Part shown: one piece after another, positions 1 through 64,000 of the stretch
How positions within the stretch are numbered: the first letter of the stretch is position 1
How the letters are laid out: each line of letters starts with the position of its first letter
Assembly: GCF_017355875.1 (NCBI RefSeq)
Contig: NZ_JAFEWC010000001.1
Location: 1,240,001-1,304,000, forward strand
Reading direction: 5' to 3'
DNA: 64,000 bases
Source: Aridibaculum aurantiacum
GTDB lineage: Bacteria > Bacteroidota > Bacteroidia > Chitinophagales > Chitinophagaceae
Notes under the pieces: model-generated
Database searches by the model: none
Told to the model about the DNA's origin: nothing
Seen by the model: the letters and a program-made list of their open reading frames with translations, nothing else
Program-made: the position numbers and the translations under genes

Positions 1-711
1 ATCCAGTTGGTGATCGTTGGCTTATTCATCATCATCACATTTATAGCCATACAAAGCAGAAACCAAAACACACAGAACCAGGTGTGGGCAGGATTGGCTA
101 AAGAGACTGCACATCAACTAGGCACACCGGTTACCAGCCTCGAAGGTTGGCTGGAAGTATTACGTGATGTTCCAGGTAATGAAACCATTGTAGTAGAAAT
201 AGAAAAGGATGTTAACAGGCTGAAACTTATTTCGGACAGGTTTGGTAAAATCGGTAGTATACCCAAACTGGAAGAACGAAACCTGGTAGAACAGGTGCAA
301 CAGATGGTGGATTACATAAAGAAACGTGCAAGTGGTAAAGTGCATTTTCATGTAGATACAAAAAATGAAAGCAATGTGCCGGGCATGATCTCGCCGCCAC
401 TGTTTGATTGGGTTATAGAGAACTTGCTGAAGAATGCATTGGACGCAATGGATGGAAAAGGTGAGATACATGTAACCATTGCAGATGAAGCATCCCAGGT
501 TTTGATTGATGTAAAGGATACAGGAAAGGGAATAAGTAAAAAGAATATCGATAATGTTTTCAAACCCGGCTTTACCACTAAGAAAAGAGGGTGGGGGCTA
601 GGGCTTACACTTACCAAGCGAATTGTAGAGCAGTATCACAGGGGGCAGATTTTTGTAAAGCATACAGAGCCGGGTAAAGGCACCACCTTTCGAATTGTGC
701 TAAAAAAATAA
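1..711 (+). CDS. Sensor histidine kinase, C-terminal part (5' end outside window)
   Basis: The reading frame is open from the first base, so the true start lies upstream; the TTG at base 7 is not a credible start. Visible parts in order: the end of a membrane segment (residues about 1-15, VIVGLFIIITFIAI), an H-box (KETAHQLGTP, phospho-acceptor His at codon 38), a DHp helix pair, and a HATPase_c domain with N-box (ENLLKNALDAM), G1 box (VKDTGKGI), and G2/G3 region (KRGWGLGLTLTKRIVEQ). It should autophosphorylate on His and pass phosphate to a receiver protein not seen here. The stop is followed by about 115 bases of non-coding sequence before the CHAT gene. The family call is secure; the sensed signal is unknown because the sensor half is missing. 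Confidence 0.93.
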   Translation: MQLVIVGLFIIITFIAIQSRNQNTQNQVWAGLAKETAHQLGTPVTSLEGWLEVLRDVPGNETIVVEIEKDVNRLKLISDRFGKIGSIPKLEERNLVEQVQQMVDYIKKRASGKVHFHVDTKNESNVPGMISPPLFDWVIENLLKNALDAMDGKGEIHVTIADEASQVLIDVKDTGKGISKKNIDNVFKPGFTTKKRGWGLGLTLTKRIVEQYHRGQIFVKHTEPGKGTTFRIVLKK

Positions 712-825
712 TACTGGATGGCTTAACATTTCTTCTGCAGTTTCTACACTGTTTGTTCAGTCTAATTAAGATGTTTTAATATAACTGTCTCTGTCCTTTC
801 TGTTATTTTGCCAACACTAAACCCT

Positions 826-3219
826 GTGTTGTTGAAATCCCTGGATCTCCTCCTGTATAATTTGTTGTTGTTCTGCTGCGTGCTGCCATCATGCACACGA
901 TCTAACAGTGACGCAGCTACAGCCAGCAACTTGGTGGCACTAAAGGATTCTGTTTTGCAGTTTGCAAGGGATGTACATCAAAGTGGTGAGTACAGTTCCG
1001 CCTCTTACAACGATTTTCTATATAACAATGCGAGTTTTCACCTGGCAAAAGCCGCTGTTGATAATGAACAGGCTACTGTGCATGACATGCTTTTTATGAG
1101 CAACATTGCGTGGCAAAGTGGCTGGTACGACCAGGCCTATGAATATGCATTAAAGGCGAAAGAGATGGTAGTGCTTCCGGAAGACAATGCAGCCGTGTTG
1201 CTCGCTGAATGGCAGTGTTATCTTAATTCAATGGATACGGCGCGGTCTGTGGATTTACTGGAAACTATAGATACTGAACTCGACAAATTTTCATCTTACC
1301 CGGTACAGTTGCAATACAAGATCAACCTCGGCTATCATTTTCACAATAGGAAAATGTATAACGATGCTATCAACCATTACCACCAGGCAGCTGCAGGTAA
1401 TGCACGACTTACACGAGATGATAGTACATGGTTGGCAAGCACGTATCACAAATTGGCTAACTCATTTAATGATATACTGAGAGATAAACACACACATATT
1501 TTTCCGCGGCAAATAGCTTACGACAGTGCACGTTTTTACTACAATAAAGCAATTGAGATAAACCAGGAAATACTTCCAAAAGTGCACCCGCGACTTGCAA
1601 TCTCTTACATAAACCTGGGGCTCACGGAGCGTTCCAACATTGAGTTAGATAAAGCAGAAAGCATGTACTTAAAGGCGTTCCAGCACCTGGTAGTGGATAA
1701 GCACCCGGTTCAGCCTGTTTATACTTCTTTAGCAATTACCCAACTTGCGGAGACTTACCTGAAGCGCTACCAGGTAGCAGGCAATGATAGTGACCTGGAA
1801 GAGGCTGGCAAGTTCTTTCAATATAACAACCAGTTTCTGAGACATGAACTGGTAACTTATTCCACAAATGCCGGCCGCGAAAACCTGCTGAAGTATTTCA
1901 ACCAAAGATCGTTTGAAAGAGTGGCTTCGCTGGTGGGTGAAAGTTATAGCGATGGCAGCTACCCTCTGAACCCTGCACTAATCGAGTTGTCGAATGAAAG
2001 CAAGTATGCAGGCACCATAAAAAGCTACCTGCAGCGCCAACAGAACAATAACAGTGATGGTGAGAAGGACCAGGTGCTAAGAATGCTCAATGAGCTTTAC
2101 ATTGTGGCTGCGCAAGTCGAGGATACGTTGCTAAAGCAAAGGGTATTGAATTTTGTTGACCAAGCGGTTACAAGAATGGCTACGCCTGTATTCGAATACC
2201 AGGCGGTTGATACATCAGCATTGTTAGCGTATTGCAGGAAGAACAACACAACAGTGGTCGATTACCTCATCGTAGCAGACAAAATGTTCATTCACCGTTT
2301 TTCACCTGCAGGTGCTGCGCTTGTTGTGCGAATCGTGGATGATAACATTTTAAATGAAGAACTACCTGGCAGGCTGTACACAATGATGCTCAAAAATGAG
2401 GTTGATTCTTTTCAATATCTAAGCAATCACTGCTTTAAGATGTTGTTAGACGAAGCTGGTGTTACCGGTAATAATATACTGGTAGTGCCGCATCAAAACC
2501 TGTCGTTGCTTCCTTGGGATGCTTTTGTTACGAAGCCTGTGTCAGGTAGCAATTGGGCGGGAGTAAAATACATAAGTAAAGAATCGCAACTATCGCAGTG
2601 CATTTCACTTTCACAGGTAACACAACAAGAAGCTGAACGACGTAAAGGTATCGTTGGTTTTTTACCGCAGTTTGATGGGCGCCAACGCCTGCCGGAAACC
2701 CAGAAGCTAATGAAGCAATTAAAGGCGATGTATGCTGCCTCAATTAATGAAGGTGAGGTGAGCAAGACTAAGGTAGCGACCACAAACGCAGCCATCGTAC
2801 ACTTTGCTACGCATACCAGTACCAAAGGAAAAGATGTCAAACTGCAACTGGATCAAAAAGATGAGATTGATGCCTACGGTAGCCTGGGCAATCTAAAGGC
2901 AGACCTGGTAGTTCTGAATGCTTGTGAAACACATAAAGGACGCCTGGTACAAGGTGAAGGTTTTTACAACCTGCCAAAGGTTTTTATAGCAAACGGAACA
3001 GGAGCGGTCATCAGTTCTTTGTGGGTGGTGGATGAAGCGGCCAGTGCCACTTTTTTTGCATTGTATTATCAACATCTTGCGGTTGGTTTGTCCAAAGATG
3101 AAGCACTTGCGAAAGTTAAAAAGCAGTTCCTGAATCAGCCTAAATACCCTGATTGGGTAAACCCTTATTATTGGTCGGCTTATGTACTCACGGGAAATAG
3201 GGAGCCTGTTATTTTGTAG
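826..3219 (+). CDS. CHAT-domain (caspase-like) protease with TPR repeats, putative lipoprotein
   Basis: About 797 residues. The N-terminus has a Lys followed by a hydrophobic stretch ending in LPSC (Cys about residue 23), a plausible lipoprotein signal, so the protein may sit in the periplasm or on a membrane. Residues about 40-400 are helical TPR-like repeats, including YINLGLTERSNIELDKAESMY. The C-terminal third is a CHAT domain: HQNLSLLPWDAF, then VHFATHTS (catalytic His about 663) and LVVLNACET (catalytic Cys about 700), ending with GTGAVISSLWVVDE. CHAT proteins are caspase-like cysteine peptidases. The frame opens with a TTG at 808, but that TTG lies inside TTATTTTG, which looks like a -7 promoter box. 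A start at GTG 826 or TTG 829/832 gives a better signal peptide; no ATG is available. The 3' end overlaps the convergent anti-sigma gene by 11 bases. Confidence 0.85.
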   Translation: MLLKSLDLLLYNLLLFCCVLPSCTRSNSDAATASNLVALKDSVLQFARDVHQSGEYSSASYNDFLYNNASFHLAKAAVDNEQATVHDMLFMSNIAWQSGWYDQAYEYALKAKEMVVLPEDNAAVLLAEWQCYLNSMDTARSVDLLETIDTELDKFSSYPVQLQYKINLGYHFHNRKMYNDAINHYHQAAAGNARLTRDDSTWLASTYHKLANSFNDILRDKHTHIFPRQIAYDSARFYYNKAIEINQEILPKVHPRLAISYINLGLTERSNIELDKAESMYLKAFQHLVVDKHPVQPVYTSLAITQLAETYLKRYQVAGNDSDLEEAGKFFQYNNQFLRHELVTYSTNAGRENLLKYFNQRSFERVASLVGESYSDGSYPLNPALIELSNESKYAGTIKSYLQRQQNNNSDGEKDQVLRMLNELYIVAAQVEDTLLKQRVLNFVDQAVTRMATPVFEYQAVDTSALLAYCRKNNTTVVDYLIVADKMFIHRFSPAGAALVVRIVDDNILNEELPGRLYTMMLKNEVDSFQYLSNHCFKMLLDEAGVTGNNILVVPHQNLSLLPWDAFVTKPVSGSNWAGVKYISKESQLSQCISLSQVTQQEAERRKGIVGFLPQFDGRQRLPETQKLMKQLKAMYAASINEGEVSKTKVATTNAAIVHFATHTSTKGKDVKLQLDQKDEIDAYGSLGNLKADLVVLNACETHKGRLVQGEGFYNLPKVFIANGTGAVISSLWVVDEAASATFFALYYQHLAVGLSKDEALAKVKKQFLNQPKYPDWVNPYYWSAYVLTGNREPVIL

Positions 3220-3925
3220 ACAAAGCTTCAACCGCATCAGAAGCCTGTTGTTGATAAAAATGGCCTTTATCAGCAGCTATATTCTTTAAAAGTTCCATTG
3301 CTGCTTCCTGTTGTTCCGCCTGCCATAGCAGCAATGCCTGCCGGTATGTACCTTTTTGTATAAAAATGGATGAATGCTGAAACTGCTGGAGCTCCTTATA
3401 TTTTTTCATTGCGCCAGCGCGGTTGCCCTGCAGTTCAAGAAAAAGGCCTGAAAAATATAATGCCGTATCAGTCTGCTGTTTTGCCGCTACAAGAGCATAG
3501 GCTTTATCATATTGTTCAGCTTTAAACAACTGCATGATGTCCTGCCAGTTTGCTTCATTATCTACAGACATGGTAATGGGAAGGCCAGGTTCATTTACCT
3601 GGTAACGGCTGATATCAACCTTCTGCTGCCTGGTAGAAAATATTGAGACTGATGCAAGCACCATCAATGCAGAAGCTGCAATACCTGAATAGAAGAACCA
3701 TTTTTTGCGGCTCTTCTTTTTGTCTAATTGCCTGAAACGTGCTTTGAGAGAATGCTCAATAGCTGCTTCGTTTTGCACCTGTTCTACAAGTCCTTTAAAT
3801 ACTTGGAACCTGTTTTTAAGCGCACGATTTTCGGAAAGCTGGTGTTCAAACAGAAGCTTATCGGAGGCTTCTAAAGAGCCACTGAGGTAGTTGTCAAATA
3901 GATCTAGTTCGTTCTCTATGTACAT
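3209..3925 (-). CDS. Anti-sigma factor-like membrane protein with periplasmic TPR region
   Basis: 238 residues. The N-terminal cytoplasmic part (FDNYLSGSLEASDKLLFEHQ) resembles the short helical anti-sigma head common in Bacteroidota, without zinc-binding His/Cys. A basic stretch (KKKSRKKW) leads into one membrane segment (about residues 76-95, FFYSGIAASALMVLASVSIF). The remaining C-terminal part contains TPR-like helices (YDKAYALVAAKQQTDTALYF; AGAMKKYKELQQF) and would be periplasmic. It lies 6 bases after the ECF sigma gene in the same direction, as expected for a sigma/anti-sigma pair. The TPR part may sense or bind the neighbouring TPR-CHAT protein; that is inference. No close family name can be given. 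Confidence 0.75.
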   Translation of the reverse strand: MYIENELDLFDNYLSGSLEASDKLLFEHQLSENRALKNRFQVFKGLVEQVQNEAAIEHSLKARFRQLDKKKSRKKWFFYSGIAASALMVLASVSIFSTRQQKVDISRYQVNEPGLPITMSVDNEANWQDIMQLFKAEQYDKAYALVAAKQQTDTALYFSGLFLELQGNRAGAMKKYKELQQFQHSSIFIQKGTYRQALLLWQAEQQEAAMELLKNIAADKGHFYQQQASDAVEALSTK

Positions 3926-3931
3926 GTTTAT

Positions 3932-4489
3932 TTAGAATTGGTTGTTGAACATACCTGCAGCCTTGTCAGAAAGTTGGTTGATGCAGCGGTTCTTCTTTGC
4001 TTTTACCGTATCTGCGTTGCTATAACCCAAAGCGAGTGCGATCTCGCTCATCGATTTCTTTTGGAAGTAAAACAGCTTTAAAATTTGCTTACATGAATCG
4101 CTTGCATTTGCCATTACAAACGATAGTGCCTTCTGTACTTCCTGCCAATTGTGATCGGAAGTGGCTTCATAAGCAACGTGCTCTTCTACCACCGTAAGTT
4201 CAGTATGTTCAAACTTTTTCTGCCTGTCTGCAAGCTTGATGAGCTTGGTCTTACCAATGTGAAAAATATAGGTCCTGAAACTGTACTCGATAGATGTGAG
4301 CCTGTCCGCAGCTATGTTTTTGTACACATCAATGATCGTGTCCTGGTAAGCATCTTCAATACTCTCAGTTCCTATTTGTGGAAACTGCGCATGAGCAAAA
4401 CCAATAAAATCACTCTTGTGTTCCAGGTAAATTTTATCTAATGGTTCCAGGTCGCCTTTCTTAATCTGTTGAATAACCTCTTCGTACAT
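3932..4489 (-). CDS. RNA polymerase ECF-type sigma-70 factor
   Basis: 185 residues, a usual size for ECF sigma factors. Region 2 is seen in the segment SIEDAYQDTIIDVYKNI, where the DAYQD core matches region 2.2. Region 4 helix-turn-helix is near the C-terminus (KSMSEIALALGYSNADTVKAKK). Region 3 is absent, as is typical for ECF sigmas. It directs RNA polymerase to a small regulon, probably held off by the membrane anti-sigma encoded 6 bases downstream. A 16-base perfect palindrome followed by a T-run lies about 29 bases before the ATG and may control its expression. The target promoter cannot be read from this window. Confidence 0.9.
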   Translation of the reverse strand: MYEEVIQQIKKGDLEPLDKIYLEHKSDFIGFAHAQFPQIGTESIEDAYQDTIIDVYKNIAADRLTSIEYSFRTYIFHIGKTKLIKLADRQKKFEHTELTVVEEHVAYEATSDHNWQEVQKALSFVMANASDSCKQILKLFYFQKKSMSEIALALGYSNADTVKAKKNRCINQLSDKAAGMFNNQF

Positions 4490-4794
4490 ATGTAATTAGT
4501 GCCATAAAAATAAAAAAGTAAACAGCTGTTTACCTTCTGTAAAAGACGATACTAATAGAAGTAGGGCAATAGTGGAAAATGGTGCTCAACAATAGCATTG
4601 AAGCAGGTGATGAATAACAGGTATAGATAAAGAAATAAACATATGCAATTTTGATATTTGGGGGAATATCAATAAAAGGGTTGGGGCTTAACGCTCTGCC
4701 CTTTCTTGTTTTTGGATGTAGGTGAAGTTCTTTAAAGCTCTCATAATCTCGCTGAAGCCCTGTTCTATGCAAGCTCTCACACTCCAAAAAAATA
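4490..4794. other. Intergenic region without a credible gene
   Basis: Between the ECF sigma start and the tRNA-Leu promoter. It holds the palindrome at 4518-4533 and AT-rich sequence. A 93-codon minus-strand frame at 4530-4811 has no recognisable motif, overlaps the tRNA promoter and is not supported as a gene. Confidence 0.6.
4518..4533 (-). promoter_or_regulatory. Perfect palindrome with T-run upstream of the ECF sigma gene (operator, attenuator or terminator)
   Basis: GTAAACAGCTGTTTAC is a perfect 16-base palindrome. On the minus strand it is followed directly by TTTTTTATTTTT, so as RNA it would be a 6-bp hairpin with an AGCT loop and a U-run, like an intrinsic terminator. It lies just upstream of the sigma gene start with no minus-strand gene before it. 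It could be an attenuator in the leader or a dimeric operator. Confidence 0.45.
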
Positions 4795-4824
4795 TTTGCC
4801 AGGTGAATCATTTTTCTACATTTG
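4795..4824 (+). promoter_or_regulatory. Bacteroidota-type promoter of tRNA-Leu
   Basis: TTTG at 4795-4798 and TACATTTG at 4817-4824, separated by 18 bases, fit the Bacteroidota -33/-7 consensus (TTTG, about 19 bases, TAnnTTTG). The tRNA begins 9 bases after the -7 box, consistent with a start just before the mature 5' end. Confidence 0.75.
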
Positions 4825-4833
4825 CACCCACTT

Positions 4834-4917
4834 GCGGAGGTGGCGAAATTGGTAGACGCACTACCTTGAGGTGGTAGCGCCGTAACTGGCGTGGGAGTTC
4901 GAATCTCCTCTTCCGCA
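4834..4917 (+). tRNA. tRNA-Leu (anticodon GAG)
   Basis: 84 bases. Acceptor stem GCGGAGG pairs with CTTCCGC (one G-U), followed by discriminator A. The D-arm contains AAATTGGTAGACGC. The anticodon arm CTACC-TTGAGGT-GGTAG has a 7-base loop with GAG, reading CUU/CUC. A long variable arm (GCGCCGTAACTGGCG) marks it as class II. The T-arm is GGGAG-TTCGAAT-CTCCT. CCA is not encoded. A terminator follows at once, so this tRNA is a single-gene transcript. Confidence 0.97.
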
Positions 4918-4921
4918 CTTA

Positions 4922-4952
4922 GCCTTCTCTTTATATGAGAAGGTTTTTTTAT
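4922..4952 (+). terminator. Intrinsic terminator after tRNA-Leu
   Basis: CCTTCTC (4923-4929) and GAGAAGG (4937-4943) form a 7-bp stem with a 7-base loop, followed by seven or more T. Confidence 0.85.
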
Positions 4953-5087
4953 GGCATATTTTTCAAATCGTTTTTTTTATTAGCAATGGATTTATTTCTA
5001 TCAAAATGAAATTTGAAGCGATCTAAATATTGCTACAACCACACATTCAGGTAATTCTATTTATTATCATATTCTAAAATATCATCC

Positions 5088-5441
5088 ATGAGTACAACAA
5101 CATTGCAAAGCAGCATTTTCCAAGTGGGCAATGAAACGGCCTGGGAAAACCTGTCGCCGGGCATTAGCAGGCAAATCTTTGGATATGATGATAAGATCAT
5201 GTTGGTGAAAGTGAAATTTGATAAAGACGCAGTGGGGTCGCTTCACGAGCATCATCATTCACAAGTGACGTATGTAGAAGCGGGGGTATTTGAAGTAACT
5301 ATTGGTGATGAGAACAAGATACTAAAAGCTGGAGATGGTTTTTATGTGCCGCCACATGCAGTGCATGGATGTGTATGCTTAGAACCTGGTATGCTGGTAG
5401 ATGTTTTCAGCCCGCACAGGGAAGATTTCCTTGCTTCTTAG
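5088..5441 (+). CDS. Single-domain cupin protein (KdgF-like)
   Basis: 117 residues forming one cupin beta-barrel. Metal-binding motif 1 is visible as HEHHHSQVTYVEAGVFEV (residues about 53-70) and motif 2 as GDGFYVPPHAVHG (about 86-98). The arrangement resembles KdgF-type small cupins, which linearise uronates or bind small ligands, but no substrate can be assigned. It starts at an ATG and stands alone between the tRNA terminator and a small membrane-protein gene. The fold is confident, the function is not. Confidence 0.85.
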   Translation: MSTTTLQSSIFQVGNETAWENLSPGISRQIFGYDDKIMLVKVKFDKDAVGSLHEHHHSQVTYVEAGVFEVTIGDENKILKAGDGFYVPPHAVHGCVCLEPGMLVDVFSPHREDFLAS

Positions 5442-5650
5442 ATCAGCTACACAACAAGTCGTATTAGATGCAGTCTACATAAACTGCTATGCAGCTGAAC
5501 TTTGTCCTGCAAAAGACATGTTGGTCGTAGGTTTTTCCAGCTGTTTTATGTCAAGTGATGGGTTGATCTCAATCATTTTATATTAGTATTTGCCTCAGCA
5601 TTTTTACATGTAGAATGGCTCGTTTCCATTCTGCAGATAAAAGATGTTTT

Positions 5651-6034
5651 ATGATAAAGTATCTGTTGCTGTGGTTTCCTATGCTTATCATCGCTATTGC
5701 CAATGGTATTTTGCGTGAAGGTTTTATCTGCCGCTTTACGGAACCAATTCATGCTCACCAGCTTTCCACTCTCACTCTCATAATTCTGTTTGCTTTTTAT
5801 ATCTCTTTCGTGATCAAGCAAAATCCACCTGCTTCGCAGTTGCAGGCAATCATGGTGGGGCTGCTATGGTTACTACTAACCCTCATCTTCGAGTTTGGCT
5901 TTGGTCGCTGGCGCGGAAATTCATGGGATAGTTTACTGATGGAGTACAACTTGTTGGCCGGAAGGCTATGGATTTTGATCCCGCTTTGGGTTGCCATTGC
6001 ACCCTATCTTTTCTTCAGGTATTTCAGTAGATAA
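5651..6034 (+). CDS. Small integral membrane protein
   Basis: 127 residues from the ATG at 5651; an upstream in-frame ATG at 5615 adds a poorly hydrophobic, cysteine-containing leader and is less likely. Four membrane segments are visible: YLLLWFPMLIIAIANGIL; LSTLTLIILFAFYISFVI; AIMVGLLWLLLTLIFEF; LWILIPLWVAIAPYLFF. The motif EFGFGRWRGNSWD lies between segments 3 and 4. I do not recognise the family with certainty. The next gene starts 82 bases downstream on the same strand. Confidence 0.7.
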   Translation: MIKYLLLWFPMLIIAIANGILREGFICRFTEPIHAHQLSTLTLIILFAFYISFVIKQNPPASQLQAIMVGLLWLLLTLIFEFGFGRWRGNSWDSLLMEYNLLAGRLWILIPLWVAIAPYLFFRYFSR

Positions 6035-6116
6035 TCTTTAAAGCATCTATTGATTTTCGCTGTTATTGCTTCCTCTTGCGGTATGTGTTCTACTCGTACC
6101 AGTTACCTTTGCCGCC

Positions 6117-8021
6117 ATGGATTATTTCAAGAGGTTACAGGAACTACTTCAAATAGAGAAGGCCGAAGACAGGAAAGCTTTTCAGCAACAAACCGAGTCG
6201 CTTCCAATACAGGCACGAAGGGAGAATGGTCTTGCCTGGTATCCTATTGCCATACGCGATACTGAGGTAGGAAGAGGAGATTATCTTACTGTAGAAGTAG
6301 AGCGAACTACACACACTGACATCATTCATCAATTGCGCTTTGGAATGAGCGCCGCAATGTTTAGTAATCACGATCCTAAGCGCGACAGGCTAGAAGGAAC
6401 CATTACCCATATCAGCGGCAACCGGCTGAAGCTAAGCCTGCGCACTGATGAATTACCGGATTGGAGCCGCAATGGTAAGTTGGGGATTGATGCCCTGTTT
6501 GACGACAACAGCTACGAAGAGATGGAACAGGCTCTTATATATGCGCCTGTAAAAGCACAACAGAAAGATGCTAATAAACTGGTAGAGATATTGGTAGGTG
6601 AGCGGCAACCTTCTTACAATGATGAAGCATTTACTTACGACAATAGAAGCTTAAATGCAGTTCAAAATTTAGCGGTGCAAAAAATATTATCTGCTAATGA
6701 ACTTGCCATTGTGCATGGACCTCCGGGAACGGGTAAAACAACCACACTTGTACAAGCGATCAAAGCGCTGGTAGAAAAAGATAAACAGCAAATATTGGTG
6801 GTGGCACCCAGCAACGCTGCTGTTGACCTGCTAACGGAAAAACTTAATGATACAGGTCTTAACGTAGTGCGTGTTGGAAACCCTGCAAGGGTAAATGAAA
6901 AGCAGTTGTCTCTTACGCTTGATAGCAAGATGGCTGCTCACCCGCAACACAAGGAAATAAAGCGGCTAAAAAAGCAGGCACGGGAGTACAGGGATATGGC
7001 GCATAAATACAAGCGCAGTTTTGGTCCCGCTGAAAGAGAGCAGCGAAAGGCATTGTTCAATGAGGCGCGTAACCTGAGTATAGAAGTAGAGCGTACAGAA
7101 CAATATATAGGTAAAGATGTACTGGATCGTGCGCAGGTAATAACAGCTACACTTGTAGGTGCTAATCATTATACTGTGCGGCAGCGCCATTACAAAACGG
7201 TGGTAATTGATGAAGCTGGCCAGGCATTAGAGCCTGCTTGTTGGATACCGATATTAAAGTCTGATAAACTTGTGATGGCGGGTGATCATTGCCAGTTGCC
7301 ACCCACTATAAAGAGTAATGAAGCAGCCAAAGGTGGACTTGCCATAACGCTGATGGAAAAGCTGGTCCAGCTGCATCCTGGATGCGTGACGCTTTTGCAG
7401 GAGCAATACCGGATGCACAAAACCATTATGCAGTTTAGCAGCCGTGAATTTTATAATGACCAGCTACAGGCACATCACACAGTGGCAGAAAAGCGGCTGT
7501 TGCAGGATGATCAGCCTTTGGTTTTTGTAGATACAGCGGGTACAGGTTATGAAGAAAAAATAGAAGGAAGCGGGATATCAAATCCTGAGGAGGCGGCGCT
7601 GCTTACAAGGCACCTGGCTCAGTATATTTCTGAATTACCACCAACTGCTCCAGTTAATGAGACGATAAGTGTTGGTGTTATTTCTCCATATCGCCACCAG
7701 GTGGAAGTGCTGAAAGAATTGGTGGCGGCTCATCCTGTTTTGAAGGCTCATGCAGCTGCCATTACAGTGAATACAATAGACAGTTTCCAGGGGCAGGAGC
7801 GGGATGTGATCTATATAAGCCTTGCCCGCAGCAACAGCGAGTCCAGCATTGGCTTTTTGTCTGAGATAAGACGAATGAATGTGGCGATGACCAGGGCACG
7901 TAATAAGCTGGTAATAATTGGTGACAGCGCCACCATATCCCAGTTCCCTTTTTATGCTGATTTTATTGCCTATGCCGAAGAGGCTGGTGGATATGTCAGT
8001 GCCTGGGAGTTTATGGAGTAA
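6117..8021 (+). CDS. Superfamily 1 DNA/RNA helicase (IGHMBP2/UPF1-like, AAA_11/AAA_12)
   Basis: 634 residues from the ATG at 6117 (MDYFKRLQELL); the open frame extends to 6066 but adds a hydrophobic leader unlikely for a helicase. Motif I GPPGTGKTT (Lys about 207), motif II VVIDEAGQALEP (Asp365-Glu366), motif III GDHCQLPPT, motif IV region LLQEQYRMH, motif V TVNTIDSFQGQERDV and motif VI NVAMTRARNKL are all present, giving a complete SF1B engine. An N-terminal OB-like region precedes motif I and a basic coiled insertion (about residues 280-350) lies between motifs I and II. It probably unwinds nucleic acid 5' to 3'. The stop codon is 7 bases before the first palindrome of the repeat array. Confidence 0.93.
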   Translation: MDYFKRLQELLQIEKAEDRKAFQQQTESLPIQARRENGLAWYPIAIRDTEVGRGDYLTVEVERTTHTDIIHQLRFGMSAAMFSNHDPKRDRLEGTITHISGNRLKLSLRTDELPDWSRNGKLGIDALFDDNSYEEMEQALIYAPVKAQQKDANKLVEILVGERQPSYNDEAFTYDNRSLNAVQNLAVQKILSANELAIVHGPPGTGKTTTLVQAIKALVEKDKQQILVVAPSNAAVDLLTEKLNDTGLNVVRVGNPARVNEKQLSLTLDSKMAAHPQHKEIKRLKKQAREYRDMAHKYKRSFGPAEREQRKALFNEARNLSIEVERTEQYIGKDVLDRAQVITATLVGANHYTVRQRHYKTVVIDEAGQALEPACWIPILKSDKLVMAGDHCQLPPTIKSNEAAKGGLAITLMEKLVQLHPGCVTLLQEQYRMHKTIMQFSSREFYNDQLQAHHTVAEKRLLQDDQPLVFVDTAGTGYEEKIEGSGISNPEEAALLTRHLAQYISELPPTAPVNETISVGVISPYRHQVEVLKELVAAHPVLKAHAAAITVNTIDSFQGQERDVIYISLARSNSESSIGFLSEIRRMNVAMTRARNKLVIIGDSATISQFPFYADFIAYAEEAGGYVSAWEFME

Positions 8022-8028
8022 GTCTTCT

Positions 8029-8646
8029 GTCACCCCGACGCAGGAGGGGTCTCCAGCCTTGAAACATCTGTGCTAGCATCTGAAGGTTTTATGAGATGCC
8101 TCGTGCCTCGGCATGACAGGCTACAAGTGTCATCCCGACGAAGGAGGGATCCCCAGTCTTTAACATTTTTACTAGCATCTGAAGATTTTATGAGATTCCT
8201 CGTGTCTCTGCATGACAAGCCAATGATGTGTCATCCCGACGAAGGAGGGATCCCCCGCCACATGATGTTTCATGTAGCAACTATAATGTTGATGAGATGC
8301 CTCGTCCCTCGGCATGACAGGCTTAGAATGTCATCCCGACGAAGGAGGGATCCCCAGCCGCATAATGTTTAATGTAGCAACTGAAATGTGATGAGATGCC
8401 TCGTGCCTCGGCATGACAGGCTTAGAATGTCATCCCGACGAAGGAGGGATCCTCAGTCTTTAACATCTTTACTAGCATCTGAAGATTTTATGAGATGCCT
8501 CGTGCCTCGGCATGACAAGCCTATGATGTGTCATCCCGACGTAGGAGGGTTCCCTGTCATACTACATGCTACAACCTCAATATTTATTAGATGCCTCGTG
8601 CCTCGGCATGACAGGCATAGAATGTCATCCCGACGAAGGAGGGATC
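8029..8646. repeat. Array of paired palindromes, REPIN-like (13 REP-like units, about 100-base period)
   Basis: Two 23-base units alternate. Unit B (core ATCCCGACGAAGGAGGGAT) occurs at 8029-8051, 8129-8151, 8230-8252, 8330-8352, 8429-8451, 8530-8552 and 8624-8646. Unit A (core ATGCCTCGTGCCTCGGCAT) occurs at 8095-8117, 8194-8216, 8296-8318, 8395-8417, 8494-8516 and 8590-8612. Each core is itself an imperfect hairpin (ATCCC/GGGAT; ATGCC/GGCAT). The reverse complement of A matches B closely, including GTCAT at the outer end, so each A-B pair separated by about 12 bases is a larger inverted repeat. This is the layout of REPINs spread by REP-associated tyrosine transposases. Longer gaps (about 40 bases) fall into two sequence classes, suggesting tandem duplication of multi-unit blocks. 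No transposase is in the window. Confidence 0.85.
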
Positions 8647-8699
8647 TACTGCACCCACTAGGGTATAAATATTGCTTCTGGTTGAAAAACATCTCTCAT

Positions 8700-10232
8700 A
8701 TGTCACTGCTGGGTGGAGTAATTAAGAAGGCTATCGATTTTAATGGGTTCATATCAAGTGAACCTAATCCATATAAGGCGCAGAAGAAGGTACTAATGCA
8801 ATTGTTGAAAAAGGCGCGGCTGACTGCTTTCGGCATGCATCACAAGTTTGGAAGTATTCTTAAAAGCGATAACCCGGTGGCTGCATTCCAGCAGAATGTG
8901 CCGGTGTTTGATTACGATACTTTGTATGAACAATGGTGGCATTATCTGCTAAAGGGACATCAGAATATTACATGGCCTGGTGGGCAGGATTATTTCGCCC
9001 TTAGCAGTGGTACTACCAGCAATAAAAAATATATCCCTGTTACCAAAGACATGATCGCTTCTATCAAAAAAGCGGGGATGCAGCAAGTGCTAAGCCTGAA
9101 GAACTTCGATCTTTCAAATGATTTTTTCGACAAGGATATTTTGATGTTGGGCAGCAGCACACACCTGATAGAATTGGAAGATCATTATGAAGGAGAAATA
9201 AGTGGGATAAGTGCTGCAAATATTCCCGGATGGTTTCATAAATTTTATAAACCAGGCATAGAGATAGCATCCATAGAAAACTGGGATGAAAAGGTGCGGC
9301 GGATCGCGGAGGAAGCACCAAAGTGGGATGTAGGCAGTATCTCCGGTATCCCTTCCTGGGTAGAGCTGATGCTGAAAGAGATAATTGCTCATAACAACCT
9401 GGAGACGATCCATGACATCTGGCCCAACCTGCACGTATATACATCTGGCGGTGTAGCCTTTGAGCCATATAGAAAAAGTATGGAGAAGTTGCTGGCCAGG
9501 CCATTGATCTACATCGATACCTACCTGGCTTCGGAAGGTTACCTGGCTACGCAAAAACGGCCAGATACCAACTCAATGGCGCTCATTGTAAACAATGGTA
9601 TCTTTTTCGAATTTGTACCTTTTGAAGAAGAAAATATAGATGATGACGGAAGAGTAAAGCAAGGCGTAAAAGTGCTTACGCTAGAGCAGGCGGAAGAGAA
9701 TAAAGAATATGTACTGTTGATCTCTACAGTTTCGGGCGCATGGCGATATATGATAGGCGATACAGTGATCATTACTGATAAAGAAAGATCTGAAATACGC
9801 ATCAGCGGTCGCACCAAGCATTACCTAAATGTAGTAGGCGAACAATTATCTGTTCAAAAAATGAATATGGCCATTGAAAAACTGGAAGAGGCATTTGACC
9901 TGGAGATTAATGAATTTACAGCTTCAACAGTTTTTAAGGATGAACAGTTTGTAATGAAATTCATTGTTGGTACTGATAAGGAAATAGATACTGCAAGGGC
10001 AGCTGAAGTAGTTGATACTGAATTGTGCAACAACAATAAGAACTACCAGGTAGCACGGACCAAAGCACTTAAAAAATTAGAAGTAGAAGCTGTACCAGTA
10101 GAGCGTTTTTACAGTTGGAGCGAAGAGTTTAAAAAGTTAGGAGGACAAGCAAAAATCCCTCGTGTAATGAAGGAGGAAGAGTTTTGGGACTTCAGGAACT
10201 ATGTACTGGAAAAACAGCCGGTTGGGCAATAG
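8700..10232 (+). CDS. GH3 auxin-responsive promoter family protein (acyl-adenylate ligase fold)
   Basis: 510 residues from the ATG at 8700 (MSLLGGVIKKAIDF). The frame runs open upstream through the palindrome array, but that extension only encodes repeat-derived peptides. Features: ATP-binding loop ALSSGTTSNKKYIPVT (about residue 100), a central segment with YTSGGVAFEPYRKSMEKLL, LASEGYLATQ, and the C-terminal adenylation-type motif RISGRTKHYLNVVGEQLS. The family includes plant GH3 acyl-acid amido synthetases; bacterial members are common in Bacteroidota with unknown substrates, so an ATP-dependent amide-forming role is inference. Length is close to the usual size. The region after the stop is AT-rich and low in complexity. 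Confidence 0.9.
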   Translation: MSLLGGVIKKAIDFNGFISSEPNPYKAQKKVLMQLLKKARLTAFGMHHKFGSILKSDNPVAAFQQNVPVFDYDTLYEQWWHYLLKGHQNITWPGGQDYFALSSGTTSNKKYIPVTKDMIASIKKAGMQQVLSLKNFDLSNDFFDKDILMLGSSTHLIELEDHYEGEISGISAANIPGWFHKFYKPGIEIASIENWDEKVRRIAEEAPKWDVGSISGIPSWVELMLKEIIAHNNLETIHDIWPNLHVYTSGGVAFEPYRKSMEKLLARPLIYIDTYLASEGYLATQKRPDTNSMALIVNNGIFFEFVPFEEENIDDDGRVKQGVKVLTLEQAEENKEYVLLISTVSGAWRYMIGDTVIITDKERSEIRISGRTKHYLNVVGEQLSVQKMNMAIEKLEEAFDLEINEFTASTVFKDEQFVMKFIVGTDKEIDTARAAEVVDTELCNNNKNYQVARTKALKKLEVEAVPVERFYSWSEEFKKLGGQAKIPRVMKEEEFWDFRNYVLEKQPVGQ

Positions 10233-10393
10233 GGTAGAAGTGGTAAGTCAAAAGGCAAAAAGAAGAAAGCAAAACTTAAAAAGCAAAAATAAAAAAGTGG
10301 AAACCGGCAGGAAGTTTTGTTATAAATAATTCTGAAGTCATGGTATACTTTATTACAATTCATAGTTCATCATTTATAGTTCATCATTCATAA
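10233..10393. repeat. Low-complexity intergenic tract
   Basis: Purine-rich sequence with repeated words (AAAAGGCAAAAAGAAGAAAGC) is followed by near-tandem ATAGTTCATCATT and TATAGTTCATCATT words at about 10362-10392. It lies between convergent genes and no gene or clean terminator is visible. Confidence 0.6.
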
Positions 10394-11068
10394 TTACAGC
10401 TCCTCCTCTTTCTTCATCTCCTCATTTTTTTGCTCAAGCATTTTTTCTTCCCAAAGTTTTACTTGTTCTACTATCACGTCAGGTGAAAGGTAAAGGCGTG
10501 ATATCTTGTCTTTATAAGCTTTTGGCAGGTCAGCATGATCGAGTATGAAACGTTTGGTGGTAACGATATAATTTCCCATTCCTCTTTCTACAGCTAATGA
10601 GTCGGCCATCATTTCTGCATGCTTCACAAACTTAGATGAAGTATAATACCTGTAGCCAAAGGTGATCATTTTCACATTGCTCATTCCTTCATAATCAAGT
10701 ATGTGACCTAGTTCATGACCAATCCAGCCTATCATTACATTGTCCGGTATTTCCAGTATCGGTAAAATGGAAGAGATCAACCTGAACTCTGTGCTGATAT
10801 TAATACGGTAGCGGCGGTTCTTTCTTCGTTGCAAAAGCGTCCTGAACACTGGCTGCGCCTGCATAACAGAAGAAGTAAGCTTCGGCTTCATAATAAAGCT
10901 GATGTTGGTTTGCTTCAACTCTGGAAAGAATGATAATGCTGTAAGCACATTTTTTTCTACCGCGGGGGGTATTGTTTTATTGGTAGCAAATTGCTTGAGA
11001 TAGCCTGCAACTTGTCCATTGGTATCCATTGTTTGTAATGATATCATAAGTGCTATGAGCAACTTCAT
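10394..11068 (-). CDS. Secreted HExxH zinc metallopeptidase, family unassigned
   Basis: 224 residues. The N-terminus (MKLLIALMISLQTMDTNGQ) looks like a signal peptide with little positive charge. GHELGHILDYE (His118, Glu119, His122) is a zincin active-site helix. Downstream HAEMMADSLAVE (about 150-161) supplies an Asp/Glu-rich third-ligand helix like that of M48-type or related gluzincins. The C-terminus is rich in Glu and Lys (EEKMLEQKNEEMKKEEEL). It stands alone with about 160 non-coding bases upstream. The catalytic motif is clear; the substrate is unknown. Confidence 0.75.
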   Translation of the reverse strand: MKLLIALMISLQTMDTNGQVAGYLKQFATNKTIPPAVEKNVLTALSFFPELKQTNISFIMKPKLTSSVMQAQPVFRTLLQRRKNRRYRINISTEFRLISSILPILEIPDNVMIGWIGHELGHILDYEGMSNVKMITFGYRYYTSSKFVKHAEMMADSLAVERGMGNYIVTTKRFILDHADLPKAYKDKISRLYLSPDVIVEQVKLWEEKMLEQKNEEMKKEEEL

Positions 11069-11230
11069 TTAGGTGGTTCGTTCTAATTTATTCCTGGTGT
11101 TATTGTGCAAATTTCGATGCAGACAAACAAGCACATTTTCTAATAAAACTCAATTTGCTGCCCTTAGTGAATGAGCGTTGCAAATAAAACGCCAGACAGT
11201 AAAAGCTGGTGACATCAGTGATCAACGTTG

Positions 11231-11668
11231 TTAAGCAGGTTCCTGTTGCCTCAGTTCAAAATCACGGAAGTCAAAGCCGGGGCTAACCTGGCATCCTACC
11301 AGGCAAAATTTGCCGCCTTCTACCAGCCTTGCACCAAACCAGCGATGTGCTTTTACTACATGCTGTAATACCTGCCCCTGGTCAAGTTGTTTACCAAGCA
11401 ACGTTACAATCTCTTTTCCTGTTTCATCTATCTCAACTATCTCCAATGCATTACCATCATGATGATACCATATCTCGTCGCTTTTGATGCGGTGCATGGC
11501 CGATTTTTGTCCTTCCTGCAATAGGAAGTAGATGCTGGTGCAGATGGATCGTTCACCATCAAAACCATCGATCATTACTTGCAAGTCGCTCCTATACGTT
11601 TCTTTATAATATCCGCCTTCAGGATGAGGATGCATTTCAAGATGTTGTATGTATTGCGCAGCTGTCAT
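11231..11668 (-). CDS. DUF985 cupin-like protein
   Basis: 145 residues, the whole length of the DUF985/cupin_5 family. Recognisable family marks are HPHPEGGYYKETYRS near the N-terminus, TSIYFLLQEGQKSAMHRIKSDEIWYHHDG in the middle (metal-type His/Glu residues), and VGCQVSPGFDFRDFEL at the end. The start is the ATG at 11668; a TTG one codon before is in frame but unnecessary. It is transcribed divergently from the MOSC gene 87 bases away. Members are beta-barrel proteins with possible sugar-epimerase-like folds; no reaction can be assigned. Confidence 0.88.
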   Translation of the reverse strand: MTAAQYIQHLEMHPHPEGGYYKETYRSDLQVMIDGFDGERSICTSIYFLLQEGQKSAMHRIKSDEIWYHHDGNALEIVEIDETGKEIVTLLGKQLDQGQVLQHVVKAHRWFGARLVEGGKFCLVGCQVSPGFDFRDFELRQQEPA

Positions 11669-11755
11669 CAATAAAATTTAGGCAATAAAACTAAGCGGAT
11701 GTTTTTACTTCACTACATCTGGCTGCTTTATTTGCATCGTCTTTACCTTTACCAG

Positions 11756-12580
11756 ATGCTTACTGTTTCGGAAATTTTCATTTACCCTATCAAATCTTTA
11801 GGTGGCGTTTCTGTCACTTCTGCGCAAGTAACGGATCGTGGCTTTATGCACGACAGGCGGTGGATGCTTGTAGATGAAGAGAATGTATTTATGTCGCAGC
11901 GATCTTTCTCCACAATGGCGCTTTTACAAGTGCAACTAAAAGATGATGGCCTGCAGGTCTTTCATAAGAAAACTGAAGAATCTATATTCATTCCTTATGA
12001 ACCTACAGGTTCACAACTTAGGGTGGAGGTGTGGAGTGATAAGTGTAAGGCCATGGAAGTAAGCACTGAAGTAAGCGAATGGTTTTCAATAATGTTGTCC
12101 AGGAAATGCCGGCTTGTTTATATGCCCGATGCCTCACGAAGAAGAGTTGACAGCCGCTACGCCACCAATAAAGAGATCACAAGTTTTTCCGATGCTTACC
12201 CGTTCAACGTAGTTGGACAATCATCATTAGATCACTTGAACAGCAGGTTAAAAGAACCTGTTTCCATTGATCGTTTTCGTCCCAATCTTGTTATCACTGG
12301 TGGAGCTCCTTTTGAAGAAGATGAATGGAAACATTTCACAATTAACAACATCAGCTTTTTTGGGGTGAAACTATGTGCCCGGTGCGTTGTTACTACTATC
12401 AACCAGCAGGAGGCCATCCAGGGCAAGGAGCCTTTGACAACACTTGCTTCTTACCGCCAGTTTCAGAAGAAGATATATTTTGGACAAAATCTTGTTCATG
12501 ATGGTGAAGGTTTGGTTCAGGTTGGTGACCAGGTCCAATTACAAGAGCGAAAAAAAGCCAGGTTTACACTTCCTAAATAA
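11756..12580 (+). CDS. MOSC domain protein (YcbX/mARC-like molybdenum cofactor sulfur carrier domain)
   Basis: 274 residues from the ATG at 11756 (MLTVSEIFIYPIKSL); an earlier in-frame start would add an unrelated leader. The N-terminal MOSC_N beta-barrel is seen in IYPIKSLGG and DRRWMLVDEENVFMSQR. The MOSC domain follows, with SDAYPFNVVGQSSLDHLN, DRFRPNLVITGGAPFEED, and the conserved CARCVVTTIN segment containing the Mo-ligand-type Cys. It lacks the ferredoxin domain found in E. coli YcbX, so it would need a separate electron donor. Known relatives reduce N-hydroxylated compounds; that activity is inferred here. It ends 14 bases from the convergent lipoprotein gene. Confidence 0.88.
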   Translation: MLTVSEIFIYPIKSLGGVSVTSAQVTDRGFMHDRRWMLVDEENVFMSQRSFSTMALLQVQLKDDGLQVFHKKTEESIFIPYEPTGSQLRVEVWSDKCKAMEVSTEVSEWFSIMLSRKCRLVYMPDASRRRVDSRYATNKEITSFSDAYPFNVVGQSSLDHLNSRLKEPVSIDRFRPNLVITGGAPFEEDEWKHFTINNISFFGVKLCARCVVTTINQQEAIQGKEPLTTLASYRQFQKKIYFGQNLVHDGEGLVQVGDQVQLQERKKARFTLPK

Positions 12581-12594
12581 TTCACTTGCTAATG

Positions 12595-13362
12595 CTAATT
12601 TTCATTCCTTGCCAATCCTAATCGCACTAAAAAACCAATATTGAAATTGCCGATAGATCGGTGAAAGGAATTACTGAAATTGAGCGATCCGGTATAACCT
12701 GTTGTGAACATCATGCGCTTCCTTCCGTACCTGAATTGAAAACCTGGTTCTAACATTAAGAAGTTCGGCTTACGGTTTAGGAGAACAAATTGCTCATGCG
12801 TAAACGGCTCATTGGTCTGATGATATGTAGCATGAACTACCTGCCTGTTGTTGGTAGAGAAGCGGGTCATTAGGATGAAATGCAAAGAGTTATTTTCATT
12901 ACTGAAAGCAATGGCAGGTTGAATGAAATATTTCGTCAGTTTCAGTTTGGATGAGCCAGTTGCATGTGTATTATTGATAGTTCCTCTTTCTGTTCCTACA
13001 TAGCTTTCCAAATGCACATTAGGCGCTACTTTATTAAAATAACCTGCAGAAAAGTTATAGGCATTGAACATAAAATCATCTTTAGTCAAACTGCCTGCAA
13101 TAACAGTAGACACACCAATATTTTTTAGAGGCGCATAGGCTACTTGTACTTCAGGCCATGCATACTGCCATACAACAGCAGATGTTTGAATGTGCAGGTC
13201 GTTCTTGTTTTGTAGCATAGTAGGACTTGCCGTGGTGAAAGCATGAAATAGATTTCTTTCCTGCCTGCTTTGCGGTACAGTGGTAGGTTGTGTTGATGAA
13301 CAGGCAGTTACAAGAAGAAAATAACTCACAATCACTACTGGATAGGATAGGCATCTAAGCAT
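12595..13362 (-). CDS. Hypothetical lipoprotein, probable beta-barrel-like
   Basis: 255 residues from the ATG at 13362. A basic start and hydrophobic run end in LLVTACSS, a good lipobox with Cys about residue 21. The mature part is rich in alternating aromatic/polar strands (FMFNAYNFSAGYFNKVAPN; LEPGFQFRYGRKRMMFTTGYTGSLNFS) and ends in FNIGFLVRLGLARNEN, which suggests an outer-membrane-associated beta structure. I do not recognise the family. It is divergent from uvsE with about 90 bases between the starts. Confidence 0.7.
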   Translation of the reverse strand: MLRCLSYPVVIVSYFLLVTACSSTQPTTVPQSRQERNLFHAFTTASPTMLQNKNDLHIQTSAVVWQYAWPEVQVAYAPLKNIGVSTVIAGSLTKDDFMFNAYNFSAGYFNKVAPNVHLESYVGTERGTINNTHATGSSKLKLTKYFIQPAIAFSNENNSLHFILMTRFSTNNRQVVHATYHQTNEPFTHEQFVLLNRKPNFLMLEPGFQFRYGRKRMMFTTGYTGSLNFSNSFHRSIGNFNIGFLVRLGLARNEN

Positions 13363-13454
13363 GTTGTAGTTTTTGGTTTTGAGGTTCAGTTGCTGATACA
13401 TTAAATATAAGCTTTAGATATGCGTGGCGGTACAATTTTTATCAGCATCCCAAT

Positions 13455-14372
13455 ATGCGTTTTGGCTATGCATCCATCAATCTTACACTGGGCGCTCAAA
13501 AGATCCAGGTGAACCGCTCCATGATCAAAAGCACGTTTATGGAGAAGGGAGTAGAATATGCGTCAGCACTGGCTCTTGCTAATTTTATCGACCTGGAAAA
13601 AGTGATCGAGTGGAATATAGAACATAACATCATGTTTTACCGGATGAGCTCCGATATGGTGCCCTGGATGAGCGAATATGAAATACATGATCTGCCGGAT
13701 TATGAAAAGATACGCGAGGTACTGGCACGCTGTGGCGAAAGAGTAGCTTCGTCCGGTTTCAGGCTTTCATTTCATCCTGGTCCGTTCAATGTTTTGGCAA
13801 CAAACACTCAATCAGTTCTTACAAAAACAATTAAAGAACTGCGGCAACATGCAGAAATAATGGACCTGTTACATCTTCCATTGTCACCGTTTGCAAAAAT
13901 TAATATACATGTGGGAGGCGCGTTTGGAGATAAAATTTCTGCGCTTGCAAGGTTTGCTGAAAGTTATGTTCAACTGCCTGCAAATGTGCAACGAAGGCTT
14001 ACTGTAGAGAATGATGATAAAGCAAATATGTTTTCTATTACGGATCTATTGTGGCTGCACGAGCAGGTCAAAACACCTGTTGTGTTTGATTACTTTCATC
14101 ACAAGTTTTGTACGGGTGGCTTAAGTGAAGAGGAAGCTTTCCTGGCTGCTTATGATACATGGCCTTCCGATATCACGCCTGTTGTTCATTTCTCCAGTTC
14201 TAAAAAACTACATGAAGACCCCACGGCACCACCTACTGCGCATGCAGATTATCTATACGATGAAGTGGAAACTTATGGCAAGGATGTAGATATCATGTTT
14301 GAAGCAAAAGCCAAGGAGGCAGCAGTAATGGAATACAGGCAATACCTAAAATATATAACTCATGAAGAATAA
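13455..14372 (+). CDS. uvsE: UV DNA damage endonuclease UvsE
   Basis: 305 residues, the usual length. Family segments are MRFGYASIN at the N-terminus, NIMFYRMSSDMVPW, RLSFHPGPFNVLAT, INIHVGGAFGDK, LTVENDDKANMFSITDLLWL (metal-binding Glu), VVFDYFHHKFC and VVHFSSSK. These build a TIM barrel with a metal centre that nicks DNA 5' of UV photoproducts, starting a nucleotide-excision-independent repair pathway. Its last 11 bases overlap the start of the DNA polymerase I gene, so the two are almost certainly co-transcribed and may act in the same repair reaction. Confidence 0.95.
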   Translation: MRFGYASINLTLGAQKIQVNRSMIKSTFMEKGVEYASALALANFIDLEKVIEWNIEHNIMFYRMSSDMVPWMSEYEIHDLPDYEKIREVLARCGERVASSGFRLSFHPGPFNVLATNTQSVLTKTIKELRQHAEIMDLLHLPLSPFAKINIHVGGAFGDKISALARFAESYVQLPANVQRRLTVENDDKANMFSITDLLWLHEQVKTPVVFDYFHHKFCTGGLSEEEAFLAAYDTWPSDITPVVHFSSSKKLHEDPTAPPTAHADYLYDEVETYGKDVDIMFEAKAKEAAVMEYRQYLKYITHEE

Positions 14373-16971
14373 GAAGCTTTTCCTGCTGGATGTGATGCCG
14401 CTGTTGTACAGGGCACATTTTGCAACTATGGGAAAACGTTTTGGCACGACAACAGGAATAGATACACGCACTACGTTGGTGTTCTTCAATTATATATTCC
14501 AGGTAATAACAGAAGAGAAACCAGATGCTATTGCTGCTGCACTTGACTCTGTTCCCAAAGGAAGAGTTGCTGTTTCAAGTACCTATAAATCCAATCGAGA
14601 AAAAATGCCTTCTGAAATTTCAGAAGCATTTCCCTATGCTATGCAATTGCTGGAGGCGTTGCAAATACCTGTACTAAAAGAAGAAGGATATGAAGCGGAT
14701 GATGTGATTGCTACCATGGCTGTAAGAGGAGCCAAGAAAGGTTATTCTGTTTTTATTGTTAGTCCTGATAAGGATTTTGCACAATTGGTTTCAGAAAAAA
14801 TATTCCTTTTCCGCCCTGCTTATAAAGGTGCTGTAATGGAGACTTTGGATATAGAAGGAGTAAAAAATAAATATGGTGTGTTGCCATCGCAGATAGCGGA
14901 TTATTTAGCACTACGTGGCGATAGTGTAGACAATATAATTGGTGTACGTGGAATAGGAGATAAGACAGCAGCTCAATTATTAGCACAATACAATTCAGTG
15001 GAAGAACTGCTGGAAGAAGTGGAGACAATTAAACAACCTAAAGTGCGGGAATCAATTGCTGCTTATAAAGAACAATTAGTTGAAAATAAACAGTTGGCTT
15101 TATTAACGGGTGAAATAGATGTCGATTTCAAATGGGATGAAATAAAGGTAAAGAAGCCGGATATAGAAAAACTAATTCCTTTGTTAGATGAACTCCAATT
15201 TGTAAAAATTAAAGAAAGGCTTACAAAACTTCGTTTCATAAAACCTCAGAAGAATATTGAAGAGTCTGCTGAAAGAACGAAAATTTCTATTCAAAATGTT
15301 TCAGCTGCAGAAGCTATCGAAAAAGTGAACGGTAAGAAAATTTCTATTGCTTATAATGAAGAATTACCGGATCAATTATTTATTCAATCAAATGATGAGA
15401 AAGGCATTTATGCAATAGATATTTCTAATGAAATAGATTTCAAAAAGCTACTTAGTGCCATAGATAAAAAAGAAGTAGTGAAAGCAGGTTGGCAATTGAA
15501 GCCTTTGCTTAAAAAGATCATTCGTTCAGGATGCCAGGTGAAATCTAGTTGGGAAGATATATCTCTAGCTGCTTATTTGCTGGAATCAGATGCTAAGATT
15601 GAATGGCAGTATATAAAAGACAAATACCAGTTGGAGTCGTACACTATTGAAAGAGCTTATGAAGGAATAAACTTTTTGCCTTCGTTGCCTGTTGCACACG
15701 AAAAGATCATGCAGAAGATAGAAGAAATGGAGCTGGCTGACCTGTTCTATAAAATTGAGCTTCCGTTACAAACGGTTCTTGCAAAAATGGAACTGCATGG
15801 CTTACGCATTGACTTGGATGCTTTAGATGAGATCGATAATGTTTTATCTAAACAATTAGATGAACTTGAAAAAAAGCTGTACGAAGCAGCAGGCCGAAAA
15901 TTCAATATAGGCTCACCATCGCAAACAGCTGACATACTGCAGCAGGTATGCGAGCCATCGGAACTGAAGAAAACCAAGACAGGTCAGATATCTACAGCAG
16001 AACCTTTTCTTATTGACATAGCTCCTAAATATCCTTTTGTTGCCGACCTGCTCAATTACCGCAAGCTCAACAAGATCATTAGTACGTATGTGTACTCATT
16101 GCCTAAATATGTAAACCCGGAGACCAATAAAATTCATCCTACTTTTCAACAGGTGGTAGCTGGTACCGGCAGGCTTAGCTGCACAGAACCTAACCTGCAA
16201 AATCTTCCAATACGCAGCGAGGCTGGCCGCGAGGTGCGTAAGGCAATCATTCCATCACAAGAAGGCTTTAGCATACTAAGCATTGATTACAACCAGGTAG
16301 AGCTTCGGCTGCTGGCTGCATTAAGCGGCGATAAAGTGATGGTGGACACATTTAAACAAGGAAAAGATATACATGCAACCACCGCGTGTAAGGTTTTCAA
16401 TGTAGAAGAAAATGCTATTACCAAAGAGATGCGTGCAAAAGCCAAAGGCGTAAATTTCGGGATTGCTTATGGTATAACACCATGGGGTTTGGCTACCCGT
16501 TTGAAGTTCTCTCAAAAAGAAGCAAAGGAGATCATTGATGCATATTTTGAAGAATTCAGCTCGGTAAAAGAATACCTGGAGCGATCTATAGAAGAAAGCA
16601 GGGAGCGTGGTTTTACGAAAACAAAATACGGCCGCATACGGTATATAGAAGGTATTGATAGCCGCAACGGTACTACCCGCCGTATGGCTGAGCGTATGGC
16701 GGTCAATGCCCCGCTACAAGGTCTTGCCGCTGATATTATCAAAGAGGCAATGGTAAACGTAGAGCGATACATCTGTAAGAAAAAGTTTAAGACGAAACTC
16801 ATTTTGCAAGTACACGACGAGTTGGTTTTTGATGCTGCTGATGATGAACTGGCTGAACTGGTGCCAGAAGTAGTACGACTGATGGAAACCAAAGCTCCTT
16901 TTGCTGTACCACTAAAAGTAAATGTAACGGTAGGCAAGAACTGGTTGGACCAGGTATCCTATAAGATATAG
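14362..16971 (+). CDS. polA: DNA polymerase I, 5'-nuclease and polymerase active, proofreading residues apparently lost
   Basis: 869 residues, shorter than many Bacteroidota Pol I. The 5'-nuclease domain keeps its metal-binding acids: LLDVMPLLYRA, YKSNREKMP, GYEADDVIAT, SPDKDFAQLV and LRGDSVDNIIGV. The middle domain (about 305-480) has no DxE motif: the expected place reads KISIAYNEELPDQLF, and the later AGWQLKPLLKK segment has no Asp, so 3'-5' exonuclease activity is probably absent. The polymerase domain is intact: motif A LSIDYNQVELRLLAALSGD, O-helix RAKAKGVNFGIAYGITP, and motif C LQVHDELVFD. It overlaps uvsE by 11 bases. It may be the only Pol I or a second, repair-dedicated copy; the window cannot decide. 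Confidence 0.93.
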   Translation: MKNKKLFLLDVMPLLYRAHFATMGKRFGTTTGIDTRTTLVFFNYIFQVITEEKPDAIAAALDSVPKGRVAVSSTYKSNREKMPSEISEAFPYAMQLLEALQIPVLKEEGYEADDVIATMAVRGAKKGYSVFIVSPDKDFAQLVSEKIFLFRPAYKGAVMETLDIEGVKNKYGVLPSQIADYLALRGDSVDNIIGVRGIGDKTAAQLLAQYNSVEELLEEVETIKQPKVRESIAAYKEQLVENKQLALLTGEIDVDFKWDEIKVKKPDIEKLIPLLDELQFVKIKERLTKLRFIKPQKNIEESAERTKISIQNVSAAEAIEKVNGKKISIAYNEELPDQLFIQSNDEKGIYAIDISNEIDFKKLLSAIDKKEVVKAGWQLKPLLKKIIRSGCQVKSSWEDISLAAYLLESDAKIEWQYIKDKYQLESYTIERAYEGINFLPSLPVAHEKIMQKIEEMELADLFYKIELPLQTVLAKMELHGLRIDLDALDEIDNVLSKQLDELEKKLYEAAGRKFNIGSPSQTADILQQVCEPSELKKTKTGQISTAEPFLIDIAPKYPFVADLLNYRKLNKIISTYVYSLPKYVNPETNKIHPTFQQVVAGTGRLSCTEPNLQNLPIRSEAGREVRKAIIPSQEGFSILSIDYNQVELRLLAALSGDKVMVDTFKQGKDIHATTACKVFNVEENAITKEMRAKAKGVNFGIAYGITPWGLATRLKFSQKEAKEIIDAYFEEFSSVKEYLERSIEESRERGFTKTKYGRIRYIEGIDSRNGTTRRMAERMAVNAPLQGLAADIIKEAMVNVERYICKKKFKTKLILQVHDELVFDAADDELAELVPEVVRLMETKAPFAVPLKVNVTVGKNWLDQVSYKI

Positions 16972-17021
16972 CTTGAATATTTTAGCAGGCTTCTGTTTCT
17001 TTTGCCTCAACAAAAGGCTAG

Positions 17022-17039
17022 CCATGTTGTTTTACATGG
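17022..17039 (+). terminator. Weak hairpin after polA
   Basis: CCATGT and ACATGG form a 6-bp stem with a 6-base loop, followed by TAAAATTTT. The rest of the 246-base gap before the next gene holds nothing recognisable. Confidence 0.35.
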
Positions 17040-17217
17040 TAAAATTTTCTATGTCACCTCCACAGTTTTCAATTCGCTTACAGCCAGCATTAGTTTCAAC
17101 CTTCCTTAACTGCGCCCCATTAGCCTCTGCTATGCTTAAAACTTTTTAATCCTTATTTTCGATTTTTAATCAGCCCTTAAACCTGTATCTAAACCTTCTG
17201 AAAAATATATCTCAAGA

Positions 17218-18789
17218 ATGATCTTAATTGTAGACGACAAGCAAGAGAATGTGTTTTCGCTGCGAACGGTGCTTGAGCAACATGGGTTCAGTACCGATAC
17301 CGCGTTGTCAGGTGAAGATGCGCTGAAGAAGGTACTGAAGAACGAGTACGCACTCATCATTCTTGACGTGCAAATGCCTGTGATGGATGGATATGAAGTG
17401 GCTGAAGCGATCACTGGTTTCAATAAGACGAAAGACATCCCGATCATCTTTTTATCCGCAGTAAATAAGGATAAAAAATTCATCACCAAAGGTTTTGAAT
17501 CAGGAGCACTGGAATACCTGACAAAGCCTGTTGATCCTGAGATCCTCATTTTGAAGGTGCGTAATTTCTACCGCCTGTACGAGAAGACGAATGCACTGAA
17601 AGAAGCAGAAAAAGCCCTTACCGCCAATGTAAAAGAGTTGCACCAAACGCTGGAAGCTTTGCCCAATATGGCTTTTACAGCAGACAGGTCAGGTAAGATA
17701 ACATCTGTAAATAAACAGTGGCTGCAATACTCAAATGCAACAAATGCTTTTCCTGAAGGTCATCCGCAGTCTGCTCCTTTACAAGAGCAATGGCTGCAAG
17801 CAATTGAAAATGGTGAGCCGGTAGAAACTGAGGTATGCATCCGGAGGCTGGATGATGAAAAATTTTATCATCATTTGCTGAAAGCAACACCCGTGGTCAT
17901 TGATGGTGTCATTGCGCGTTGGGTAGGAACCATCAGCAGCATTCATGACCAGAAAATGCTGAACGAAACACTCGAAAAGAAAGTAGCCGAACGTACCAAA
18001 GAACTACTGGAGATCAACCGCGAATTGGAGATCAGCAACCACGACCTGCAACAGTTTGCTTCTGTAGCATCACACGATCTTAAAGAGCCACTGAGGAAGA
18101 TACAGGTGTTCGCTAATTTTATAAAAGACAAAGGCAAGCCTGAAGGTGCAATAGCTAATTATCTTGAAAAAGTATTGCTGTCGTCGGAGCGTATGAACAC
18201 AGTGATCACTGATCTTCTTTCTTTCGCACGGCTATCAGCACCTGATATTTTTCGCGATGCCGATCTCAATGAAATAATCGATGGAATACTTGATGACCTG
18301 GAACTGGTGATAGAGGAAAAGCAGGCAACCATACACGTAAGTAAGTTGCCAATATTAGAGGTCGTTCCTGCACTGATGCGCCAGTTGTTCCAGAACATTA
18401 TCAGCAATGCGCTTAAGTTCTCTCGTGCCGATGTGCCGCCGCAGGTTGATATACGCGCAGAGTTGGTAAATCATCCGTCAATAGACAGCCCGGCAGTAGC
18501 CAATGGAAATTATTGCAGGCTCTCTATCTCCGACAATGGCATTGGCTTCCAGGAAAAATATGTCGCCAAGATCTTCCATATTTTCCAGCGCCTTCACACC
18601 CGTACCGATTACGAAGGCACAGGCATAGGCTTGGCAATAGCTAAAAAAATTGTAGACAGGCACAATGGATTTATAGCAGCCACCAGTCAACCTGGTGAAG
18701 GTTCTACCTTCTATATTATCGTTCCTGTAAAACAAGACCAGCTTCATAAAACACTTGAAGAAAGGCAGTATACTGCTGCTTCACTGTAA
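17218..18789 (+). CDS. Receiver-PAS-histidine kinase hybrid (soluble)
   Basis: 523 residues. An N-terminal receiver domain has acidic pocket VDD, phospho-acceptor Asp50 (IILDVQMPVMDGYE) and Lys in LTKPVD. A PAS domain (about 145-245) and a coiled coil (LEKKVAERTKELLEINREL) follow. The DHp H-box QQFASVASHDLKEPLRKI has His286, and HATPase_c has N-box NIISNALKFSR, SDNGIGF and GTGIGLAIAKKIVDRH. No membrane segment is seen. The receiver at the N-terminus suggests control by another kinase, most likely the hybrid kinase encoded next. Its coding end overlaps the open frame of that gene, whose probable ATG is 14 bases past this stop. Confidence 0.93.
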   Translation: MILIVDDKQENVFSLRTVLEQHGFSTDTALSGEDALKKVLKNEYALIILDVQMPVMDGYEVAEAITGFNKTKDIPIIFLSAVNKDKKFITKGFESGALEYLTKPVDPEILILKVRNFYRLYEKTNALKEAEKALTANVKELHQTLEALPNMAFTADRSGKITSVNKQWLQYSNATNAFPEGHPQSAPLQEQWLQAIENGEPVETEVCIRRLDDEKFYHHLLKATPVVIDGVIARWVGTISSIHDQKMLNETLEKKVAERTKELLEINRELEISNHDLQQFASVASHDLKEPLRKIQVFANFIKDKGKPEGAIANYLEKVLLSSERMNTVITDLLSFARLSAPDIFRDADLNEIIDGILDDLELVIEEKQATIHVSKLPILEVVPALMRQLFQNIISNALKFSRADVPPQVDIRAELVNHPSIDSPAVANGNYCRLSISDNGIGFQEKYVAKIFHIFQRLHTRTDYEGTGIGLAIAKKIVDRHNGFIAATSQPGEGSTFYIIVPVKQDQLHKTLEERQYTAASL

Positions 18790-18802
18790 CCCCCATATCC
18801 AG

Positions 18803-21800
18803 ATGAATAAGATGTTCAAACGAATTTCCCTGACAGGAAAATTGATGCTGATAGCTATATTCCCGATACTGCTATTGGTATTTTTCGCCATCCAGATCTA
18901 CAAGGAAAAATCGGAGCGGCTCGAGATCCTCAACAACTATATTGAACGTATAGAACAATCAGCAGCCATAAGTAATGTGGTAGATGTACTGCAGGTTGAA
19001 CGTCGCCTTAGCTTTGGCTATTCCATCTCTCGTTCATGGCGTACGGAAATGTTGATGGAACGCAAGAAAACGGATGAGGCTATTCAGAAAATGGTACAGT
19101 TCGAATGGGTGTCGTCATCACCTAAGTATACTTTTCTTGATAGCCTTCAGCAAATACGCGCAGCTATAGATGACACCTCCATTACCCCCAATGGTGTTAT
19201 GACCTACTATACCAACACCATTTTCAGGGTCAACACACTCAACATAATTACCGGCGGAAACATCACCTATCTAAATCCGGTGAATGCAGACCTGATGAGC
19301 CAGAAGTTGATGATGGAAATGATCACTTACCTGGGTATCGTTCGGGCTTCTATTTATTATTCATTGTATACAAAATACCAGGATCCTGCTATTATTGACC
19401 AGGTGAGATCTATTTACCTGATCTATAATAGTTACATCCGCGAGATACAGGATAAAGGATCACCGGCAGCCAATGCTGCACTAACAAAATTGTTATCTAC
19501 AGGAGAGCCTGCTGCTATTAGTGCTTATATAGAAAACGGTATCCAGAACCAGCGGCTCGATACGACGTGGGATGCAGAAAAATGGTGGACAACATCAGCA
19601 AAGGCAGTAGACCAATTAAAACATTTACAACGTGAGCTGTTGAACAATGTAAGCAATGGCATCCTGCATATTTATGAAACTGAAAAGACAAATCGTGACA
19701 GGAGCGTCCTGTTCCTTATTTTAAGTATAGCTGCTGTTTTAGGTATTGTGTCTTATACAATCACTACCATCACTAAAACATTGAATGAACTGAATGTCGC
19801 TGCAAAGAAAATAGCAACCGGGGCTACAGGTATTCAACTGGATGTTGCGTCGCGTGATGTTATTGCCAGCCTTGCTGATTCAATTGTATACATAGATAAG
19901 AATAATCAAAAGCTTGCAGTGGCAGCCGACGCTATAGGCAGTGGCAATTTTGATGTAGAGGTGGTTGCCCGCAGCAGCGAAGATATTCTCGGCAATGCTG
20001 TATTGCACATGAAGAACGACCTGCAGATGTATCACAAAGAGAATGAACAAAAGCTTTGGGTACATGAAGGTATTGCTGCGGTCAATGATGCCATACGTGG
20101 GCAGAAGACTGTGCAGGTACTCTCTGCAGATGTGCTGAATGCGCTGGTTTCTTTTATAGGCGCAGAAGTAGGGCTAATGTATACTGCCTATGAAAAGCAC
20201 CTGCAGTTTGCAGCAGCTTATGCAGTGTCCGATACCACTTTTATCCCGTCGCAAATTGGTTATGGAGAAACACTCATTGGCCAGGTTGCGCAAAACAAGC
20301 AGCTGATGCAGTTGAAGAATATTCCAACTGACTTTATCAAAATAAGAACGGGTACAGGTGAAGCTATGCCTACCAATATTTTGCTGGTACCACTGGTGCA
20401 CAACGATGTATTGGAAGCTGTTGTTGAGATAGGTTGCCTGCAAGAAACAGCTGATAAAACCATTGCTTTCCTAGAGCAAGTAATACCAGCCATAGCATTA
20501 GCCATACAAGGTGCAAAGAGCCGCGCCAGGTTGCAGGAATTGTTCGAGCAGGTACAGTCGCAGGCTGAAGAGCTGCAGGCTCAGCACAGGGACCTGGAGA
20601 ACATCAATGCTGAATTGGAAACGCATACAGAGCGCCTGCAGGCATCGGAAGAGGAACTAAAAGTACAGCAGGAGGAATTGTTGCAGGCCAACCAGGAGCT
20701 GGAGGAAAGATCAAGGCTATTGGAAGAACGCAATCAATTAATCGTTGAGAAAAACATTGAGATACAGCAGAAGGCAGAAGAGCTGGAGCTGAGTTCAAAA
20801 TACAAATCGGAGTTCCTGGCAAATATGTCGCATGAGCTTCGTACGCCACTAAACTCGGTGCTGTTGTTATCGCGCCTGCTGGCTGAGAACAATGATCATA
20901 ATCTTTCTGCAGAACAGGTAGAGTATGCAAGGGTGATACAGTCTAGCGGAAATGGATTGCTGTCGCTGATAGATGAGATACTTGATCTATCTAAAATAGA
21001 AGCCGGCAAAATGGAGCTGGAATACCAGCCGGTATTGGTGCAGGAAATCGTGCAGGATATACGTTCTTTGTTTGCACCGCTAGCCAAAGAAAAAGGGCTT
21101 GATTTCAATGTCCATGTAGAGCCACAACTACCTTCTACCATAGAAACAGACAAGCAGCGCCTGGAGCAGGTGCTGAAAAACCTGTTATCAAACGCGCTTA
21201 AGTTTACCACCCAAGGCTCTGTTAGCTTTTCTGTTTCTACCCTCAAAGACAACCATGCATTTATCTGCTTTTCGGTAAAAGACACAGGGATTGGTATTCC
21301 TAAAGAAAAGCATGCGCTCATCTTTGAAGCGTTTCAGCAAGCCGATGGATCTACACGCAGAAAATTTGGTGGTACCGGCCTTGGACTTTCCATTAGCCGC
21401 GAACTAACAAGGCTCTTAGGCGGAGAAATTAAGTTGGCAAGTGAGCCGGGTAAGGGAACTGAATTCACCATTTATATTCCAATAGAAAAAGTGGCAGCGG
21501 CAGCACTCGGTGAAACAGAGTCTGAGGATGATGAGAAGCAAGCTTCAGTACAGGCACCTGTGTTCAGGAAAGGCTTCAGGGTGGAAAGAATTCCAGAGGC
21601 TTTACCCGATGATCGTGCGCATGTTTCACCAAGCGAGAAGACGCTGTTGATAATAGAAGATGATACAGCTTTTGCGAAAGCGCTGGTAGAATATACGCGG
21701 CAGAAAGGTTATAAAGCCCTGGTAGCTGTAAGGGGCGATGAAGGAATAGAGCTGGCGCAAAAGTACAAGCCAATGGGCATCTTGCTCGATATACAATTGC

Positions 21801-22816
21801 CTGTGAAAGATGGTTGGGAAGTGATGGAAGAATTGAAATCAAATCCAATCACGCGTCATATCCCGGTGCACATGATGTCTTCGCTCGAGGCTAAAAAAGA
21901 GAGCCTGGTGAAAGGTGCAGTTGATTTCATCAACAAGCCTGTTGCGTTTGAGCAGATGCAGGATGTGTTCAAGAAAATTGAGCATGTGCTGACCAAGGAT
22001 CCTAAGAAAGTGCTGATACTGGAGGAGAATAAAAAGCATGCAAAAGCACTGGCATATTTCCTTGAAACATTTAATGTGAATACTGAAATATCGGCCAGTA
22101 TAGATGAAGGTGTAGATGTACTGCAGCGCGAAGGAGTGGATTGCGTAATTCTTGATATGGGTGTGCCTGATCATGCTTCGTACCAAACACTGGAGCAGGT
22201 GAAGAAGACGCCTGGACTTGAGAATTTGCCTATCATCATTTTCACAGGCAGGAACGTATCAAAGCCAGAGGAAATGCGCATCAAGCAATATGCAGATTCT
22301 ATAGTGCTTAAGACGGCGCAGTCGTACCAGCGTATCATTGATGAAGTGTCGCTGTTCCTGCACCTGGTAGAAGAGTCAAAGAATGATAGCGGCGCAGGTA
22401 AATACAAACGCTTAGGTGCATTGAACGAGGTGCTGGCAGGTAAAAAGATACTTGTGACAGATGACGATGTGAGGAATATCTTCTCCCTTACAAAAGCATT
22501 GGAGATCCACAACATGGAAGTGTATACTGCGGTAGATGGTCGCGAGGCGCTGAAACGACTGGAAGAACATCCTGATATGAATGTAGTGCTGATGGATATA
22601 ATGATGCCTGAAATGGATGGCTACGAGGCCATGAGGAAGATACGTGCCCAGAAAGCATTTCAACATTTACCCATAATAGCTGTAACTGCTAAAGCAATGA
22701 CCGGCGACAGGGAAAAATGCATACAGGCCGGCGCTTCCGATTACATTTCTAAACCCGTAGATATTGACCAGCTGACATCGTTGTTACGTGTATGGTTATA
22801 CGATAAAAGTATTTGA
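18803..22816 (+). CDS. Membrane hybrid histidine kinase with three C-terminal receiver domains
   Basis: 1337 residues from the ATG at 18803 (MNKMFKRISLTGKLM). Order: membrane segment (about 12-32), extracytoplasmic helical sensor region with VVDVLQVERRLSFGYSISR that resembles a NIT (nitrate/nitrite-type) sensor, second membrane segment (about 307-325), HAMP, GAF-like domain (about 430-570), long Glu-rich coiled coil, DHp H-box FLANMSHELRTP (His677), HATPase_c, then receivers with Asp996 (LLDIQLPVKDGWE), Asp1118 (ILDMGVPDHAS) and Asp1265 (LMDIMMPEMDGYE). The second receiver is atypical (LEENKKH instead of a DD/ED pair; DMGVPD). The layout implies branched phosphoryl flow. A single-domain response regulator follows one base after the stop. 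Confidence 0.94.
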   Translation: MNKMFKRISLTGKLMLIAIFPILLLVFFAIQIYKEKSERLEILNNYIERIEQSAAISNVVDVLQVERRLSFGYSISRSWRTEMLMERKKTDEAIQKMVQFEWVSSSPKYTFLDSLQQIRAAIDDTSITPNGVMTYYTNTIFRVNTLNIITGGNITYLNPVNADLMSQKLMMEMITYLGIVRASIYYSLYTKYQDPAIIDQVRSIYLIYNSYIREIQDKGSPAANAALTKLLSTGEPAAISAYIENGIQNQRLDTTWDAEKWWTTSAKAVDQLKHLQRELLNNVSNGILHIYETEKTNRDRSVLFLILSIAAVLGIVSYTITTITKTLNELNVAAKKIATGATGIQLDVASRDVIASLADSIVYIDKNNQKLAVAADAIGSGNFDVEVVARSSEDILGNAVLHMKNDLQMYHKENEQKLWVHEGIAAVNDAIRGQKTVQVLSADVLNALVSFIGAEVGLMYTAYEKHLQFAAAYAVSDTTFIPSQIGYGETLIGQVAQNKQLMQLKNIPTDFIKIRTGTGEAMPTNILLVPLVHNDVLEAVVEIGCLQETADKTIAFLEQVIPAIALAIQGAKSRARLQELFEQVQSQAEELQAQHRDLENINAELETHTERLQASEEELKVQQEELLQANQELEERSRLLEERNQLIVEKNIEIQQKAEELELSSKYKSEFLANMSHELRTPLNSVLLLSRLLAENNDHNLSAEQVEYARVIQSSGNGLLSLIDEILDLSKIEAGKMELEYQPVLVQEIVQDIRSLFAPLAKEKGLDFNVHVEPQLPSTIETDKQRLEQVLKNLLSNALKFTTQGSVSFSVSTLKDNHAFICFSVKDTGIGIPKEKHALIFEAFQQADGSTRRKFGGTGLGLSISRELTRLLGGEIKLASEPGKGTEFTIYIPIEKVAAAALGETESEDDEKQASVQAPVFRKGFRVERIPEALPDDRAHVSPSEKTLLIIEDDTAFAKALVEYTRQKGYKALVAVRGDEGIELAQKYKPMGILLDIQLPVKDGWEVMEELKSNPITRHIPVHMMSSLEAKKESLVKGAVDFINKPVAFEQMQDVFKKIEHVLTKDPKKVLILEENKKHAKALAYFLETFNVNTEISASIDEGVDVLQREGVDCVILDMGVPDHASYQTLEQVKKTPGLENLPIIIFTGRNVSKPEEMRIKQYADSIVLKTAQSYQRIIDEVSLFLHLVEESKNDSGAGKYKRLGALNEVLAGKKILVTDDDVRNIFSLTKALEIHNMEVYTAVDGREALKRLEEHPDMNVVLMDIMMPEMDGYEAMRKIRAQKAFQHLPIIAVTAKAMTGDREKCIQAGASDYISKPVDIDQLTSLLRVWLYDKSI

Positions 22817-22817
22817 C

Positions 22818-23177
22818 ATGGAAGGTGATAAACTACTCATCATAGATGATGATCCTCGGAACATTTTTGCGCTGCAGGCGGTACTGAAGGCACGAGGTTT
22901 TCCTGTGGTGTCAGCATCATCAGCAATGGAAGGCATTAAAATTTTACAGGAACAATCCGGGTTCAAAGTTGTTCTGTTAGACATGATGATGCCTGAGATG
23001 GATGGTTACGAAGCCATTGGTGAAATAAAAAAGCTGGAGCATTCAAGTGTTATCAAGATTATAGCTGTAACAGCGCAGGCCATGGTGGGTGACCGCGAAA
23101 AATGTTTGGCAGCAGGAGCCGATGGTTATGTTTCCAAACCGATAGATGTAGATGTATTGTTGAACCTGGTGCAATAG
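22818..23177 (+). CDS. Single-domain response regulator (CheY-like receiver)
   Basis: 119 residues from the ATG at 22818, one base after the stop of the hybrid kinase. It is a complete receiver: IIDDDPRN, phospho-acceptor Asp55 in VLLDMMMPEMDGYE, Thr in IAVTAQAM and Lys in YVSKPID. There is no output domain. It closely resembles the third receiver of the upstream kinase (shared DDDxRNIF, MMPEMDGYEA, GDREKC, AGAxxYxSKP), so it probably arose from it by duplication. It may shuttle phosphate between kinases. Confidence 0.93.
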   Translation: MEGDKLLIIDDDPRNIFALQAVLKARGFPVVSASSAMEGIKILQEQSGFKVVLLDMMMPEMDGYEAIGEIKKLEHSSVIKIIAVTAQAMVGDREKCLAAGADGYVSKPIDVDVLLNLVQ

Positions 23178-23190
23178 AAAAAGTAAAACG

Positions 23191-24000
23191 ATGATCAAGG
23201 ATGAGGAGGTAGGAATTTTATTAAATGACTTGCTTAATAAATATGGCTACGATTTTACCGAGTATTCGCAGGCCTCGCTGAAGCGACGGATCAACCGTTT
23301 GTTTGCATTGGATGGCTTTCCAAGTTTTGCTGAGTTGCGCTATCGTGTACTGAAAGATGAGGCATACCTGCGCCGTTTTGTAGAGGAGGTAACGGTGAAT
23401 GTAACAGAAATGTTTCGCGATCCTTCCTTCTATCGTATTCTCCGTACAGAAGTATTACCTGTCCTTGCTACTTATCCATTCATTCGTATATGGCATGCAG
23501 GCTGCTCCACCGGCGAAGAAGTGTATTCTATGGCCATCCTGCTGCAGGAGGCAAACCTGCTGCAGCGCTCATTGTTATATGCTACCGATCTAAATCCTGA
23601 TGTGCTGGAGAGGGCAAAACAAGGCATCTTTCCGCTAAGCCAAATGAAGCAGTATTCAGAAAATTATATAGCAGCAGGAGGCACTAAAGAATTCTCCTCG
23701 TACTATTCTTCGCGATATGAAAGAGCAAAATTCTCTAAAGAGCTTTCTGAAAGAATGATCTTCTCTACGCACAACCTCGTTTCCGATCGTTCATTCAATG
23801 AGTTCCAACTGATCATGTGCCGCAACGTGATGATCTATTTTGATAAAGAGCTACAGGAAAGGGTACTGCATCTTTTTGATCAAAGCCTGGAGCCGTTGGG
23901 TTTCCTTGCTTTAGGATCAAAAGAGACTTTACGTTTCGCAACTATAGCCAAGCGTTACACCCAGTTGTACAAAGAAAAAATATGGCGCAAAGCAGCATAA
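23191..24000 (+). CDS. cheR: CheR-type protein-glutamate O-methyltransferase
   Basis: 269 residues, the full CheR length. The N-terminal helical domain (YGYDFTEYSQASLKRRINR) precedes the SAM-binding domain with WHAGCSTGEEVYSMAILL, LLYATDLNPDVLERAKQG and LIMCRNVMIYFDKELQERVL. Known members methylate glutamates on chemoreceptors using S-adenosylmethionine. No receptor, CheA or CheW gene is near, so the target is unclear. The gene lies 13 bases after the response regulator and overlaps cheB by 19 bases, indicating one operon. Confidence 0.94.
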   Translation: MIKDEEVGILLNDLLNKYGYDFTEYSQASLKRRINRLFALDGFPSFAELRYRVLKDEAYLRRFVEEVTVNVTEMFRDPSFYRILRTEVLPVLATYPFIRIWHAGCSTGEEVYSMAILLQEANLLQRSLLYATDLNPDVLERAKQGIFPLSQMKQYSENYIAAGGTKEFSSYYSSRYERAKFSKELSERMIFSTHNLVSDRSFNEFQLIMCRNVMIYFDKELQERVLHLFDQSLEPLGFLALGSKETLRFATIAKRYTQLYKEKIWRKAA

Positions 24001-24563
24001 GAAACAACTACCAATTGCTGGTGATCGGTGGATCAGCCGGTAGCTTAGAGGTGCTGATAAATGTGCTGCCACACCTGCGTAACGATCTTGCTTTGGCAAT
24101 AGTAGTTGTCATGCACAGGAAGCCGGGTGAATCTTTTCTTACAGATATCATTGCATCAAAAACCAGCTGGCCTGTAAAAGAAGCCGAGGAAAAAGAAGCA
24201 ATACAACAAGGTCATATTTATATAGCTCCTGCTGATTATCACTTGCTGTTGGAAAAGGATAGAACGTTCTCACTTGATTTTTCTGAAAAGATCCATTTCA
24301 GCAGGCCTGCCATTGATGCCACTTTTGAAACTGCTTCAGAGGCCTATGGAGGTGCAGTGATAGGTGTGCTGTTATCAGGCGCTAATGCCGATGGTGCCAG
24401 TGGTCTTGGCCTGGTAAAAAAAGCAGGTGGTCTTACCATTGTGCAAGATCCATCAGAGGCTGCGGTGCCTTATATGCCCGAGCAGGCCATACAGCAGGTA
24501 ACGGTAGATTATATAGCCACTACCACTATGATCATAGATATCATCAATAGGATAGGACAATAA
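23982..24563 (+). CDS. cheB: CheB-type protein-glutamate methylesterase, catalytic domain only
   Basis: 193 residues comprising just the esterase domain. The catalytic triad is visible: Ser18 (VIGGSAGSLEVL), His45 (VVMHRKPGESF) and Asp137 (SGANADGASGLG). Classical CheB has an N-terminal receiver that activates it; that part is missing, so control may come from a separate receiver encoded upstream. It overlaps cheR by 19 bases. The pair likely sets a reversible methylation state on an unidentified protein, perhaps one of the coiled-coil kinases in the cluster (inference). Confidence 0.93.
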   Translation: MAQSSIRNNYQLLVIGGSAGSLEVLINVLPHLRNDLALAIVVVMHRKPGESFLTDIIASKTSWPVKEAEEKEAIQQGHIYIAPADYHLLLEKDRTFSLDFSEKIHFSRPAIDATFETASEAYGGAVIGVLLSGANADGASGLGLVKKAGGLTIVQDPSEAAVPYMPEQAIQQVTVDYIATTTMIIDIINRIGQ

Positions 24564-24600
24564 GATGTTCTATTCCTCCACCATCCTCACCACATCTTGT

Positions 24601-24608
24601 TATTTTTG
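24601..24608 (+). promoter_or_regulatory. Candidate -7 box before the Crp/Fnr gene
   Basis: TATTTTTG matches TAnnTTTG exactly and lies 6 bases before the ATG, which would make the transcript almost leaderless. No -33 TTTG is seen at the right spacing. Confidence 0.4.
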
Positions 24609-24614
24609 CTGCGT

Positions 24615-25193
24615 ATGTATGAATTGTTTTTTAGCAGGATAGCGGAAAAGATAGAACTGACGGAAGAGGAGAAGGCTTTATTCATAACTTATCTTACTCC
24701 TAAGAAGTTGCGCCGAAAGCAATACCTGCTGCAGGAAGGTGACGTTTGTAAATCGGTAGCATTTGTAGAAAAAGGTGCACTCCGCTCTTATACTATAGAC
24801 AATAAAGGCACAGAACACATCATTCAATTTGCTTTAGAAGGCTGGTGGATAAGCGATATGTATAGCATGCTTACCGGCGAACCATCCAATCAAAATATAG
24901 ATGCTATTGAAGATTCTGAATTGGTCATCATTAGCCGCAATGCACAGGAAGAACTGATGGAGCGCATTCCTAAATACGAACGTTACAACAGGCTGCTGCT
25001 GCAAAATGCATACATAGCTGCACAGCGGCGAATAAATTATATGGCCAGTTTAACTACGGAAGAAAAGTATACAAAGCTGGTATCTACTTACCCCGATATA
25101 GTACAACGTGTTCCGCAGCACATGATCGCATCCTACCTCGGTCTTACCCCTGAAACCCTTAGCAGGGCTCGTAAGCAGATGACACGCAAGTAA
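24615..25193 (+). CDS. Crp/Fnr-family transcriptional regulator
   Basis: 192 residues from the ATG at 24615. The cyclic-nucleotide-binding-like beta-roll is seen in LLQEGDVCKSVAFVEKGALRSY, and the linking helix in ERYNRLLLQNAYIAAQRRINYM. The C-terminal helix-turn-helix is VPQHMIASYLGLTPETLSRARKQM. Bacteroidota members of this group usually lack residues for cAMP binding and have no Fe-S cysteines; none are seen here. It follows the CheB gene by about 50 bases but has its own promoter-like box, so it may be a separate unit. Targets are unknown. Confidence 0.92.
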   Translation: MYELFFSRIAEKIELTEEEKALFITYLTPKKLRRKQYLLQEGDVCKSVAFVEKGALRSYTIDNKGTEHIIQFALEGWWISDMYSMLTGEPSNQNIDAIEDSELVIISRNAQEELMERIPKYERYNRLLLQNAYIAAQRRINYMASLTTEEKYTKLVSTYPDIVQRVPQHMIASYLGLTPETLSRARKQMTRK

Positions 25194-25209
25194 TTTTTTC
25201 CTCATGCTT

Positions 25210-25236
25210 GCATTGACATTTGTCAATGCTTTTTCT
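25210..25236 (+). terminator. Intrinsic terminator after the Crp/Fnr gene
   Basis: GCATTGACA (25210-25218) and TGTCAATGC (25221-25229) form a perfect stem, followed by TTTTTC. Confidence 0.8.
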
Positions 25237-25271
25237 TATCGATTATCAATGGTGGTGGCGGCAGGTGCTGG

Positions 25272-25279
25272 TAAGTTTG
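25272..25279 (+). promoter_or_regulatory. Candidate -7 box before the dinucleotide-binding protein gene
   Basis: TAAGTTTG matches TAnnTTTG and lies 25 bases before the ATG at 25305. No clear -33 box accompanies it. Confidence 0.45.
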
Positions 25280-25304
25280 CATTGTAAACAAGCAGTAACA
25301 GCAC

Positions 25305-25823
25305 ATGCAAACACAGCAAACAATAGCCATAGTAGGCCTGGGTAATACCGGCAGTGCACTGGCAAAATTATTTGCTTCAGGCAGGCACCGGGTGCTGTTG
25401 TCTGATAAGGATATCGCTGCTTCAGAAGCACTGGCTGTGCAATTATTGCAGGAACATCCAGCTTATGAAGTAGAAGCTATCACTTGTTCTGCCAATGCTT
25501 GCTGGGAGGCTGATGTCATCATACCTGCTGTTGCTTCTGAAGAACTGGAAACCGTAGCTAATTATATAAAAGCTTATGCTAACCAAAAGATAGTTGTTAG
25601 CACATCCATAGAAGGATTGGATAATAGTAAAGTAGCAGGTAAACTTCATGCTTTATTCCCTTTTAGCAAGATTGTACAGCTATATCCTGCAACTGACTTT
25701 GGAGCTTCCTCCAACCAAAGTGTTTCGCTCACTATTGATGGCGCTGATGATGAAGCCGTGGAAATGGTAGCATCGCTTTTTACCGAAGTTGGATGTAAGA
25801 TAACAGCACATATCGCTTCATAA
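25305..25823 (+). CDS. NAD(P)-binding oxidoreductase, F420-dependent reductase/NADP-binding family
   Basis: 172 residues. The N-terminal Rossmann motif IAIVGLGNTGSALAKLFASG binds a dinucleotide; the next strand ends in LLSDKD, and ADVIIPAVASEELETVANYI is typical of the F420_oxidored/ProC-like fold. The protein is shorter than ProC and lacks the C-terminal dimerisation domain. Substrate and cofactor are unknown. It stands alone between a terminator and the YceI gene. Confidence 0.8.
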   Translation: MQTQQTIAIVGLGNTGSALAKLFASGRHRVLLSDKDIAASEALAVQLLQEHPAYEVEAITCSANACWEADVIIPAVASEELETVANYIKAYANQKIVVSTSIEGLDNSKVAGKLHALFPFSKIVQLYPATDFGASSNQSVSLTIDGADDEAVEMVASLFTEVGCKITAHIAS

Positions 25824-25873
25824 TATTTCTCTTATTTCTTTTAATACAAACAATAAACACGTACAAGATCAAC

Positions 25874-26446
25874 ATGAAAAAGATCAGCATTTTTTTAGCA
25901 GCAGCAGTAGTTACTTTCTCTTCTTTTAAAGCAATAGAGAACTGGAAAGTAGACAAAGGACACGCTCGTCTTGGTTTCTCTATCACTCACCTTGGTATCT
26001 CCGACATCAATGGTAGTTTCAAAAATTTTGATGCTACTATCAAGTCATCAAAGCCTGACTTCAGCGATGCGCAGGTTGAGTTAACTGGTGATGTTGCCTC
26101 TATCAATACTGATATTGAAATGAGGGATAAGCACCTGCAAGGAGAAGACTTTTTTGATGCCGCTAAATATCCAACTTTCAATTTTGTAAGCAACGGTATC
26201 AAGCCTGCAGGTAAGAACAAGTACAAGGTTACAGGTAATCTTACACTGCATGGTGTAACTAAGCCGGTAACATTGGATCTTCTATATCGCGGTACAACTA
26301 CCAACCCAATGAGCCAGGCTGCTACAAGTGGTTTCCAGGTTACAGGTAAAATCAAGCGTTCTGATTTCAACCTTGCTACTGGTTTCCCTACAGCTGTTCT
26401 TAGTGACGAAGTAACCATTAAAGCAGATGGTGAATTTGTAAAATAA
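25874..26446 (+). CDS. YceI family protein (secreted lipocalin-like)
   Basis: 190 residues. A signal peptide (MKKISIFLAAAVVTFSSFKA) is followed by the YceI fold: WKVDKGHARLGFSITHLGISDINGSF, VASINTDIEMRDKHLQGEDFFDAAKYP, and NLTLHGVTKPVTLDL. YceI proteins bind amphipathic isoprenoid-type ligands in the periplasm. A strong hairpin follows before the second YceI gene, so the pair may be differently expressed. Confidence 0.93.
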   Translation: MKKISIFLAAAVVTFSSFKAIENWKVDKGHARLGFSITHLGISDINGSFKNFDATIKSSKPDFSDAQVELTGDVASINTDIEMRDKHLQGEDFFDAAKYPTFNFVSNGIKPAGKNKYKVTGNLTLHGVTKPVTLDLLYRGTTTNPMSQAATSGFQVTGKIKRSDFNLATGFPTAVLSDEVTIKADGEFVK

Positions 26447-26452
26447 TCTTGT

Positions 26453-26486
26453 AGAAAGGCTGGTGCTTAGCCAGCCTTTCTCTTTT
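26453..26486 (+). terminator. Hairpin between the two YceI genes
   Basis: AGAAAGGCTGG and CCAGCCTTTCT form a perfect 11-bp stem with a 7-base loop, followed by CTTTTAAAA. It is likely to terminate or attenuate transcription after the first YceI gene. Confidence 0.8.
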
Positions 26487-26496
26487 AAAATATACC

Positions 26497-27027
26497 ATGA
26501 TGAAAAAGATGATAAAAAATGTAACTGTATTGCTGGTGATTGCTACTGCTTTTGCATTTACTGCACCGGCTTTGCGCGTGTCTACCAAGCACAGCATTAA
26601 GTTCTCAACCTTTGGTGTTAGCGGTATCTTCAAAATATCTAAAGCAAATATTGCTTTTGATGCACAGGACCTGGAAGCTTCTAGATTTGATGTAGCTATA
26701 GATGTGAACAGCATTAAGACCAGCTTTGAACTGCAGGATAAACATGCAAAAGGTGAAGATTGGTTTGAAGCAGATAAGTTTCCTTACATGCGCTTTGTAT
26801 CAAAAAGGGTAGTAAAAAATGGCGCATCATTCCAGGCTATTGGCGACCTGAATGTTCATGGCATTACCAAAGAGGTTACGCTGCCATTTAAATATTCACC
26901 TACAGCAACTGGTGGTGTATTTGAAGGTGAGTTTACCATCAATCGCATTGATTTTAAGATCGGCAAACCTGGTGGTATGGTTGGCGAAGATGTAAAAGTG
27001 AATGTGTCTGTGCCTGTAGTGAAATAA
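26497..27027 (+). CDS. YceI family protein (second copy, divergent)
   Basis: 176 residues. A signal peptide is present (residues about 1-24, including VTVLLVIATAFAFTAPA). YceI features: KHSIKFSTFGVSGIFKISKANIAF, VNSIKTSFELQDKHAKGEDWFEADKFPYM, and GDLNVHGITKEVTLPFKY. It shares the DKHxxGEDxF and HGxTKxVTL core with the upstream copy but differs elsewhere, so the duplication is old. It ends 19 bases before the DODA dioxygenase gene. Confidence 0.92.
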   Translation: MMKKMIKNVTVLLVIATAFAFTAPALRVSTKHSIKFSTFGVSGIFKISKANIAFDAQDLEASRFDVAIDVNSIKTSFELQDKHAKGEDWFEADKFPYMRFVSKRVVKNGASFQAIGDLNVHGITKEVTLPFKYSPTATGGVFEGEFTINRIDFKIGKPGGMVGEDVKVNVSVPVVK

Positions 27028-27046
27028 CTTTCGATAAAGGTGGCTT

Positions 27047-27940
27047 GTGAAACGTAAGCAGTTTATTCAAACTATCATAACAGGAGTTGCAGGGATGTCT
27101 ACACTAAGCAGTTTAAAACGATTTACGGATGAATTGCAATTGCAGGAAAAGCCGATGCCCATCCTTTTCGTTGGGCATGGCTCACCTACCAATGCAATAG
27201 AAGATAATGAGTTTACACAGCGGTGGAAGGCAATAGCTAAAGAGATACCGCAACCCCAGGCGGTGTTGATCATTTCTGCACACTGGCTTACTAAAGGCAC
27301 ACATGTAACTGCTATGCCACAGCCAAAGACCATACATGACTTTGGGGGCTTTAGCAAAGAATTATTCGAAGTGCAGTATCCTGCTCCAGGCGATCCTGCG
27401 CTGGCAAAAGATATTGCTTCATTGGTTACTTCTACCAATGTAGGAATGGATCATGATTGGGGGCTGGACCATGGCGCATGGAGTATTGTGCACCAAATGT
27501 ATCCGGGAGCCAATATACCTACGTTGCAGTTCAGCATCGATTATCATAAGCCTGCATCGTATCATTATGAGCTGGCTAAAGAACTACGTGCACTACGCAA
27601 AAAAGGTGTGCTAATACTTGCGAGTGGCAACATGGTGCACAACCTGCGTATCATGCGCATCAAAAGCTTTGATGATATCAACAAAGAATTCGGCTTCGAT
27701 TGGGCGCTTGAGATGAATGATATCTTCAAACAAAAGATCATGGCAGGTGATCACCAGGCGCTGGTAAATTATAAGAGCCTGCACAAAGCAGCTGAACTTG
27801 CCATACCCACTCCCGATCATTATTATCCATTGCTATACACTCTGGGACTGCAGGATAAAAAAGATCAACCTTCCTTTTTCAATGATAAAGCTGTTGCCGG
27901 ATCAATTACTATGACCTCGGTGAAGATGGTGGAGGGATAG
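27047..27940 (+). CDS. ygiD: 4,5-DOPA dioxygenase extradiol-type (DODA/YgiD family) protein
   Basis: 297 residues from a GTG start. A twin-arginine-free leader (KRKQFIQTIITGVAGMSTLSSLKRF) may export it. The family core is PILFVGHGSPTNAIEDNEF, ISAHWLTKGTHVTAM, HDFGGF, DHDWGLDHGAWSIVHQMYP, and ILASGNMVHNLRIM, giving the metal-binding His residues of LigB-like extradiol dioxygenases. YgiD-type enzymes open catechol rings such as L-DOPA; the real substrate here is unknown. It is 19 bases after the second YceI gene, and downstream sequence is a low-complexity tract. Confidence 0.9.
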   Translation: MKRKQFIQTIITGVAGMSTLSSLKRFTDELQLQEKPMPILFVGHGSPTNAIEDNEFTQRWKAIAKEIPQPQAVLIISAHWLTKGTHVTAMPQPKTIHDFGGFSKELFEVQYPAPGDPALAKDIASLVTSTNVGMDHDWGLDHGAWSIVHQMYPGANIPTLQFSIDYHKPASYHYELAKELRALRKKGVLILASGNMVHNLRIMRIKSFDDINKEFGFDWALEMNDIFKQKIMAGDHQALVNYKSLHKAAELAIPTPDHYYPLLYTLGLQDKKDQPSFFNDKAVAGSITMTSVKMVEG

Positions 27941-28160
27941 GGGATTGGGGATTTCTGGATTTCTGGATTTGGGGATTTTGAGATGCCTGATGTGATGTCG
28001 GATGTCTGATGTGATGATGTCTGATTTTCTAATCTCTAACCACTGATCACTGACCACTGACCTCTAACCACGGACCTCCCGTACTTCCCACCTCGTACCT
28101 CGCACCTGTTCTCATACCTAATACCTCAAGCCTGACACCTTCTTCCCCCTTGCATGATTT
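27941..28160. repeat. Word-like low-complexity intergenic tract
   Basis: Successive blocks of short repeated words: GGGGATTTCTGGATTTCTGG, then GATGTGATGTCGGATGTC, then ACTGATCACTGACCACTGAC, then TACCTCGTACCTCGCACCT. Periods are about 7-9 bases and each block changes gradually into the next. No gene is visible. Confidence 0.7.
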
Positions 28161-28188
28161 TTATATATAGCTGCTTACAATCAACACT

Positions 28189-29703
28189 ATGCAAAACGGC
28201 ACGATGATGCAGTACTTCCATTGGTATTACCCAAAGGATGGAAGTTTATGGAAGAAAGTAAAACAGGATGCTCCATACCTGGCATCAATAGGTATCAATT
28301 CCGTTTGGCTGCCACCAGCCTATAAGGGTACAGAAGGTGAATATTCCATAGGATATGATGTATACGATTTGTACGACCTGGGTGAGTTCGACAGCAAAGA
28401 ATCAGTAAGAACAAAATATGGCACACGCGAAGAATACCTTGCTGCCATAGAAACATTACATGAGCATCATATACAGGTGTATGTTGATGTCGTTTTAAAT
28501 CACTTAGGTGGTGGCGATGAAACAGAAGTAATAAAAGTGCTTAAGGTAGACCCTGAAAACAGGACGGTAGCCATCAGTGAGCCTTATGATATAGAAGCCT
28601 TTACAAAGTTTACCTATCCATCGCGCAAAGACAAGTACTCTAGTTTCAAATGGGATCATACCTGTTTCTCAGGTGTAGATTATGATCATCGCACTGGTGA
28701 AACAGGCATATACAACATCTTAAATGACCATGGCCACGATTGGGATGAACTGATAACAGACGAGAAAGGAAACTTTGACTACCTCATGTTTTGCGACATA
28801 GAATTTCGCAATCCTGCAGTAATGGAAGAGCTGAAGCACTGGGGTAAGTGGTATTATGAAACAACAAAGTTTGATGGTATGCGGCTGGATGCGGTAAAGC
28901 ATATTTCGCCTAAGTTTTACAATGAATGGCTGGCGTATATGCGTGAGTTAACCGGTAAAGAAAAGTTCACAGTAGGAGAGTATTGGGCACCCGGAAACCG
29001 CGAACTTTTAGAAACATATATAGAAGCTACAGAAGGAAAGATCTCGTTGTTTGACTCGGCGCTGCATCATAGGCTGCACACTGCATCGCGCAGCGGAAGC
29101 GATTATGATCTTTCAACCATCTTTGATGACACACTCGTAGCTACACACCCGCACCTTGCTGTTACATTAGTTGCCAACCACGATACGCAACCACTGCAGG
29201 CATTGGAGGCACCGGTTGATCCATGGTTTGCACCTATAGCCTATGCACTTATCCTGCTTCGCGAAAAAGGTTATCCATGTGTTTTCTTCCCTGACCTGTA
29301 TGGCGCTGAGTATACTGATAAAGGGCAGGATGGAAATGAACACCACATTGTAATGCCAAAGATCAATGCGCTGCCACTGCTGTGTAAGCTGCGCAAAGAG
29401 GCTTCGTATGGCAACGAACACAGTTACTTCGATCATCCAAATTGTATAGGCTGGACACGCGAAGGCGAGGACGATGTAGCACACAGTGGTTGTGCTGTAG
29501 TACTATCTAATGGTGAGGCTGGCAGTAAGAAAATGTTCATTGGCCATCGCCATACAGGTAAGCAATTTGTGGATGCGCTTGAACAGGTACATGAAGCTAT
29601 AACTGTAGACGAATCAGGAGAAGCTACATTTACTTGTGCAGGTGGTTCTGTATCTGTATGGGTACAAAAAGAATTGTTGCCAATGCTCGAGATCGTTACC
29701 TGA
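28189..29703 (+). CDS. Cytoplasmic alpha-amylase (GH13)
   Basis: 504 residues with no signal peptide. It begins NGTMMQYFHWYYPKDG like GH13_5 enzymes. The (beta/alpha)8 motifs are present: VYVDVVLNHLGG, GMRLDAVKHI (nucleophile Asp234), FTVGEYWAPG (acid/base Glu264) and LVANHDTQP (Asp332), followed by a C-terminal beta domain. It probably hydrolyses alpha-1,4-glucans inside the cell. The last 8 bases overlap the convergent FAD-dependent reductase gene. Confidence 0.95.
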   Translation: MQNGTMMQYFHWYYPKDGSLWKKVKQDAPYLASIGINSVWLPPAYKGTEGEYSIGYDVYDLYDLGEFDSKESVRTKYGTREEYLAAIETLHEHHIQVYVDVVLNHLGGGDETEVIKVLKVDPENRTVAISEPYDIEAFTKFTYPSRKDKYSSFKWDHTCFSGVDYDHRTGETGIYNILNDHGHDWDELITDEKGNFDYLMFCDIEFRNPAVMEELKHWGKWYYETTKFDGMRLDAVKHISPKFYNEWLAYMRELTGKEKFTVGEYWAPGNRELLETYIEATEGKISLFDSALHHRLHTASRSGSDYDLSTIFDDTLVATHPHLAVTLVANHDTQPLQALEAPVDPWFAPIAYALILLREKGYPCVFFPDLYGAEYTDKGQDGNEHHIVMPKINALPLLCKLRKEASYGNEHSYFDHPNCIGWTREGEDDVAHSGCAVVLSNGEAGSKKMFIGHRHTGKQFVDALEQVHEAITVDESGEATFTCAGGSVSVWVQKELLPMLEIVT

Positions 29704-30922
29704 ACAGCATGCTCAGGTAAAAGCCTGGCTTAAAGAGTATCTTCTTTTTCTTTTCAATATTGGAAAGCGCATCTATCAAAAACTGCTGGATGTACTTGCT
29801 TTCCTGCGCTCTCTTCACTGCGAAGTTGAAAGCCCAAGGATACCTCACCAGTTGTTGCAGCAGTCGACTGATCTTAAGCTCGCCCCACATGCGGCGGTAG
29901 ATCTCTTTATCGTATGCTTTATTAAATGCAGCAGAAAATTGCTGTTGCTCAAAACATCTGATGGCATGATCAGCTGCCACTCTTCCGCTTCTTATAGCAT
30001 TGGCTATCCCTTCACCTGTAAAAGGATCAATTAATGCAGCAGCATCACCAGTAAGCAAAAAACGTTCGCCAGAAATATTTCTTTTTTTAGAACCCAATGG
30101 CAGTCCATAACCTTTTACTGTTTCCAATGGTCGCGCATCTTTGAAACGTTCTTTCAAATGCGGATGATTGTTGATGAGCTTTTGCAAAACATCTTTCAGG
30201 TTCAGCTTGTGTTTTGATACCACCGACGATAGCACACCAATACCAACATTGGCTTTATTGCCTGCTAATGGAAACACCCACAGGTAGCCAGGCAATATCT
30301 CATTAAAGTAATGCAGCTCAATAAAATTCTCTTCATGAAACGACGCAACATTTTCATAATACACCCGCAGCCCCGCACAGTAATGATCCTTTTCTACCTG
30401 TATATCTCCCAGGTGTTTTTGAACAACCGAATGTGCGCCATCAGCACCAATTACAAGCTTTGCTGAAAAGCTGCCGAGATTGGTGTCAACCGTAACGCCG
30501 CTTGAGTTTGTTGCAACCTTAGTTACTGTACAATTTTCAAAAGTATCAATGGTAGGTAAAGCCTTGGCGTGTTGAAAAAGCAGGTTGTCGAAATCGAGCC
30601 TTGGCGATATGTAGCCAAAGCTTTTATTGCCTTTATGAATGAAAGGGATATCTACATGTTTTTGATTAGGCGCCACGATCTTCACGCCATACGACGCGAT
30701 CTTGTTGCTCATCTCTGCAAACTGCTGCTCCAGCACAGGCGATAGAATCTTTACCTGGTTCACCACATCAACACTCAAGGCATCTCCACAAGTTTTATCT
30801 CTAGGGAAAAGAGCTTTTTCTAACAAGGCCACTTTCAGGTTCGCGTCGGCCAGTTTGATGGCGCAAGAAGCTCCTGAAGGTCCGCCGCCTACTATAATTA
30901 CATCAAAAACTTTGTGAGACAT
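29696..30922 (-). CDS. FAD-dependent oxidoreductase, geranylgeranyl reductase family
   Basis: 408 residues. The FAD-binding Rossmann motif VFDVIIVGGGPSGASCAIKL is at the N-terminus, followed by RDKTCGDALS, a conserved feature of geranylgeranyl/digeranylgeranyl reductases. LVIGADGAHSVV is the second motif, and GERFLLTGDAAALIDPFTGEGIANAI binds FAD near the C-terminus. The family reduces isoprenoid chains or related lipids and quinones; the exact substrate is unknown. The last quarter is basic and may contact membrane. It overlaps the amylase tail to tail by 8 bases. Confidence 0.9.
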   Translation of the reverse strand: MSHKVFDVIIVGGGPSGASCAIKLADANLKVALLEKALFPRDKTCGDALSVDVVNQVKILSPVLEQQFAEMSNKIASYGVKIVAPNQKHVDIPFIHKGNKSFGYISPRLDFDNLLFQHAKALPTIDTFENCTVTKVATNSSGVTVDTNLGSFSAKLVIGADGAHSVVQKHLGDIQVEKDHYCAGLRVYYENVASFHEENFIELHYFNEILPGYLWVFPLAGNKANVGIGVLSSVVSKHKLNLKDVLQKLINNHPHLKERFKDARPLETVKGYGLPLGSKKRNISGERFLLTGDAAALIDPFTGEGIANAIRSGRVAADHAIRCFEQQQFSAAFNKAYDKEIYRRMWGELKISRLLQQLVRYPWAFNFAVKRAQESKYIQQFLIDALSNIEKKKKILFKPGFYLSMLFR

Positions 30923-31463
30923 GCAGTGGTTTTAAAAAGTGAATGCTGTTGATCAGTCAGCAAGATAAGTACAACCTCCTTTGCTACAGCATTTGCCACA
31001 CAACTGGTACAAAGAAGAAAATGAGATGGTGTACTATCATGTGCTTGTTCATTACGCAATGAATAGTTATGCTACCAGCTGCAGTTCTTATATGATACAT
31101 CGTTGCCACGCTCGGTTCATCGGCAGTATTCCATAGCAGCGGCTTCTCAGCTGTACTATGCAAGTCAGCATCTCCACTCTTTAATAGCTATATAACCCAC
31201 TTCACCAAGGAACTTTATGATCGAAAGCCCACCAGTAGCTTCTTTACCACACTGATCAATGAACCACATTTGCGCAGCCTTTCCTGCTGATTTGGAAACT
31301 TCAGCAGGTGGGGCTACTTTTGCGCACCATGAGAATTAGAACAAATTCCGCAGTTACTCCACCTTGATGGACTGATCAACAACTTCTCTTTGCTTGACTT
31401 ATTCAAGTGCTCAATAGCGTGTTCTAAATAATTCCATTCATTGTTTTTTCAAAAATTGTAGTT
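30923..31463. other. Intergenic region, possibly holding decayed coding sequence
   Basis: 541 bases between divergent genes. On the minus strand two gene-like but start-less stretches appear in different frames: one reads IDQCGKEATGGLSIIKFLGE (about 31165-31340), the next LLWNTADEPSVATMYHIRT (about 31000-31165). They could be remnants of one gene split by a frameshift, or chance. No promoter or RNA gene was recognised. Confidence 0.3.
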
Positions 31464-33062
31464 ATGAATACAAATGATTCTATGTCGCCTCATTCGTATA
31501 AGAAAGGTTTTTTCTCACACGCCAAGTCTGATATCTCTGCCGGCGTAGTTGTATTCCTCATAGCACTTCCATTATGCCTCGGAATTTCACTTGCTTCGGG
31601 AGCACCGTTGTTTGCCGGTATCATTGCTGGTATCATAGGTGGTATAGTAGTTGGCTCGCTCAGTGGTGCCAATATTAATGTGAGTGGACCTGCGGCCAGC
31701 GTGGCTCTTGTATTCTTAACAGCTATTACCACGTTGGGCTCATATGAAGCAGTGCTTACGGCAGCTGTTATTGCAGGCATCTTCCAGATCATCCTTGGTT
31801 ATTTACGTGCAGGAACCATTGCCTATTTCTTTCCGTCCAGCATGATCAAAGGCATCCTTGCTTCTATTGGTCTTATCCTTATCATCAATCAATTGCCGCA
31901 TGCATTCGGCTATACCGGCGAACGTTTGTTTGGTAGCATGGAAGGTGGCTTATATGAGAATATTGTAAGTGCTGTGTCCAACATCACCAACTACATCAGC
32001 ATTGGCGCTACCATCATCACGGTTATCTCACTGATCATCATTTTTATCTGGGATCAGCCATCACTAAAAAAACATGCATTTTTTAAACTGGTACCGGCGG
32101 CGCTTGTTGCTGTTACAGTAAGCATATTCATCAACCAATTCTTCAAATCATCTTATCCTGAATTAGCACTTGCTGGTAATAGTTTAGTGCAGTTACCAGT
32201 GGCTGGCAGTGTTGATGAATTCTTTTCCTTCTTCACCTTTCCAGACTTTAGTGTGTTGTCTAACCTGCAAGTTTACCAGGTAGCACTTAGTATTACTTTC
32301 ATTGCCAGCCTTGAGTCGCTGCTAAGTACAGAGGCAGGCGACAAGCTTGATCCATACAAGCGTAAAACATCAACCAACCGCGAACTAAAAGCGCAGGGAA
32401 TTGGTAATATCATTTCATCAATGATTGGTGGACTTCCTGTAACAGCTGTTATAGTAAGAACATCAGCCAATGTAACTGCAGGCGGTCGTACTAAATTATC
32501 AACCATTATGCATGGCCTTATCATGTTGGTTTGTGTTATCAGCATTCCACGTGTGCTGAATATGATACCGCTTCCTGCACTCTCAGCGGTACTTTTTGTA
32601 GTTGGTTATCGCCTGACATCGGTAAAGCTTTTTAAAGAGATGTACAGGCTTGGCAAGCGTCATTTTATACCATTTGTTGCTACTATCATTGCAGTTATGC
32701 TTACCAACCTGATAACAGGTATCATGATAGGTGGTGCAGTGGCTATCTTCCTGATACTGCGTGACAATTATAAGACACCATTTTTCCTCGACAGGAAAGA
32801 TCATCACGAAGGGGAGAAGATCAATCTTGTATTGTCTGAAGAAGTGACCTTCCTGAACAAGGCAAGTATCATGCTTACACTCGATCACGTGTCACCTAAC
32901 TCTGAAGTTATCATTGACGCCAGTCGTTGTGTAAATATTGATGATGACGTGCTGGAGATAATACAAGAGTTTAGAAGTACAGCACAGTACAAAAACATTA
33001 CGATCACCACTATAGACCTGGATAAACATTTACAAAAGCGGAAAATGAAATTAGCAGTATAA
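31464..33062 (+). CDS. SulP/SLC26 family anion transporter with STAS domain
   Basis: 532 residues. The N-terminal signature is DISAGVVVFLIALPLCLGISLASGAP, followed by GSLSGANINVSGPAASVAL and about ten further membrane segments. The C-terminal cytoplasmic STAS-like part contains VSPNSEVIIDASRCVNIDDDVLEII. SulP proteins exchange or co-transport sulfate, bicarbonate or other anions; bacterial members of this shape are often bicarbonate transporters, but no carbonic anhydrase is adjacent. A stable hairpin follows the stop. Confidence 0.93.
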   Translation: MNTNDSMSPHSYKKGFFSHAKSDISAGVVVFLIALPLCLGISLASGAPLFAGIIAGIIGGIVVGSLSGANINVSGPAASVALVFLTAITTLGSYEAVLTAAVIAGIFQIILGYLRAGTIAYFFPSSMIKGILASIGLILIINQLPHAFGYTGERLFGSMEGGLYENIVSAVSNITNYISIGATIITVISLIIIFIWDQPSLKKHAFFKLVPAALVAVTVSIFINQFFKSSYPELALAGNSLVQLPVAGSVDEFFSFFTFPDFSVLSNLQVYQVALSITFIASLESLLSTEAGDKLDPYKRKTSTNRELKAQGIGNIISSMIGGLPVTAVIVRTSANVTAGGRTKLSTIMHGLIMLVCVISIPRVLNMIPLPALSAVLFVVGYRLTSVKLFKEMYRLGKRHFIPFVATIIAVMLTNLITGIMIGGAVAIFLILRDNYKTPFFLDRKDHHEGEKINLVLSEEVTFLNKASIMLTLDHVSPNSEVIIDASRCVNIDDDVLEIIQEFRSTAQYKNITITTIDLDKHLQKRKMKLAV

Positions 33063-33087
33063 GAGCCTCATTTTGTAAAAGAATAAA

Positions 33088-33118
33088 ACAGCCAGGCAAT
33101 CATCAACTGCCTGGCTGT
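33088..33118 (+). terminator. Hairpin after the SulP gene
   Basis: ACAGCCAGGCA and TGCCTGGCTGT form a perfect 11-bp stem with a 9-base loop. There is no long T-run on the plus strand, so it may instead protect the 3' end. The rest of the gap to 33436 holds no recognisable gene. Confidence 0.6.
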
Positions 33119-33436
33119 GTCATGTAAGGCGCCAAGCTTTATACAATTGAGTTTTTGAAAACTGGTGCAGAATTATGGAGGAAAGTATCAACTAAAAGTG
33201 AAGAAGCAAATGGAGCAAAACCACAATCGTATTACCTGCTAATTGATTGCTTGCTCCAAAGGTGTATTACATACCATTTCTCCCGATTTAGATGATTTGT
33301 CAATAAGTATATTACCCAATTCAAATTGGTTATTATTTTTTATTTAAAATCCTGCTGTTTTTAAAAGTTTTATTAATTGGAAACTACCTGCCCTGCAGGG
33401 GTATTTGGCTAACTTGCCGGCTGAAAACTGCGGATA

Positions 33437-34549
33437 TTGGAAAAAGAAGAATATAGGGAAAAGATTAGCAAGAGGTACTTAGAACTTAAGGAATCACATG
33501 ACCAGGATCTGCAGGATATATTGCTTCTTGCATCAGAAATTTGTGGTACGCCCGTTGCCCTGATCACTCTTCTCGATAAGGATAAGCAATATTTTAAAGT
33601 AAGAAAAGGTATTGATATAACTGAAACGGAAAGGCATGTTGCCTTCTGTAACCATACAGTGGAAGGCAACGAATTATTTACAGTAAATGATGCTACCACT
33701 GATGATCGGTTTTCAAAAAATCCGCTTGTAACAGGCTATCCTAATATTCAATTTTATGCTGGCTTCCCGCTGCAGTCGCCGCTAGGATCAAACGTAGGCA
33801 GCCTTTGTGTAATAGATAACCAGCCACGTTCTCTAACATCCTTCCAGGAAAAATGCTTAGAGATATTAGCACGCCAGGCTATTCAGCGACTTGAACTGGG
33901 CGCATCGATGCAGCAACTGGAAAACAACCTGGAGAAGCTTCAAAAGCAGAAAGAGGATTTAGACCGTTCAGACAATATGTTGAGGGCATTTTTTGATTCA
34001 GCTGATGAATACCAGGTGTTACTGGATGAAGATTTGAAAGTAGTTGCTATTAATAAGGCTGCCAAAGAACTGTTTAAGCAATATAGAAAGAAGGAGCCGG
34101 TACAAGGAGAGTCTTTCATTGATTGTCTTTCTGAACAATCCGTAATAGACTTGCAGCGTGTAGCGCCTTCCATTTTAAAAGGTGAGGCTGTGAGTGTAGA
34201 AAGATTGTTGATGAATGGTACTGGCGAAGAGCTTTGGTTAAAGGTGGGCATTTCACCTGCATTTGATAAGGCAAATCAACTTATAGGTCTTGCTTTGGTT
34301 GGCAGTGATATCAATACTCAAAAATTGCAGGAAGAAAAGATACAGGAGCAGTACAATAGCCTATCAAAGATTGCTCAATGGCAATCTCATAAACTACGTC
34401 AACCTGTTTCATCTATACTTGGTATTACCAATCTTATACAGGAAGAGAACCATGTATTTAGAGAAGAATACATTGCTTCGCTTCGCAAAGTAACCGAACA
34501 GCTGGACGAGGTAATAAAAGAGATAGTGGTGGAAAGCAGGAGTGTGTAG
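33437..34549 (+). CDS. GAF-PAS signalling protein ending after a histidine-kinase DHp helix, no ATPase domain
   Basis: 370 residues from a TTG start (EKEEYREKISKRYLELKES); no in-frame ATG is near. The GAF domain covers about 20-155 (EICGTPVALITLLDKDKQYF; PLGSNVGSLCVIDNQPR). A coiled linker and a PAS domain (about 180-300) follow. The C-terminal part has an H-box-like helix AQWQSHKLRQPVSSILG (His318) and a second helix, then stops 52 residues later, leaving no room for HATPase_c. It could be a phosphotransfer or dimerisation protein, or a truncated kinase. The stop is followed by a low-complexity tract rather than remnants of an ATPase domain. Confidence 0.85.
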   Translation: MEKEEYREKISKRYLELKESHDQDLQDILLLASEICGTPVALITLLDKDKQYFKVRKGIDITETERHVAFCNHTVEGNELFTVNDATTDDRFSKNPLVTGYPNIQFYAGFPLQSPLGSNVGSLCVIDNQPRSLTSFQEKCLEILARQAIQRLELGASMQQLENNLEKLQKQKEDLDRSDNMLRAFFDSADEYQVLLDEDLKVVAINKAAKELFKQYRKKEPVQGESFIDCLSEQSVIDLQRVAPSILKGEAVSVERLLMNGTGEELWLKVGISPAFDKANQLIGLALVGSDINTQKLQEEKIQEQYNSLSKIAQWQSHKLRQPVSSILGITNLIQEENHVFREEYIASLRKVTEQLDEVIKEIVVESRSV

Positions 34550-34558
34550 AGAGACTTT

Positions 34559-34620
34559 GTGGTTCCTGGTTCCTGGTTCCGGAATGTGGTTTCTGGTTTC
34601 TAGTTCCTGGTTTTTGGTTA
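34559..34620. repeat. Low-complexity GGTTCCT-type tract
   Basis: GGTTCCTGGTTCCTGGTTCC and following TGGTTTCTGGTTTCTAGTTC words, period about 7 bases, between convergent genes. It is similar in style to the tract at 27941-28160. Confidence 0.75.
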
Positions 34621-34705
34621 GTGTTTGCTCTAGAGTATTCCTGTGCAGACTCAAGTTGAGTGACTGATCAAGTTTTGCATTTTGCATTTTGACTTTTTAC
34701 TTCTC

Positions 34706-37700
34706 TCACCTCACCAGCGTTACATTTCCTTTCTTCACATATACATCACCACCGGTACAAGCCATTTCAGCAGTGTACACATAAACATCTGCATTTGCTG
34801 CAATTCCATTCACCCTGCCATCCCAACCACTTAATGGATCATTTGCTTTGAAGTTGCTGCGCTCAAATACCAGTTGCCCCCAGCGATTGAATACCCTGAA
34901 GTATTTCACCAGTGCAAGGCCTTTGCCTCTTACCATAAAAATGTCATTTACGCCATCACCATCGGGGCTAAATGCGTTTGGTATATATACCTGCGCCTCT
35001 TCTTCACAGCGGATCTTGTACTCAATCGTGTCACTGCCTTTGCAGCCATAGATGTTTTCAACTTCCAACTTGTAGGTAATGTTGTTGTTGATTGTGGCTA
35101 TTGGTTTTGGACAATTGGTGCAGCTTAGATCTGTGGTAGGTGTCCACGTATAGCGGCGGATAGGACCATTAGTGATAACAGGATCAAATTGTAATTGCGT
35201 ACCTGCTACTACAGTAGTTCCTGTTCCAATATTCACGGTAGGATATTCACCCACAGCTACAATCACACTAGCTGTAGATTGGAAGCAATTGAATGGATCA
35301 CGTGCTGTAACTGTATACTCAGTTGTGACCATAGGATTGGCAATAGGATTGGCTACTATGCCACTGCTAAGGCCGGCAATCGGGTTCCACTGGTACCGTG
35401 AAGCGCCACTTGCAAACAGCTGCGTTTGCTGTCCTGTGCAAATAGTATCGTTAGGTGAAAGTGTTAGTACAAAAGGTTGTACAACTTCTACCAATACAGT
35501 ATCTGTTGCACTACATTGGAAGATGTTTGTTCCGGTAACAACGTATTGCGTAGTGAATTGCGGATTGGCAACCGGGTTTGGACACGTAGAACAGCTAAGG
35601 TCCTGCAGCGGGTTCCACAACCATGTAGATGCACCTATAGCATTCAGCTGTGCTGTTTGCCCACGGCAGATGCGAACATCCGCACCAGCGGCTACCACTG
35701 GCGAAACATTCGCCCTTACCTGTACCAGTGATGTGTCTGCACATCCATTGATAGTGGTGGTGATAAGACGAACTGTATAAGTGCCTGGCGCATTGTATAA
35801 GGTAGTTACATTTTTACCTGCGCCATTTACATTGTTGCCAAAGCTCCAGTTGTAATTGATGACCGAATCCTGCGATTGAACCAGTGCAACAAAATTCACT
35901 TGCTGGCCAGTACAAGCCATCGTATCACCTCCAATTACTGCTGCCGGGTAATTATGAACGATGACAGATAGAGGAACAGTAACTGTATCTACACAACCGC
36001 TTCGCCCGGTAATGGCCAGCCTGATGTGATAGATGCCATTCTGCGTGTAGGTATGCGTAGGATTTTGAAGAGTTGAGCTATTGCCATCGCCAAATAGCCA
36101 TTGGTAGTTTGTTATACCAAAATAGGCACGTGAGGTATCGTTGAATTGAACCGTTGTCCTGCCGCATGATTGCTGCATCTGTGCGGTGAACCCTGCTTTG
36201 ATGGCATCCACACGAATCGTGTCACCTGTTGCTATTCGTTTCTCACAATTGCCGGCTATTAAATATGCATGCGGTACATATACGCCCGGCTGTGTGTATT
36301 GATGGAAAACAACATTGTTTGGCGTTGTCACAATAGTACCATCTCCAAACACATACCTGATCTGTGCAGTATTGGTAGCAGTAACTTCGAAGCGGACAGC
36401 ATTGCCAGGACATACATAGCCGCTCCTGTAGTTCATGGTGCCTGCAGGCGACGTAACAGTAACAAGCTTGGCAGCTTTGTTAATACAACCGCCGGGTCCT
36501 TTGCTTATCATGGTTACTGTATAAGAACCTTGCGTAGTGAAGGTATGCGTAACATTGTCGCCGGTAGCTGTGTTGCCATCGCCAAAATTCCATGTGGTGA
36601 AGGTAGAGGGCCTGTTATCGTTTTTAAAAGTTACAGTGAAAGGAATACAACCGCCTGCAACATCGCTTGCTGTAAATGATCCTGCCAGCGTATCACGAAT
36701 AAGGATATCAGCAAACGCACTGTCGGAGCAGCCGAACCCTTGCGGGAAAATCTTGCTTCCAACCAGCCAAACCCTATAAGTGCCTGCTGCATCGTATGTA
36801 GTAGTAGGATTGCGCGCTACAGATGTTTTACCATCACCAAACTTCCATGCATAACCAATGTTGTTGTCGCTGGTATTGGTAAAACGGATGGTATCACTAA
36901 CGCATGCTACCAATGGATTTGCAATGAAATTAACGTTTGGTTTCAGCTCTACAGTGATGGGTTCAAAATCAGTAGTATCATTACAACTGTTAGAAGCATA
37001 CAACGATACATTGAAGTTTCCGGCAGTAGTATAAGTGTAGCGGATGGTATCAATTCCATTGCTGGTTGTGGTAGTGCCGCCGTCACCAAAATTCCAGACA
37101 AAGCTGTTGGCGCCGGTGGTGTTGTTTACAAATTCAACTGTATGAGGTGCACAGCCATACCGCTGGTTTCCATTTACAGCAAAATCCAGTTGTATAGAAT
37201 TAGGATTAGCAATGATGGCATATACTAACGAGTCGGAACCGCAATCATTAGTGCCTACCAGCTTTACATAAAAAGTATCTCTTACCCCTGTGGTAAATGT
37301 ATGTTGTACACTAGGGTTGTTAGTGGTAAGGGGAGCAGTGCCATCATCAAAATGCCAGGTATAGGTAACATTGCTGCCCCTGCTGGTATTGCTAAACGTA
37401 ACACGCATAGGGCTGCAACCAACAGTTTTATCTGGTGTAAACAGAACACGTGGTTTTGCTCTTACTGTTACAGAACTAGTAGTTGTAATGGTATCACAAG
37501 CTGATATAGCTTTTAATGTTACGGTGTAGGTTGTATCGCCATTAAGCGGATTAGTAGGGAATACAATAGAAGATGGTTGAAGTAAAGTGCTTGTTTGGCC
37601 TTGTCCAAAGTTCCAGATGTAGGTATAACGTGGTCCATTTGCAGTTGTATTTGTAAAGTCAATTGTAAGCGGTCCACATCCGATGTTGTTGCTCTGAGTA

Positions 37701-40700
37701 AAAGTTGGTGCTGGTGTTTCTACTGTAACAAAACCATGTTGCATGCTATCGTTCTTACAGCCATGCAAGCTGATGGCTACCAACTTGATTGTTACACTGT
37801 CACCAGGGGTATTCATGGTGTAGCCAGGGAAGGTTTGGCCATTGCCAATATAGTTGCCATTCACATACCAGTTGTAGGTGATCACCCTATCGTTGTAAGG
37901 AACTAATCCTATCACAGTGCTGTTGATGAAAAAGGGTGCACAACCAACTGTAGCAGTAGGATTGAATTCAGCCCTGGCATCAGGGTTCACTGTTATTTTC
38001 ACCACGTTACTGGTATTGGCTTGCGGTCCTGCACAAAGTTGGGTGGTACTTATTCTTCTATACCATGTGGTAGTGGTAAGAGTGCCAGGTGTATAGTTTG
38101 TATTTGTTGCACCTGCTATGTTAGTCCAGTTAATGTTGTCGGTGCTGCTTTGCCATTGGTATGCAGGTGCACCATTTCCACCGCTAGCTGTCGAACCTAC
38201 AATGGTTGCAGGTTGTGCACCAGTACAGATCTGTTGGTCAGCATTGATGTTGTTATTGATGATGCCACCTATTACTGTTACCAGCACTGTATCTCTTCCT
38301 ATACAAGAGCCTCCACCTATCGTGTAAATAAGCGTGTATATGCCGGGAGTAGAAGGCGTGAATGATCCGGTAGTTGTAACCAATGGGCTGCCACTCCATC
38401 TTCCGCCGGCAGGTACACCGGTCAACTGAATAGCTGTGGTAGCTTGACAAACAGTGGTATCAACACCTGCATTAGCTACAGGCGGATCAATAACTGTAAC
38501 TACCATGCTATCGGTTTTGTTACAGTTGTTATTTCCTGCTGTATAGTATAACGTATAGCTTCCATTTCCTGCTGTAGCGGCATTGAAAATACCTGTAGCT
38601 GAAATGGAACTATGTCCACTCCATGTACCACCTGCCGGCGAGCCTGTTAGTTGTATTGCGGTACTGATGTTACAAACGGTAGTATCTGCTCCTGCGTTAA
38701 CATTGAGATAAGGAACAACCGTAATTGTAGCTGTAGCTGTATTTGTACAACCATTGGCGGCAGTACCGGTAACTGTATATGTGGTGGTGGTAGCAGGTGA
38801 AGCTTTTATAGTGTCTGTGGTTATTACCTGTATACCAGTAATTGGTGCCCATGAATAGCTGCTGGCACCACTAGAAGCAATAGTAGTACTATCGCCAGCG
38901 CAAATGGTTGCTGCGCTAGGAGAGGTAGCAACTATAGGCCTTTTCTTCACCAATATTTCTACTGTGTCTTTGCTGCTGCAATTAGCACCTGCAGCTACCG
39001 TAAGTATATAGGTAAAAGTAGTATCAGCACTTGGTCCTGTGTAAGAAAGTGTAGCTGTTGGCGATGCAACAGTGGCACTGCTCAATCCCGTAGCAGGTAA
39101 CCATGAATAGGTTAAGCCGGCGGTACCGGTTGTTCCAAATTTTACTGGTACACCACTACAAATACTTGTGTCGGGTCCAGCATTTGCTGCAGGAGTAGAA
39201 GTGATAAGTGCAGTTACTGTATCAGACGTTAGTCCACATTCATTGCTTACATCAAGTATAATAGGATAGGAGCCGACCTGGCTGTAACTAACAGCGCCGG
39301 GAACAGCCAGGTTTGATGTGGAAGGAGTACCATTGCTAAACGTCCACGTATATGCAGCAGCAGAGTCTGCATAACAATTTGTAACAACCGCCGTCGGCAA
39401 AATATCGTTCCCTATACATACTGCATTTATAGGATTGATCTTCACCTTTGGTTTGGCTTTTAAATAAAACGTATCTCGTATGGTAGCCGGTGTACAGGTA
39501 AAGCCTGTGCCTATTGCAGATACTGTAAGGGATATAATGTAGCGCCCTGGTTTAATGAAACGAATGGAAGGATTTTTAGTGGAGCTGCTTGTGTTATTTA
39601 CAAACACATGCGAAGGGCCTGTAAGCGTATTACATCCAGAAGCATCGGAGTAAGCAACATCCCAAAAATAAGAGTCGCCGAGGCAGCCACCGGTAGGTGA
39701 TGTATTGGTGATGTTGATCGTATCACTGGTACAACTGCTTTTCTTTGGTAAGGTAAAAGCTGCAACCGGAGGGTTTCTTACGCAGATCGTTTTTACAATA
39801 CTATCCTGCCCGCATAGATCATTACCCACATACATCTTGATGGTATAAACTCCTGCAGCAGTAAAACGGATACCCAATTGCGAGGTGCCTAATGTCCATA
39901 AAAGATTGTTTGTGGGAGAGCCATTGATACTTCCCATGGAACCGGATGCAATGGTGAAACCTGTTGCCGGAGAAATGGACCATACCTGCTTATTTACATA
40001 ATTACAATTTGAATTTCCTCCGCCGGTTTGTGTTATCGTACTTCCAGATGTGCTGGTATTGGTGAAGGTGACCGTTGTATTGGTACATACATTTTGCGAA
40101 GGCGATATGGCAAAATTTGGACGTGGCCGTGTAGAAACATAAATAGGAATAACGTTCACACTGGTGAGGCCACAAGGATTTTCTATGTTGAGCGTAGCAC
40201 TGAATGCATTTCCGTAAACACCGCTGGAGAAACCGCACGAGCCGTTGCCAAAAACATGCGTTACGCTATCGGGTGGCGGATGCTGGTAAACAATGCCCTG
40301 GCTTCCATCGTTGATGGCTATTGAGTAGGTTGTTCCTGGTGTATTGTTGGCGTAGCCAGAGATGCCGAATGTGAGGGCACTGGGTGCGCAGATACTCGCA
40401 TTACCTGGACTATTGAAACCACCAGCTGGTGTTGTTCCTAAAAAGATGATATACTTCTTGATGCCTATACAACCCGTACTACCTTCTACCGTTAATGTGA
40501 GCGTATGTTGTCCAAGCGTATAAGGATGGGTTATTATATTGATTGGGTCCCATGTGTTGAACACTGAATCAGGAGAGCCATCGCCCCAGTTGATTGTATA
40601 TTTTGTGTTGATGGTTCTTGTAGTAGAGGCATTCATGAATTGAAACACGTACGATCCCATATTTGCGCAGCGCCTGAAAGTTGGGACGCCATTGAAGTTT

Positions 40701-41407
40701 CCAAATGTTACCTGGTTGTCAGGATTGCCCAGCGATGCATCAGGTACATTTTTGATGACTACTGGTTTGGTAACAGACTGTGTACAGTTGAACCTATTGG
40801 TTACTTCCAGTTTTACATTGTATGTAGAAGTTCCCGAAGCGCCTATTGCATTTAAGAATTGGTAGGTAGGGTTGGCAGCAGTGCTTGTTTTAGTTGGTTC
40901 GAACGTCCAGAGGTATTTGAGCGGATCGCCGTTACTTACCGTACCTGAACTATTGAACATCACAGGTATATTACCACATTCATTATTGGGTGCAAAAGTA
41001 AAATCAGGAACAGGCTTCTGGTCATTTACCTTAATGAAGAAAAACATAGTAGCAGTGTCCAACCCATTGATCACCTTTTGAATGGTACTGTCAATGCCCG
41101 CAGTATTGTAAGTGACAATACCCGGGTTTGCTCCGGCATAGGTGGCCGGTGTACCCAATTTCAATTTCCATTCTGTAATTGGATTTACTGCGGTGCTCTG
41201 GTAGTTGACTGTGCTGCCGATACAAATGTTGAGCGTATCGCCATTGTTCATTACCCTGCCATTGGCGCGGATGCCAGGAGCTACCTGTGCATTTGCTTGA
41301 AAAGATGCTTGTAAAATAAGAACTAGAAAAAAATATATGGCAGGTTGGTACAATGAGGTGCACGCTCCCTTTCGATAGCTTTTTATACTACCTGTCAGAC
41401 TTCCCAT
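34706..41407 (-). CDS. Giant secreted PKD-repeat protein with T9SS type B (gliding motility-associated) C-terminal domain
   Basis: 2233 residues. The signal peptide (ending near QASFQANAQ) follows a basic start. Many PKD-like Ig modules are visible by WxFGDG-type motifs (WNFGDGGTT, WKFGDGKTS, WNFGDGNTA, VFGDGTIV, WLFGDGNSS, HFDDGTAP). Two near-identical modules share DTTVC, TAIQLTG and PAGGxWSG. Further modules of the WNPxxGLS type occur near the C-terminus. The last about 90 residues (YIPNAFSPDGDGVNDIF; FNRWGQLVFERS; GWDGRVNG; YVYTAEMAC) are the type B sorting domain of type IX secretion. It is likely a cell-surface or secreted adhesin. The stop is followed by the tract at 34559-34620. Confidence 0.95.
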   Translation of the reverse strand: MGSLTGSIKSYRKGACTSLYQPAIYFFLVLILQASFQANAQVAPGIRANGRVMNNGDTLNICIGSTVNYQSTAVNPITEWKLKLGTPATYAGANPGIVTYNTAGIDSTIQKVINGLDTATMFFFIKVNDQKPVPDFTFAPNNECGNIPVMFNSSGTVSNGDPLKYLWTFEPTKTSTAANPTYQFLNAIGASGTSTYNVKLEVTNRFNCTQSVTKPVVIKNVPDASLGNPDNQVTFGNFNGVPTFRRCANMGSYVFQFMNASTTRTINTKYTINWGDGSPDSVFNTWDPINIITHPYTLGQHTLTLTVEGSTGCIGIKKYIIFLGTTPAGGFNSPGNASICAPSALTFGISGYANNTPGTTYSIAINDGSQGIVYQHPPPDSVTHVFGNGSCGFSSGVYGNAFSATLNIENPCGLTSVNVIPIYVSTRPRPNFAISPSQNVCTNTTVTFTNTSTSGSTITQTGGGNSNCNYVNKQVWSISPATGFTIASGSMGSINGSPTNNLLWTLGTSQLGIRFTAAGVYTIKMYVGNDLCGQDSIVKTICVRNPPVAAFTLPKKSSCTSDTINITNTSPTGGCLGDSYFWDVAYSDASGCNTLTGPSHVFVNNTSSSTKNPSIRFIKPGRYIISLTVSAIGTGFTCTPATIRDTFYLKAKPKVKINPINAVCIGNDILPTAVVTNCYADSAAAYTWTFSNGTPSTSNLAVPGAVSYSQVGSYPIILDVSNECGLTSDTVTALITSTPAANAGPDTSICSGVPVKFGTTGTAGLTYSWLPATGLSSATVASPTATLSYTGPSADTTFTYILTVAAGANCSSKDTVEILVKKRPIVATSPSAATICAGDSTTIASSGASSYSWAPITGIQVITTDTIKASPATTTTYTVTGTAANGCTNTATATITVVPYLNVNAGADTTVCNISTAIQLTGSPAGGTWSGHSSISATGIFNAATAGNGSYTLYYTAGNNNCNKTDSMVVTVIDPPVANAGVDTTVCQATTAIQLTGVPAGGRWSGSPLVTTTGSFTPSTPGIYTLIYTIGGGSCIGRDTVLVTVIGGIINNNINADQQICTGAQPATIVGSTASGGNGAPAYQWQSSTDNINWTNIAGATNTNYTPGTLTTTTWYRRISTTQLCAGPQANTSNVVKITVNPDARAEFNPTATVGCAPFFINSTVIGLVPYNDRVITYNWYVNGNYIGNGQTFPGYTMNTPGDSVTIKLVAISLHGCKNDSMQHGFVTVETPAPTFTQSNNIGCGPLTIDFTNTTANGPRYTYIWNFGQGQTSTLLQPSSIVFPTNPLNGDTTYTVTLKAISACDTITTTSSVTVRAKPRVLFTPDKTVGCSPMRVTFSNTSRGSNVTYTWHFDDGTAPLTTNNPSVQHTFTTGVRDTFYVKLVGTNDCGSDSLVYAIIANPNSIQLDFAVNGNQRYGCAPHTVEFVNNTTGANSFVWNFGDGGTTTTSNGIDTIRYTYTTAGNFNVSLYASNSCNDTTDFEPITVELKPNVNFIANPLVACVSDTIRFTNTSDNNIGYAWKFGDGKTSVARNPTTTYDAAGTYRVWLVGSKIFPQGFGCSDSAFADILIRDTLAGSFTASDVAGGCIPFTVTFKNDNRPSTFTTWNFGDGNTATGDNVTHTFTTQGSYTVTMISKGPGGCINKAAKLVTVTSPAGTMNYRSGYVCPGNAVRFEVTATNTAQIRYVFGDGTIVTTPNNVVFHQYTQPGVYVPHAYLIAGNCEKRIATGDTIRVDAIKAGFTAQMQQSCGRTTVQFNDTSRAYFGITNYQWLFGDGNSSTLQNPTHTYTQNGIYHIRLAITGRSGCVDTVTVPLSVIVHNYPAAVIGGDTMACTGQQVNFVALVQSQDSVINYNWSFGNNVNGAGKNVTTLYNAPGTYTVRLITTTINGCADTSLVQVRANVSPVVAAGADVRICRGQTAQLNAIGASTWLWNPLQDLSCSTCPNPVANPQFTTQYVVTGTNIFQCSATDTVLVEVVQPFVLTLSPNDTICTGQQTQLFASGASRYQWNPIAGLSSGIVANPIANPMVTTEYTVTARDPFNCFQSTASVIVAVGEYPTVNIGTGTTVVAGTQLQFDPVITNGPIRRYTWTPTTDLSCTNCPKPIATINNNITYKLEVENIYGCKGSDTIEYKIRCEEEAQVYIPNAFSPDGDGVNDIFMVRGKGLALVKYFRVFNRWGQLVFERSNFKANDPLSGWDGRVNGIAANADVYVYTAEMACTGGDVYVKKGNVTLVR

Positions 41408-41492
41408 TAGCAGTTAGAGGTTTGGGCGTAAATTGATTTATTAAGCCAATTTAAACAATACCTTGGTATAGGTATATTTAAATCTTTCAACA

Positions 41493-41678
41493 ATGGACGA
41501 TTTTTTACCTCCTAACGATGCAAATCGGTAGTTGCAGGCGTTTGAAACAGCAAGAGCTTTTATATCATTTCAACAGGTATTTTTGGTACCAATCTTACAA
41601 CTGCTTGAAATCGAAGAAAAGAATCCGGAAACCAAGAACCCGGTCAACCTCGCATACCAATGGAAAGGGTGGTCGTAA
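41493..41678 (+). pseudogene. Possible displaced 5' portion of the next gene (nonsense plus frameshift), or chance frame
   Basis: An ATG at 41493 opens MDDFLPPNDANR, meets TAG at 41529-41531, then continues in the same frame as protein-like sequence (AFETARAFISFQQVFLVPIL; LLEIEEKNPETKNPVNLAYQ) up to TAA at 41676. The downstream membrane-protein frame is shifted by one base. The stretch around 41610-41640 also resembles the GGTTCCTGG-type low-complexity words in reverse complement, so it may be intergenic sequence invaded by such words. Confidence 0.35.
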
Positions 41679-42369
41679 GCTAACATTTCATAAACTGGAT
41701 TGGCTGGAATGGATAGCTATAGGCGTGTCTATATGGTTCTTTGTATTTCCTTACCCTTATAAGCCGTTGTTCGTAATAATGTTAGGCCTGCCCATATTCG
41801 GGTTGTTTCTTAATGGCCTTGCCGGTAGACCAAGTATTGCAAGTTTGGTAGAAATAACAAAAGACAAGGACGGATCGAATAAATATGATGTAGCTGATTT
41901 TATAGATTTTCCTGCCATTGTACTGTTCATTCATGTGCTAAGGAATTATGAATTTGAAAGCTTTTACAGTTTGATCATTCCTGGTGTACTGGCATCCCTG
42001 ATGATGCTGGTACTGGTACTTATTACGCATAAAATACAGATCCAATCTGCCGCGGATAAGTTGTGGATATACTGTTCCTTTTTCTTTAATGTATGCTTGT
42101 TTAGCTTTGCTGCTACCTATGGTGTCAACTGTGTTTTTGATGACTCGGAGCCAGAAGTATATTACACTGAAGTGCTGGACAAACATATATCACGAGGTAG
42201 ACGAAGTACCAGTTACTATGTAAAGGTCGCGCCCTGGGGGCATCATCATGATATTGAAAAGATCAGCGTTTCCTACAGCCAGTACAATGCTTTGCAGCCG
42301 GGTGAACTTGTGGAGATAGACCGGCAGGAAGGGTTGTTTCACATTCCCTGGTACTATATCAATAAGTAA
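41518..42369 (+). CDS. Hypothetical integral membrane protein, 5' end uncertain
   Basis: 283 residues if started at the ATG 41518, but the first about 55 residues are basic and not protein-like (KKRIRKPRTRS), while a neighbouring frame looks more coding there. From KLTFHKLDWLEWIAIGVSIW onward the sequence is convincing. Membrane segments: WIAIGVSIWFFVFPY, PLFVIMLGLPIFGLFLNGLA, FIDFPAIVLFIHVL, SLIIPGVLASLMMLVLVLI, LWIYCSFFFNVCLFSFAATYG. The C-terminal part (YYVKVAPWGHHHDIEKISVS) is soluble. I do not recognise the family. No canonical internal start is present after residue 1 before the first membrane segment except GTG codons, which supports a frameshift. Confidence 0.6.
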   Translation: MQIGSCRRLKQQELLYHFNRYFWYQSYNCLKSKKRIRKPRTRSTSHTNGKGGRKLTFHKLDWLEWIAIGVSIWFFVFPYPYKPLFVIMLGLPIFGLFLNGLAGRPSIASLVEITKDKDGSNKYDVADFIDFPAIVLFIHVLRNYEFESFYSLIIPGVLASLMMLVLVLITHKIQIQSAADKLWIYCSFFFNVCLFSFAATYGVNCVFDDSEPEVYYTEVLDKHISRGRRSTSYYVKVAPWGHHHDIEKISVSYSQYNALQPGELVEIDRQEGLFHIPWYYINK

Positions 42370-42385
42370 CAAATAAGTTCTGCTG

Positions 42386-42847
42386 TTAATGATCGTAGCT
42401 GATAACCCTGGATATTCTCCACTGTTCATCCTTCTTTTGCCAGATCATTAGAAACTTAAATGTTCCTGTTTCTTCTTTGCCATTTTCCATATGCCTGAAC
42501 AGGTGCTTGCCAATTTGTATAGCACCATAATCTTTTATTGGGTGTACTTCCAGCGTTCCGGGTACCAGCTCACGTGTCAACTTGCTTTCCCTTTTAAACA
42601 TGTTTTCAAAGTTGTCGAAGACGGTCTTGTAAGATAGTAGTCCGCCATTATCCTGGAACCATTCAAGATCAGTGGTGAACATCGATTTGAACTTTGGCAT
42701 GTTTTGTTTGTTAAAGGCATCGAACAACACACTGTCCATTTCAGCTATTTTATTATAAAGCTCAGGAGATGTAGGTGCAACCTTTTTTTCCTGCGCATTT
42801 GTATGAAAAGCAATGATGACAAACAGTGTGACAAATATTTTAAACAT
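42386..42847 (-). CDS. Secreted NTF2-like (DUF4440-type) protein
   Basis: 153 residues from the ATG at 42847. A signal peptide (MFKIFVTLFVIIAFHTNAQ) precedes a SnoaL/DUF4440-like alpha-beta barrel: ELYNKIAEMDSVLFDAFNKQN, then FTTDLEWFQDNGGLLSYKTV, and FKFLMIWQKKDEQWRISRVISYDH. Such domains bind small molecules or act as enzymes, but no catalytic residues can be named. It converges with the membrane-protein gene, ending 16 bases after that gene's stop. Confidence 0.82.
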   Translation of the reverse strand: MFKIFVTLFVIIAFHTNAQEKKVAPTSPELYNKIAEMDSVLFDAFNKQNMPKFKSMFTTDLEWFQDNGGLLSYKTVFDNFENMFKRESKLTRELVPGTLEVHPIKDYGAIQIGKHLFRHMENGKEETGTFKFLMIWQKKDEQWRISRVISYDH

Positions 42848-43006
42848 GTTGTAGATTTTGGCTGAAACTAAGATAGAAACAACTGCAGGATAGAGCACTT
42901 TCTGATAAGTGGAAGAATAATATTTTATAGTAAGGCTACTGCTGCGGGTTGATCATTTTAGACAACAAATTCTATTACTTTATTTTTACCCGATTATTTT
43001 TTGAGA

Positions 43007-43726
43007 ATGATGAAATTTCTATTGGTGGAAGATGAACCTGATGTTGCATCATTTACAAAGCGTGCACTGGAAGAAGAGGATTATGAAGTGACAGTGGTTA
43101 TGAGCGGCAGCATAGCTGTGGATTACATCGATAAGTTCTCGTACGACCTGTTCATATTTGATATGATGCTGCCCGGGCTTAGCGGCACCGAACTCTGTAA
43201 ACATTGCAGGAACAGTGGTTTGAATACGCCTATCCTGATGCTTACCGCATTGGGCACAACTGACAACATAGTGATGGGTTTGGATAGCGGTGCTGATGAC
43301 TACCTGACAAAGCCTTTTAAGTTGGCAGAACTGCAAGCGCGTATACGATCATTATTAAGAAGAAGTTTATCTCCGGCAAGTACCACAGCCGGCAGCCCTG
43401 TTCCTGCTAATGTGGTTAAGTTTGCCGATATAGAACTGAACACTGATGAAAAAACAGTGGTGCGGAACAATGAGCCGATAGACCTTACAGCTACTGAATT
43501 CAGGCTGCTCGAGTATATGATGAGAAACCCGAGGAGAGTGCTTAACAGGATGCAACTGCTGGAACATGTTTGGGGTTATGACTTCAACATGAATACAAAA
43601 GTGGTGGATGTTTATATCAATTACCTGAGAAAAAAATTAGAGAATAATCATCATTCAAAGATCATTCACACTGTAGTGGGAATGGGATATGTTTTAAAAG
43701 AAGTGGCGCATGAAGATCCAGTTTAA
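43007..43726 (+). CDS. OmpR/PhoB-family response regulator
   Basis: 239 residues from the ATG at 43007; an ATG one codon later (43010) is equally possible. Receiver: LLVEDEPD, phospho-acceptor Asp52 (FIFDMMLPGLSG), LMLTALG and Lys in YLTKPFK. The winged-helix output domain has VDLTATEFRLLEYMMRNP-type helices and VVDVYINYLRKKLENNHHSKII. It binds DNA when phosphorylated. Its last 17 bases overlap the kinase gene, so the two are translationally coupled. Confidence 0.95.
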   Translation: MMKFLLVEDEPDVASFTKRALEEEDYEVTVVMSGSIAVDYIDKFSYDLFIFDMMLPGLSGTELCKHCRNSGLNTPILMLTALGTTDNIVMGLDSGADDYLTKPFKLAELQARIRSLLRRSLSPASTTAGSPVPANVVKFADIELNTDEKTVVRNNEPIDLTATEFRLLEYMMRNPRRVLNRMQLLEHVWGYDFNMNTKVVDVYINYLRKKLENNHHSKIIHTVVGMGYVLKEVAHEDPV

Positions 43727-45077
43727 AATTGCTTTGTTATTTACACTTTTATGTACTGGTATTATCATTGGTTTAAGTTGTGCCATTTACTTTTTTGCTA
43801 ACGAAAGAGCTTTCCAGGATTTTTATACAAGGCTTGAACTGCGTGCTACCATTGCAGCCAAAGCAAATTTTGAAGGTAGCCAGGCTACTACACAGGCTTA
43901 CGAGCAGGTAAGGAACGAGCACCTTGAAAGGCTTCCAGAAGAGTTGGAATACATTGTGCCAATGGACTCGTTGTTACAGGTATCAGATACATTTGCCTTG
44001 ACCGTGCCGACTTCTTTTTACCACGACCTCATCGATAAAGGGTCAGCTTCTCATAGGGATCGCTACCATTTCTTTAGGGGGGTGCGTTATAACTACGCCA
44101 ACAGGATTTATGCAGTAATTATTTCTGCAGAACATACTTATGCAAGAAATTTCTTGCTCAATCTCCGGAATATACTCATCACAGTTAATCTCATTTCTAC
44201 GCTGGTAATTTTTACGGTAGGCTACATATTTGGTCGTAAAATTTTAGAACCCATAAGGCGAATAATGGAAGATGTAAACAACATCAATGCTACGTCGTTA
44301 CATAAGCGCCTTGAAATAAAAGAAGGCAAAGATGAGATCACTGAATTGGCCAATACTTTTAATAGCTTGCTCAGCAGGTTAGAAACCTCGTTTGAAACAC
44401 AAAATAATTTTGTAAGCAATGCATCGCACGAGCTGAATACGCCGCTAACAGCTATTATTGGTGAAGCTGAACTAGCCCTGGCTAAGCCTCGTGATACACA
44501 GGAATATCGACAGGCAATGGATGTGATTTTGAAGCAAGCAGAAAAGCTGCGCAACATCACAAAAAGCTTATTGGAACTTGCACAGTCCGGCTTCACCGGC
44601 AATCTATCATCTGAAGATGTGGAAGTGGCAGAATTAATGGAGAATGTACAGCATGTGGCGCTGGGTATTTATCCTACCTGTAATCTTGAAATAGATAATA
44701 GTCTTCATCCTGCCAACCTGCATTCACTAATGGTGCGGGGCAACTTTCGCTTGCTGGAATTATGCCTTTCAAACATACTGCTGAATGCATGTAAATATTC
44801 TAATGGTAAAACGGTTACAGTGGCTATAGCTTCTACAGATGAGCATCTTGTATTCATTATTAAGGATAAAGGGATAGGTATACCGACGCAGGATATGCCG
44901 CATATATTCGATCCTTTTTTCAGAGCTTCTAATGTAAGTACTTCCAAAGGTTATGGTATAGGCTTGCCACTTGCACGAAACATAATCAACCTGCACAATG
45001 GCACTATTCATATTGCATCTAAAGAGCTGGAGGGGACTGAAGTGGTAGTAAAGATCCCACTTAGCAAAAAGAATTAG
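43710..45077 (+). CDS. Membrane sensor histidine kinase with HAMP domain
   Basis: 455 residues. Two membrane segments (about 5-29 and 150-171) bracket an extracytoplasmic sensor; a HAMP domain (RKILEPIRRIMEDVNNINA) follows. The DHp H-box is FVSNASHELNTPLTAIIGE (His240) and HATPase_c has N-box LSNILLNACKYSN, KDKGIGIP and GYGIGLPLARNIINLH. It is the partner of the overlapping OmpR-type regulator. The signal is unknown. Confidence 0.95.
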   Translation: MKIQFKIALLFTLLCTGIIIGLSCAIYFFANERAFQDFYTRLELRATIAAKANFEGSQATTQAYEQVRNEHLERLPEELEYIVPMDSLLQVSDTFALTVPTSFYHDLIDKGSASHRDRYHFFRGVRYNYANRIYAVIISAEHTYARNFLLNLRNILITVNLISTLVIFTVGYIFGRKILEPIRRIMEDVNNINATSLHKRLEIKEGKDEITELANTFNSLLSRLETSFETQNNFVSNASHELNTPLTAIIGEAELALAKPRDTQEYRQAMDVILKQAEKLRNITKSLLELAQSGFTGNLSSEDVEVAELMENVQHVALGIYPTCNLEIDNSLHPANLHSLMVRGNFRLLELCLSNILLNACKYSNGKTVTVAIASTDEHLVFIIKDKGIGIPTQDMPHIFDPFFRASNVSTSKGYGIGLPLARNIINLHNGTIHIASKELEGTEVVVKIPLSKKN

Positions 45078-45180
45078 AATATTTTCTTACCGTTTTCTTA
45101 CCACATTTTTATACAGGTCTTACCTGCTGCTTACCTCATCTTAACGTTGGTGATACAGTTTTACATCAAAATCACCAACT

Positions 45181-45705
45181 ATGAAGAAAGTGCTATTGCC
45201 TACAGATTTGTCGGTTCAGTCGTTGTGGCCAATCCACAATATTGTAAAAGATTCGAAAGATGAAAAACCAACTATAATTGTAGTTCACACCATTCATTTG
45301 CCTACCTCTATCAGCGACCTGCTTTACCTGGAAGAGCCGTATGATGCAGTGCCTGCTCATTTTACTGAAGCATTGCAAATGTTGCGTAAAAAATATGCAG
45401 CTGAGGTTGAAACTATCAAGTTCAAGTTTATCTATTGTACTACACGTCGTTACCTCAATCTTTTCCTGCAGGGAGCCAATATAGAAAAGGTGTATTTGCT
45501 GCAGAATTATCAGTACAATCAGCCGCTCAAGCAGTCTGCTAATTCAATAGAATTGTTTACTAAAGTGAATGTTCCTGTAGTGCAACTTCCACTTCATAGA
45601 GAAGCATTCTCTGACTATCAAATTCTTTCTGCACTTCTGAATAACAACGAGGAAAAAGAACCAGCCGTGCAGCAACCCGCACAGGCTAGTGTTACCTATC
45701 CGTAA
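45181..45705 (+). CDS. UspA-like universal stress-type protein (divergent)
   Basis: 174 residues. The start MKKVLLPTDLSVQSL resembles the UspA beta-1/loop pattern, followed by IIVVHTIHLPTSISD. No G-2x-G-9x-G(S/T) ATP-binding motif is visible, so it is a non-ATP-binding type or a different fold. The C-terminus is low-complexity (EEKEPAVQQPAQASVTYP). It ends 14 bases before the bestrophin gene and probably forms a two-gene unit with it. It starts about 100 bases after the kinase gene stop. Confidence 0.6.
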   Translation: MKKVLLPTDLSVQSLWPIHNIVKDSKDEKPTIIVVHTIHLPTSISDLLYLEEPYDAVPAHFTEALQMLRKKYAAEVETIKFKFIYCTTRRYLNLFLQGANIEKVYLLQNYQYNQPLKQSANSIELFTKVNVPVVQLPLHREAFSDYQILSALLNNNEEKEPAVQQPAQASVTYP

Positions 45706-45719
45706 AAGGAAAAACAATT

Positions 45720-46634
45720 ATGCTTTTAAGAAAAAATATTCCACTTAAATATATTTTAGGTAAGATCAAGTTTGAGTTGCTGATAGTGACATTATACGCT
45801 GCAGGCGTTGCTATTCTATACCATGTAGTAGATCTGTCTAGCTTTTCATTGCCGATAGGTGTACCAATGGTAATGGGTACAGTAATATCCTTGCTACTTG
45901 CCTTTAGATCGAACCAGGCATATGACCGATGGTGGGAAGCCCGTACTGTTTGGGGAGCTATAGTAAATGATAGCCGCACACTTGCAAGGCAAATAAAAAC
46001 TTTGAGTAAAGAAGCCTACCAGGGTGAAGAATTTTTCTTCTTCAAACAGCGGTTTATTAAGCGGCAAATTGCATGGTGCTATACGCTTAGCAGAACATTG
46101 CGTACGCAAGATCCACTAATAGGTATGCACAAGTTTTTGGTAAAACGCGATATGCAGCACATGGATAATTATACACACATACCTAATGCATTGTTAGAGC
46201 TTCATGGACACGATATTCAGCAGGCATTGGAGAACGGTTGGATCAACTCGTACCAGCAAATTGAGATAGATAAAACACTGACACGCCTATGCGATTCTAT
46301 GGGTAAATGTGAACGTATAAAAAATACCGTATTTCCTGCTACTTACGGCTTGTACATTCACTTCTCGCTCATTGTGTTTTTTATGCTGTTACCTTTTTCA
46401 TTGATAGAAGTGTTTGGTGTTTATTTCATAATACCAGCATTGGTAGCTATAGCTGCTATATTCTTCCTCATCGAAAAAATGGCTATTCACCTGCAGGATC
46501 CATTTGAAAATAAACCAACCGATACGCCAATGACCGCTATCTGTAGCACCATTGAGCGTGATCTTGTACAAATGGTAAATGAAAGCTATGCAGCAGAAGC
46601 AGCCAAGGCAGAAAAACAATTTTACCTGCTTTAA
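45720..46634 (+). CDS. Bestrophin-family membrane protein (anion channel)
   Basis: 304 residues. Family hallmarks: LGVGIPMVMGT-like hydrophobic helix (FSLPIGVPMVMGTVISLLLAF), RSNQAYDRWWEARTVWGAIVNDSR, a long cytoplasmic helical part, and a paired C-terminal hairpin (YIHFSLIVFFMLLPFSLIE, IIPALVAIAAIFFLIEKMAIHLQDPFE). Bacterial bestrophins form pentameric cation or anion channels. A hairpin follows about 57 bases after the stop. Confidence 0.92.
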   Translation: MLLRKNIPLKYILGKIKFELLIVTLYAAGVAILYHVVDLSSFSLPIGVPMVMGTVISLLLAFRSNQAYDRWWEARTVWGAIVNDSRTLARQIKTLSKEAYQGEEFFFFKQRFIKRQIAWCYTLSRTLRTQDPLIGMHKFLVKRDMQHMDNYTHIPNALLELHGHDIQQALENGWINSYQQIEIDKTLTRLCDSMGKCERIKNTVFPATYGLYIHFSLIVFFMLLPFSLIEVFGVYFIIPALVAIAAIFFLIEKMAIHLQDPFENKPTDTPMTAICSTIERDLVQMVNESYAAEAAKAEKQFYLL

Positions 46635-46690
46635 TTACACTAATTTTTTTGGAACACCACTGACTATAAATCCTTTCTTCTATCCACACA

Positions 46691-46716
46691 GGAGGCTACC
46701 TATTTGGGTGGCCTCC
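46691..46716 (+). terminator. Hairpin after the bestrophin gene
   Basis: GGAGGCTACC and GGTGGCCTCC pair with one G-U around a TATTTG loop. There is no strong T-run. The remaining sequence to 46922 has no clear gene. Confidence 0.55.
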
Positions 46717-46922
46717 GCCTATTTAGGGCAACCTGTTTTGGTTGTAAATGATTTTATTTTATAAGAAATAACGCGTTGGCTTCAAGATGAAGAAGTTATT
46801 GCTGTAGATAGCAATTGGCAGATGAATCTGTGAGAAACATCAACAGAATAAGCCAGCCTTATTTACCTGCGCCACAACTTGGGGGTGGCATATGTATTGC
46901 CCACATTCCAAAAACAATCGTT

Positions 46923-48413
46923 ATGGGGAAAGATAGAACTGATAGAACTTTAAAAGGAAAAGATACCAACGGTACATTTCATCCAGGTAAGGGTAAACCA
47001 TCAGGAGCAAATAAGGAAGAGGGATTAGGTTTACATCCTACAGATCCTGAAAAATTGGAAGAATACCTGGCCATGACCGATAAGTATACTGAGGGTGAAG
47101 ATGTTCTGGCTAGTAATGTGCCGCTGAGGCATCCTAACAGGCATCCATCTAAAGCGGACGACAATGGAAGAGAAAGGAACGGAGGCAATGCCAACAACAA
47201 TGGTAACGCTGCTACCGATGAGGGAAGTGATGTTGTAATTGAGCAACTTCCGGGAGTATTGACTAAGGAGCGCTTCGCTGAGCTTGCAAATTATAAAGCA
47301 GATTGTACCATTTCCATTTACATACCTACCAATGGTACAGGTGTGGAAGGAAATGAACAAATGAGTAAGATAGACTTTAAAAGCCTGCTAAATACGGTAG
47401 AGCAGCAGCTAAAGGAGCGTGGTCATACCAGTGCTAAAATTGAAAATTTACTGAAGCCTGGTTACGAGCTAATCAACGACCAGAACTTCCTGAGAAACCT
47501 TACTGCAGGCCTCGCTTTATTCATTGCAGATTGTTTCTTTAAGTACATCAAGATGCCAGTGGCTGCAGAACAGCAAGTTGTGATTGAGCCAACATTTTAC
47601 GTAACGCCGTTAGTGCCTGTGCTTACTCGTAGTGAGTACTTCTACGTACTGGTAGTTACTAAGTCGCAGTTGAAATTGTTCAAGGCGGATGCATTTGGTA
47701 TACAGCCTGTGCCGGTAGATGTGCCAGGTGAAGCAGGTGAAGTAAAAAGGCTTTCTGACCTGGATGCTACTACTTACCGTACGGGAAGTGCTGGTAAACG
47801 TGCTACACCAGTAGCCGAAACTGCATCGTACCATGGTCATGGTGGTGGCAATCCTGATGAGAAAGAGATACTTGCTACTTACTTTGAGTATGTAGATGAT
47901 ATCTTATTCAAATCAGTATTCAATAAGGAAAATGCGCCACTTGTGTTGGCTGGTGTAGAATACCTGCTGCCTATATACAAGAGCGTGTGCGATTACCACA
48001 ACGTTTGGGATAAGTGGCTTACAGGAAACAGGGAAAGGCAAGACACTGCAACCCTTTACCAGGAAGCAAAAGAACTGATGGAGCCTTACTTCATGCAGAA
48101 GCAAAACAAGGCACTGGAGATGTTTGGAAATAAATCAGCTACAGAGCTTACTTCATCTATCATTGATGATGTGATACCTGCAACTTATTATGGCCGTGTG
48201 TCTCACTTGTTTGTATGCAAAGGCTGCCAGGTTTGGGGTTCATTTGATGAAATGGATAATAAACTCACCCTGCACGAAACGCAGCAGGCAGATAGCGAAG
48301 AATTGCTGGATCATGCAGTAATGAAAACGCTGGCCACAGGTGGTGAAGTATACGTACTGGATAAGGAGCATATGCCTGCGGATAGCATGGTTGCCGCTTT
48401 ATTACGTTACTAG
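46923..48413 (+). CDS. Bacterial archaeo-eukaryotic release factor (baeRF) family protein with N-terminal extension
   Basis: 496 residues from the ATG at 46923 (MGKDRTDRTLKGKD). The N-terminal about 100 residues form a Gly/Asn/Lys-rich region (GTFHPGKGKPSG; VPLRHPNRHPSK) of a kind found as a stand-alone motif in Bacteroidota proteins. After a linker the eRF1-like part starts at GVLTKERFAELANYKADCTISIYIP and continues with YVLVVTKSQLKLFKADAFGI, ATYFEYVDDILFKSVFNKENAPLVLAGVEYL and KTLATGGEVYVLDKEHM. It lacks an obvious GGQ peptide-release motif, as usual for baeRFs. It may act on stalled or hibernating ribosomes (inference). Confidence 0.85.
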   Translation: MGKDRTDRTLKGKDTNGTFHPGKGKPSGANKEEGLGLHPTDPEKLEEYLAMTDKYTEGEDVLASNVPLRHPNRHPSKADDNGRERNGGNANNNGNAATDEGSDVVIEQLPGVLTKERFAELANYKADCTISIYIPTNGTGVEGNEQMSKIDFKSLLNTVEQQLKERGHTSAKIENLLKPGYELINDQNFLRNLTAGLALFIADCFFKYIKMPVAAEQQVVIEPTFYVTPLVPVLTRSEYFYVLVVTKSQLKLFKADAFGIQPVPVDVPGEAGEVKRLSDLDATTYRTGSAGKRATPVAETASYHGHGGGNPDEKEILATYFEYVDDILFKSVFNKENAPLVLAGVEYLLPIYKSVCDYHNVWDKWLTGNRERQDTATLYQEAKELMEPYFMQKQNKALEMFGNKSATELTSSIIDDVIPATYYGRVSHLFVCKGCQVWGSFDEMDNKLTLHETQQADSEELLDHAVMKTLATGGEVYVLDKEHMPADSMVAALLRY

Positions 48414-48433
48414 TTTATTTGTTCATATGAAAC

Positions 48434-48468
48434 AAGAGCGTAGTGTTATTATGATACTACGCTCTTTT
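48434..48468. terminator. Bidirectional terminator between convergent genes
   Basis: AAGAGCGTAGT and ACTACGCTCTT form a perfect 11-bp stem with an 11-base loop; A and T runs flank both sides, so it can stop transcription from both directions. Confidence 0.85.
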
Positions 48469-48502
48469 AATTTATGATTTGTTGAGTAGCTGCATGTTCT
48501 TA

Positions 48503-49270
48503 TTAATCACCTAAATCCACCAAAGATCTAACGCTTCTAAAATAGTTTTCGATCCTGAAGCCAAAAGTAAAAAGCAGGTTTTCTCGCCTGGTGCGGCTGA
48601 TATGATTATAGGTGGTGGCAGCTGTAAGACTGAGCCACTTCTTTAGCTTAAAGGATAAGTTGGTATTTGACCTGACAATGAAATCATTTTTATACTGCAA
48701 TGAATTCTGCAAGAATGAGCCGCCATCGAAGGTTACCAGTTCACCTATCTTAAACCTGAACTGCAGCCTGAACGAGTTTCTGAATGTGCTGTATACATCT
48801 CGTATACTATCCGGAAGCACCAGGTCTACATATTCAAACAAGATCCCGTTACTCAGGTTCAGGTAAGCATTGTCTTCATCTAATACACTATACGCTACAC
48901 CTGCTCCCGTTTGCGATCTGTGGTTGATATTGAGCGAATAACTCGCGTCATAATTTGCAAGACCCCAGTAATAAAATCTTTTGTTCCCTCCCTTGTACCA
49001 ATTGAAATCTACAGCGGCCGTTACATCGTTATTGGTAAGCGTTTGCTGTTGTAGGCCATATATCCAATTAGCATTGCTATTAAAAATAAAGTTCTGTTTA
49101 TTGATCTTGAAGCTAGCTGCATTTGTGAGCACGTATGAAGTTCCATCATTTGTTCTATTATTGATACCTGTAGATGCGAAGCTGGTAAAGTAGTGGACGG
49201 AGTCAGAGAACTGCGCATGTGATTGCTGCAGAAGAAACATGCTAAAGCAAAGGGTAAAAAACAGCTTCAT
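48503..49270 (-). CDS. DUF481 outer-membrane-type beta-barrel protein
   Basis: 255 residues from the ATG at 49270. A signal peptide (MKLFFTLCFSMFLLQQSHAQ) is followed by repeated amphipathic strands (FNSNANWIYGLQQQTLTNND; FRLQFRFKIGELVTFDGGSF) ending with a hydrophobic strand (ENLLFTFGFRIENYF). The features match DUF481-type salt-induced barrel proteins of Gram-negative bacteria. It lies 19 bases after the GT-like gene and both are probably co-transcribed. Confidence 0.78.
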   Translation of the reverse strand: MKLFFTLCFSMFLLQQSHAQFSDSVHYFTSFASTGINNRTNDGTSYVLTNAASFKINKQNFIFNSNANWIYGLQQQTLTNNDVTAAVDFNWYKGGNKRFYYWGLANYDASYSLNINHRSQTGAGVAYSVLDEDNAYLNLSNGILFEYVDLVLPDSIRDVYSTFRNSFRLQFRFKIGELVTFDGGSFLQNSLQYKNDFIVRSNTNLSFKLKKWLSLTAATTYNHISRTRRENLLFTFGFRIENYFRSVRSLVDLGD

Positions 49271-49289
49271 GATCTTTTTGCAATTGATG

Positions 49290-50009
49290 TCAATCAAGCT
49301 TAGCTACTGTAGAGTGTACAATGCCACGTATATTCTGTTCCAGTTGTTTCATGCGGTAGATTCTTTCTGTTGCGTCATCTTCTCTTTGATCTTCCGGGCA
49401 GGCAAAATCATTTTCATGCACCTGGATATCCAAACCCATTCTTGCAGCTATACCAAAACAATAAGGTCGCCAGCCCCAGCCAAGGTCCTCTTTTGATTGT
49501 AGCAAGTGCGGCAGTACACTTCGATGAACAAGGAAAGGTCCATAGGTGTGATCGCAAATTCTACCGGTTACTTCAGCGCAACAATTGTTGATCGTTGTTT
49601 CCGTCATTTGTTGAAATGCAGGAAAAGTAGAGAAGCCTTTAGCTGTTCTTGCAAATACTACTACACCAGTATTTTCTGTAGTGGTTAATGTTGGAAGTAT
49701 ATGAGGAAGTTGCTTAAAGAAGTCAAGTTTGTCTGGTTCTGTATACAATACAAAATCCGGTTGTTTTTGCGCTGCCTGTTGCAGGCTTTCTGTCACTTGT
49801 GCCCAAAGCCCTTTTTCTTTAGCACTTAGAACTGTAGCATTGGGCAATTGACTTATATCATCCACAAAAGATCTTGGAGAACCACCATCGGTAACAACGA
49901 AAGGAATATCCAAAGTAGAAAGTTGATACAAAGCTTTTGTCAATAATTCTTCTTCGGCTTCGTTTCGTGCCCAGCTAATGGTGGAAATGGTGATATTCTT
50001 TGAATGCAT
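49290..50009 (-). CDS. Hypothetical glycosyltransferase-like (GT-A fold?) protein
   Basis: 239 residues, no signal peptide. The N-terminus (ISTISWARNEAEEELLTKAL) and FVVTDGGSPRSFVDD resemble nucleotide-sugar-binding loops of GT-A enzymes, and FVLYTEPDKLDFFKQLP could be the acidic motif region. No standard family could be confirmed by eye. It precedes the DUF481 gene by 19 bases on the same strand and is divergent from the PAS gene. Confidence 0.6.
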   Translation of the reverse strand: MHSKNITISTISWARNEAEEELLTKALYQLSTLDIPFVVTDGGSPRSFVDDISQLPNATVLSAKEKGLWAQVTESLQQAAQKQPDFVLYTEPDKLDFFKQLPHILPTLTTTENTGVVVFARTAKGFSTFPAFQQMTETTINNCCAEVTGRICDHTYGPFLVHRSVLPHLLQSKEDLGWGWRPYCFGIAARMGLDIQVHENDFACPEDQREDDATERIYRMKQLEQNIRGIVHSTVAKLD

Positions 50010-50110
50010 GCATGGTTTTTTGCAAACGTAAGTCTATTCAAACGGTATGCCTTCAATTGGAACTAAGCTTGTTAGACAGGAATGAAAATTGTAAACTATG
50101 TAGGAAAAAC

Positions 50111-50848
50111 ATGTTCAATACCAACAGCTTTTTTGACAGCATCTTTAAAAACGCAGCACAAAACGGTATGATGGTGATGACCAAAGATGGAATAATTGAG
50201 CAGGTGAATGAGGCATTTACCAAAGCCTACGGTTATACAACAGAAGATCTTCAATCAAAACATTTTCGCATTTTGTATATAGAGAAAGACCAGAAACTTC
50301 TGCGGCCGGAGATAGAAGTAAACATCACTAACAGGTCTGGTTCACACAGCGATGAAAACTATCTTGTTCATAAAGATGGAACTCCTATTTGGGTTACTGG
50401 TGAAGCAGTATTGGTTGAAACAGAAGAGGGGAGTTGTATTGTAAAGATCATTCAGAATAATCATGCGCAAAAGCAACTGGAGCGTTACCTGCTTGCTAGC
50501 AGTGATGTGCTGGATACTTTATTTGAATCGGTCCAGAGTGGACTTCTCATATTGGATTCTCGTGTTCGTATCATTAAGTGCAATGGTGCTTTCCGCAGGA
50601 TCTTTGGACTACAGGAAAACTTGCCGGAAGGTAGTAAGGTTCAAGAGATCGCTCACCCGTTTTGGCAAAAAGAGGAGATAAAAAAAGACCTGCGAAATGT
50701 ACTGATAGAGCAGAAGCGACTGAAAAAAGAATACATCATGGCCAAAGGCAAGGATGAGTTCATCCGTCTGCGAATTGTTACCAAGATCATGCAAGGCGAA
50801 GACGATCCATCTACGAGATTGTTATTGGTTGTAAAAGAATTAACCTGA
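50111..50848 (+). CDS. Double-PAS sensor protein without output domain
   Basis: 245 residues from the ATG at 50111 (MFNTNSFFDSIF); the open frame reaches 50000 but overlaps the divergent gene. PAS-1: GMMVMTKDGIIEQVNEAFTKAYGYTTEDL and DGTPIWVTGEAVLVE with PAC segment. PAS-2: SGLLILDSRVRIIKCNGAFRRIFGLQ. It stops after the second PAS at LLVVKELT. No kinase, GGDEF or DNA-binding domain is encoded here or just downstream, where a terminator lies. It may bind a ligand and signal through protein contacts. Confidence 0.85.
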   Translation: MFNTNSFFDSIFKNAAQNGMMVMTKDGIIEQVNEAFTKAYGYTTEDLQSKHFRILYIEKDQKLLRPEIEVNITNRSGSHSDENYLVHKDGTPIWVTGEAVLVETEEGSCIVKIIQNNHAQKQLERYLLASSDVLDTLFESVQSGLLILDSRVRIIKCNGAFRRIFGLQENLPEGSKVQEIAHPFWQKEEIKKDLRNVLIEQKRLKKEYIMAKGKDEFIRLRIVTKIMQGEDDPSTRLLLVVKELT

Positions 50849-50940
50849 TCATCTATAGCTGATAAAACAGGGAAGCTTGTGAACTGAAATATTATCTCAA
50901 TAACCTGCTTGATACCAAGGATGGTTTAAGAATATAAATA

Positions 50941-50971
50941 AAAAAGGAGTGGTAAGATGCCACTCCTTTTT
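50941..50971. terminator. Bidirectional terminator
   Basis: AAAAAGGAGTGG and CCACTCCTTTTT form a perfect 12-bp stem with a 7-base loop, between the double-PAS gene and the convergent hydrolase gene. Confidence 0.9.
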
Positions 50972-50987
50972 GTAACAATGTTTCAGA

Positions 50988-51866
50988 TCAAAGTCTTGCT
51001 TTTATGAAAGCCAGTGTTTTCTCATAAGAATCTTTCGTGGCTTCTTTATCAAAATTTGGATTAGATGGATTAGCAAAACCATGGCCCGCATCATAGCGAT
51101 GAACCGTCAGCTTCTTATCCACCTTCTTCATATTTTCTATAAATGCATCCACCATTTCAGGTGATGGGCTCCTGTCTTTGTTGCCAAAGAAACCGATCAC
51201 ATCAGTTTGTAGTTTTTGTAGTTTCTCAAGATTGGTTTCTGGACGGCCATAGTACATAATAGTTCCTGCACCCTGGTTGCCAGCAATTATGCCAGCTTGT
51301 AAACTCCACATGCCACCAAAGCACCAGCCTATGGTGAATATCTTTGCATCTTTTCCTGCATAGGCTATGGCTCCCTTTATTATATTTTCTAATCGCTCGT
51401 TGTTCACGCCCGACATGTACTTCATAGCACTGTCCCTGGTTGTAGCTACCTTGCCATCGTACATGTCCAAAGCCAGTATGGTCACATCATCCAGGTCACC
51501 TGCCAGCTTATCACTTTCCTGCTTTATATAATCATTCAATCCCCACCATTCCTGTATTACTAATAGGTAGTTCTTGCTTTTCTTTTTCCCTTTTATCTCG
51601 TAAGCCATTGCCTTGTTGCCATCAGGGGTTTTAAAATCTATCATCTTGCCTTTCTTGTCTTCCAACTCAAATGGCAAAGGCTCGTCATGCAGCATAGCAA
51701 AATCCATAGTGCGTGCTTCCATTTTTGAATACTCTCTTACATCGCTAATGAAACAACTGGTATAACATTCGGGTGTGAGTGGCTCGGCAGATTGTTTTGT
51801 GAAAGCAGCACTCATGATGGCTGCCATAACAAATGAAGAAAATACAAGGATTAAAAAATTTCTCAT
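50988..51866 (-). CDS. Dienelactone hydrolase family protein, exported
   Basis: 292 residues from the ATG at 51866. A signal peptide (MRNFLILVFSSFVMAAIMSAAF) directs it out of the cytoplasm. The alpha/beta-hydrolase core has VIQEWWGLNDYIK, the nucleophile elbow IGWCFGGMWSL (catalytic Cys), FFGNKDRSPSPE (Asp region) and YDAGHGFANP (catalytic His). The enzymes hydrolyse lactones or related esters; the substrate is unknown. The start faces pyrG across about 300 bases with two inverted repeats. Confidence 0.92.
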   Translation of the reverse strand: MRNFLILVFSSFVMAAIMSAAFTKQSAEPLTPECYTSCFISDVREYSKMEARTMDFAMLHDEPLPFELEDKKGKMIDFKTPDGNKAMAYEIKGKKKSKNYLLVIQEWWGLNDYIKQESDKLAGDLDDVTILALDMYDGKVATTRDSAMKYMSGVNNERLENIIKGAIAYAGKDAKIFTIGWCFGGMWSLQAGIIAGNQGAGTIMYYGRPETNLEKLQKLQTDVIGFFGNKDRSPSPEMVDAFIENMKKVDKKLTVHRYDAGHGFANPSNPNFDKEATKDSYEKTLAFIKARL

Positions 51867-51895
51867 TATGTATAGTTTGTTTGAAATTAACACAT

Positions 51896-51911
51896 ACCAT
51901 GTCCACATGGT
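51896..51911. promoter_or_regulatory. Inverted repeat near the hydrolase start, possible operator
   Basis: ACCATGTCCACATGGT has perfect 7-base arms and a 2-base centre, about 30 bases upstream of the hydrolase ATG and in the divergent hydrolase-pyrG region. Confidence 0.35.
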
Positions 51912-51932
51912 TAATATTTAAATCCAATTTTT

Positions 51933-51960
51933 TTTGCCACCTAAAATTGCTGTAGGTTTG
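51933..51960 (+). promoter_or_regulatory. Candidate promoter for pyrG
   Basis: TTTG at 51933-51936 and TAGGTTTG at 51953-51960, separated by 16 bases, resemble the Bacteroidota -33/-7 pattern. If used, the leader would be about 200 bases. Confidence 0.5.
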
Positions 51961-52006
51961 TACGACCTCTGAGATTTTTTTCTTCTCCGCAGGTCATTCA
52001 GTTTAG

Positions 52007-53815
<1,809 letters not shown>

Positions 53816-53834
53816 TTGTATTGTTACCTAATAA

Positions 53835-53876
53835 AGCAGCGGCTGTTTCAATTTAGAAACAGCCGCTGTTGTTTTA
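53835..53876. terminator. Terminator after pyrG
   Basis: AGCGGCTGTTTC (53838-53849) and GAAACAGCCGCT (53856-53867) form a perfect 12-bp stem with a 6-base loop, followed by GTTGTTTT. It may serve both convergent genes. Confidence 0.88.
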
Positions 53877-53892
53877 TAGGATGAATCTATTT

Positions 53893-55089
53893 CTATGATT
53901 CCTGCTTTGTCATGATGTCTTTCTTCATGCTTTCCCAAAAACCATCAAAACTTTGTGTAGTTGACGTCCAATTCTTCAGTCTTTCTTTCAACTGTTCTTC
54001 CCTTTCAGGCCTTGATGTTTCAAAAAAGTGACGAAGGAAGTTCTCATCATTTTCTTTTGCCAGTTGGTTATACAGTTCTTTCAGGTCTTTTTCTTTCAGT
54101 TGGTTGGTAGTGGCAATCTCTTTTTCCATCTCTTCGCGTAGTCGCACCTTCTCATCATATGTACCTGAAGGAAGAAGCGTCTTTGCCAGTACTGGCATCA
54201 GTTCTATCAGCATCAGTATAACCACAATCAGGATGTAGCGCCACTGTAAGGCAGTATTACTTTTTACAAGATTGTTCAAAGCTTCTATTCGGGTAAGAAA
54301 ACCATTATTTAGCAAGCTTGTAAATGTGTCATTTTCCTTTTTTACAATGGCATCAATAGAAGCAAGTGAACTATCAAGTTCATTGATCTTTGGTTGAGTT
54401 TCAGTTACCAGCTTCCTGTATTCCTCATCCAGCTTCTCATACTCCATTTTTTTAGCCCTGGCTATGTTGTGAATGCCTACTTTTCCACTGCCGCCGGTTC
54501 CATCAATTTCTTGTACAAATGCCTGGCGTGCCGTGGTCACTTCATTATACTTCTTATCAAGTTGTTGCGTGTAAACATCTTTGTTGGCCTGCAAAACAGC
54601 TTGTTGTGGTTTGTAAAGAGAATCGAGTTCTGATTGTTTAGTACGTTTTCGTTTTTCATTGTCCAATGAAGCCTGCAGTTGTATCTCTTTATCAAACATG
54701 TACAAAACAGCAGGTTGCGCCATGAATGTTCCAAGTGTAATGGCAAGAATGGATCGAAGAATAAGTGGAGCCGCTTTTGTTTTGTTGAACTTGTTGATGC
54801 CTTTGATCAGCGCCCTGTCAATGGTTAAAATAATAAACCCCATGAACAGGCCTAAAGCAATAACTGCAACAAGATTAGTTGTGATCGTGGACCAGAAGTA
54901 GGTCCATGCAAGGGTAGCAAAAGCCCATGTAGCCAATACTGTGGTACCTATTATCCGGTAACGGTTCCTGTCTACCACGCAATCTGTCAACAGTTCTTTC
55001 TCGGCTGTACTTAGCCACCACAGGAATTTATCCCACGCCGATGGAGCATAATGCTCCCTCTGCGAAAGTGAAGTGATACTTTCACGCAT
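53893..55089 (-). CDS. DUF4407 membrane protein
   Basis: 398 residues. The family pattern is visible: an N-terminal DKFLWWLSTAEKELL, membrane segments (IIGTTVLATWAFATLAWTYF; LVAVIALGLFMGFIILTIDRALI; APLILRSILAITLGTFMAQP), a long coiled coil (about 145-275) with TRQAFVQEIDGTGGSGKVG, and another membrane helix (WRYILIVVILMLIELMPVLAKTL). The C-terminal tail is charged and helical. The function of this family is not known. It converges on pyrG, with the terminator between. Confidence 0.85.
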   Translation of the reverse strand: MRESITSLSQREHYAPSAWDKFLWWLSTAEKELLTDCVVDRNRYRIIGTTVLATWAFATLAWTYFWSTITTNLVAVIALGLFMGFIILTIDRALIKGINKFNKTKAAPLILRSILAITLGTFMAQPAVLYMFDKEIQLQASLDNEKRKRTKQSELDSLYKPQQAVLQANKDVYTQQLDKKYNEVTTARQAFVQEIDGTGGSGKVGIHNIARAKKMEYEKLDEEYRKLVTETQPKINELDSSLASIDAIVKKENDTFTSLLNNGFLTRIEALNNLVKSNTALQWRYILIVVILMLIELMPVLAKTLLPSGTYDEKVRLREEMEKEIATTNQLKEKDLKELYNQLAKENDENFLRHFFETSRPEREEQLKERLKNWTSTTQSFDGFWESMKKDIMTKQES

Positions 55090-55270
55090 ACAAAAAGATT
55101 GAATTGAAAATGGTGGTTGAAGCGGGGAGATCTACTGTACAGTAACTAAAGTAACAACATTATCAGGTGAAAGACACTGCTGATTTGCCTTTACCACTTA
55201 TTTAACGGCTGCACCTGCCGCTGCTGGCGTTAAGAAAACCTTGATGCGGGTATGCTAACCCTCAAATCCC

Positions 55271-55278
55271 TACCTTTG
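55271..55278 (+). promoter_or_regulatory. -7 box of the yidC promoter
   Basis: TACCTTTG matches TAnnTTTG and lies 22 bases before the yidC ATG. No good -33 TTTG is found at the usual spacing. Confidence 0.55.
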
Positions 55279-55300
55279 CCGACTAATTTTTGAAACTGAT

Positions 55301-57160
55301 ATGCAGACTGATAAGAATACGGTCATTGGATTCGTGTTATTAGGAATTCTCTTTTTCGGGTACTTCTGGTTTTCCAGCCAACAGCAACAAGAGCTTTTAA
55401 AGGAACAAAGACGTGTTGAAGACTCAATTGCACAGGTAAAAGCTAAGCAGCTTCCTGTTGTTGACCCGGCTACCGCACGTGTGGATTCTACTAGAAGAGA
55501 TTCAATGCAGAATGTGGCTGCCGCTGGTTCTTTTCATTCTGCAGCAAATGGAACAGAGCAACTGTTGACTGTAGAAAATGAACTGATCAAGATAGTTTTT
55601 ACCAATAAGGGCGGACAACCTAAAAGTGTAGAGCTAAAGAAATTTCAATCAGCTGATAGTACCAATGTTATACTGGCAGGAACAGATTTCGACCATATCT
55701 CTTATAATATAAATACTACTGCTAACCAATCTTCTTCTACAACCAATCTTTTCTTCAACCCGGGTACTATATCTAAATCACCTGATGGAAGTACGGTTGT
55801 AACATTCCTGCTGCCTTCGGCTGAAGGCCAGTCTATTGCACATCAGTATGTAGTTCGTCCTAATAACTACATGATTGACTGGAACGTACAGTTGCAGGGA
55901 TCTGACAGGTTACTAACGCAAAACACACTTAACCTGAATTGGCAAGTGCTTACTGCGCAGCACCAGCGCGATGTTCGTTACGAGAGAACGCAATCCCGCC
56001 TTTGCTACTTTACCGATGATGATTATGATTTTACAAATGCAGCTACTGGTGCCAGTGAAACTTTTAATAAACCGGTGAAATGGCTGTCTATAAAGCAGCA
56101 GTTCTTCAATACTACTCTTGTAGCAAAAGGAAATTTCAATTCAGGTGAAGTAAGCATTACTGTTCCTGGAGATGAAGACTCAACAGATGTTGTAGGTAAG
56201 GCCATTGCGAATATGCGCATCCAACTTCCTGCTTCAGCCTCTGCCAATATCCCTTTTCAGATATATTATGGTCCTAATGATTACCAGGTTCTTAAGCAAT
56301 ATGGAATGGAAATGGAAAGTATTGTGGACCTTGGCTCTGGTGTTTTCTCTTTTGTGAAATACATCAACAGGTACATCATTATGCCGGTGTTCAACTTCTT
56401 TGCAAGCTTCATTACCAACTATGGTTGGGTGATTGCCCTGTTGACCATTTTTATTCGCTTGGTTACATCTCCATTAACCTATAGCAGTTACCTAAGTGGT
56501 GCTAAAATGAAGGTGCTACGTCCGGAGCTGGATGTTCTGAAGAAGAAGTTTGGTGAAGATCAGCAAGGCTTTGCAATGGAGCAAATGAAGTTGTTTAGAG
56601 AAGCCGGTGTTAACCCGCTTGGTGGTTGTATACCTGCTTTGCTCCAGATACCTATCTTCTTTGCCTTGTATAGCTTCTTCAATGCCGAAATATCATTGAG
56701 AGGTGCAAACTTCTTGTGGGCAGATGATCTTTCATCTTATGATGTAATACTAAAGTTGCCTATTTATATCTGGGGTTACGGCGATCACGTAAGCTTATTT
56801 ACGCTTACGGCTGTTATTACCAGTTTCCTTATCTCGTTTTACAATATGAGCATGACACCGGACCAAAACAACCCGGTGATGAAGTACATGCCATATATTT
56901 TCCCTTTCATCCTGTTGTTTGTATTCAACAGGCTGCCATCGGCACTTACCTGGTACTATACCGTATCAAACGTTATTACCTTGATCCTTCAGTTCATTAT
57001 CCAGAACTATATCATCAATCATGATAAGATATTGGCTAAGATCGAAGAGACACGTAAAAAGCCGAAGGTGAAGTCTAAATGGCAGCAGAAGTACGAGGGG
57101 ATGGTAGAGTCGCAAAAGAAACTCCAGGAACTGAAACAACGATCTTCAGATAAAAAATAG
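55301..57160 (+). CDS. yidC: Membrane protein insertase YidC
   Basis: 619 residues. An N-terminal membrane helix (TVIGFVLLGILFFGYFWF) is followed by a large periplasmic beta domain (about 30-360) and the conserved C-terminal core: INRYIIMPVFNFFASFITNYGWVIALLTIFIRLVTSPLTYSSY, KKKFGEDQQGFAMEQMKLFREAGVNPLGGCIPALLQIPIFFALYSFF is represented by its motif NPLGGCIPALLQIPIFFAL, and later helices (MKYMPYIFPFILLFVFNRL). The basic tail (RKKPKVKSKWQQKYEG) can bind ribosomes. It inserts proteins into the inner membrane with or without Sec. A terminator follows. Confidence 0.97.
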   Translation: MQTDKNTVIGFVLLGILFFGYFWFSSQQQQELLKEQRRVEDSIAQVKAKQLPVVDPATARVDSTRRDSMQNVAAAGSFHSAANGTEQLLTVENELIKIVFTNKGGQPKSVELKKFQSADSTNVILAGTDFDHISYNINTTANQSSSTTNLFFNPGTISKSPDGSTVVTFLLPSAEGQSIAHQYVVRPNNYMIDWNVQLQGSDRLLTQNTLNLNWQVLTAQHQRDVRYERTQSRLCYFTDDDYDFTNAATGASETFNKPVKWLSIKQQFFNTTLVAKGNFNSGEVSITVPGDEDSTDVVGKAIANMRIQLPASASANIPFQIYYGPNDYQVLKQYGMEMESIVDLGSGVFSFVKYINRYIIMPVFNFFASFITNYGWVIALLTIFIRLVTSPLTYSSYLSGAKMKVLRPELDVLKKKFGEDQQGFAMEQMKLFREAGVNPLGGCIPALLQIPIFFALYSFFNAEISLRGANFLWADDLSSYDVILKLPIYIWGYGDHVSLFTLTAVITSFLISFYNMSMTPDQNNPVMKYMPYIFPFILLFVFNRLPSALTWYYTVSNVITLILQFIIQNYIINHDKILAKIEETRKKPKVKSKWQQKYEGMVESQKKLQELKQRSSDKK

Positions 57161-57182
57161 TTGTAGATCAATTACTTTAACG

Positions 57183-57210
57183 AAGCCTGTGTCAATAGCA
57201 CAGGCTTTTT
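57183..57210 (+). terminator. Terminator after yidC
   Basis: AAGCCTGTG and CACAGGCTT form a 9-bp stem with a 7-base loop, followed by TTTC. Confidence 0.85.
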
Positions 57211-57237
57211 CGTTATTATTGAACCAAATTATTCCTG

Positions 57238-57888
57238 ATGTATAAGGCAATTTTGAAAAACTTATTTGTGACGCTTTTAGTGCCTGGATTCTCTGTTTTC
57301 GCTCAGGCTCAATCACCAAAAGTTATCTCTGAGGTTTCTGTAGTTTACGAACTTTCTATAGAAGATGCCAATGCTGACGCGAATACTGTGAAGGCAATGA
57401 ATGGGGCAGTCAAAAACCTCTTTATTAAAGGTTCAAAAGTTAGAACAGATCTTGTTACACCTTCTTTCAAACAAGTATTCCTGCATGATAGCAAATCTGA
57501 TACAACAGTGGTATTAAGGGAATTAGGGAATACAAAATACCTTACCTATATCGATGCGCGTAAGCGGACTGAGCAAAATAGGAAATATGAAGGGATCACC
57601 TTTATTAATACAGAGGAAACAAAAACTATCCTTGGGTATGAGTGCAAGAAAATTGTGGCACGGTTGAAAGATGGATCACAGTACAATGTGTTCTATGCAC
57701 CATCTATCATTCCATCTAATCGTTCTTTCGAGTACCAGTTCCAGGACCTCCCAGGTTTTGCTTTAGAATATGAGGCTCAATCTGAAGATGGAAAGACAAG
57801 GGTGAAGTATACTGCTACAAGAATAACATTAACACCTGTTCCGGTTGCACTTTTTGATATTCCGAGGAGCGGGTATAGAATACTATAA
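57238..57888 (+). CDS. GLPGLI-like secreted protein
   Basis: 216 residues. A signal peptide ends near VFAQAQS. The central part contains ETKTILGYECKKIVARLKDG and the family-like segment FQDLPGFALEYEAQSED, which corresponds to the GLPGLI motif of Bacteroidota secreted proteins. It has a beta-rich, acidic C-terminus. The function is unknown. It stands between two terminators, so it is a single-gene transcript. Confidence 0.72.
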   Translation: MYKAILKNLFVTLLVPGFSVFAQAQSPKVISEVSVVYELSIEDANADANTVKAMNGAVKNLFIKGSKVRTDLVTPSFKQVFLHDSKSDTTVVLRELGNTKYLTYIDARKRTEQNRKYEGITFINTEETKTILGYECKKIVARLKDGSQYNVFYAPSIIPSNRSFEYQFQDLPGFALEYEAQSEDGKTRVKYTATRITLTPVPVALFDIPRSGYRIL

Positions 57889-57911
57889 TCATCAATAAAC
57901 AATAGATGTTG

Positions 57912-57942
57912 AAGGCAATCTGAAATTCAGGTTGCCTTTTTT
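57912..57942 (+). terminator. Terminator after the GLPGLI-like gene
   Basis: AAGGCAATCTG and CAGGTTGCCTT pair with one G-U; six T follow. Confidence 0.82.
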
Positions 57943-58039
57943 AGTACAGAATACGTGGAAAGCTAGCTAGTGATGGAAAGGTATAGGCAAAAAAAAATCT
58001 TCCGATTGGAAGATGATTTATATTTTGATCAAGATATTA

Positions 58040-58393
58040 TTACCTGATAGTAGGAGGAGTTGGTGTAGCAAACTTAGGTACCGAAATCTTGTGCTTATAA
58101 GGGTAGATATAAGTAGTGTTACCTTTTTCAAACCTCATAATAGAAGAAACGGTAGTGGAACCATCATTTTCTTTCTTCTTGTTAAGAACCTGGGAACCTT
58201 TGAACTCGAAGCTGCGAAGAGAAAACTGAACAGCATTTGTTTTGTAAAAGCTCTTATTGAAGTCTTTTAAAGAAAATTGTTTAGCCCTGCCTTCAGAAGA
58301 ACCGGTAAAAGAACCCAAAGCAATGTGAGTAACACTTACAAGTGCCAGTGCTACGGTGAATGTTATTGCTTTTAAAGTAGTTCTCTTATTCAT
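58040..58393 (-). CDS. Small exported hypothetical protein
   Basis: 117 residues. A clear signal peptide (NKRTTLKAITFTVALALVS) ends near ALGS. The mature part has FSLKDFNKSFYKTNAVQFSL and VLNKKKENDGSTTVSSIMRF; the C-terminus is Pro-rich (VPKFATPTPPTIR). It is not recognised as a known family. It is divergent from the TPR gene. Confidence 0.7.
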   Translation of the reverse strand: MNKRTTLKAITFTVALALVSVTHIALGSFTGSSEGRAKQFSLKDFNKSFYKTNAVQFSLRSFEFKGSQVLNKKKENDGSTTVSSIMRFEKGNTTYIYPYKHKISVPKFATPTPPTIR

Positions 58394-58531
58394 CTCAATA
58401 CAAAATTAAGTGATAAAATTATATTTAACAACTTTTTTTACTAAGTACATAACGCAGATTTAATTAAAAAGTTACATCAGAAGTTGGTTTTATTTTGGTA
58501 CAAGCTTAACTTTCATTAATACAGATGTAAC

Positions 58532-59953
58532 ATGAGCGAAAATTCATACAGAGAAGACAGGGAAGAGTTGCGTGAACTGCTGATGCAGTTTGAGAATTTG
58601 AAGACTGGTCGCCAGCATTCATTTTTAGAAGAAGATGCTTTTGAACGAATAATAGATTACTATGATGACAAAGACGAACTCGCCAAAGCTATGGAAGCCG
58701 CAGATCTTGGGATAGAGCAGTTTCCATACTCATCTGTTTTAATGATCAAAAAAGCTGACCTCTTGCTAGCAGGGCGCAAATACTGGGATGCTTTAGAAAT
58801 ACTGGAACGCGCCGAACTATTCGACAGCAGCGACATCAATCTTTTTATCTTAAAAACAGATGCTTACCTCGCTCTTGATCAGCAGCAAAATGCGGTAGAA
58901 CTATTGGAAGCAGCACTTCTGCAGTTTGAAGGAGACGAAAGAATCGAGCTGCTTTTTGAACTGGCTGACGTTTACGATGATTACGAGGAATTTGATAAAG
59001 TTTTTGATTGTCTTAAACTGATTTTAGAAGAAGAACCCACCAATGAAGAGGCTTTATATAAAATCTGCTTTTGGACTGATTTCACCGGAAGAAATGAAGA
59101 AAGCATCCGGCTCCACCTGAATATCATCCAGGATTTTCCATACAACGAGTTGGCGTGGTTTAATCTCGGAGCAGCTTACCAAGGGCTGAAGCTTTATGAA
59201 AAAGCCATTGATGCATACCTGTACGCTGTAACCATTGATGAAAAGTTTGATTACGCCTATCGTAACATGGGCGATGCTTACCTGCGTCTGCGCAAGTTCA
59301 AAGACGCCATAGAAGCACTGGAGAAAGTGCTTGAGCTAAGCAGACCTGAGGATGTGATCTATGAAGCCATTGGACATTGCTATCATAAAATTGGAAACTT
59401 TGCCCAAGCCAGGTTCAATTATAGGAAAGCTTCGCATCTTAATCCCGATGATAGCAAGCTTTACTATAAAATGGCTCTTACTTACATAAATGAAGAGCAG
59501 TGGGAGAGCGCCATCAAACAGTTGGAAAGTGCAATGCGCATCCACAGAATGCTACCTGAATATAATCTTGCAATGGGCGAGTGCCAGATGCAGTTGGAGC
59601 AGTACAAAGATGCTATTCAATATTTCGGGAATGTGGTAAGGTCAAGGCCTAAAAGTGTGGCCGGTTGGGAGGCATTGATTCGTTGTTTGTTTAAAGCAGA
59701 ATTTTATGAAGAAGCTTTAGAACAAAGCGAAGCTGCCTTGAAAGTAACAGAAGGAAAGACCTTATTCATATACTATCTCAGTGGGTGCTTGTTTGCACTT
59801 CGCAGATCAAAGGAAGGATTATTACAACTTGAAAAGGCGATGCAGGTTTCTCCAAGGCAACTGAAAAGGTTTATAGATCTTCAGCCGGCAATACTTCAGA
59901 ACCCGCAGGTGGTAGATGTAATTGCGCGTTATAAAAAGGGTAAGAAGATCTAG
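58532..59953 (+). CDS. TPR-repeat protein, cytoplasmic
   Basis: 473 residues, no signal peptide, strongly acidic. At least ten TPR-like repeats run through it; clear ones are LAWFNLGAAYQGLKLYEKAI, FDYAYRNMGDAYLRLRKFKD, IYEAIGHCYHKIGNFAQARF and LYYKMALTYINEEQWESAI. It most likely serves as a protein-binding scaffold. It precedes efp by about 100 bases and may share its direction but not its promoter. Confidence 0.9.
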   Translation: MSENSYREDREELRELLMQFENLKTGRQHSFLEEDAFERIIDYYDDKDELAKAMEAADLGIEQFPYSSVLMIKKADLLLAGRKYWDALEILERAELFDSSDINLFILKTDAYLALDQQQNAVELLEAALLQFEGDERIELLFELADVYDDYEEFDKVFDCLKLILEEEPTNEEALYKICFWTDFTGRNEESIRLHLNIIQDFPYNELAWFNLGAAYQGLKLYEKAIDAYLYAVTIDEKFDYAYRNMGDAYLRLRKFKDAIEALEKVLELSRPEDVIYEAIGHCYHKIGNFAQARFNYRKASHLNPDDSKLYYKMALTYINEEQWESAIKQLESAMRIHRMLPEYNLAMGECQMQLEQYKDAIQYFGNVVRSRPKSVAGWEALIRCLFKAEFYEEALEQSEAALKVTEGKTLFIYYLSGCLFALRRSKEGLLQLEKAMQVSPRQLKRFIDLQPAILQNPQVVDVIARYKKGKKI

Positions 59954-60010
59954 TTTTAGTGCCAAATACCAGCTATTACAACTTCGTATGGTATATTAAA
60001 CTGCAATAAC

Positions 60011-60018
60011 TACTTTTG
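60011..60018 (+). promoter_or_regulatory. -7 box of the efp promoter
   Basis: TACTTTTG matches TAnnTTTG and lies 36 bases upstream of the efp ATG. A -33 box is not clear. Confidence 0.5.
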
Positions 60019-60054
60019 CGCCTCTCAAAATTTGATTTTAAAATATAATCTTTT

Positions 60055-60621
60055 ATGGCAACAACTGCAGATATCAGCCGTGGTATGATCTTAAAGCTGG
60101 ATAACAGCTTGTATTCAGTAATAGAATTTGGACAAAATAAAACAGCACGTGCTGCTGCTAAAGTTTGGGCTAAACTTAAAGGTGTAGATAATAACCGCAC
60201 AATTGAACACACCTGGAACAGTGGAGATAATATTTATCCTGTTCGTGTTGAAAAGAAACCTTTCCAGTTTTTATACAAAGATGAAAGTGGCTACAACTTC
60301 ATGGATAATGAAACTTTTGAGCAACTTTCTCTTCCTGAAAGTATGATCGATGCTCCGCAGTTTTTGAAAGATGGCCAGGAGGTTTCAGTAGCAATTAATA
60401 CAGAATCTGAGCAGCCTATGAGCGTAGAACTACCTGATAAGATCGTTATGCAGGTTACTTACAGCGAGCCAGGCGTGAAAGGTGATACAGCTACAAGGAC
60501 TTTAAAACCAGCTACTGTAGAAAGTGGTGCTACTGTAATGGTGCCTTTGTTTGTAAATGAAGGTGAACTGATCAGGATCAACACTAAATCTGGTGAATAC
60601 GTAGAGCGTGTGAAAGAATAA
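60055..60621 (+). CDS. efp: Translation elongation factor P, Arg32-type loop
   Basis: 188 residues, full length, three beta domains: KOW-like N-terminal (MATTADISRGMILKLDN), middle OB (NFMDNETFEQLSLPESM) and C-terminal (YSEPGVKGDTATRTLKPATV, VPLFVNEGELIRINTKSGEYV). EF-P helps ribosomes through polyproline stretches. The loop that normally carries the modified Lys34 as PGKG here reads NKTARAAAKVWAKLKG, with Arg at residue 32. This resembles the loop of EF-Ps rhamnosylated on Arg32 by EarP (pattern G-G-R-S-S-A-K-V-x-x-K-L-K) and not the Lys-type loop. The modification enzyme is not in the window. A hairpin follows the stop. Confidence 0.95.
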   Translation: MATTADISRGMILKLDNSLYSVIEFGQNKTARAAAKVWAKLKGVDNNRTIEHTWNSGDNIYPVRVEKKPFQFLYKDESGYNFMDNETFEQLSLPESMIDAPQFLKDGQEVSVAINTESEQPMSVELPDKIVMQVTYSEPGVKGDTATRTLKPATVESGATVMVPLFVNEGELIRINTKSGEYVERVKE

Positions 60622-60645
60622 TCTTTTTAAATAGATTTATATATG

Positions 60646-60670
60646 AGGTAGTCTTCCGGCTGCCTTTATT
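60646..60670 (+). terminator. Terminator after efp
   Basis: AGGTAGTC and GGCTGCCT pair with two G-U around a TTCC loop; TTTATTT follows. Confidence 0.65.
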
Positions 60671-60807
60671 TGTGCCCATACATAAAAACTTCATCTTCTC
60701 TTGGGGATAAACCACGATGGACGATGCTATTTCTTGAACCTGTAAATGAAATGGAATTCCATAACACCAAGCAGGCACAAAGCAAGAAGAAACATTTTCA
60801 AGAGTAG

Positions 60808-61150
60808 CAACATATCTACTTCAATCCTTCATCCGCTACGAAGGCTTCTGCAAAGGCTATATCATTTTCGCCCATACCTAATAAGGCCGGGTCGTACCAA
60901 TTTGTGGTTGGAAATTCTGGTGAAGCAATGCTGACGTGCAAAGCCATGGTCAGCTTCACCAATGTACAACCAGGGTTAGTTTACAAGCCTGGTGATGTGC
61001 AATTACCAATCTTCCCAGGGGCTAAACGGATAGTTCCATACAACCTCAATGGCAAGTTTACCCAAAGGAGTATACCAAGTAGTGGCGGCTGTAGATATAG
61101 GCGATGATAAAGAACTGGAAGTAGTAGAGACAGTTATTGAAGTAAAATAA
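60808..61150 (+). pseudogene. Frameshifted remnant of a secreted beta-sandwich protein (chaperone-like)
   Basis: From 60808 one frame reads protein-like sequence: AISFSPIPNKAGSYQFVVGN, then AMVSFTNVQPGLVYKPGDVQ and GAKRIVPYNLNGKF. At about 61055-61060 the meaning continues only after a one-base shift: PKGVYQVVAAVDIGDDKELE, VVETVIEVK, stop at 61150. Removing one base joins NLNGKF to PKGVYQVVAAVDIG. No start codon or N-terminus is present (a stop precedes 60808). The style resembles C-terminal Ig-like domains of pilus-chaperone-like proteins, but the identification is weak. Confidence 0.6.
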
Positions 61151-61258
61151 ATTTTCAACTATACAATAATGCCGAACCTGCGCCGTTATCCTTACTTATT
61201 ATAAAAAAGTACTAGTTAAGGTTGTTTCAATTATTTACCTATTTATAAACATCCCATC

Positions 61259-61396
61259 ATGAACTACATCTCCACCCAAGGCTACTCCTACAGGAAAACA
61301 AACCGTTATGGTAAACTAAAAAGTGCTATAACCGATTTCTTGAAGCTTGTAATCATTTTCCTGTTCGTAATCATTTTAGGGATGCTGAAAAGCTAG
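61259..61396 (+). CDS. Small membrane peptide (45 residues)
   Basis: It starts ATG, MNYISTQGYSYRKTNRYG, a basic Tyr-rich head, then one hydrophobic helix (residues about 29-43, KLVIIFLFVIILGML) and ends MLKS. A single-span membrane protein of this shape is plausible. No homologue is recognised. It lies between the frameshifted remnant and accB. Coding evidence is only composition and the clean start-TM-stop layout. Confidence 0.5.
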   Translation: MNYISTQGYSYRKTNRYGKLKSAITDFLKLVIIFLFVIILGMLKS

Positions 61397-61617
61397 TTCA
61401 TCCATAGATTTTCTGCGTCTTCCTTTCTCTTAGATACTCCTCTTTACATAGCTGCCAGGTCATTCATGCCTCATATGTTGATTTATAAGTCCTTCCTGTA
61501 CGTTCAACTGGCACAAGTTTTTCAGATTTCCTATCTTTTATGGGATTTTTGGCTATTTTGCCGCCCGTTTCTTTATAAAAACCTCATTTACAATCAATCA
61601 AACCAAAATCCGATTGT
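61397..61617. other. Upstream region of accB
   Basis: 221 bases with no gene. The segment GGCTATTTTGCC (about 61551-61562), with TTTTATGG before it, may be a weak version of the -7 promoter box; no clear -33 box. Confidence 0.35.
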
Positions 61618-62103
61618 ATGGACTTCAAACAAATCCAGGAGTTAATCAAGATCATTAACAAGAGCAACATTGGCGAGTTAACAATAGAAGAAAAAGATTT
61701 CAAAATCACTATCAGGCAAAAAGAAGATGCAGTGCCAGTGTATAGTGCTTCTGTTCCCGCACCAGCAATGGCTCAGTATCCAGTTGCACAACAGGCAGCT
61801 GCACCAGCACAGGTTTCTAATACTGCACAAGAACAACCTGCTGCTTCAAAATCTTCTGACAATTTAATTGCCATCCGCAGCCCGATGATCGGGACTTTTT
61901 ACCGTAGTGCATCACCAGATAAACCTTCGTTTGTAAACGTAGGTGACGAAGTAGCTCCAGGTAAAACTGTATGCATCATTGAAGCAATGAAACTTTTCAA
62001 TGAAATCGAAAGTGAAGTGAAAGGAACTATTGTAAAGGTGCTTGTAGATGATGCAAGCCCTGTAGAGTACGACCAGCCTTTGTTCCTGGTTGAACCTGCA
62101 TAA
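61618..62103 (+). CDS. accB: Biotin carboxyl carrier protein of acetyl-CoA carboxylase
   Basis: 161 residues. An N-terminal helix ([20 protein letters not shown]), a Pro/Ala/Gln-rich linker (about 40-80) and the biotinyl domain (about 83-161) with [21 protein letters not shown] and the biotin site [11 protein letters not shown] (Lys125). It carries carboxylated biotin to the transferase. accC follows in the same direction with a 141-base gap. Confidence 0.97.
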
Positions 62104-62244
62104 GAAGTGGTAGTTCAAAAGTTCCAGTGGAGCTTTTGCCTACAACAATTATCAATGTGTAGTAACAATAGCGGGCAAGAATAATTTCATGAATAAGTAC
62201 TGGTGGTTCTTTTATCCCTTAAACCATCAGCCAATAATTGTCAT

Positions 62245-63582
62245 ATGTTCAAAAAAATATTGATAGCAAACAGGGGTGAAATAGCACTGCGTGTTATTCG
62301 CACCTGTCGCGAAATGGGTATAAAAACAGTTGCTGTTTATTCAACAGCAGATAAGGATAGTCTTCATGTAAAATTTGCCGATGAAGCTGTTTGCATTGGC
62401 AAACCTCAAAGCAGCGAGTCTTATTTAAACATTCCTCATATAATGGCTGCGGCGGAGATTACTAACGCAGATGCCATTCACCCAGGTTATGGTTTCCTTG
62501 CAGAAAATGCAAAGTTCTCTCAGATATGTGCCGACCACGGGATCAAGTTTATAGGACCTACTCCTGATATGATCAGCAAGATGGGAGACAAGATAACTGC
62601 CAAAGAAACCATGATAAAAGCCGGAGTACCTGTGGTACCTGGTGGAGAAGGTTTGCTTGAGACAGTAGAAGAGGCTAAGGCATTAGCCAAAGAAATAGGA
62701 TACCCGGTGATACTGAAAGCTACTGCCGGTGGTGGTGGTAAAGGTATGCGTGTGGTAAATGAAGAGAGTGAATTAGAGAAAGCTTACACTACTGCCCGTA
62801 CCGAAGCTGGTGCATCATTTAAGAATGATGGCATCTACATGGAGAAATTCGTGGAAGAGCCAAGGCATATAGAGATACAGGTAGCAGGCGACCAGTATGG
62901 AAACGTGTGTCACCTTAGCGAACGTGATTGTTCCATTCAGCGTCGTCATCAGAAACTGGTTGAAGAAAGTCCTTCACCTTTTATGACACCAGAACTGCGT
63001 CATGCAATGGGTGAAGCTGCCATCAAAGCTGCTTCAGCTATCAACTACGAGAGTGTTGGTACAATTGAGTTCCTGGTGGACAAGCACCGCAATTTCTACT
63101 TCATGGAAATGAACACACGTATACAGGTGGAGCATTGCGTAACCGAAGAGGTGATCAACTATGACCTAATCAAGGAACAAATCAAAATAGCGGGTGGTGA
63201 GCGTTTGACAGGTAGAAATTATGAACCGCAAATGCATGCTATCGAATGTAGAATAAATGCCGAAGATCCATACAATGACTTTCGTCCTAGTCCTGGCAGA
63301 ATTACTGTATTGAACCAACCAGGCGGACACGGAGTGCGTGTTGATAGCCATGTTTACGCAGGCTATGTTATTCCTCCTTTTTACGATAGTATGATTGGTA
63401 AATTGATTGCGGTTGCACAAACTCGTGAAGAAGCTATCAATACCATGTACCGTGCACTTAGCGAGTATGTTATAGAAGGTATCAAAACCACTATACCATT
63501 CCATCTTCAGCTTATGCAAAACGAAGATTTCAGGAAAGGTAATTTCACTACCAAGTTCCTTGACACCTTTAAGCTTCAGTAA
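62245..63582 (+). CDS. accC: Biotin carboxylase subunit of acetyl-CoA carboxylase
   Basis: 445 residues from the ATG at 62245 ([19 protein letters not shown]). ATP-grasp features: [66 protein letters not shown] and [17 protein letters not shown]. It carboxylates biotin on AccB using bicarbonate and ATP, the first step of fatty-acid synthesis. A terminator follows. Confidence 0.98.
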
Positions 63583-63603
63583 CAAAGCTTTTATAATAGA
63601 AGT

Positions 63604-63636
63604 AACCCATGCCCAAAAGGCGTGGGTTTTATATTT
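63604..63636 (+). terminator. Terminator after accC
   Basis: AACCCATGCC and GGCGTGGGTT form a 10-bp stem with one G-U and a CAAAA loop, followed by TTATATTT. Confidence 0.8.
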
Positions 63637-63774
63637 GTCCTGGAAGCATTTGAAGAAACATTCATGATCTTTTTAGATGAAAGCAAAAGTTTGAGAGTAG
63701 ATATTCTTCTTTTTTTAATATGTATTTTATCTTTAGTTGTTGCCTTTGTTTCTTCTTCACCAAAACGTCCGGTT

Positions 63775-64000
63775 ATGACCAAAGACTTCGCTGCCGATGC
63801 ACCAGGGGTTGCAGATTTGGCTGCTCCTATAGAACAAAAATCACGTATCACTATTATAGATACATTAAGAGGTATCGCTTTATTAGGCATCCTGCTAATG
63901 AATATCCCATATTTTGGTATGCCCCACCAGCTGGCGGAAAACCTGGATATACGTGGCGAATATTCAGGTCCTAATTACCATACATGGTGGATCGTTACCA
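63775..64000 (+). CDS. DUF418-family membrane protein, N-terminal part (cut by window end)
   Basis: The ATG at 63775 starts MTKDFAADAPGVADLAAP, followed by the family signature RITIIDTLRGIALLGILLMNIPYFGM and a periplasmic loop (QLAENLDIRGEYSGPNYHTW). DUF418 proteins are multi-span membrane proteins of unknown function, sometimes linked with acyl transfer or antibiotic-related loci. The rest of the gene lies beyond the window. Confidence 0.82.
   Translation, partial: MTKDFAADAPGVADLAAPIEQKSRITIIDTLRGIALLGILLMNIPYFGMPHQLAENLDIRGEYSGPNYHTWWIVT

Follow-up and report, generated by a model that had tools for sequence, protein, structure and literature searches.

The closest described relatives of the repeats reported here are the CGTC-tagged REPs of Di Nocera et al. 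(2013; PMC3733652), in which, according to the available text of that paper, CGTC is often changed to TGTC or CCTC. These REPs form head-to-head dimers and heterodimers, occur in Bacteroidetes and are defined by a stem of 8-9 bp starting with complementary A,T and a loop of 4-5 nt; most of them carry a short CCA-like unpaired tail (PMC3733652). In the same text, clusters are described as rare outside Neisseriae and Wolbachia, the dRS3 elements of Neisseria are listed as CGTC-1 REPs, and neither a transposase partner nor a link to Y1 enzymes is reported (PMC3733652).

The array and its units

In the window, that is, the whole stretch of 64,000 nucleotides of the Aridibaculum aurantiacum genome that was analyzed, 13 REP units (seven forward B and six reverse A) were identified between a helicase gene and a GH3-family gene:

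6066..8021, plus strand: AAA_11/AAA_12 helicase gene, flanking; stop at 8021, 6 bp before the first unit
8028..8646, unstranded: whole array of 13 TGTC-tagged REP units, six inverted B-A pairs (85-91 bp each) and one B
8028..8051, plus strand: B unit 1 (2 mismatches)
8095..8118, minus strand: A unit 1
8128..8151, plus strand: B unit 2
8194..8217, minus strand: A unit 2 (degenerate)
8229..8252, plus strand: B unit 3
8296..8319, minus strand: A unit 3
8329..8352, plus strand: B unit 4
8395..8418, minus strand: A unit 4
8428..8451, plus strand: B unit 5
8494..8517, minus strand: A unit 5
8529..8552, plus strand: B unit 6 (1 mismatch)
8590..8613, minus strand: A unit 6
8623..8646, plus strand: B unit 7 (unpaired)
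8700..10232, plus strand: GH3-family gene, flanking; genus-conserved part

Forward B units read TGTCATCCCGACGAAGGAGGGATC and reverse A units read TGTCATGCCGAGGCACGAGGCATC on the minus strand, and both fit the common pattern TGTCATNCCGANGNANGAGGNATC. The window holds 13 matches at up to three mismatches; over 100 dinucleotide shuffles the mean was 0.07, and no shuffle attained 13. The array of 13 palindromic units described in the initial annotation is thus real, and it is a known kind of repeat; its limits, given as 8029-8646 with 23-base units, were shifted to a start at 8028, because the unit is 24 bp long with a leading T. The six consecutive pairs, the extra B unit and the two classes of spacer were also recovered, with gaps alternating between 37-43 bp (B to A) and 9-11 bp (A to B), and a period of ~100 bp was detected by TRF. 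Mean pairwise identity is 0.94 within the A units and likewise within the B units; among the six B-A spacers it averages only 0.58 (range 0.35-0.95).

A longer GH3 open reading frame, from 8388, reads through the array. Just upstream of the GH3 start, at 8662-8677, lies GGTATAAATATTGCTT, which is nearly conserved in eight same-genus loci and likely represents a promoter or leader; the sequence further upstream mostly differs among these loci, and the array ends 15 bp before this element. In the seven other same-genus loci read, the 1.5 kb preceding the GH3 orthologue does not include the helicase, and no cleanly vacant counterpart of the site of the window's array was therefore found. Upstream of the orthologue, one gene is common to L054 and L056 and another to L051 and L057. 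Elsewhere in the window, at 34556-34619, a short tandem repeat with the unit TTTCTGGTTCCTGG resembles a TTCCTGGTTTC-rich spacer adjoining units in L047.

The unit pattern was counted throughout the 4.86-Mb genome (G000), giving 33 + 38 = 71 matches at up to three mismatches, versus 1 + 0 for a reversed-pattern control. By our own grouping they fall in about 19 places, with the highest count (13) in the window's array and 10 and 9 in the next two, and many form inverted pairs, in agreement with the REPIN-like form and the many copies that had been proposed. At G000:C3:544917-545117 (L043), a separate small array is built of two alternating components, a related hairpin that is close to TGTCATGCTGAGGAACGAAGCATC and units like TGTCATGCCGACGGCAGGAGGCA. 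The suggestion that such an array is unusual in Bacteroidota was not upheld: CGTC-type REPs had been reported there in 2013, as the available text of that paper states (PMC3733652), and the unit was found at up to one mismatch in 39 of 395 sampled genomes of the same phylum. Among the matches listed in a scan of a genome collection (at least 120 stretches), all are from Bacteroidota, the carriers including Spirosoma, Pinibacter, Larkinella, Fibrella and a Flavobacteriaceae MAG. In a set of 59 genomes, 18 (the window's included) have any match at up to two mismatches, with 43-152 matches in G000, G003, G004, G018, G028 and G035, 9 and 14 in G043 and G054, and 0-3 in the rest. The arrays on contigs C74, C95, C60 and C110 of G004 lie at or near contig ends; draft assemblies thus probably collapse such arrays, and true copy numbers would be higher. 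The only match in the viral collection is a single unit pair at 10663-10733 of IMG/VR contig L153, adjoining, by eye, a clpB-like gene; this is probably chromosomal DNA next to a prophage.

The proposal that the pairs fold better than shuffled sequence held for some of the six B-A pairs and failed for others, since 7, 158, 1, 16, 0 and 86 of 200 shuffles, respectively, folded at least as well; two single units, with 61 and 33 of 200 shuffles at least as good, were not unusual. Support for the hairpin comes from covariation, not from folding energy alone, in a set of 370 units (144 distinct) from eight unit-rich genomes, with G059 and G060 pooled. Positions 7 and 21 form a Watson-Crick pair in 348 of the 370 units (within-group shuffles: mean 263, maximum 285), occurring as C-G, G-C and T-A, and positions 12 and 16 do so in 350 (mean 189, maximum 217), as C-G and G-C. 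These four positions were left free by the search pattern, as was position 13, which is G in 345 of 370 units. Positions 10/18 are G/A and positions 11/17 are A/G in 350 units each, and position 15 is mostly A; all of these were fixed in the pattern (up to two mismatches) and are not independent evidence. The stem can be read as five Watson-Crick pairs (ATNCC/GGNAT) followed by tandem G.A/A.G and the covarying pair 12-16, closed by a GNA loop of 3 nt. A GNA triloop on tandem G.A pairs is a stable arrangement in single-stranded DNA, and a DNA hairpin is for this reason favoured as the form that would be recognized. In the window's genome, each of the 17 close pairs that were counted is heterodimeric at both positions 7 and 12, where re-pairing expects 9.2 and none of 1000 trials reached 17. 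Heterodimers also make up 41 of 43 pairs in G004 at position 12 and 21 of 22 in G028 at position 7; no heterodimer excess was seen in the pairs of 26-R-25 or Pinibacter.

The units carry an unpaired TGTC tag before the stem, first seen on reading the window and then made part of the search pattern, and the first stem pairs, also fixed in the pattern, are A-T and T-A. The bases following the array units vary (e.g., cc or tcc), and CCA is found in many other hairpins beside GIY-YIG genes (see below). The window's units are assigned to the CGTC/TGTC-tagged REP superfamily.

A GIY-YIG gene beside the hairpins

Clustering of 838 open reading frames around 120 unit-bearing stretches revealed a small GIY-YIG gene in six stretches; an earlier unbiased clustering of 593 frames around units in six genomes did not list this family. 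Among the families listed, no other gene family recurring beside units stood out by eye. In relatives, the GIY-YIG gene is located within one pair of units or has a pair on either side, occupying a unit-to-unit gap of 335 bp in G028, 574 bp in Chitinophagaceae bacterium 26-R-25 and 583 bp in Pinibacter soli. Units lie on both sides of the gene also in Spirosoma, a Cytophagales MAG and a Flavobacteriaceae MAG (in L236, on the side covered), and the congener G004 has a broken copy with units on one side. The candidate partner is thus a gene for a single-domain GIY-YIG nuclease of ~100 aa. Pfam GIY-YIG was matched by all four proteins scanned (50.7-62.3 bits), and NCBIfam gave no match above cut-off. 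In nine proteins Y, G, R30, E and N88 are invariant and match the GIY-YIG active site, of which we take them to be the residues. The nearest solved structures by sequence are of UPF0213 (PDB 1zg2 and 1ywl, E 8e-6 and 0.0024). No match to the protein was found in the phage collection and carriage by phages was rejected, the viral collection offering only the one contig with one unit pair; the protein had a single weak match to an uncharacterized phage family (E 4e-5). The inner ends of short pairs resemble the ends of the GIY gap in 26-R-25 and Pinibacter (5.4-6.7 of 8 bases versus 2.5-2.9 in controls), as expected for internal-deletion derivatives; the resemblance is weak in G028 (3.5 and 4.5 versus 2.7).

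The association was examined in 34 Chitinophagales genomes, where GIY genes chosen by similarity to a nine-protein profile gave 57 matches, divided into close (at least 57 bits) and distant (53 bits or less). At least 8 of the 34 genomes were already known to be unit-rich, and the profile was itself built from GIY genes beside units; examples from the genome collection that had been found via units were excluded from the counts. Also excluded were, at contig edges, the close gene L313 and the distant genes L316, L320 and L321, as well as G030:C1:1534704 and G003:C11:1120324, the latter being one of 27 rows and a repeat of L329. A tagged hairpin was scored as C, T or A followed by GTC and then A...T with at least five consecutive outer pairs; this rule, which like the limit of 400 bp was set after the first GIY examples, misses CCTC tags such as those seen by eye in L337. 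Background hairpin density per kb is 0.39 at GH3 loci, 0.20 at Y1 loci and 0.34 in the window including the array.

A tagged hairpin lies within 400 bp of 13 of the 18 testable close genes, on both sides in 7, versus 2 and 0 of the 34 testable distant genes (p=1.1e-6 for any side, p=2.4e-4 for both). GH3 control loci have one on any side in 5 of 29 cases and on both sides in 1 of 29, at least two of them (L050 and L073) adjoining unit arrays (p=2.4e-4 and p=3e-3 against the close genes); shuffled sequence was two-sided in 8 of 720. Homologues in the plasmid collection were two-sided in 13 and had a hairpin on any side in 16 of 18 (two-sided against GH3, p=7e-7), these being 18 of 32 records, the other 14 mostly near-duplicates by organism name. 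The set includes three Sphingobium, three Shinella, two Rhizobium and two Sinorhizobium and is therefore not 18 independent cases, and some of the 2-5 Mb 'plasmid' records are probably chromosomes. The two-sided loci, 12 of 13 with near-identical hairpins on both sides, belong to Spirosoma, Planktothrix, three Shinella, one Rhizobium, Neorhizobium, Azospirillum, three Sphingobium, an Aeromonas-labelled record and a gonococcal record. One-sided hairpins were found in S. meliloti, Photobacterium and R. tumorigenes; R. tumorigenes has just one, which may be there by chance. The hairpin varies by genome, as TGTCATCCCGAGGAACGAGGGATC, CGTCATTGCGAGGCACGAAGCAATC, CGTCATCCTGAACTCGTTGCAGGATC and others. 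Several of the genera or species concerned are among the CGTC carriers of 2013, as given in the available text (PMC3733652).

No tagged hairpin was found within 400 bp on either side of 5 of the 18 close genes and 2 of the 18 plasmid-set genes, the latter two, from Sinorhizobium sp. C101 and N. aromaticivorans, having matching repeats of another kind on each side. Such repeats flank five of the seven hairpin-less genes (L309, L311, L323, L337 and L338) in a search that had no control; L314 has neither tagged hairpins nor other matching repeats. Distant GIY-YIG genes without tagged hairpins also occur in tandem pairs or triplets (G003:C11:1119607-1120563, G016:C20:61063-61619, G016:C42:66835-67411 and G000:C1:2141907-2142511), which are assigned to a different GIY clade. 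The pairing of GIY-YIG genes with CGTC REPs appears to be clade-specific and cross-phylum, and is the interesting by-product of this analysis.

A link of GIY-YIG with REP, dRS3 or RAYT was not found in the literature searched, for RAYT and for palindromes in general as judged from the titles listed, most subscription papers and all bioRxiv preprints lying outside it. 'GIY' is absent from the available main text of Di Nocera et al. (2013; PMC3733652), of RepRanger (2025; PMC12306157) and of the Coxiella MITE paper (PMC5896051), and the available part of a Moraxella pangenome list, which contains both GIY-YIG and 'extragenic palindrom', makes no link between them.

Occupied and vacant sites

In Azospirillum lipoferum the GIY gene lies between sufB and sufC with a hairpin pair on each side, and this site is vacant in all four congeners read. 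At one site of Sphingobium sp., strain TomTYG46 has the gene between inverted CGTCACCCCGGG... hairpins, TomTYG74 has what we interpret as a collapsed pair, and TomTYG72 and TomTYG65 lack both gene and pair. Sinorhizobium sp. C101 lacks the GIY gene at the S. meliloti site and retains an imperfect hairpin.

For the pairs without a gene, flanks were typed at 7 of 13 loci and aligned at three of those seven, in 26-R-25 (G018), Pinibacter aurantiacus (G059) and P. soli (G060). Two of the aligned loci carry the insert in G018 and G059 and lack it in G060; the third carries it only in G018, the other two genomes having unlike sequence there. The pairs thus come and go as discrete inserts, the direction (gain or loss) at the first two being not proven, and no target duplication was resolved at the insertion sites. 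In these three genomes the unit pair lies midway in an element of ~197 bp whose ends, ATGTCGTTTAGTTAAGC, are terminal inverted repeats of its own, beyond the REP pair. The moving unit is thus a MITE that another transposase could move. One such MITE, with one unit pair inside, is found at G060:C12:10854-11050. An autonomous copy with the same ends was considered and rejected, as facing ends, paired by eye from a list at up to two mismatches, are 178-254 bp apart.

The window's genome (100% complete, five contigs) contains no cognate GIY gene that we could find. Its three GIY matches (E<=1e-5) are all distant (36 bits or less) and none of the three has flanking hairpins, so that the array is orphaned, without a detectable resident cognate nuclease. 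GIY remnants inside the window's own unit loci were also rejected (best tblastn E 0.08). The broken cognate gene beside units in the congener G004 fits loss.

Proposed origin and relation to known systems

The window's array is probably a local pile-up of non-autonomous REPIN-like TGTC REP pairs, in a family whose parent was most likely a GIY-YIG gene within one or more hairpin pairs. This mobile parent would be a small element consisting of a single-domain GIY-YIG gene with the same hairpins around it, arranged as one inverted pair or as two pairs, and the gene-less pairs would derive from it as REPINs do from RAYT elements. In DNA that is single-stranded or forms a cruciform, the unit would fold into a small hairpin next to its unpaired TGTC tag. 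The GIY-YIG enzyme would recognize this structure and cut there, and repair or replication could then copy or move the element to another intergenic site. Arrays could grow by repeated insertion next to existing units together with unequal recombination. The analysis shows a family resemblance, the dispersal and covariation of the units, their association with GIY genes in relatives, and sites both occupied and vacant; mobilization by the GIY nuclease, the cutting of hairpins and every other biochemical step are inferred. The window's array itself may be a relic, or have been mobilized in trans by an enzyme since lost; alternatively, it may have grown by recombination only or been moved by another protein. 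As for the superfamily at large, we lean slightly towards the view that CGTC/TGTC REPs, dRS3 included, are the ends of widespread minimal mobile elements that encode nothing but a structure-specific GIY-YIG nuclease of a single domain, which co-evolves with its hairpin, and that REP dimers and arrays are their non-autonomous offspring.

The GIY-YIG gene could instead be a passenger in REP-rich DNA, or a homing endonuclease residing in it or targeting REPs, with the REPs spread by another enzyme. REPs are reported to be landing sites of insertion elements (PMC1525189), the 197-bp MITE of the Pinibacter group has terminal repeats of its own, and some genomes with arrays, the window's among them, have no close GIY gene. 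Against this reading, the hairpin is at least 80% the same on both sides at 19 of the 20 two-sided loci of both sets, and the variant differs between GIY genes. The gene also lies inside an inverted pair of nearest hairpins at 14 of these 20 loci, with the opposite facing at four and a parallel arrangement at two (p=3e-5 against a chance of one in four, the loci being treated as independent, which they are not quite). Moreover, the families listed from the two clusterings (593 frames, six genomes; 838 frames, 120 stretches) included, as judged by eye, no conspicuous nuclease or transposase family beside the units other than the GIY family, present in six stretches. We regard this alternative as unlikely.

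That the units serve the host as regulatory or structural elements (terminators, mRNA stabilizers or gyrase sites), kept by selection and multiplied by slippage and recombination only, is improbable: their conservation above that of the spacers and the start of the array 6 bp past the helicase stop would fit, but the distribution is patchy (18 of 59 genomes at up to two mismatches), sites are occupied or vacant, and in relatives the units enclose a nuclease gene.

RAYT transposases (Y1, HUH-type), proposed as drivers in the initial annotation, were rejected. Two of the five Y1/RAYT-like genes of the window's genome, L034 and L035, resemble class-2 TnpA-REP proteins, whereas L031-L033 carry Y---Q--HH, the motif of subclass 1.2 (classes according to the available text of PMC6006769). 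The five genes and the REPIN-like form of the pairs speak for such a driver, but the tag is TGTC and not GTAG, no unit at up to four mismatches lies in the ~3.3-kb stretches around any of the five genes, and units are likewise absent from all 11 Y1 stretches of five unit-rich relatives. In addition, 44 of 59 genomes, mostly unit-poor ones, contain Y1 genes, and the Y1 frames of the unit-rich relatives (G003 excluded), as classified by motif, differ in type between genomes. RAYT-driven REPINs are thus quite improbable here. L034 (G000:C1 about 2798319) and L035 (G000:C1 about 2719779) are flanked by a different repeat of their own, GGTTGTTCAAGGTGTTTAAGCG...CACCTTGAACTT, with further partial copies nearby, and are assigned with it to a second, RAYT-type repeat system in this genome. 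A search of the plasmid collection with the L034 protein gave five records. In Neisseria, dRS3 is a target of IS110-like enzymes. An IS110-type recombinase acting on the units, to which the listing of dRS3 as CGTC-1 REPs (PMC3733652) lends some appeal, is extremely improbable and was rejected, because IS110 was found in only four of eight unit-rich genomes, in one as a broken frame, and not in the window's.

If the GIY-YIG reading is true, there would be a REP system parallel to RAYT/GTAG and built on an unrelated enzyme, the question of the mover of CGTC REPs, left open in 2013, would be answered, and another nuclease superfamily would join the movers of palindromic repeats. Genes now annotated only as 'GIY-YIG nuclease family protein' would also gain a role. 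Through the link to one small nuclease, the question of the mover can be put to a direct test that needs a ~100-aa protein and a hairpin oligonucleotide.

Compared with the CGTC REP superfamily, the units share the TGTC/CGTC tag, the A-T and T-A first pairs, head-to-head dimers and heterodimers, presence in Bacteroidetes and the lack of a Y1 transposase link; they differ in a loop best drawn with 3 nt and tandem G.A pairs, in their large alternating arrays, and in the proposed GIY-YIG partner, none being named in the available text of the 2013 paper (PMC3733652). With the REPIN/RAYT system (REPtron, GTAG REPs) they have in common inverted REP pairs proposed to derive from an element with a small nuclease gene, whereas the tag here is TGTC and not GTAG and the candidate enzyme is GIY-YIG and not HUH Y1. 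Neisserial dRS3 and mosaic arrays likewise consist of CGTC-tagged palindromes with variable spacers, in the gonococcal record with the GIY-YIG gene among 16 dRS3-type hairpins within 3.3 kb, and differ in stem sequence and host phylum. Finally, the candidate nuclease shares with the UPF0213 proteins (PDB 1zg2 and 1ywl) a single GIY-YIG domain and a length of ~100 aa.
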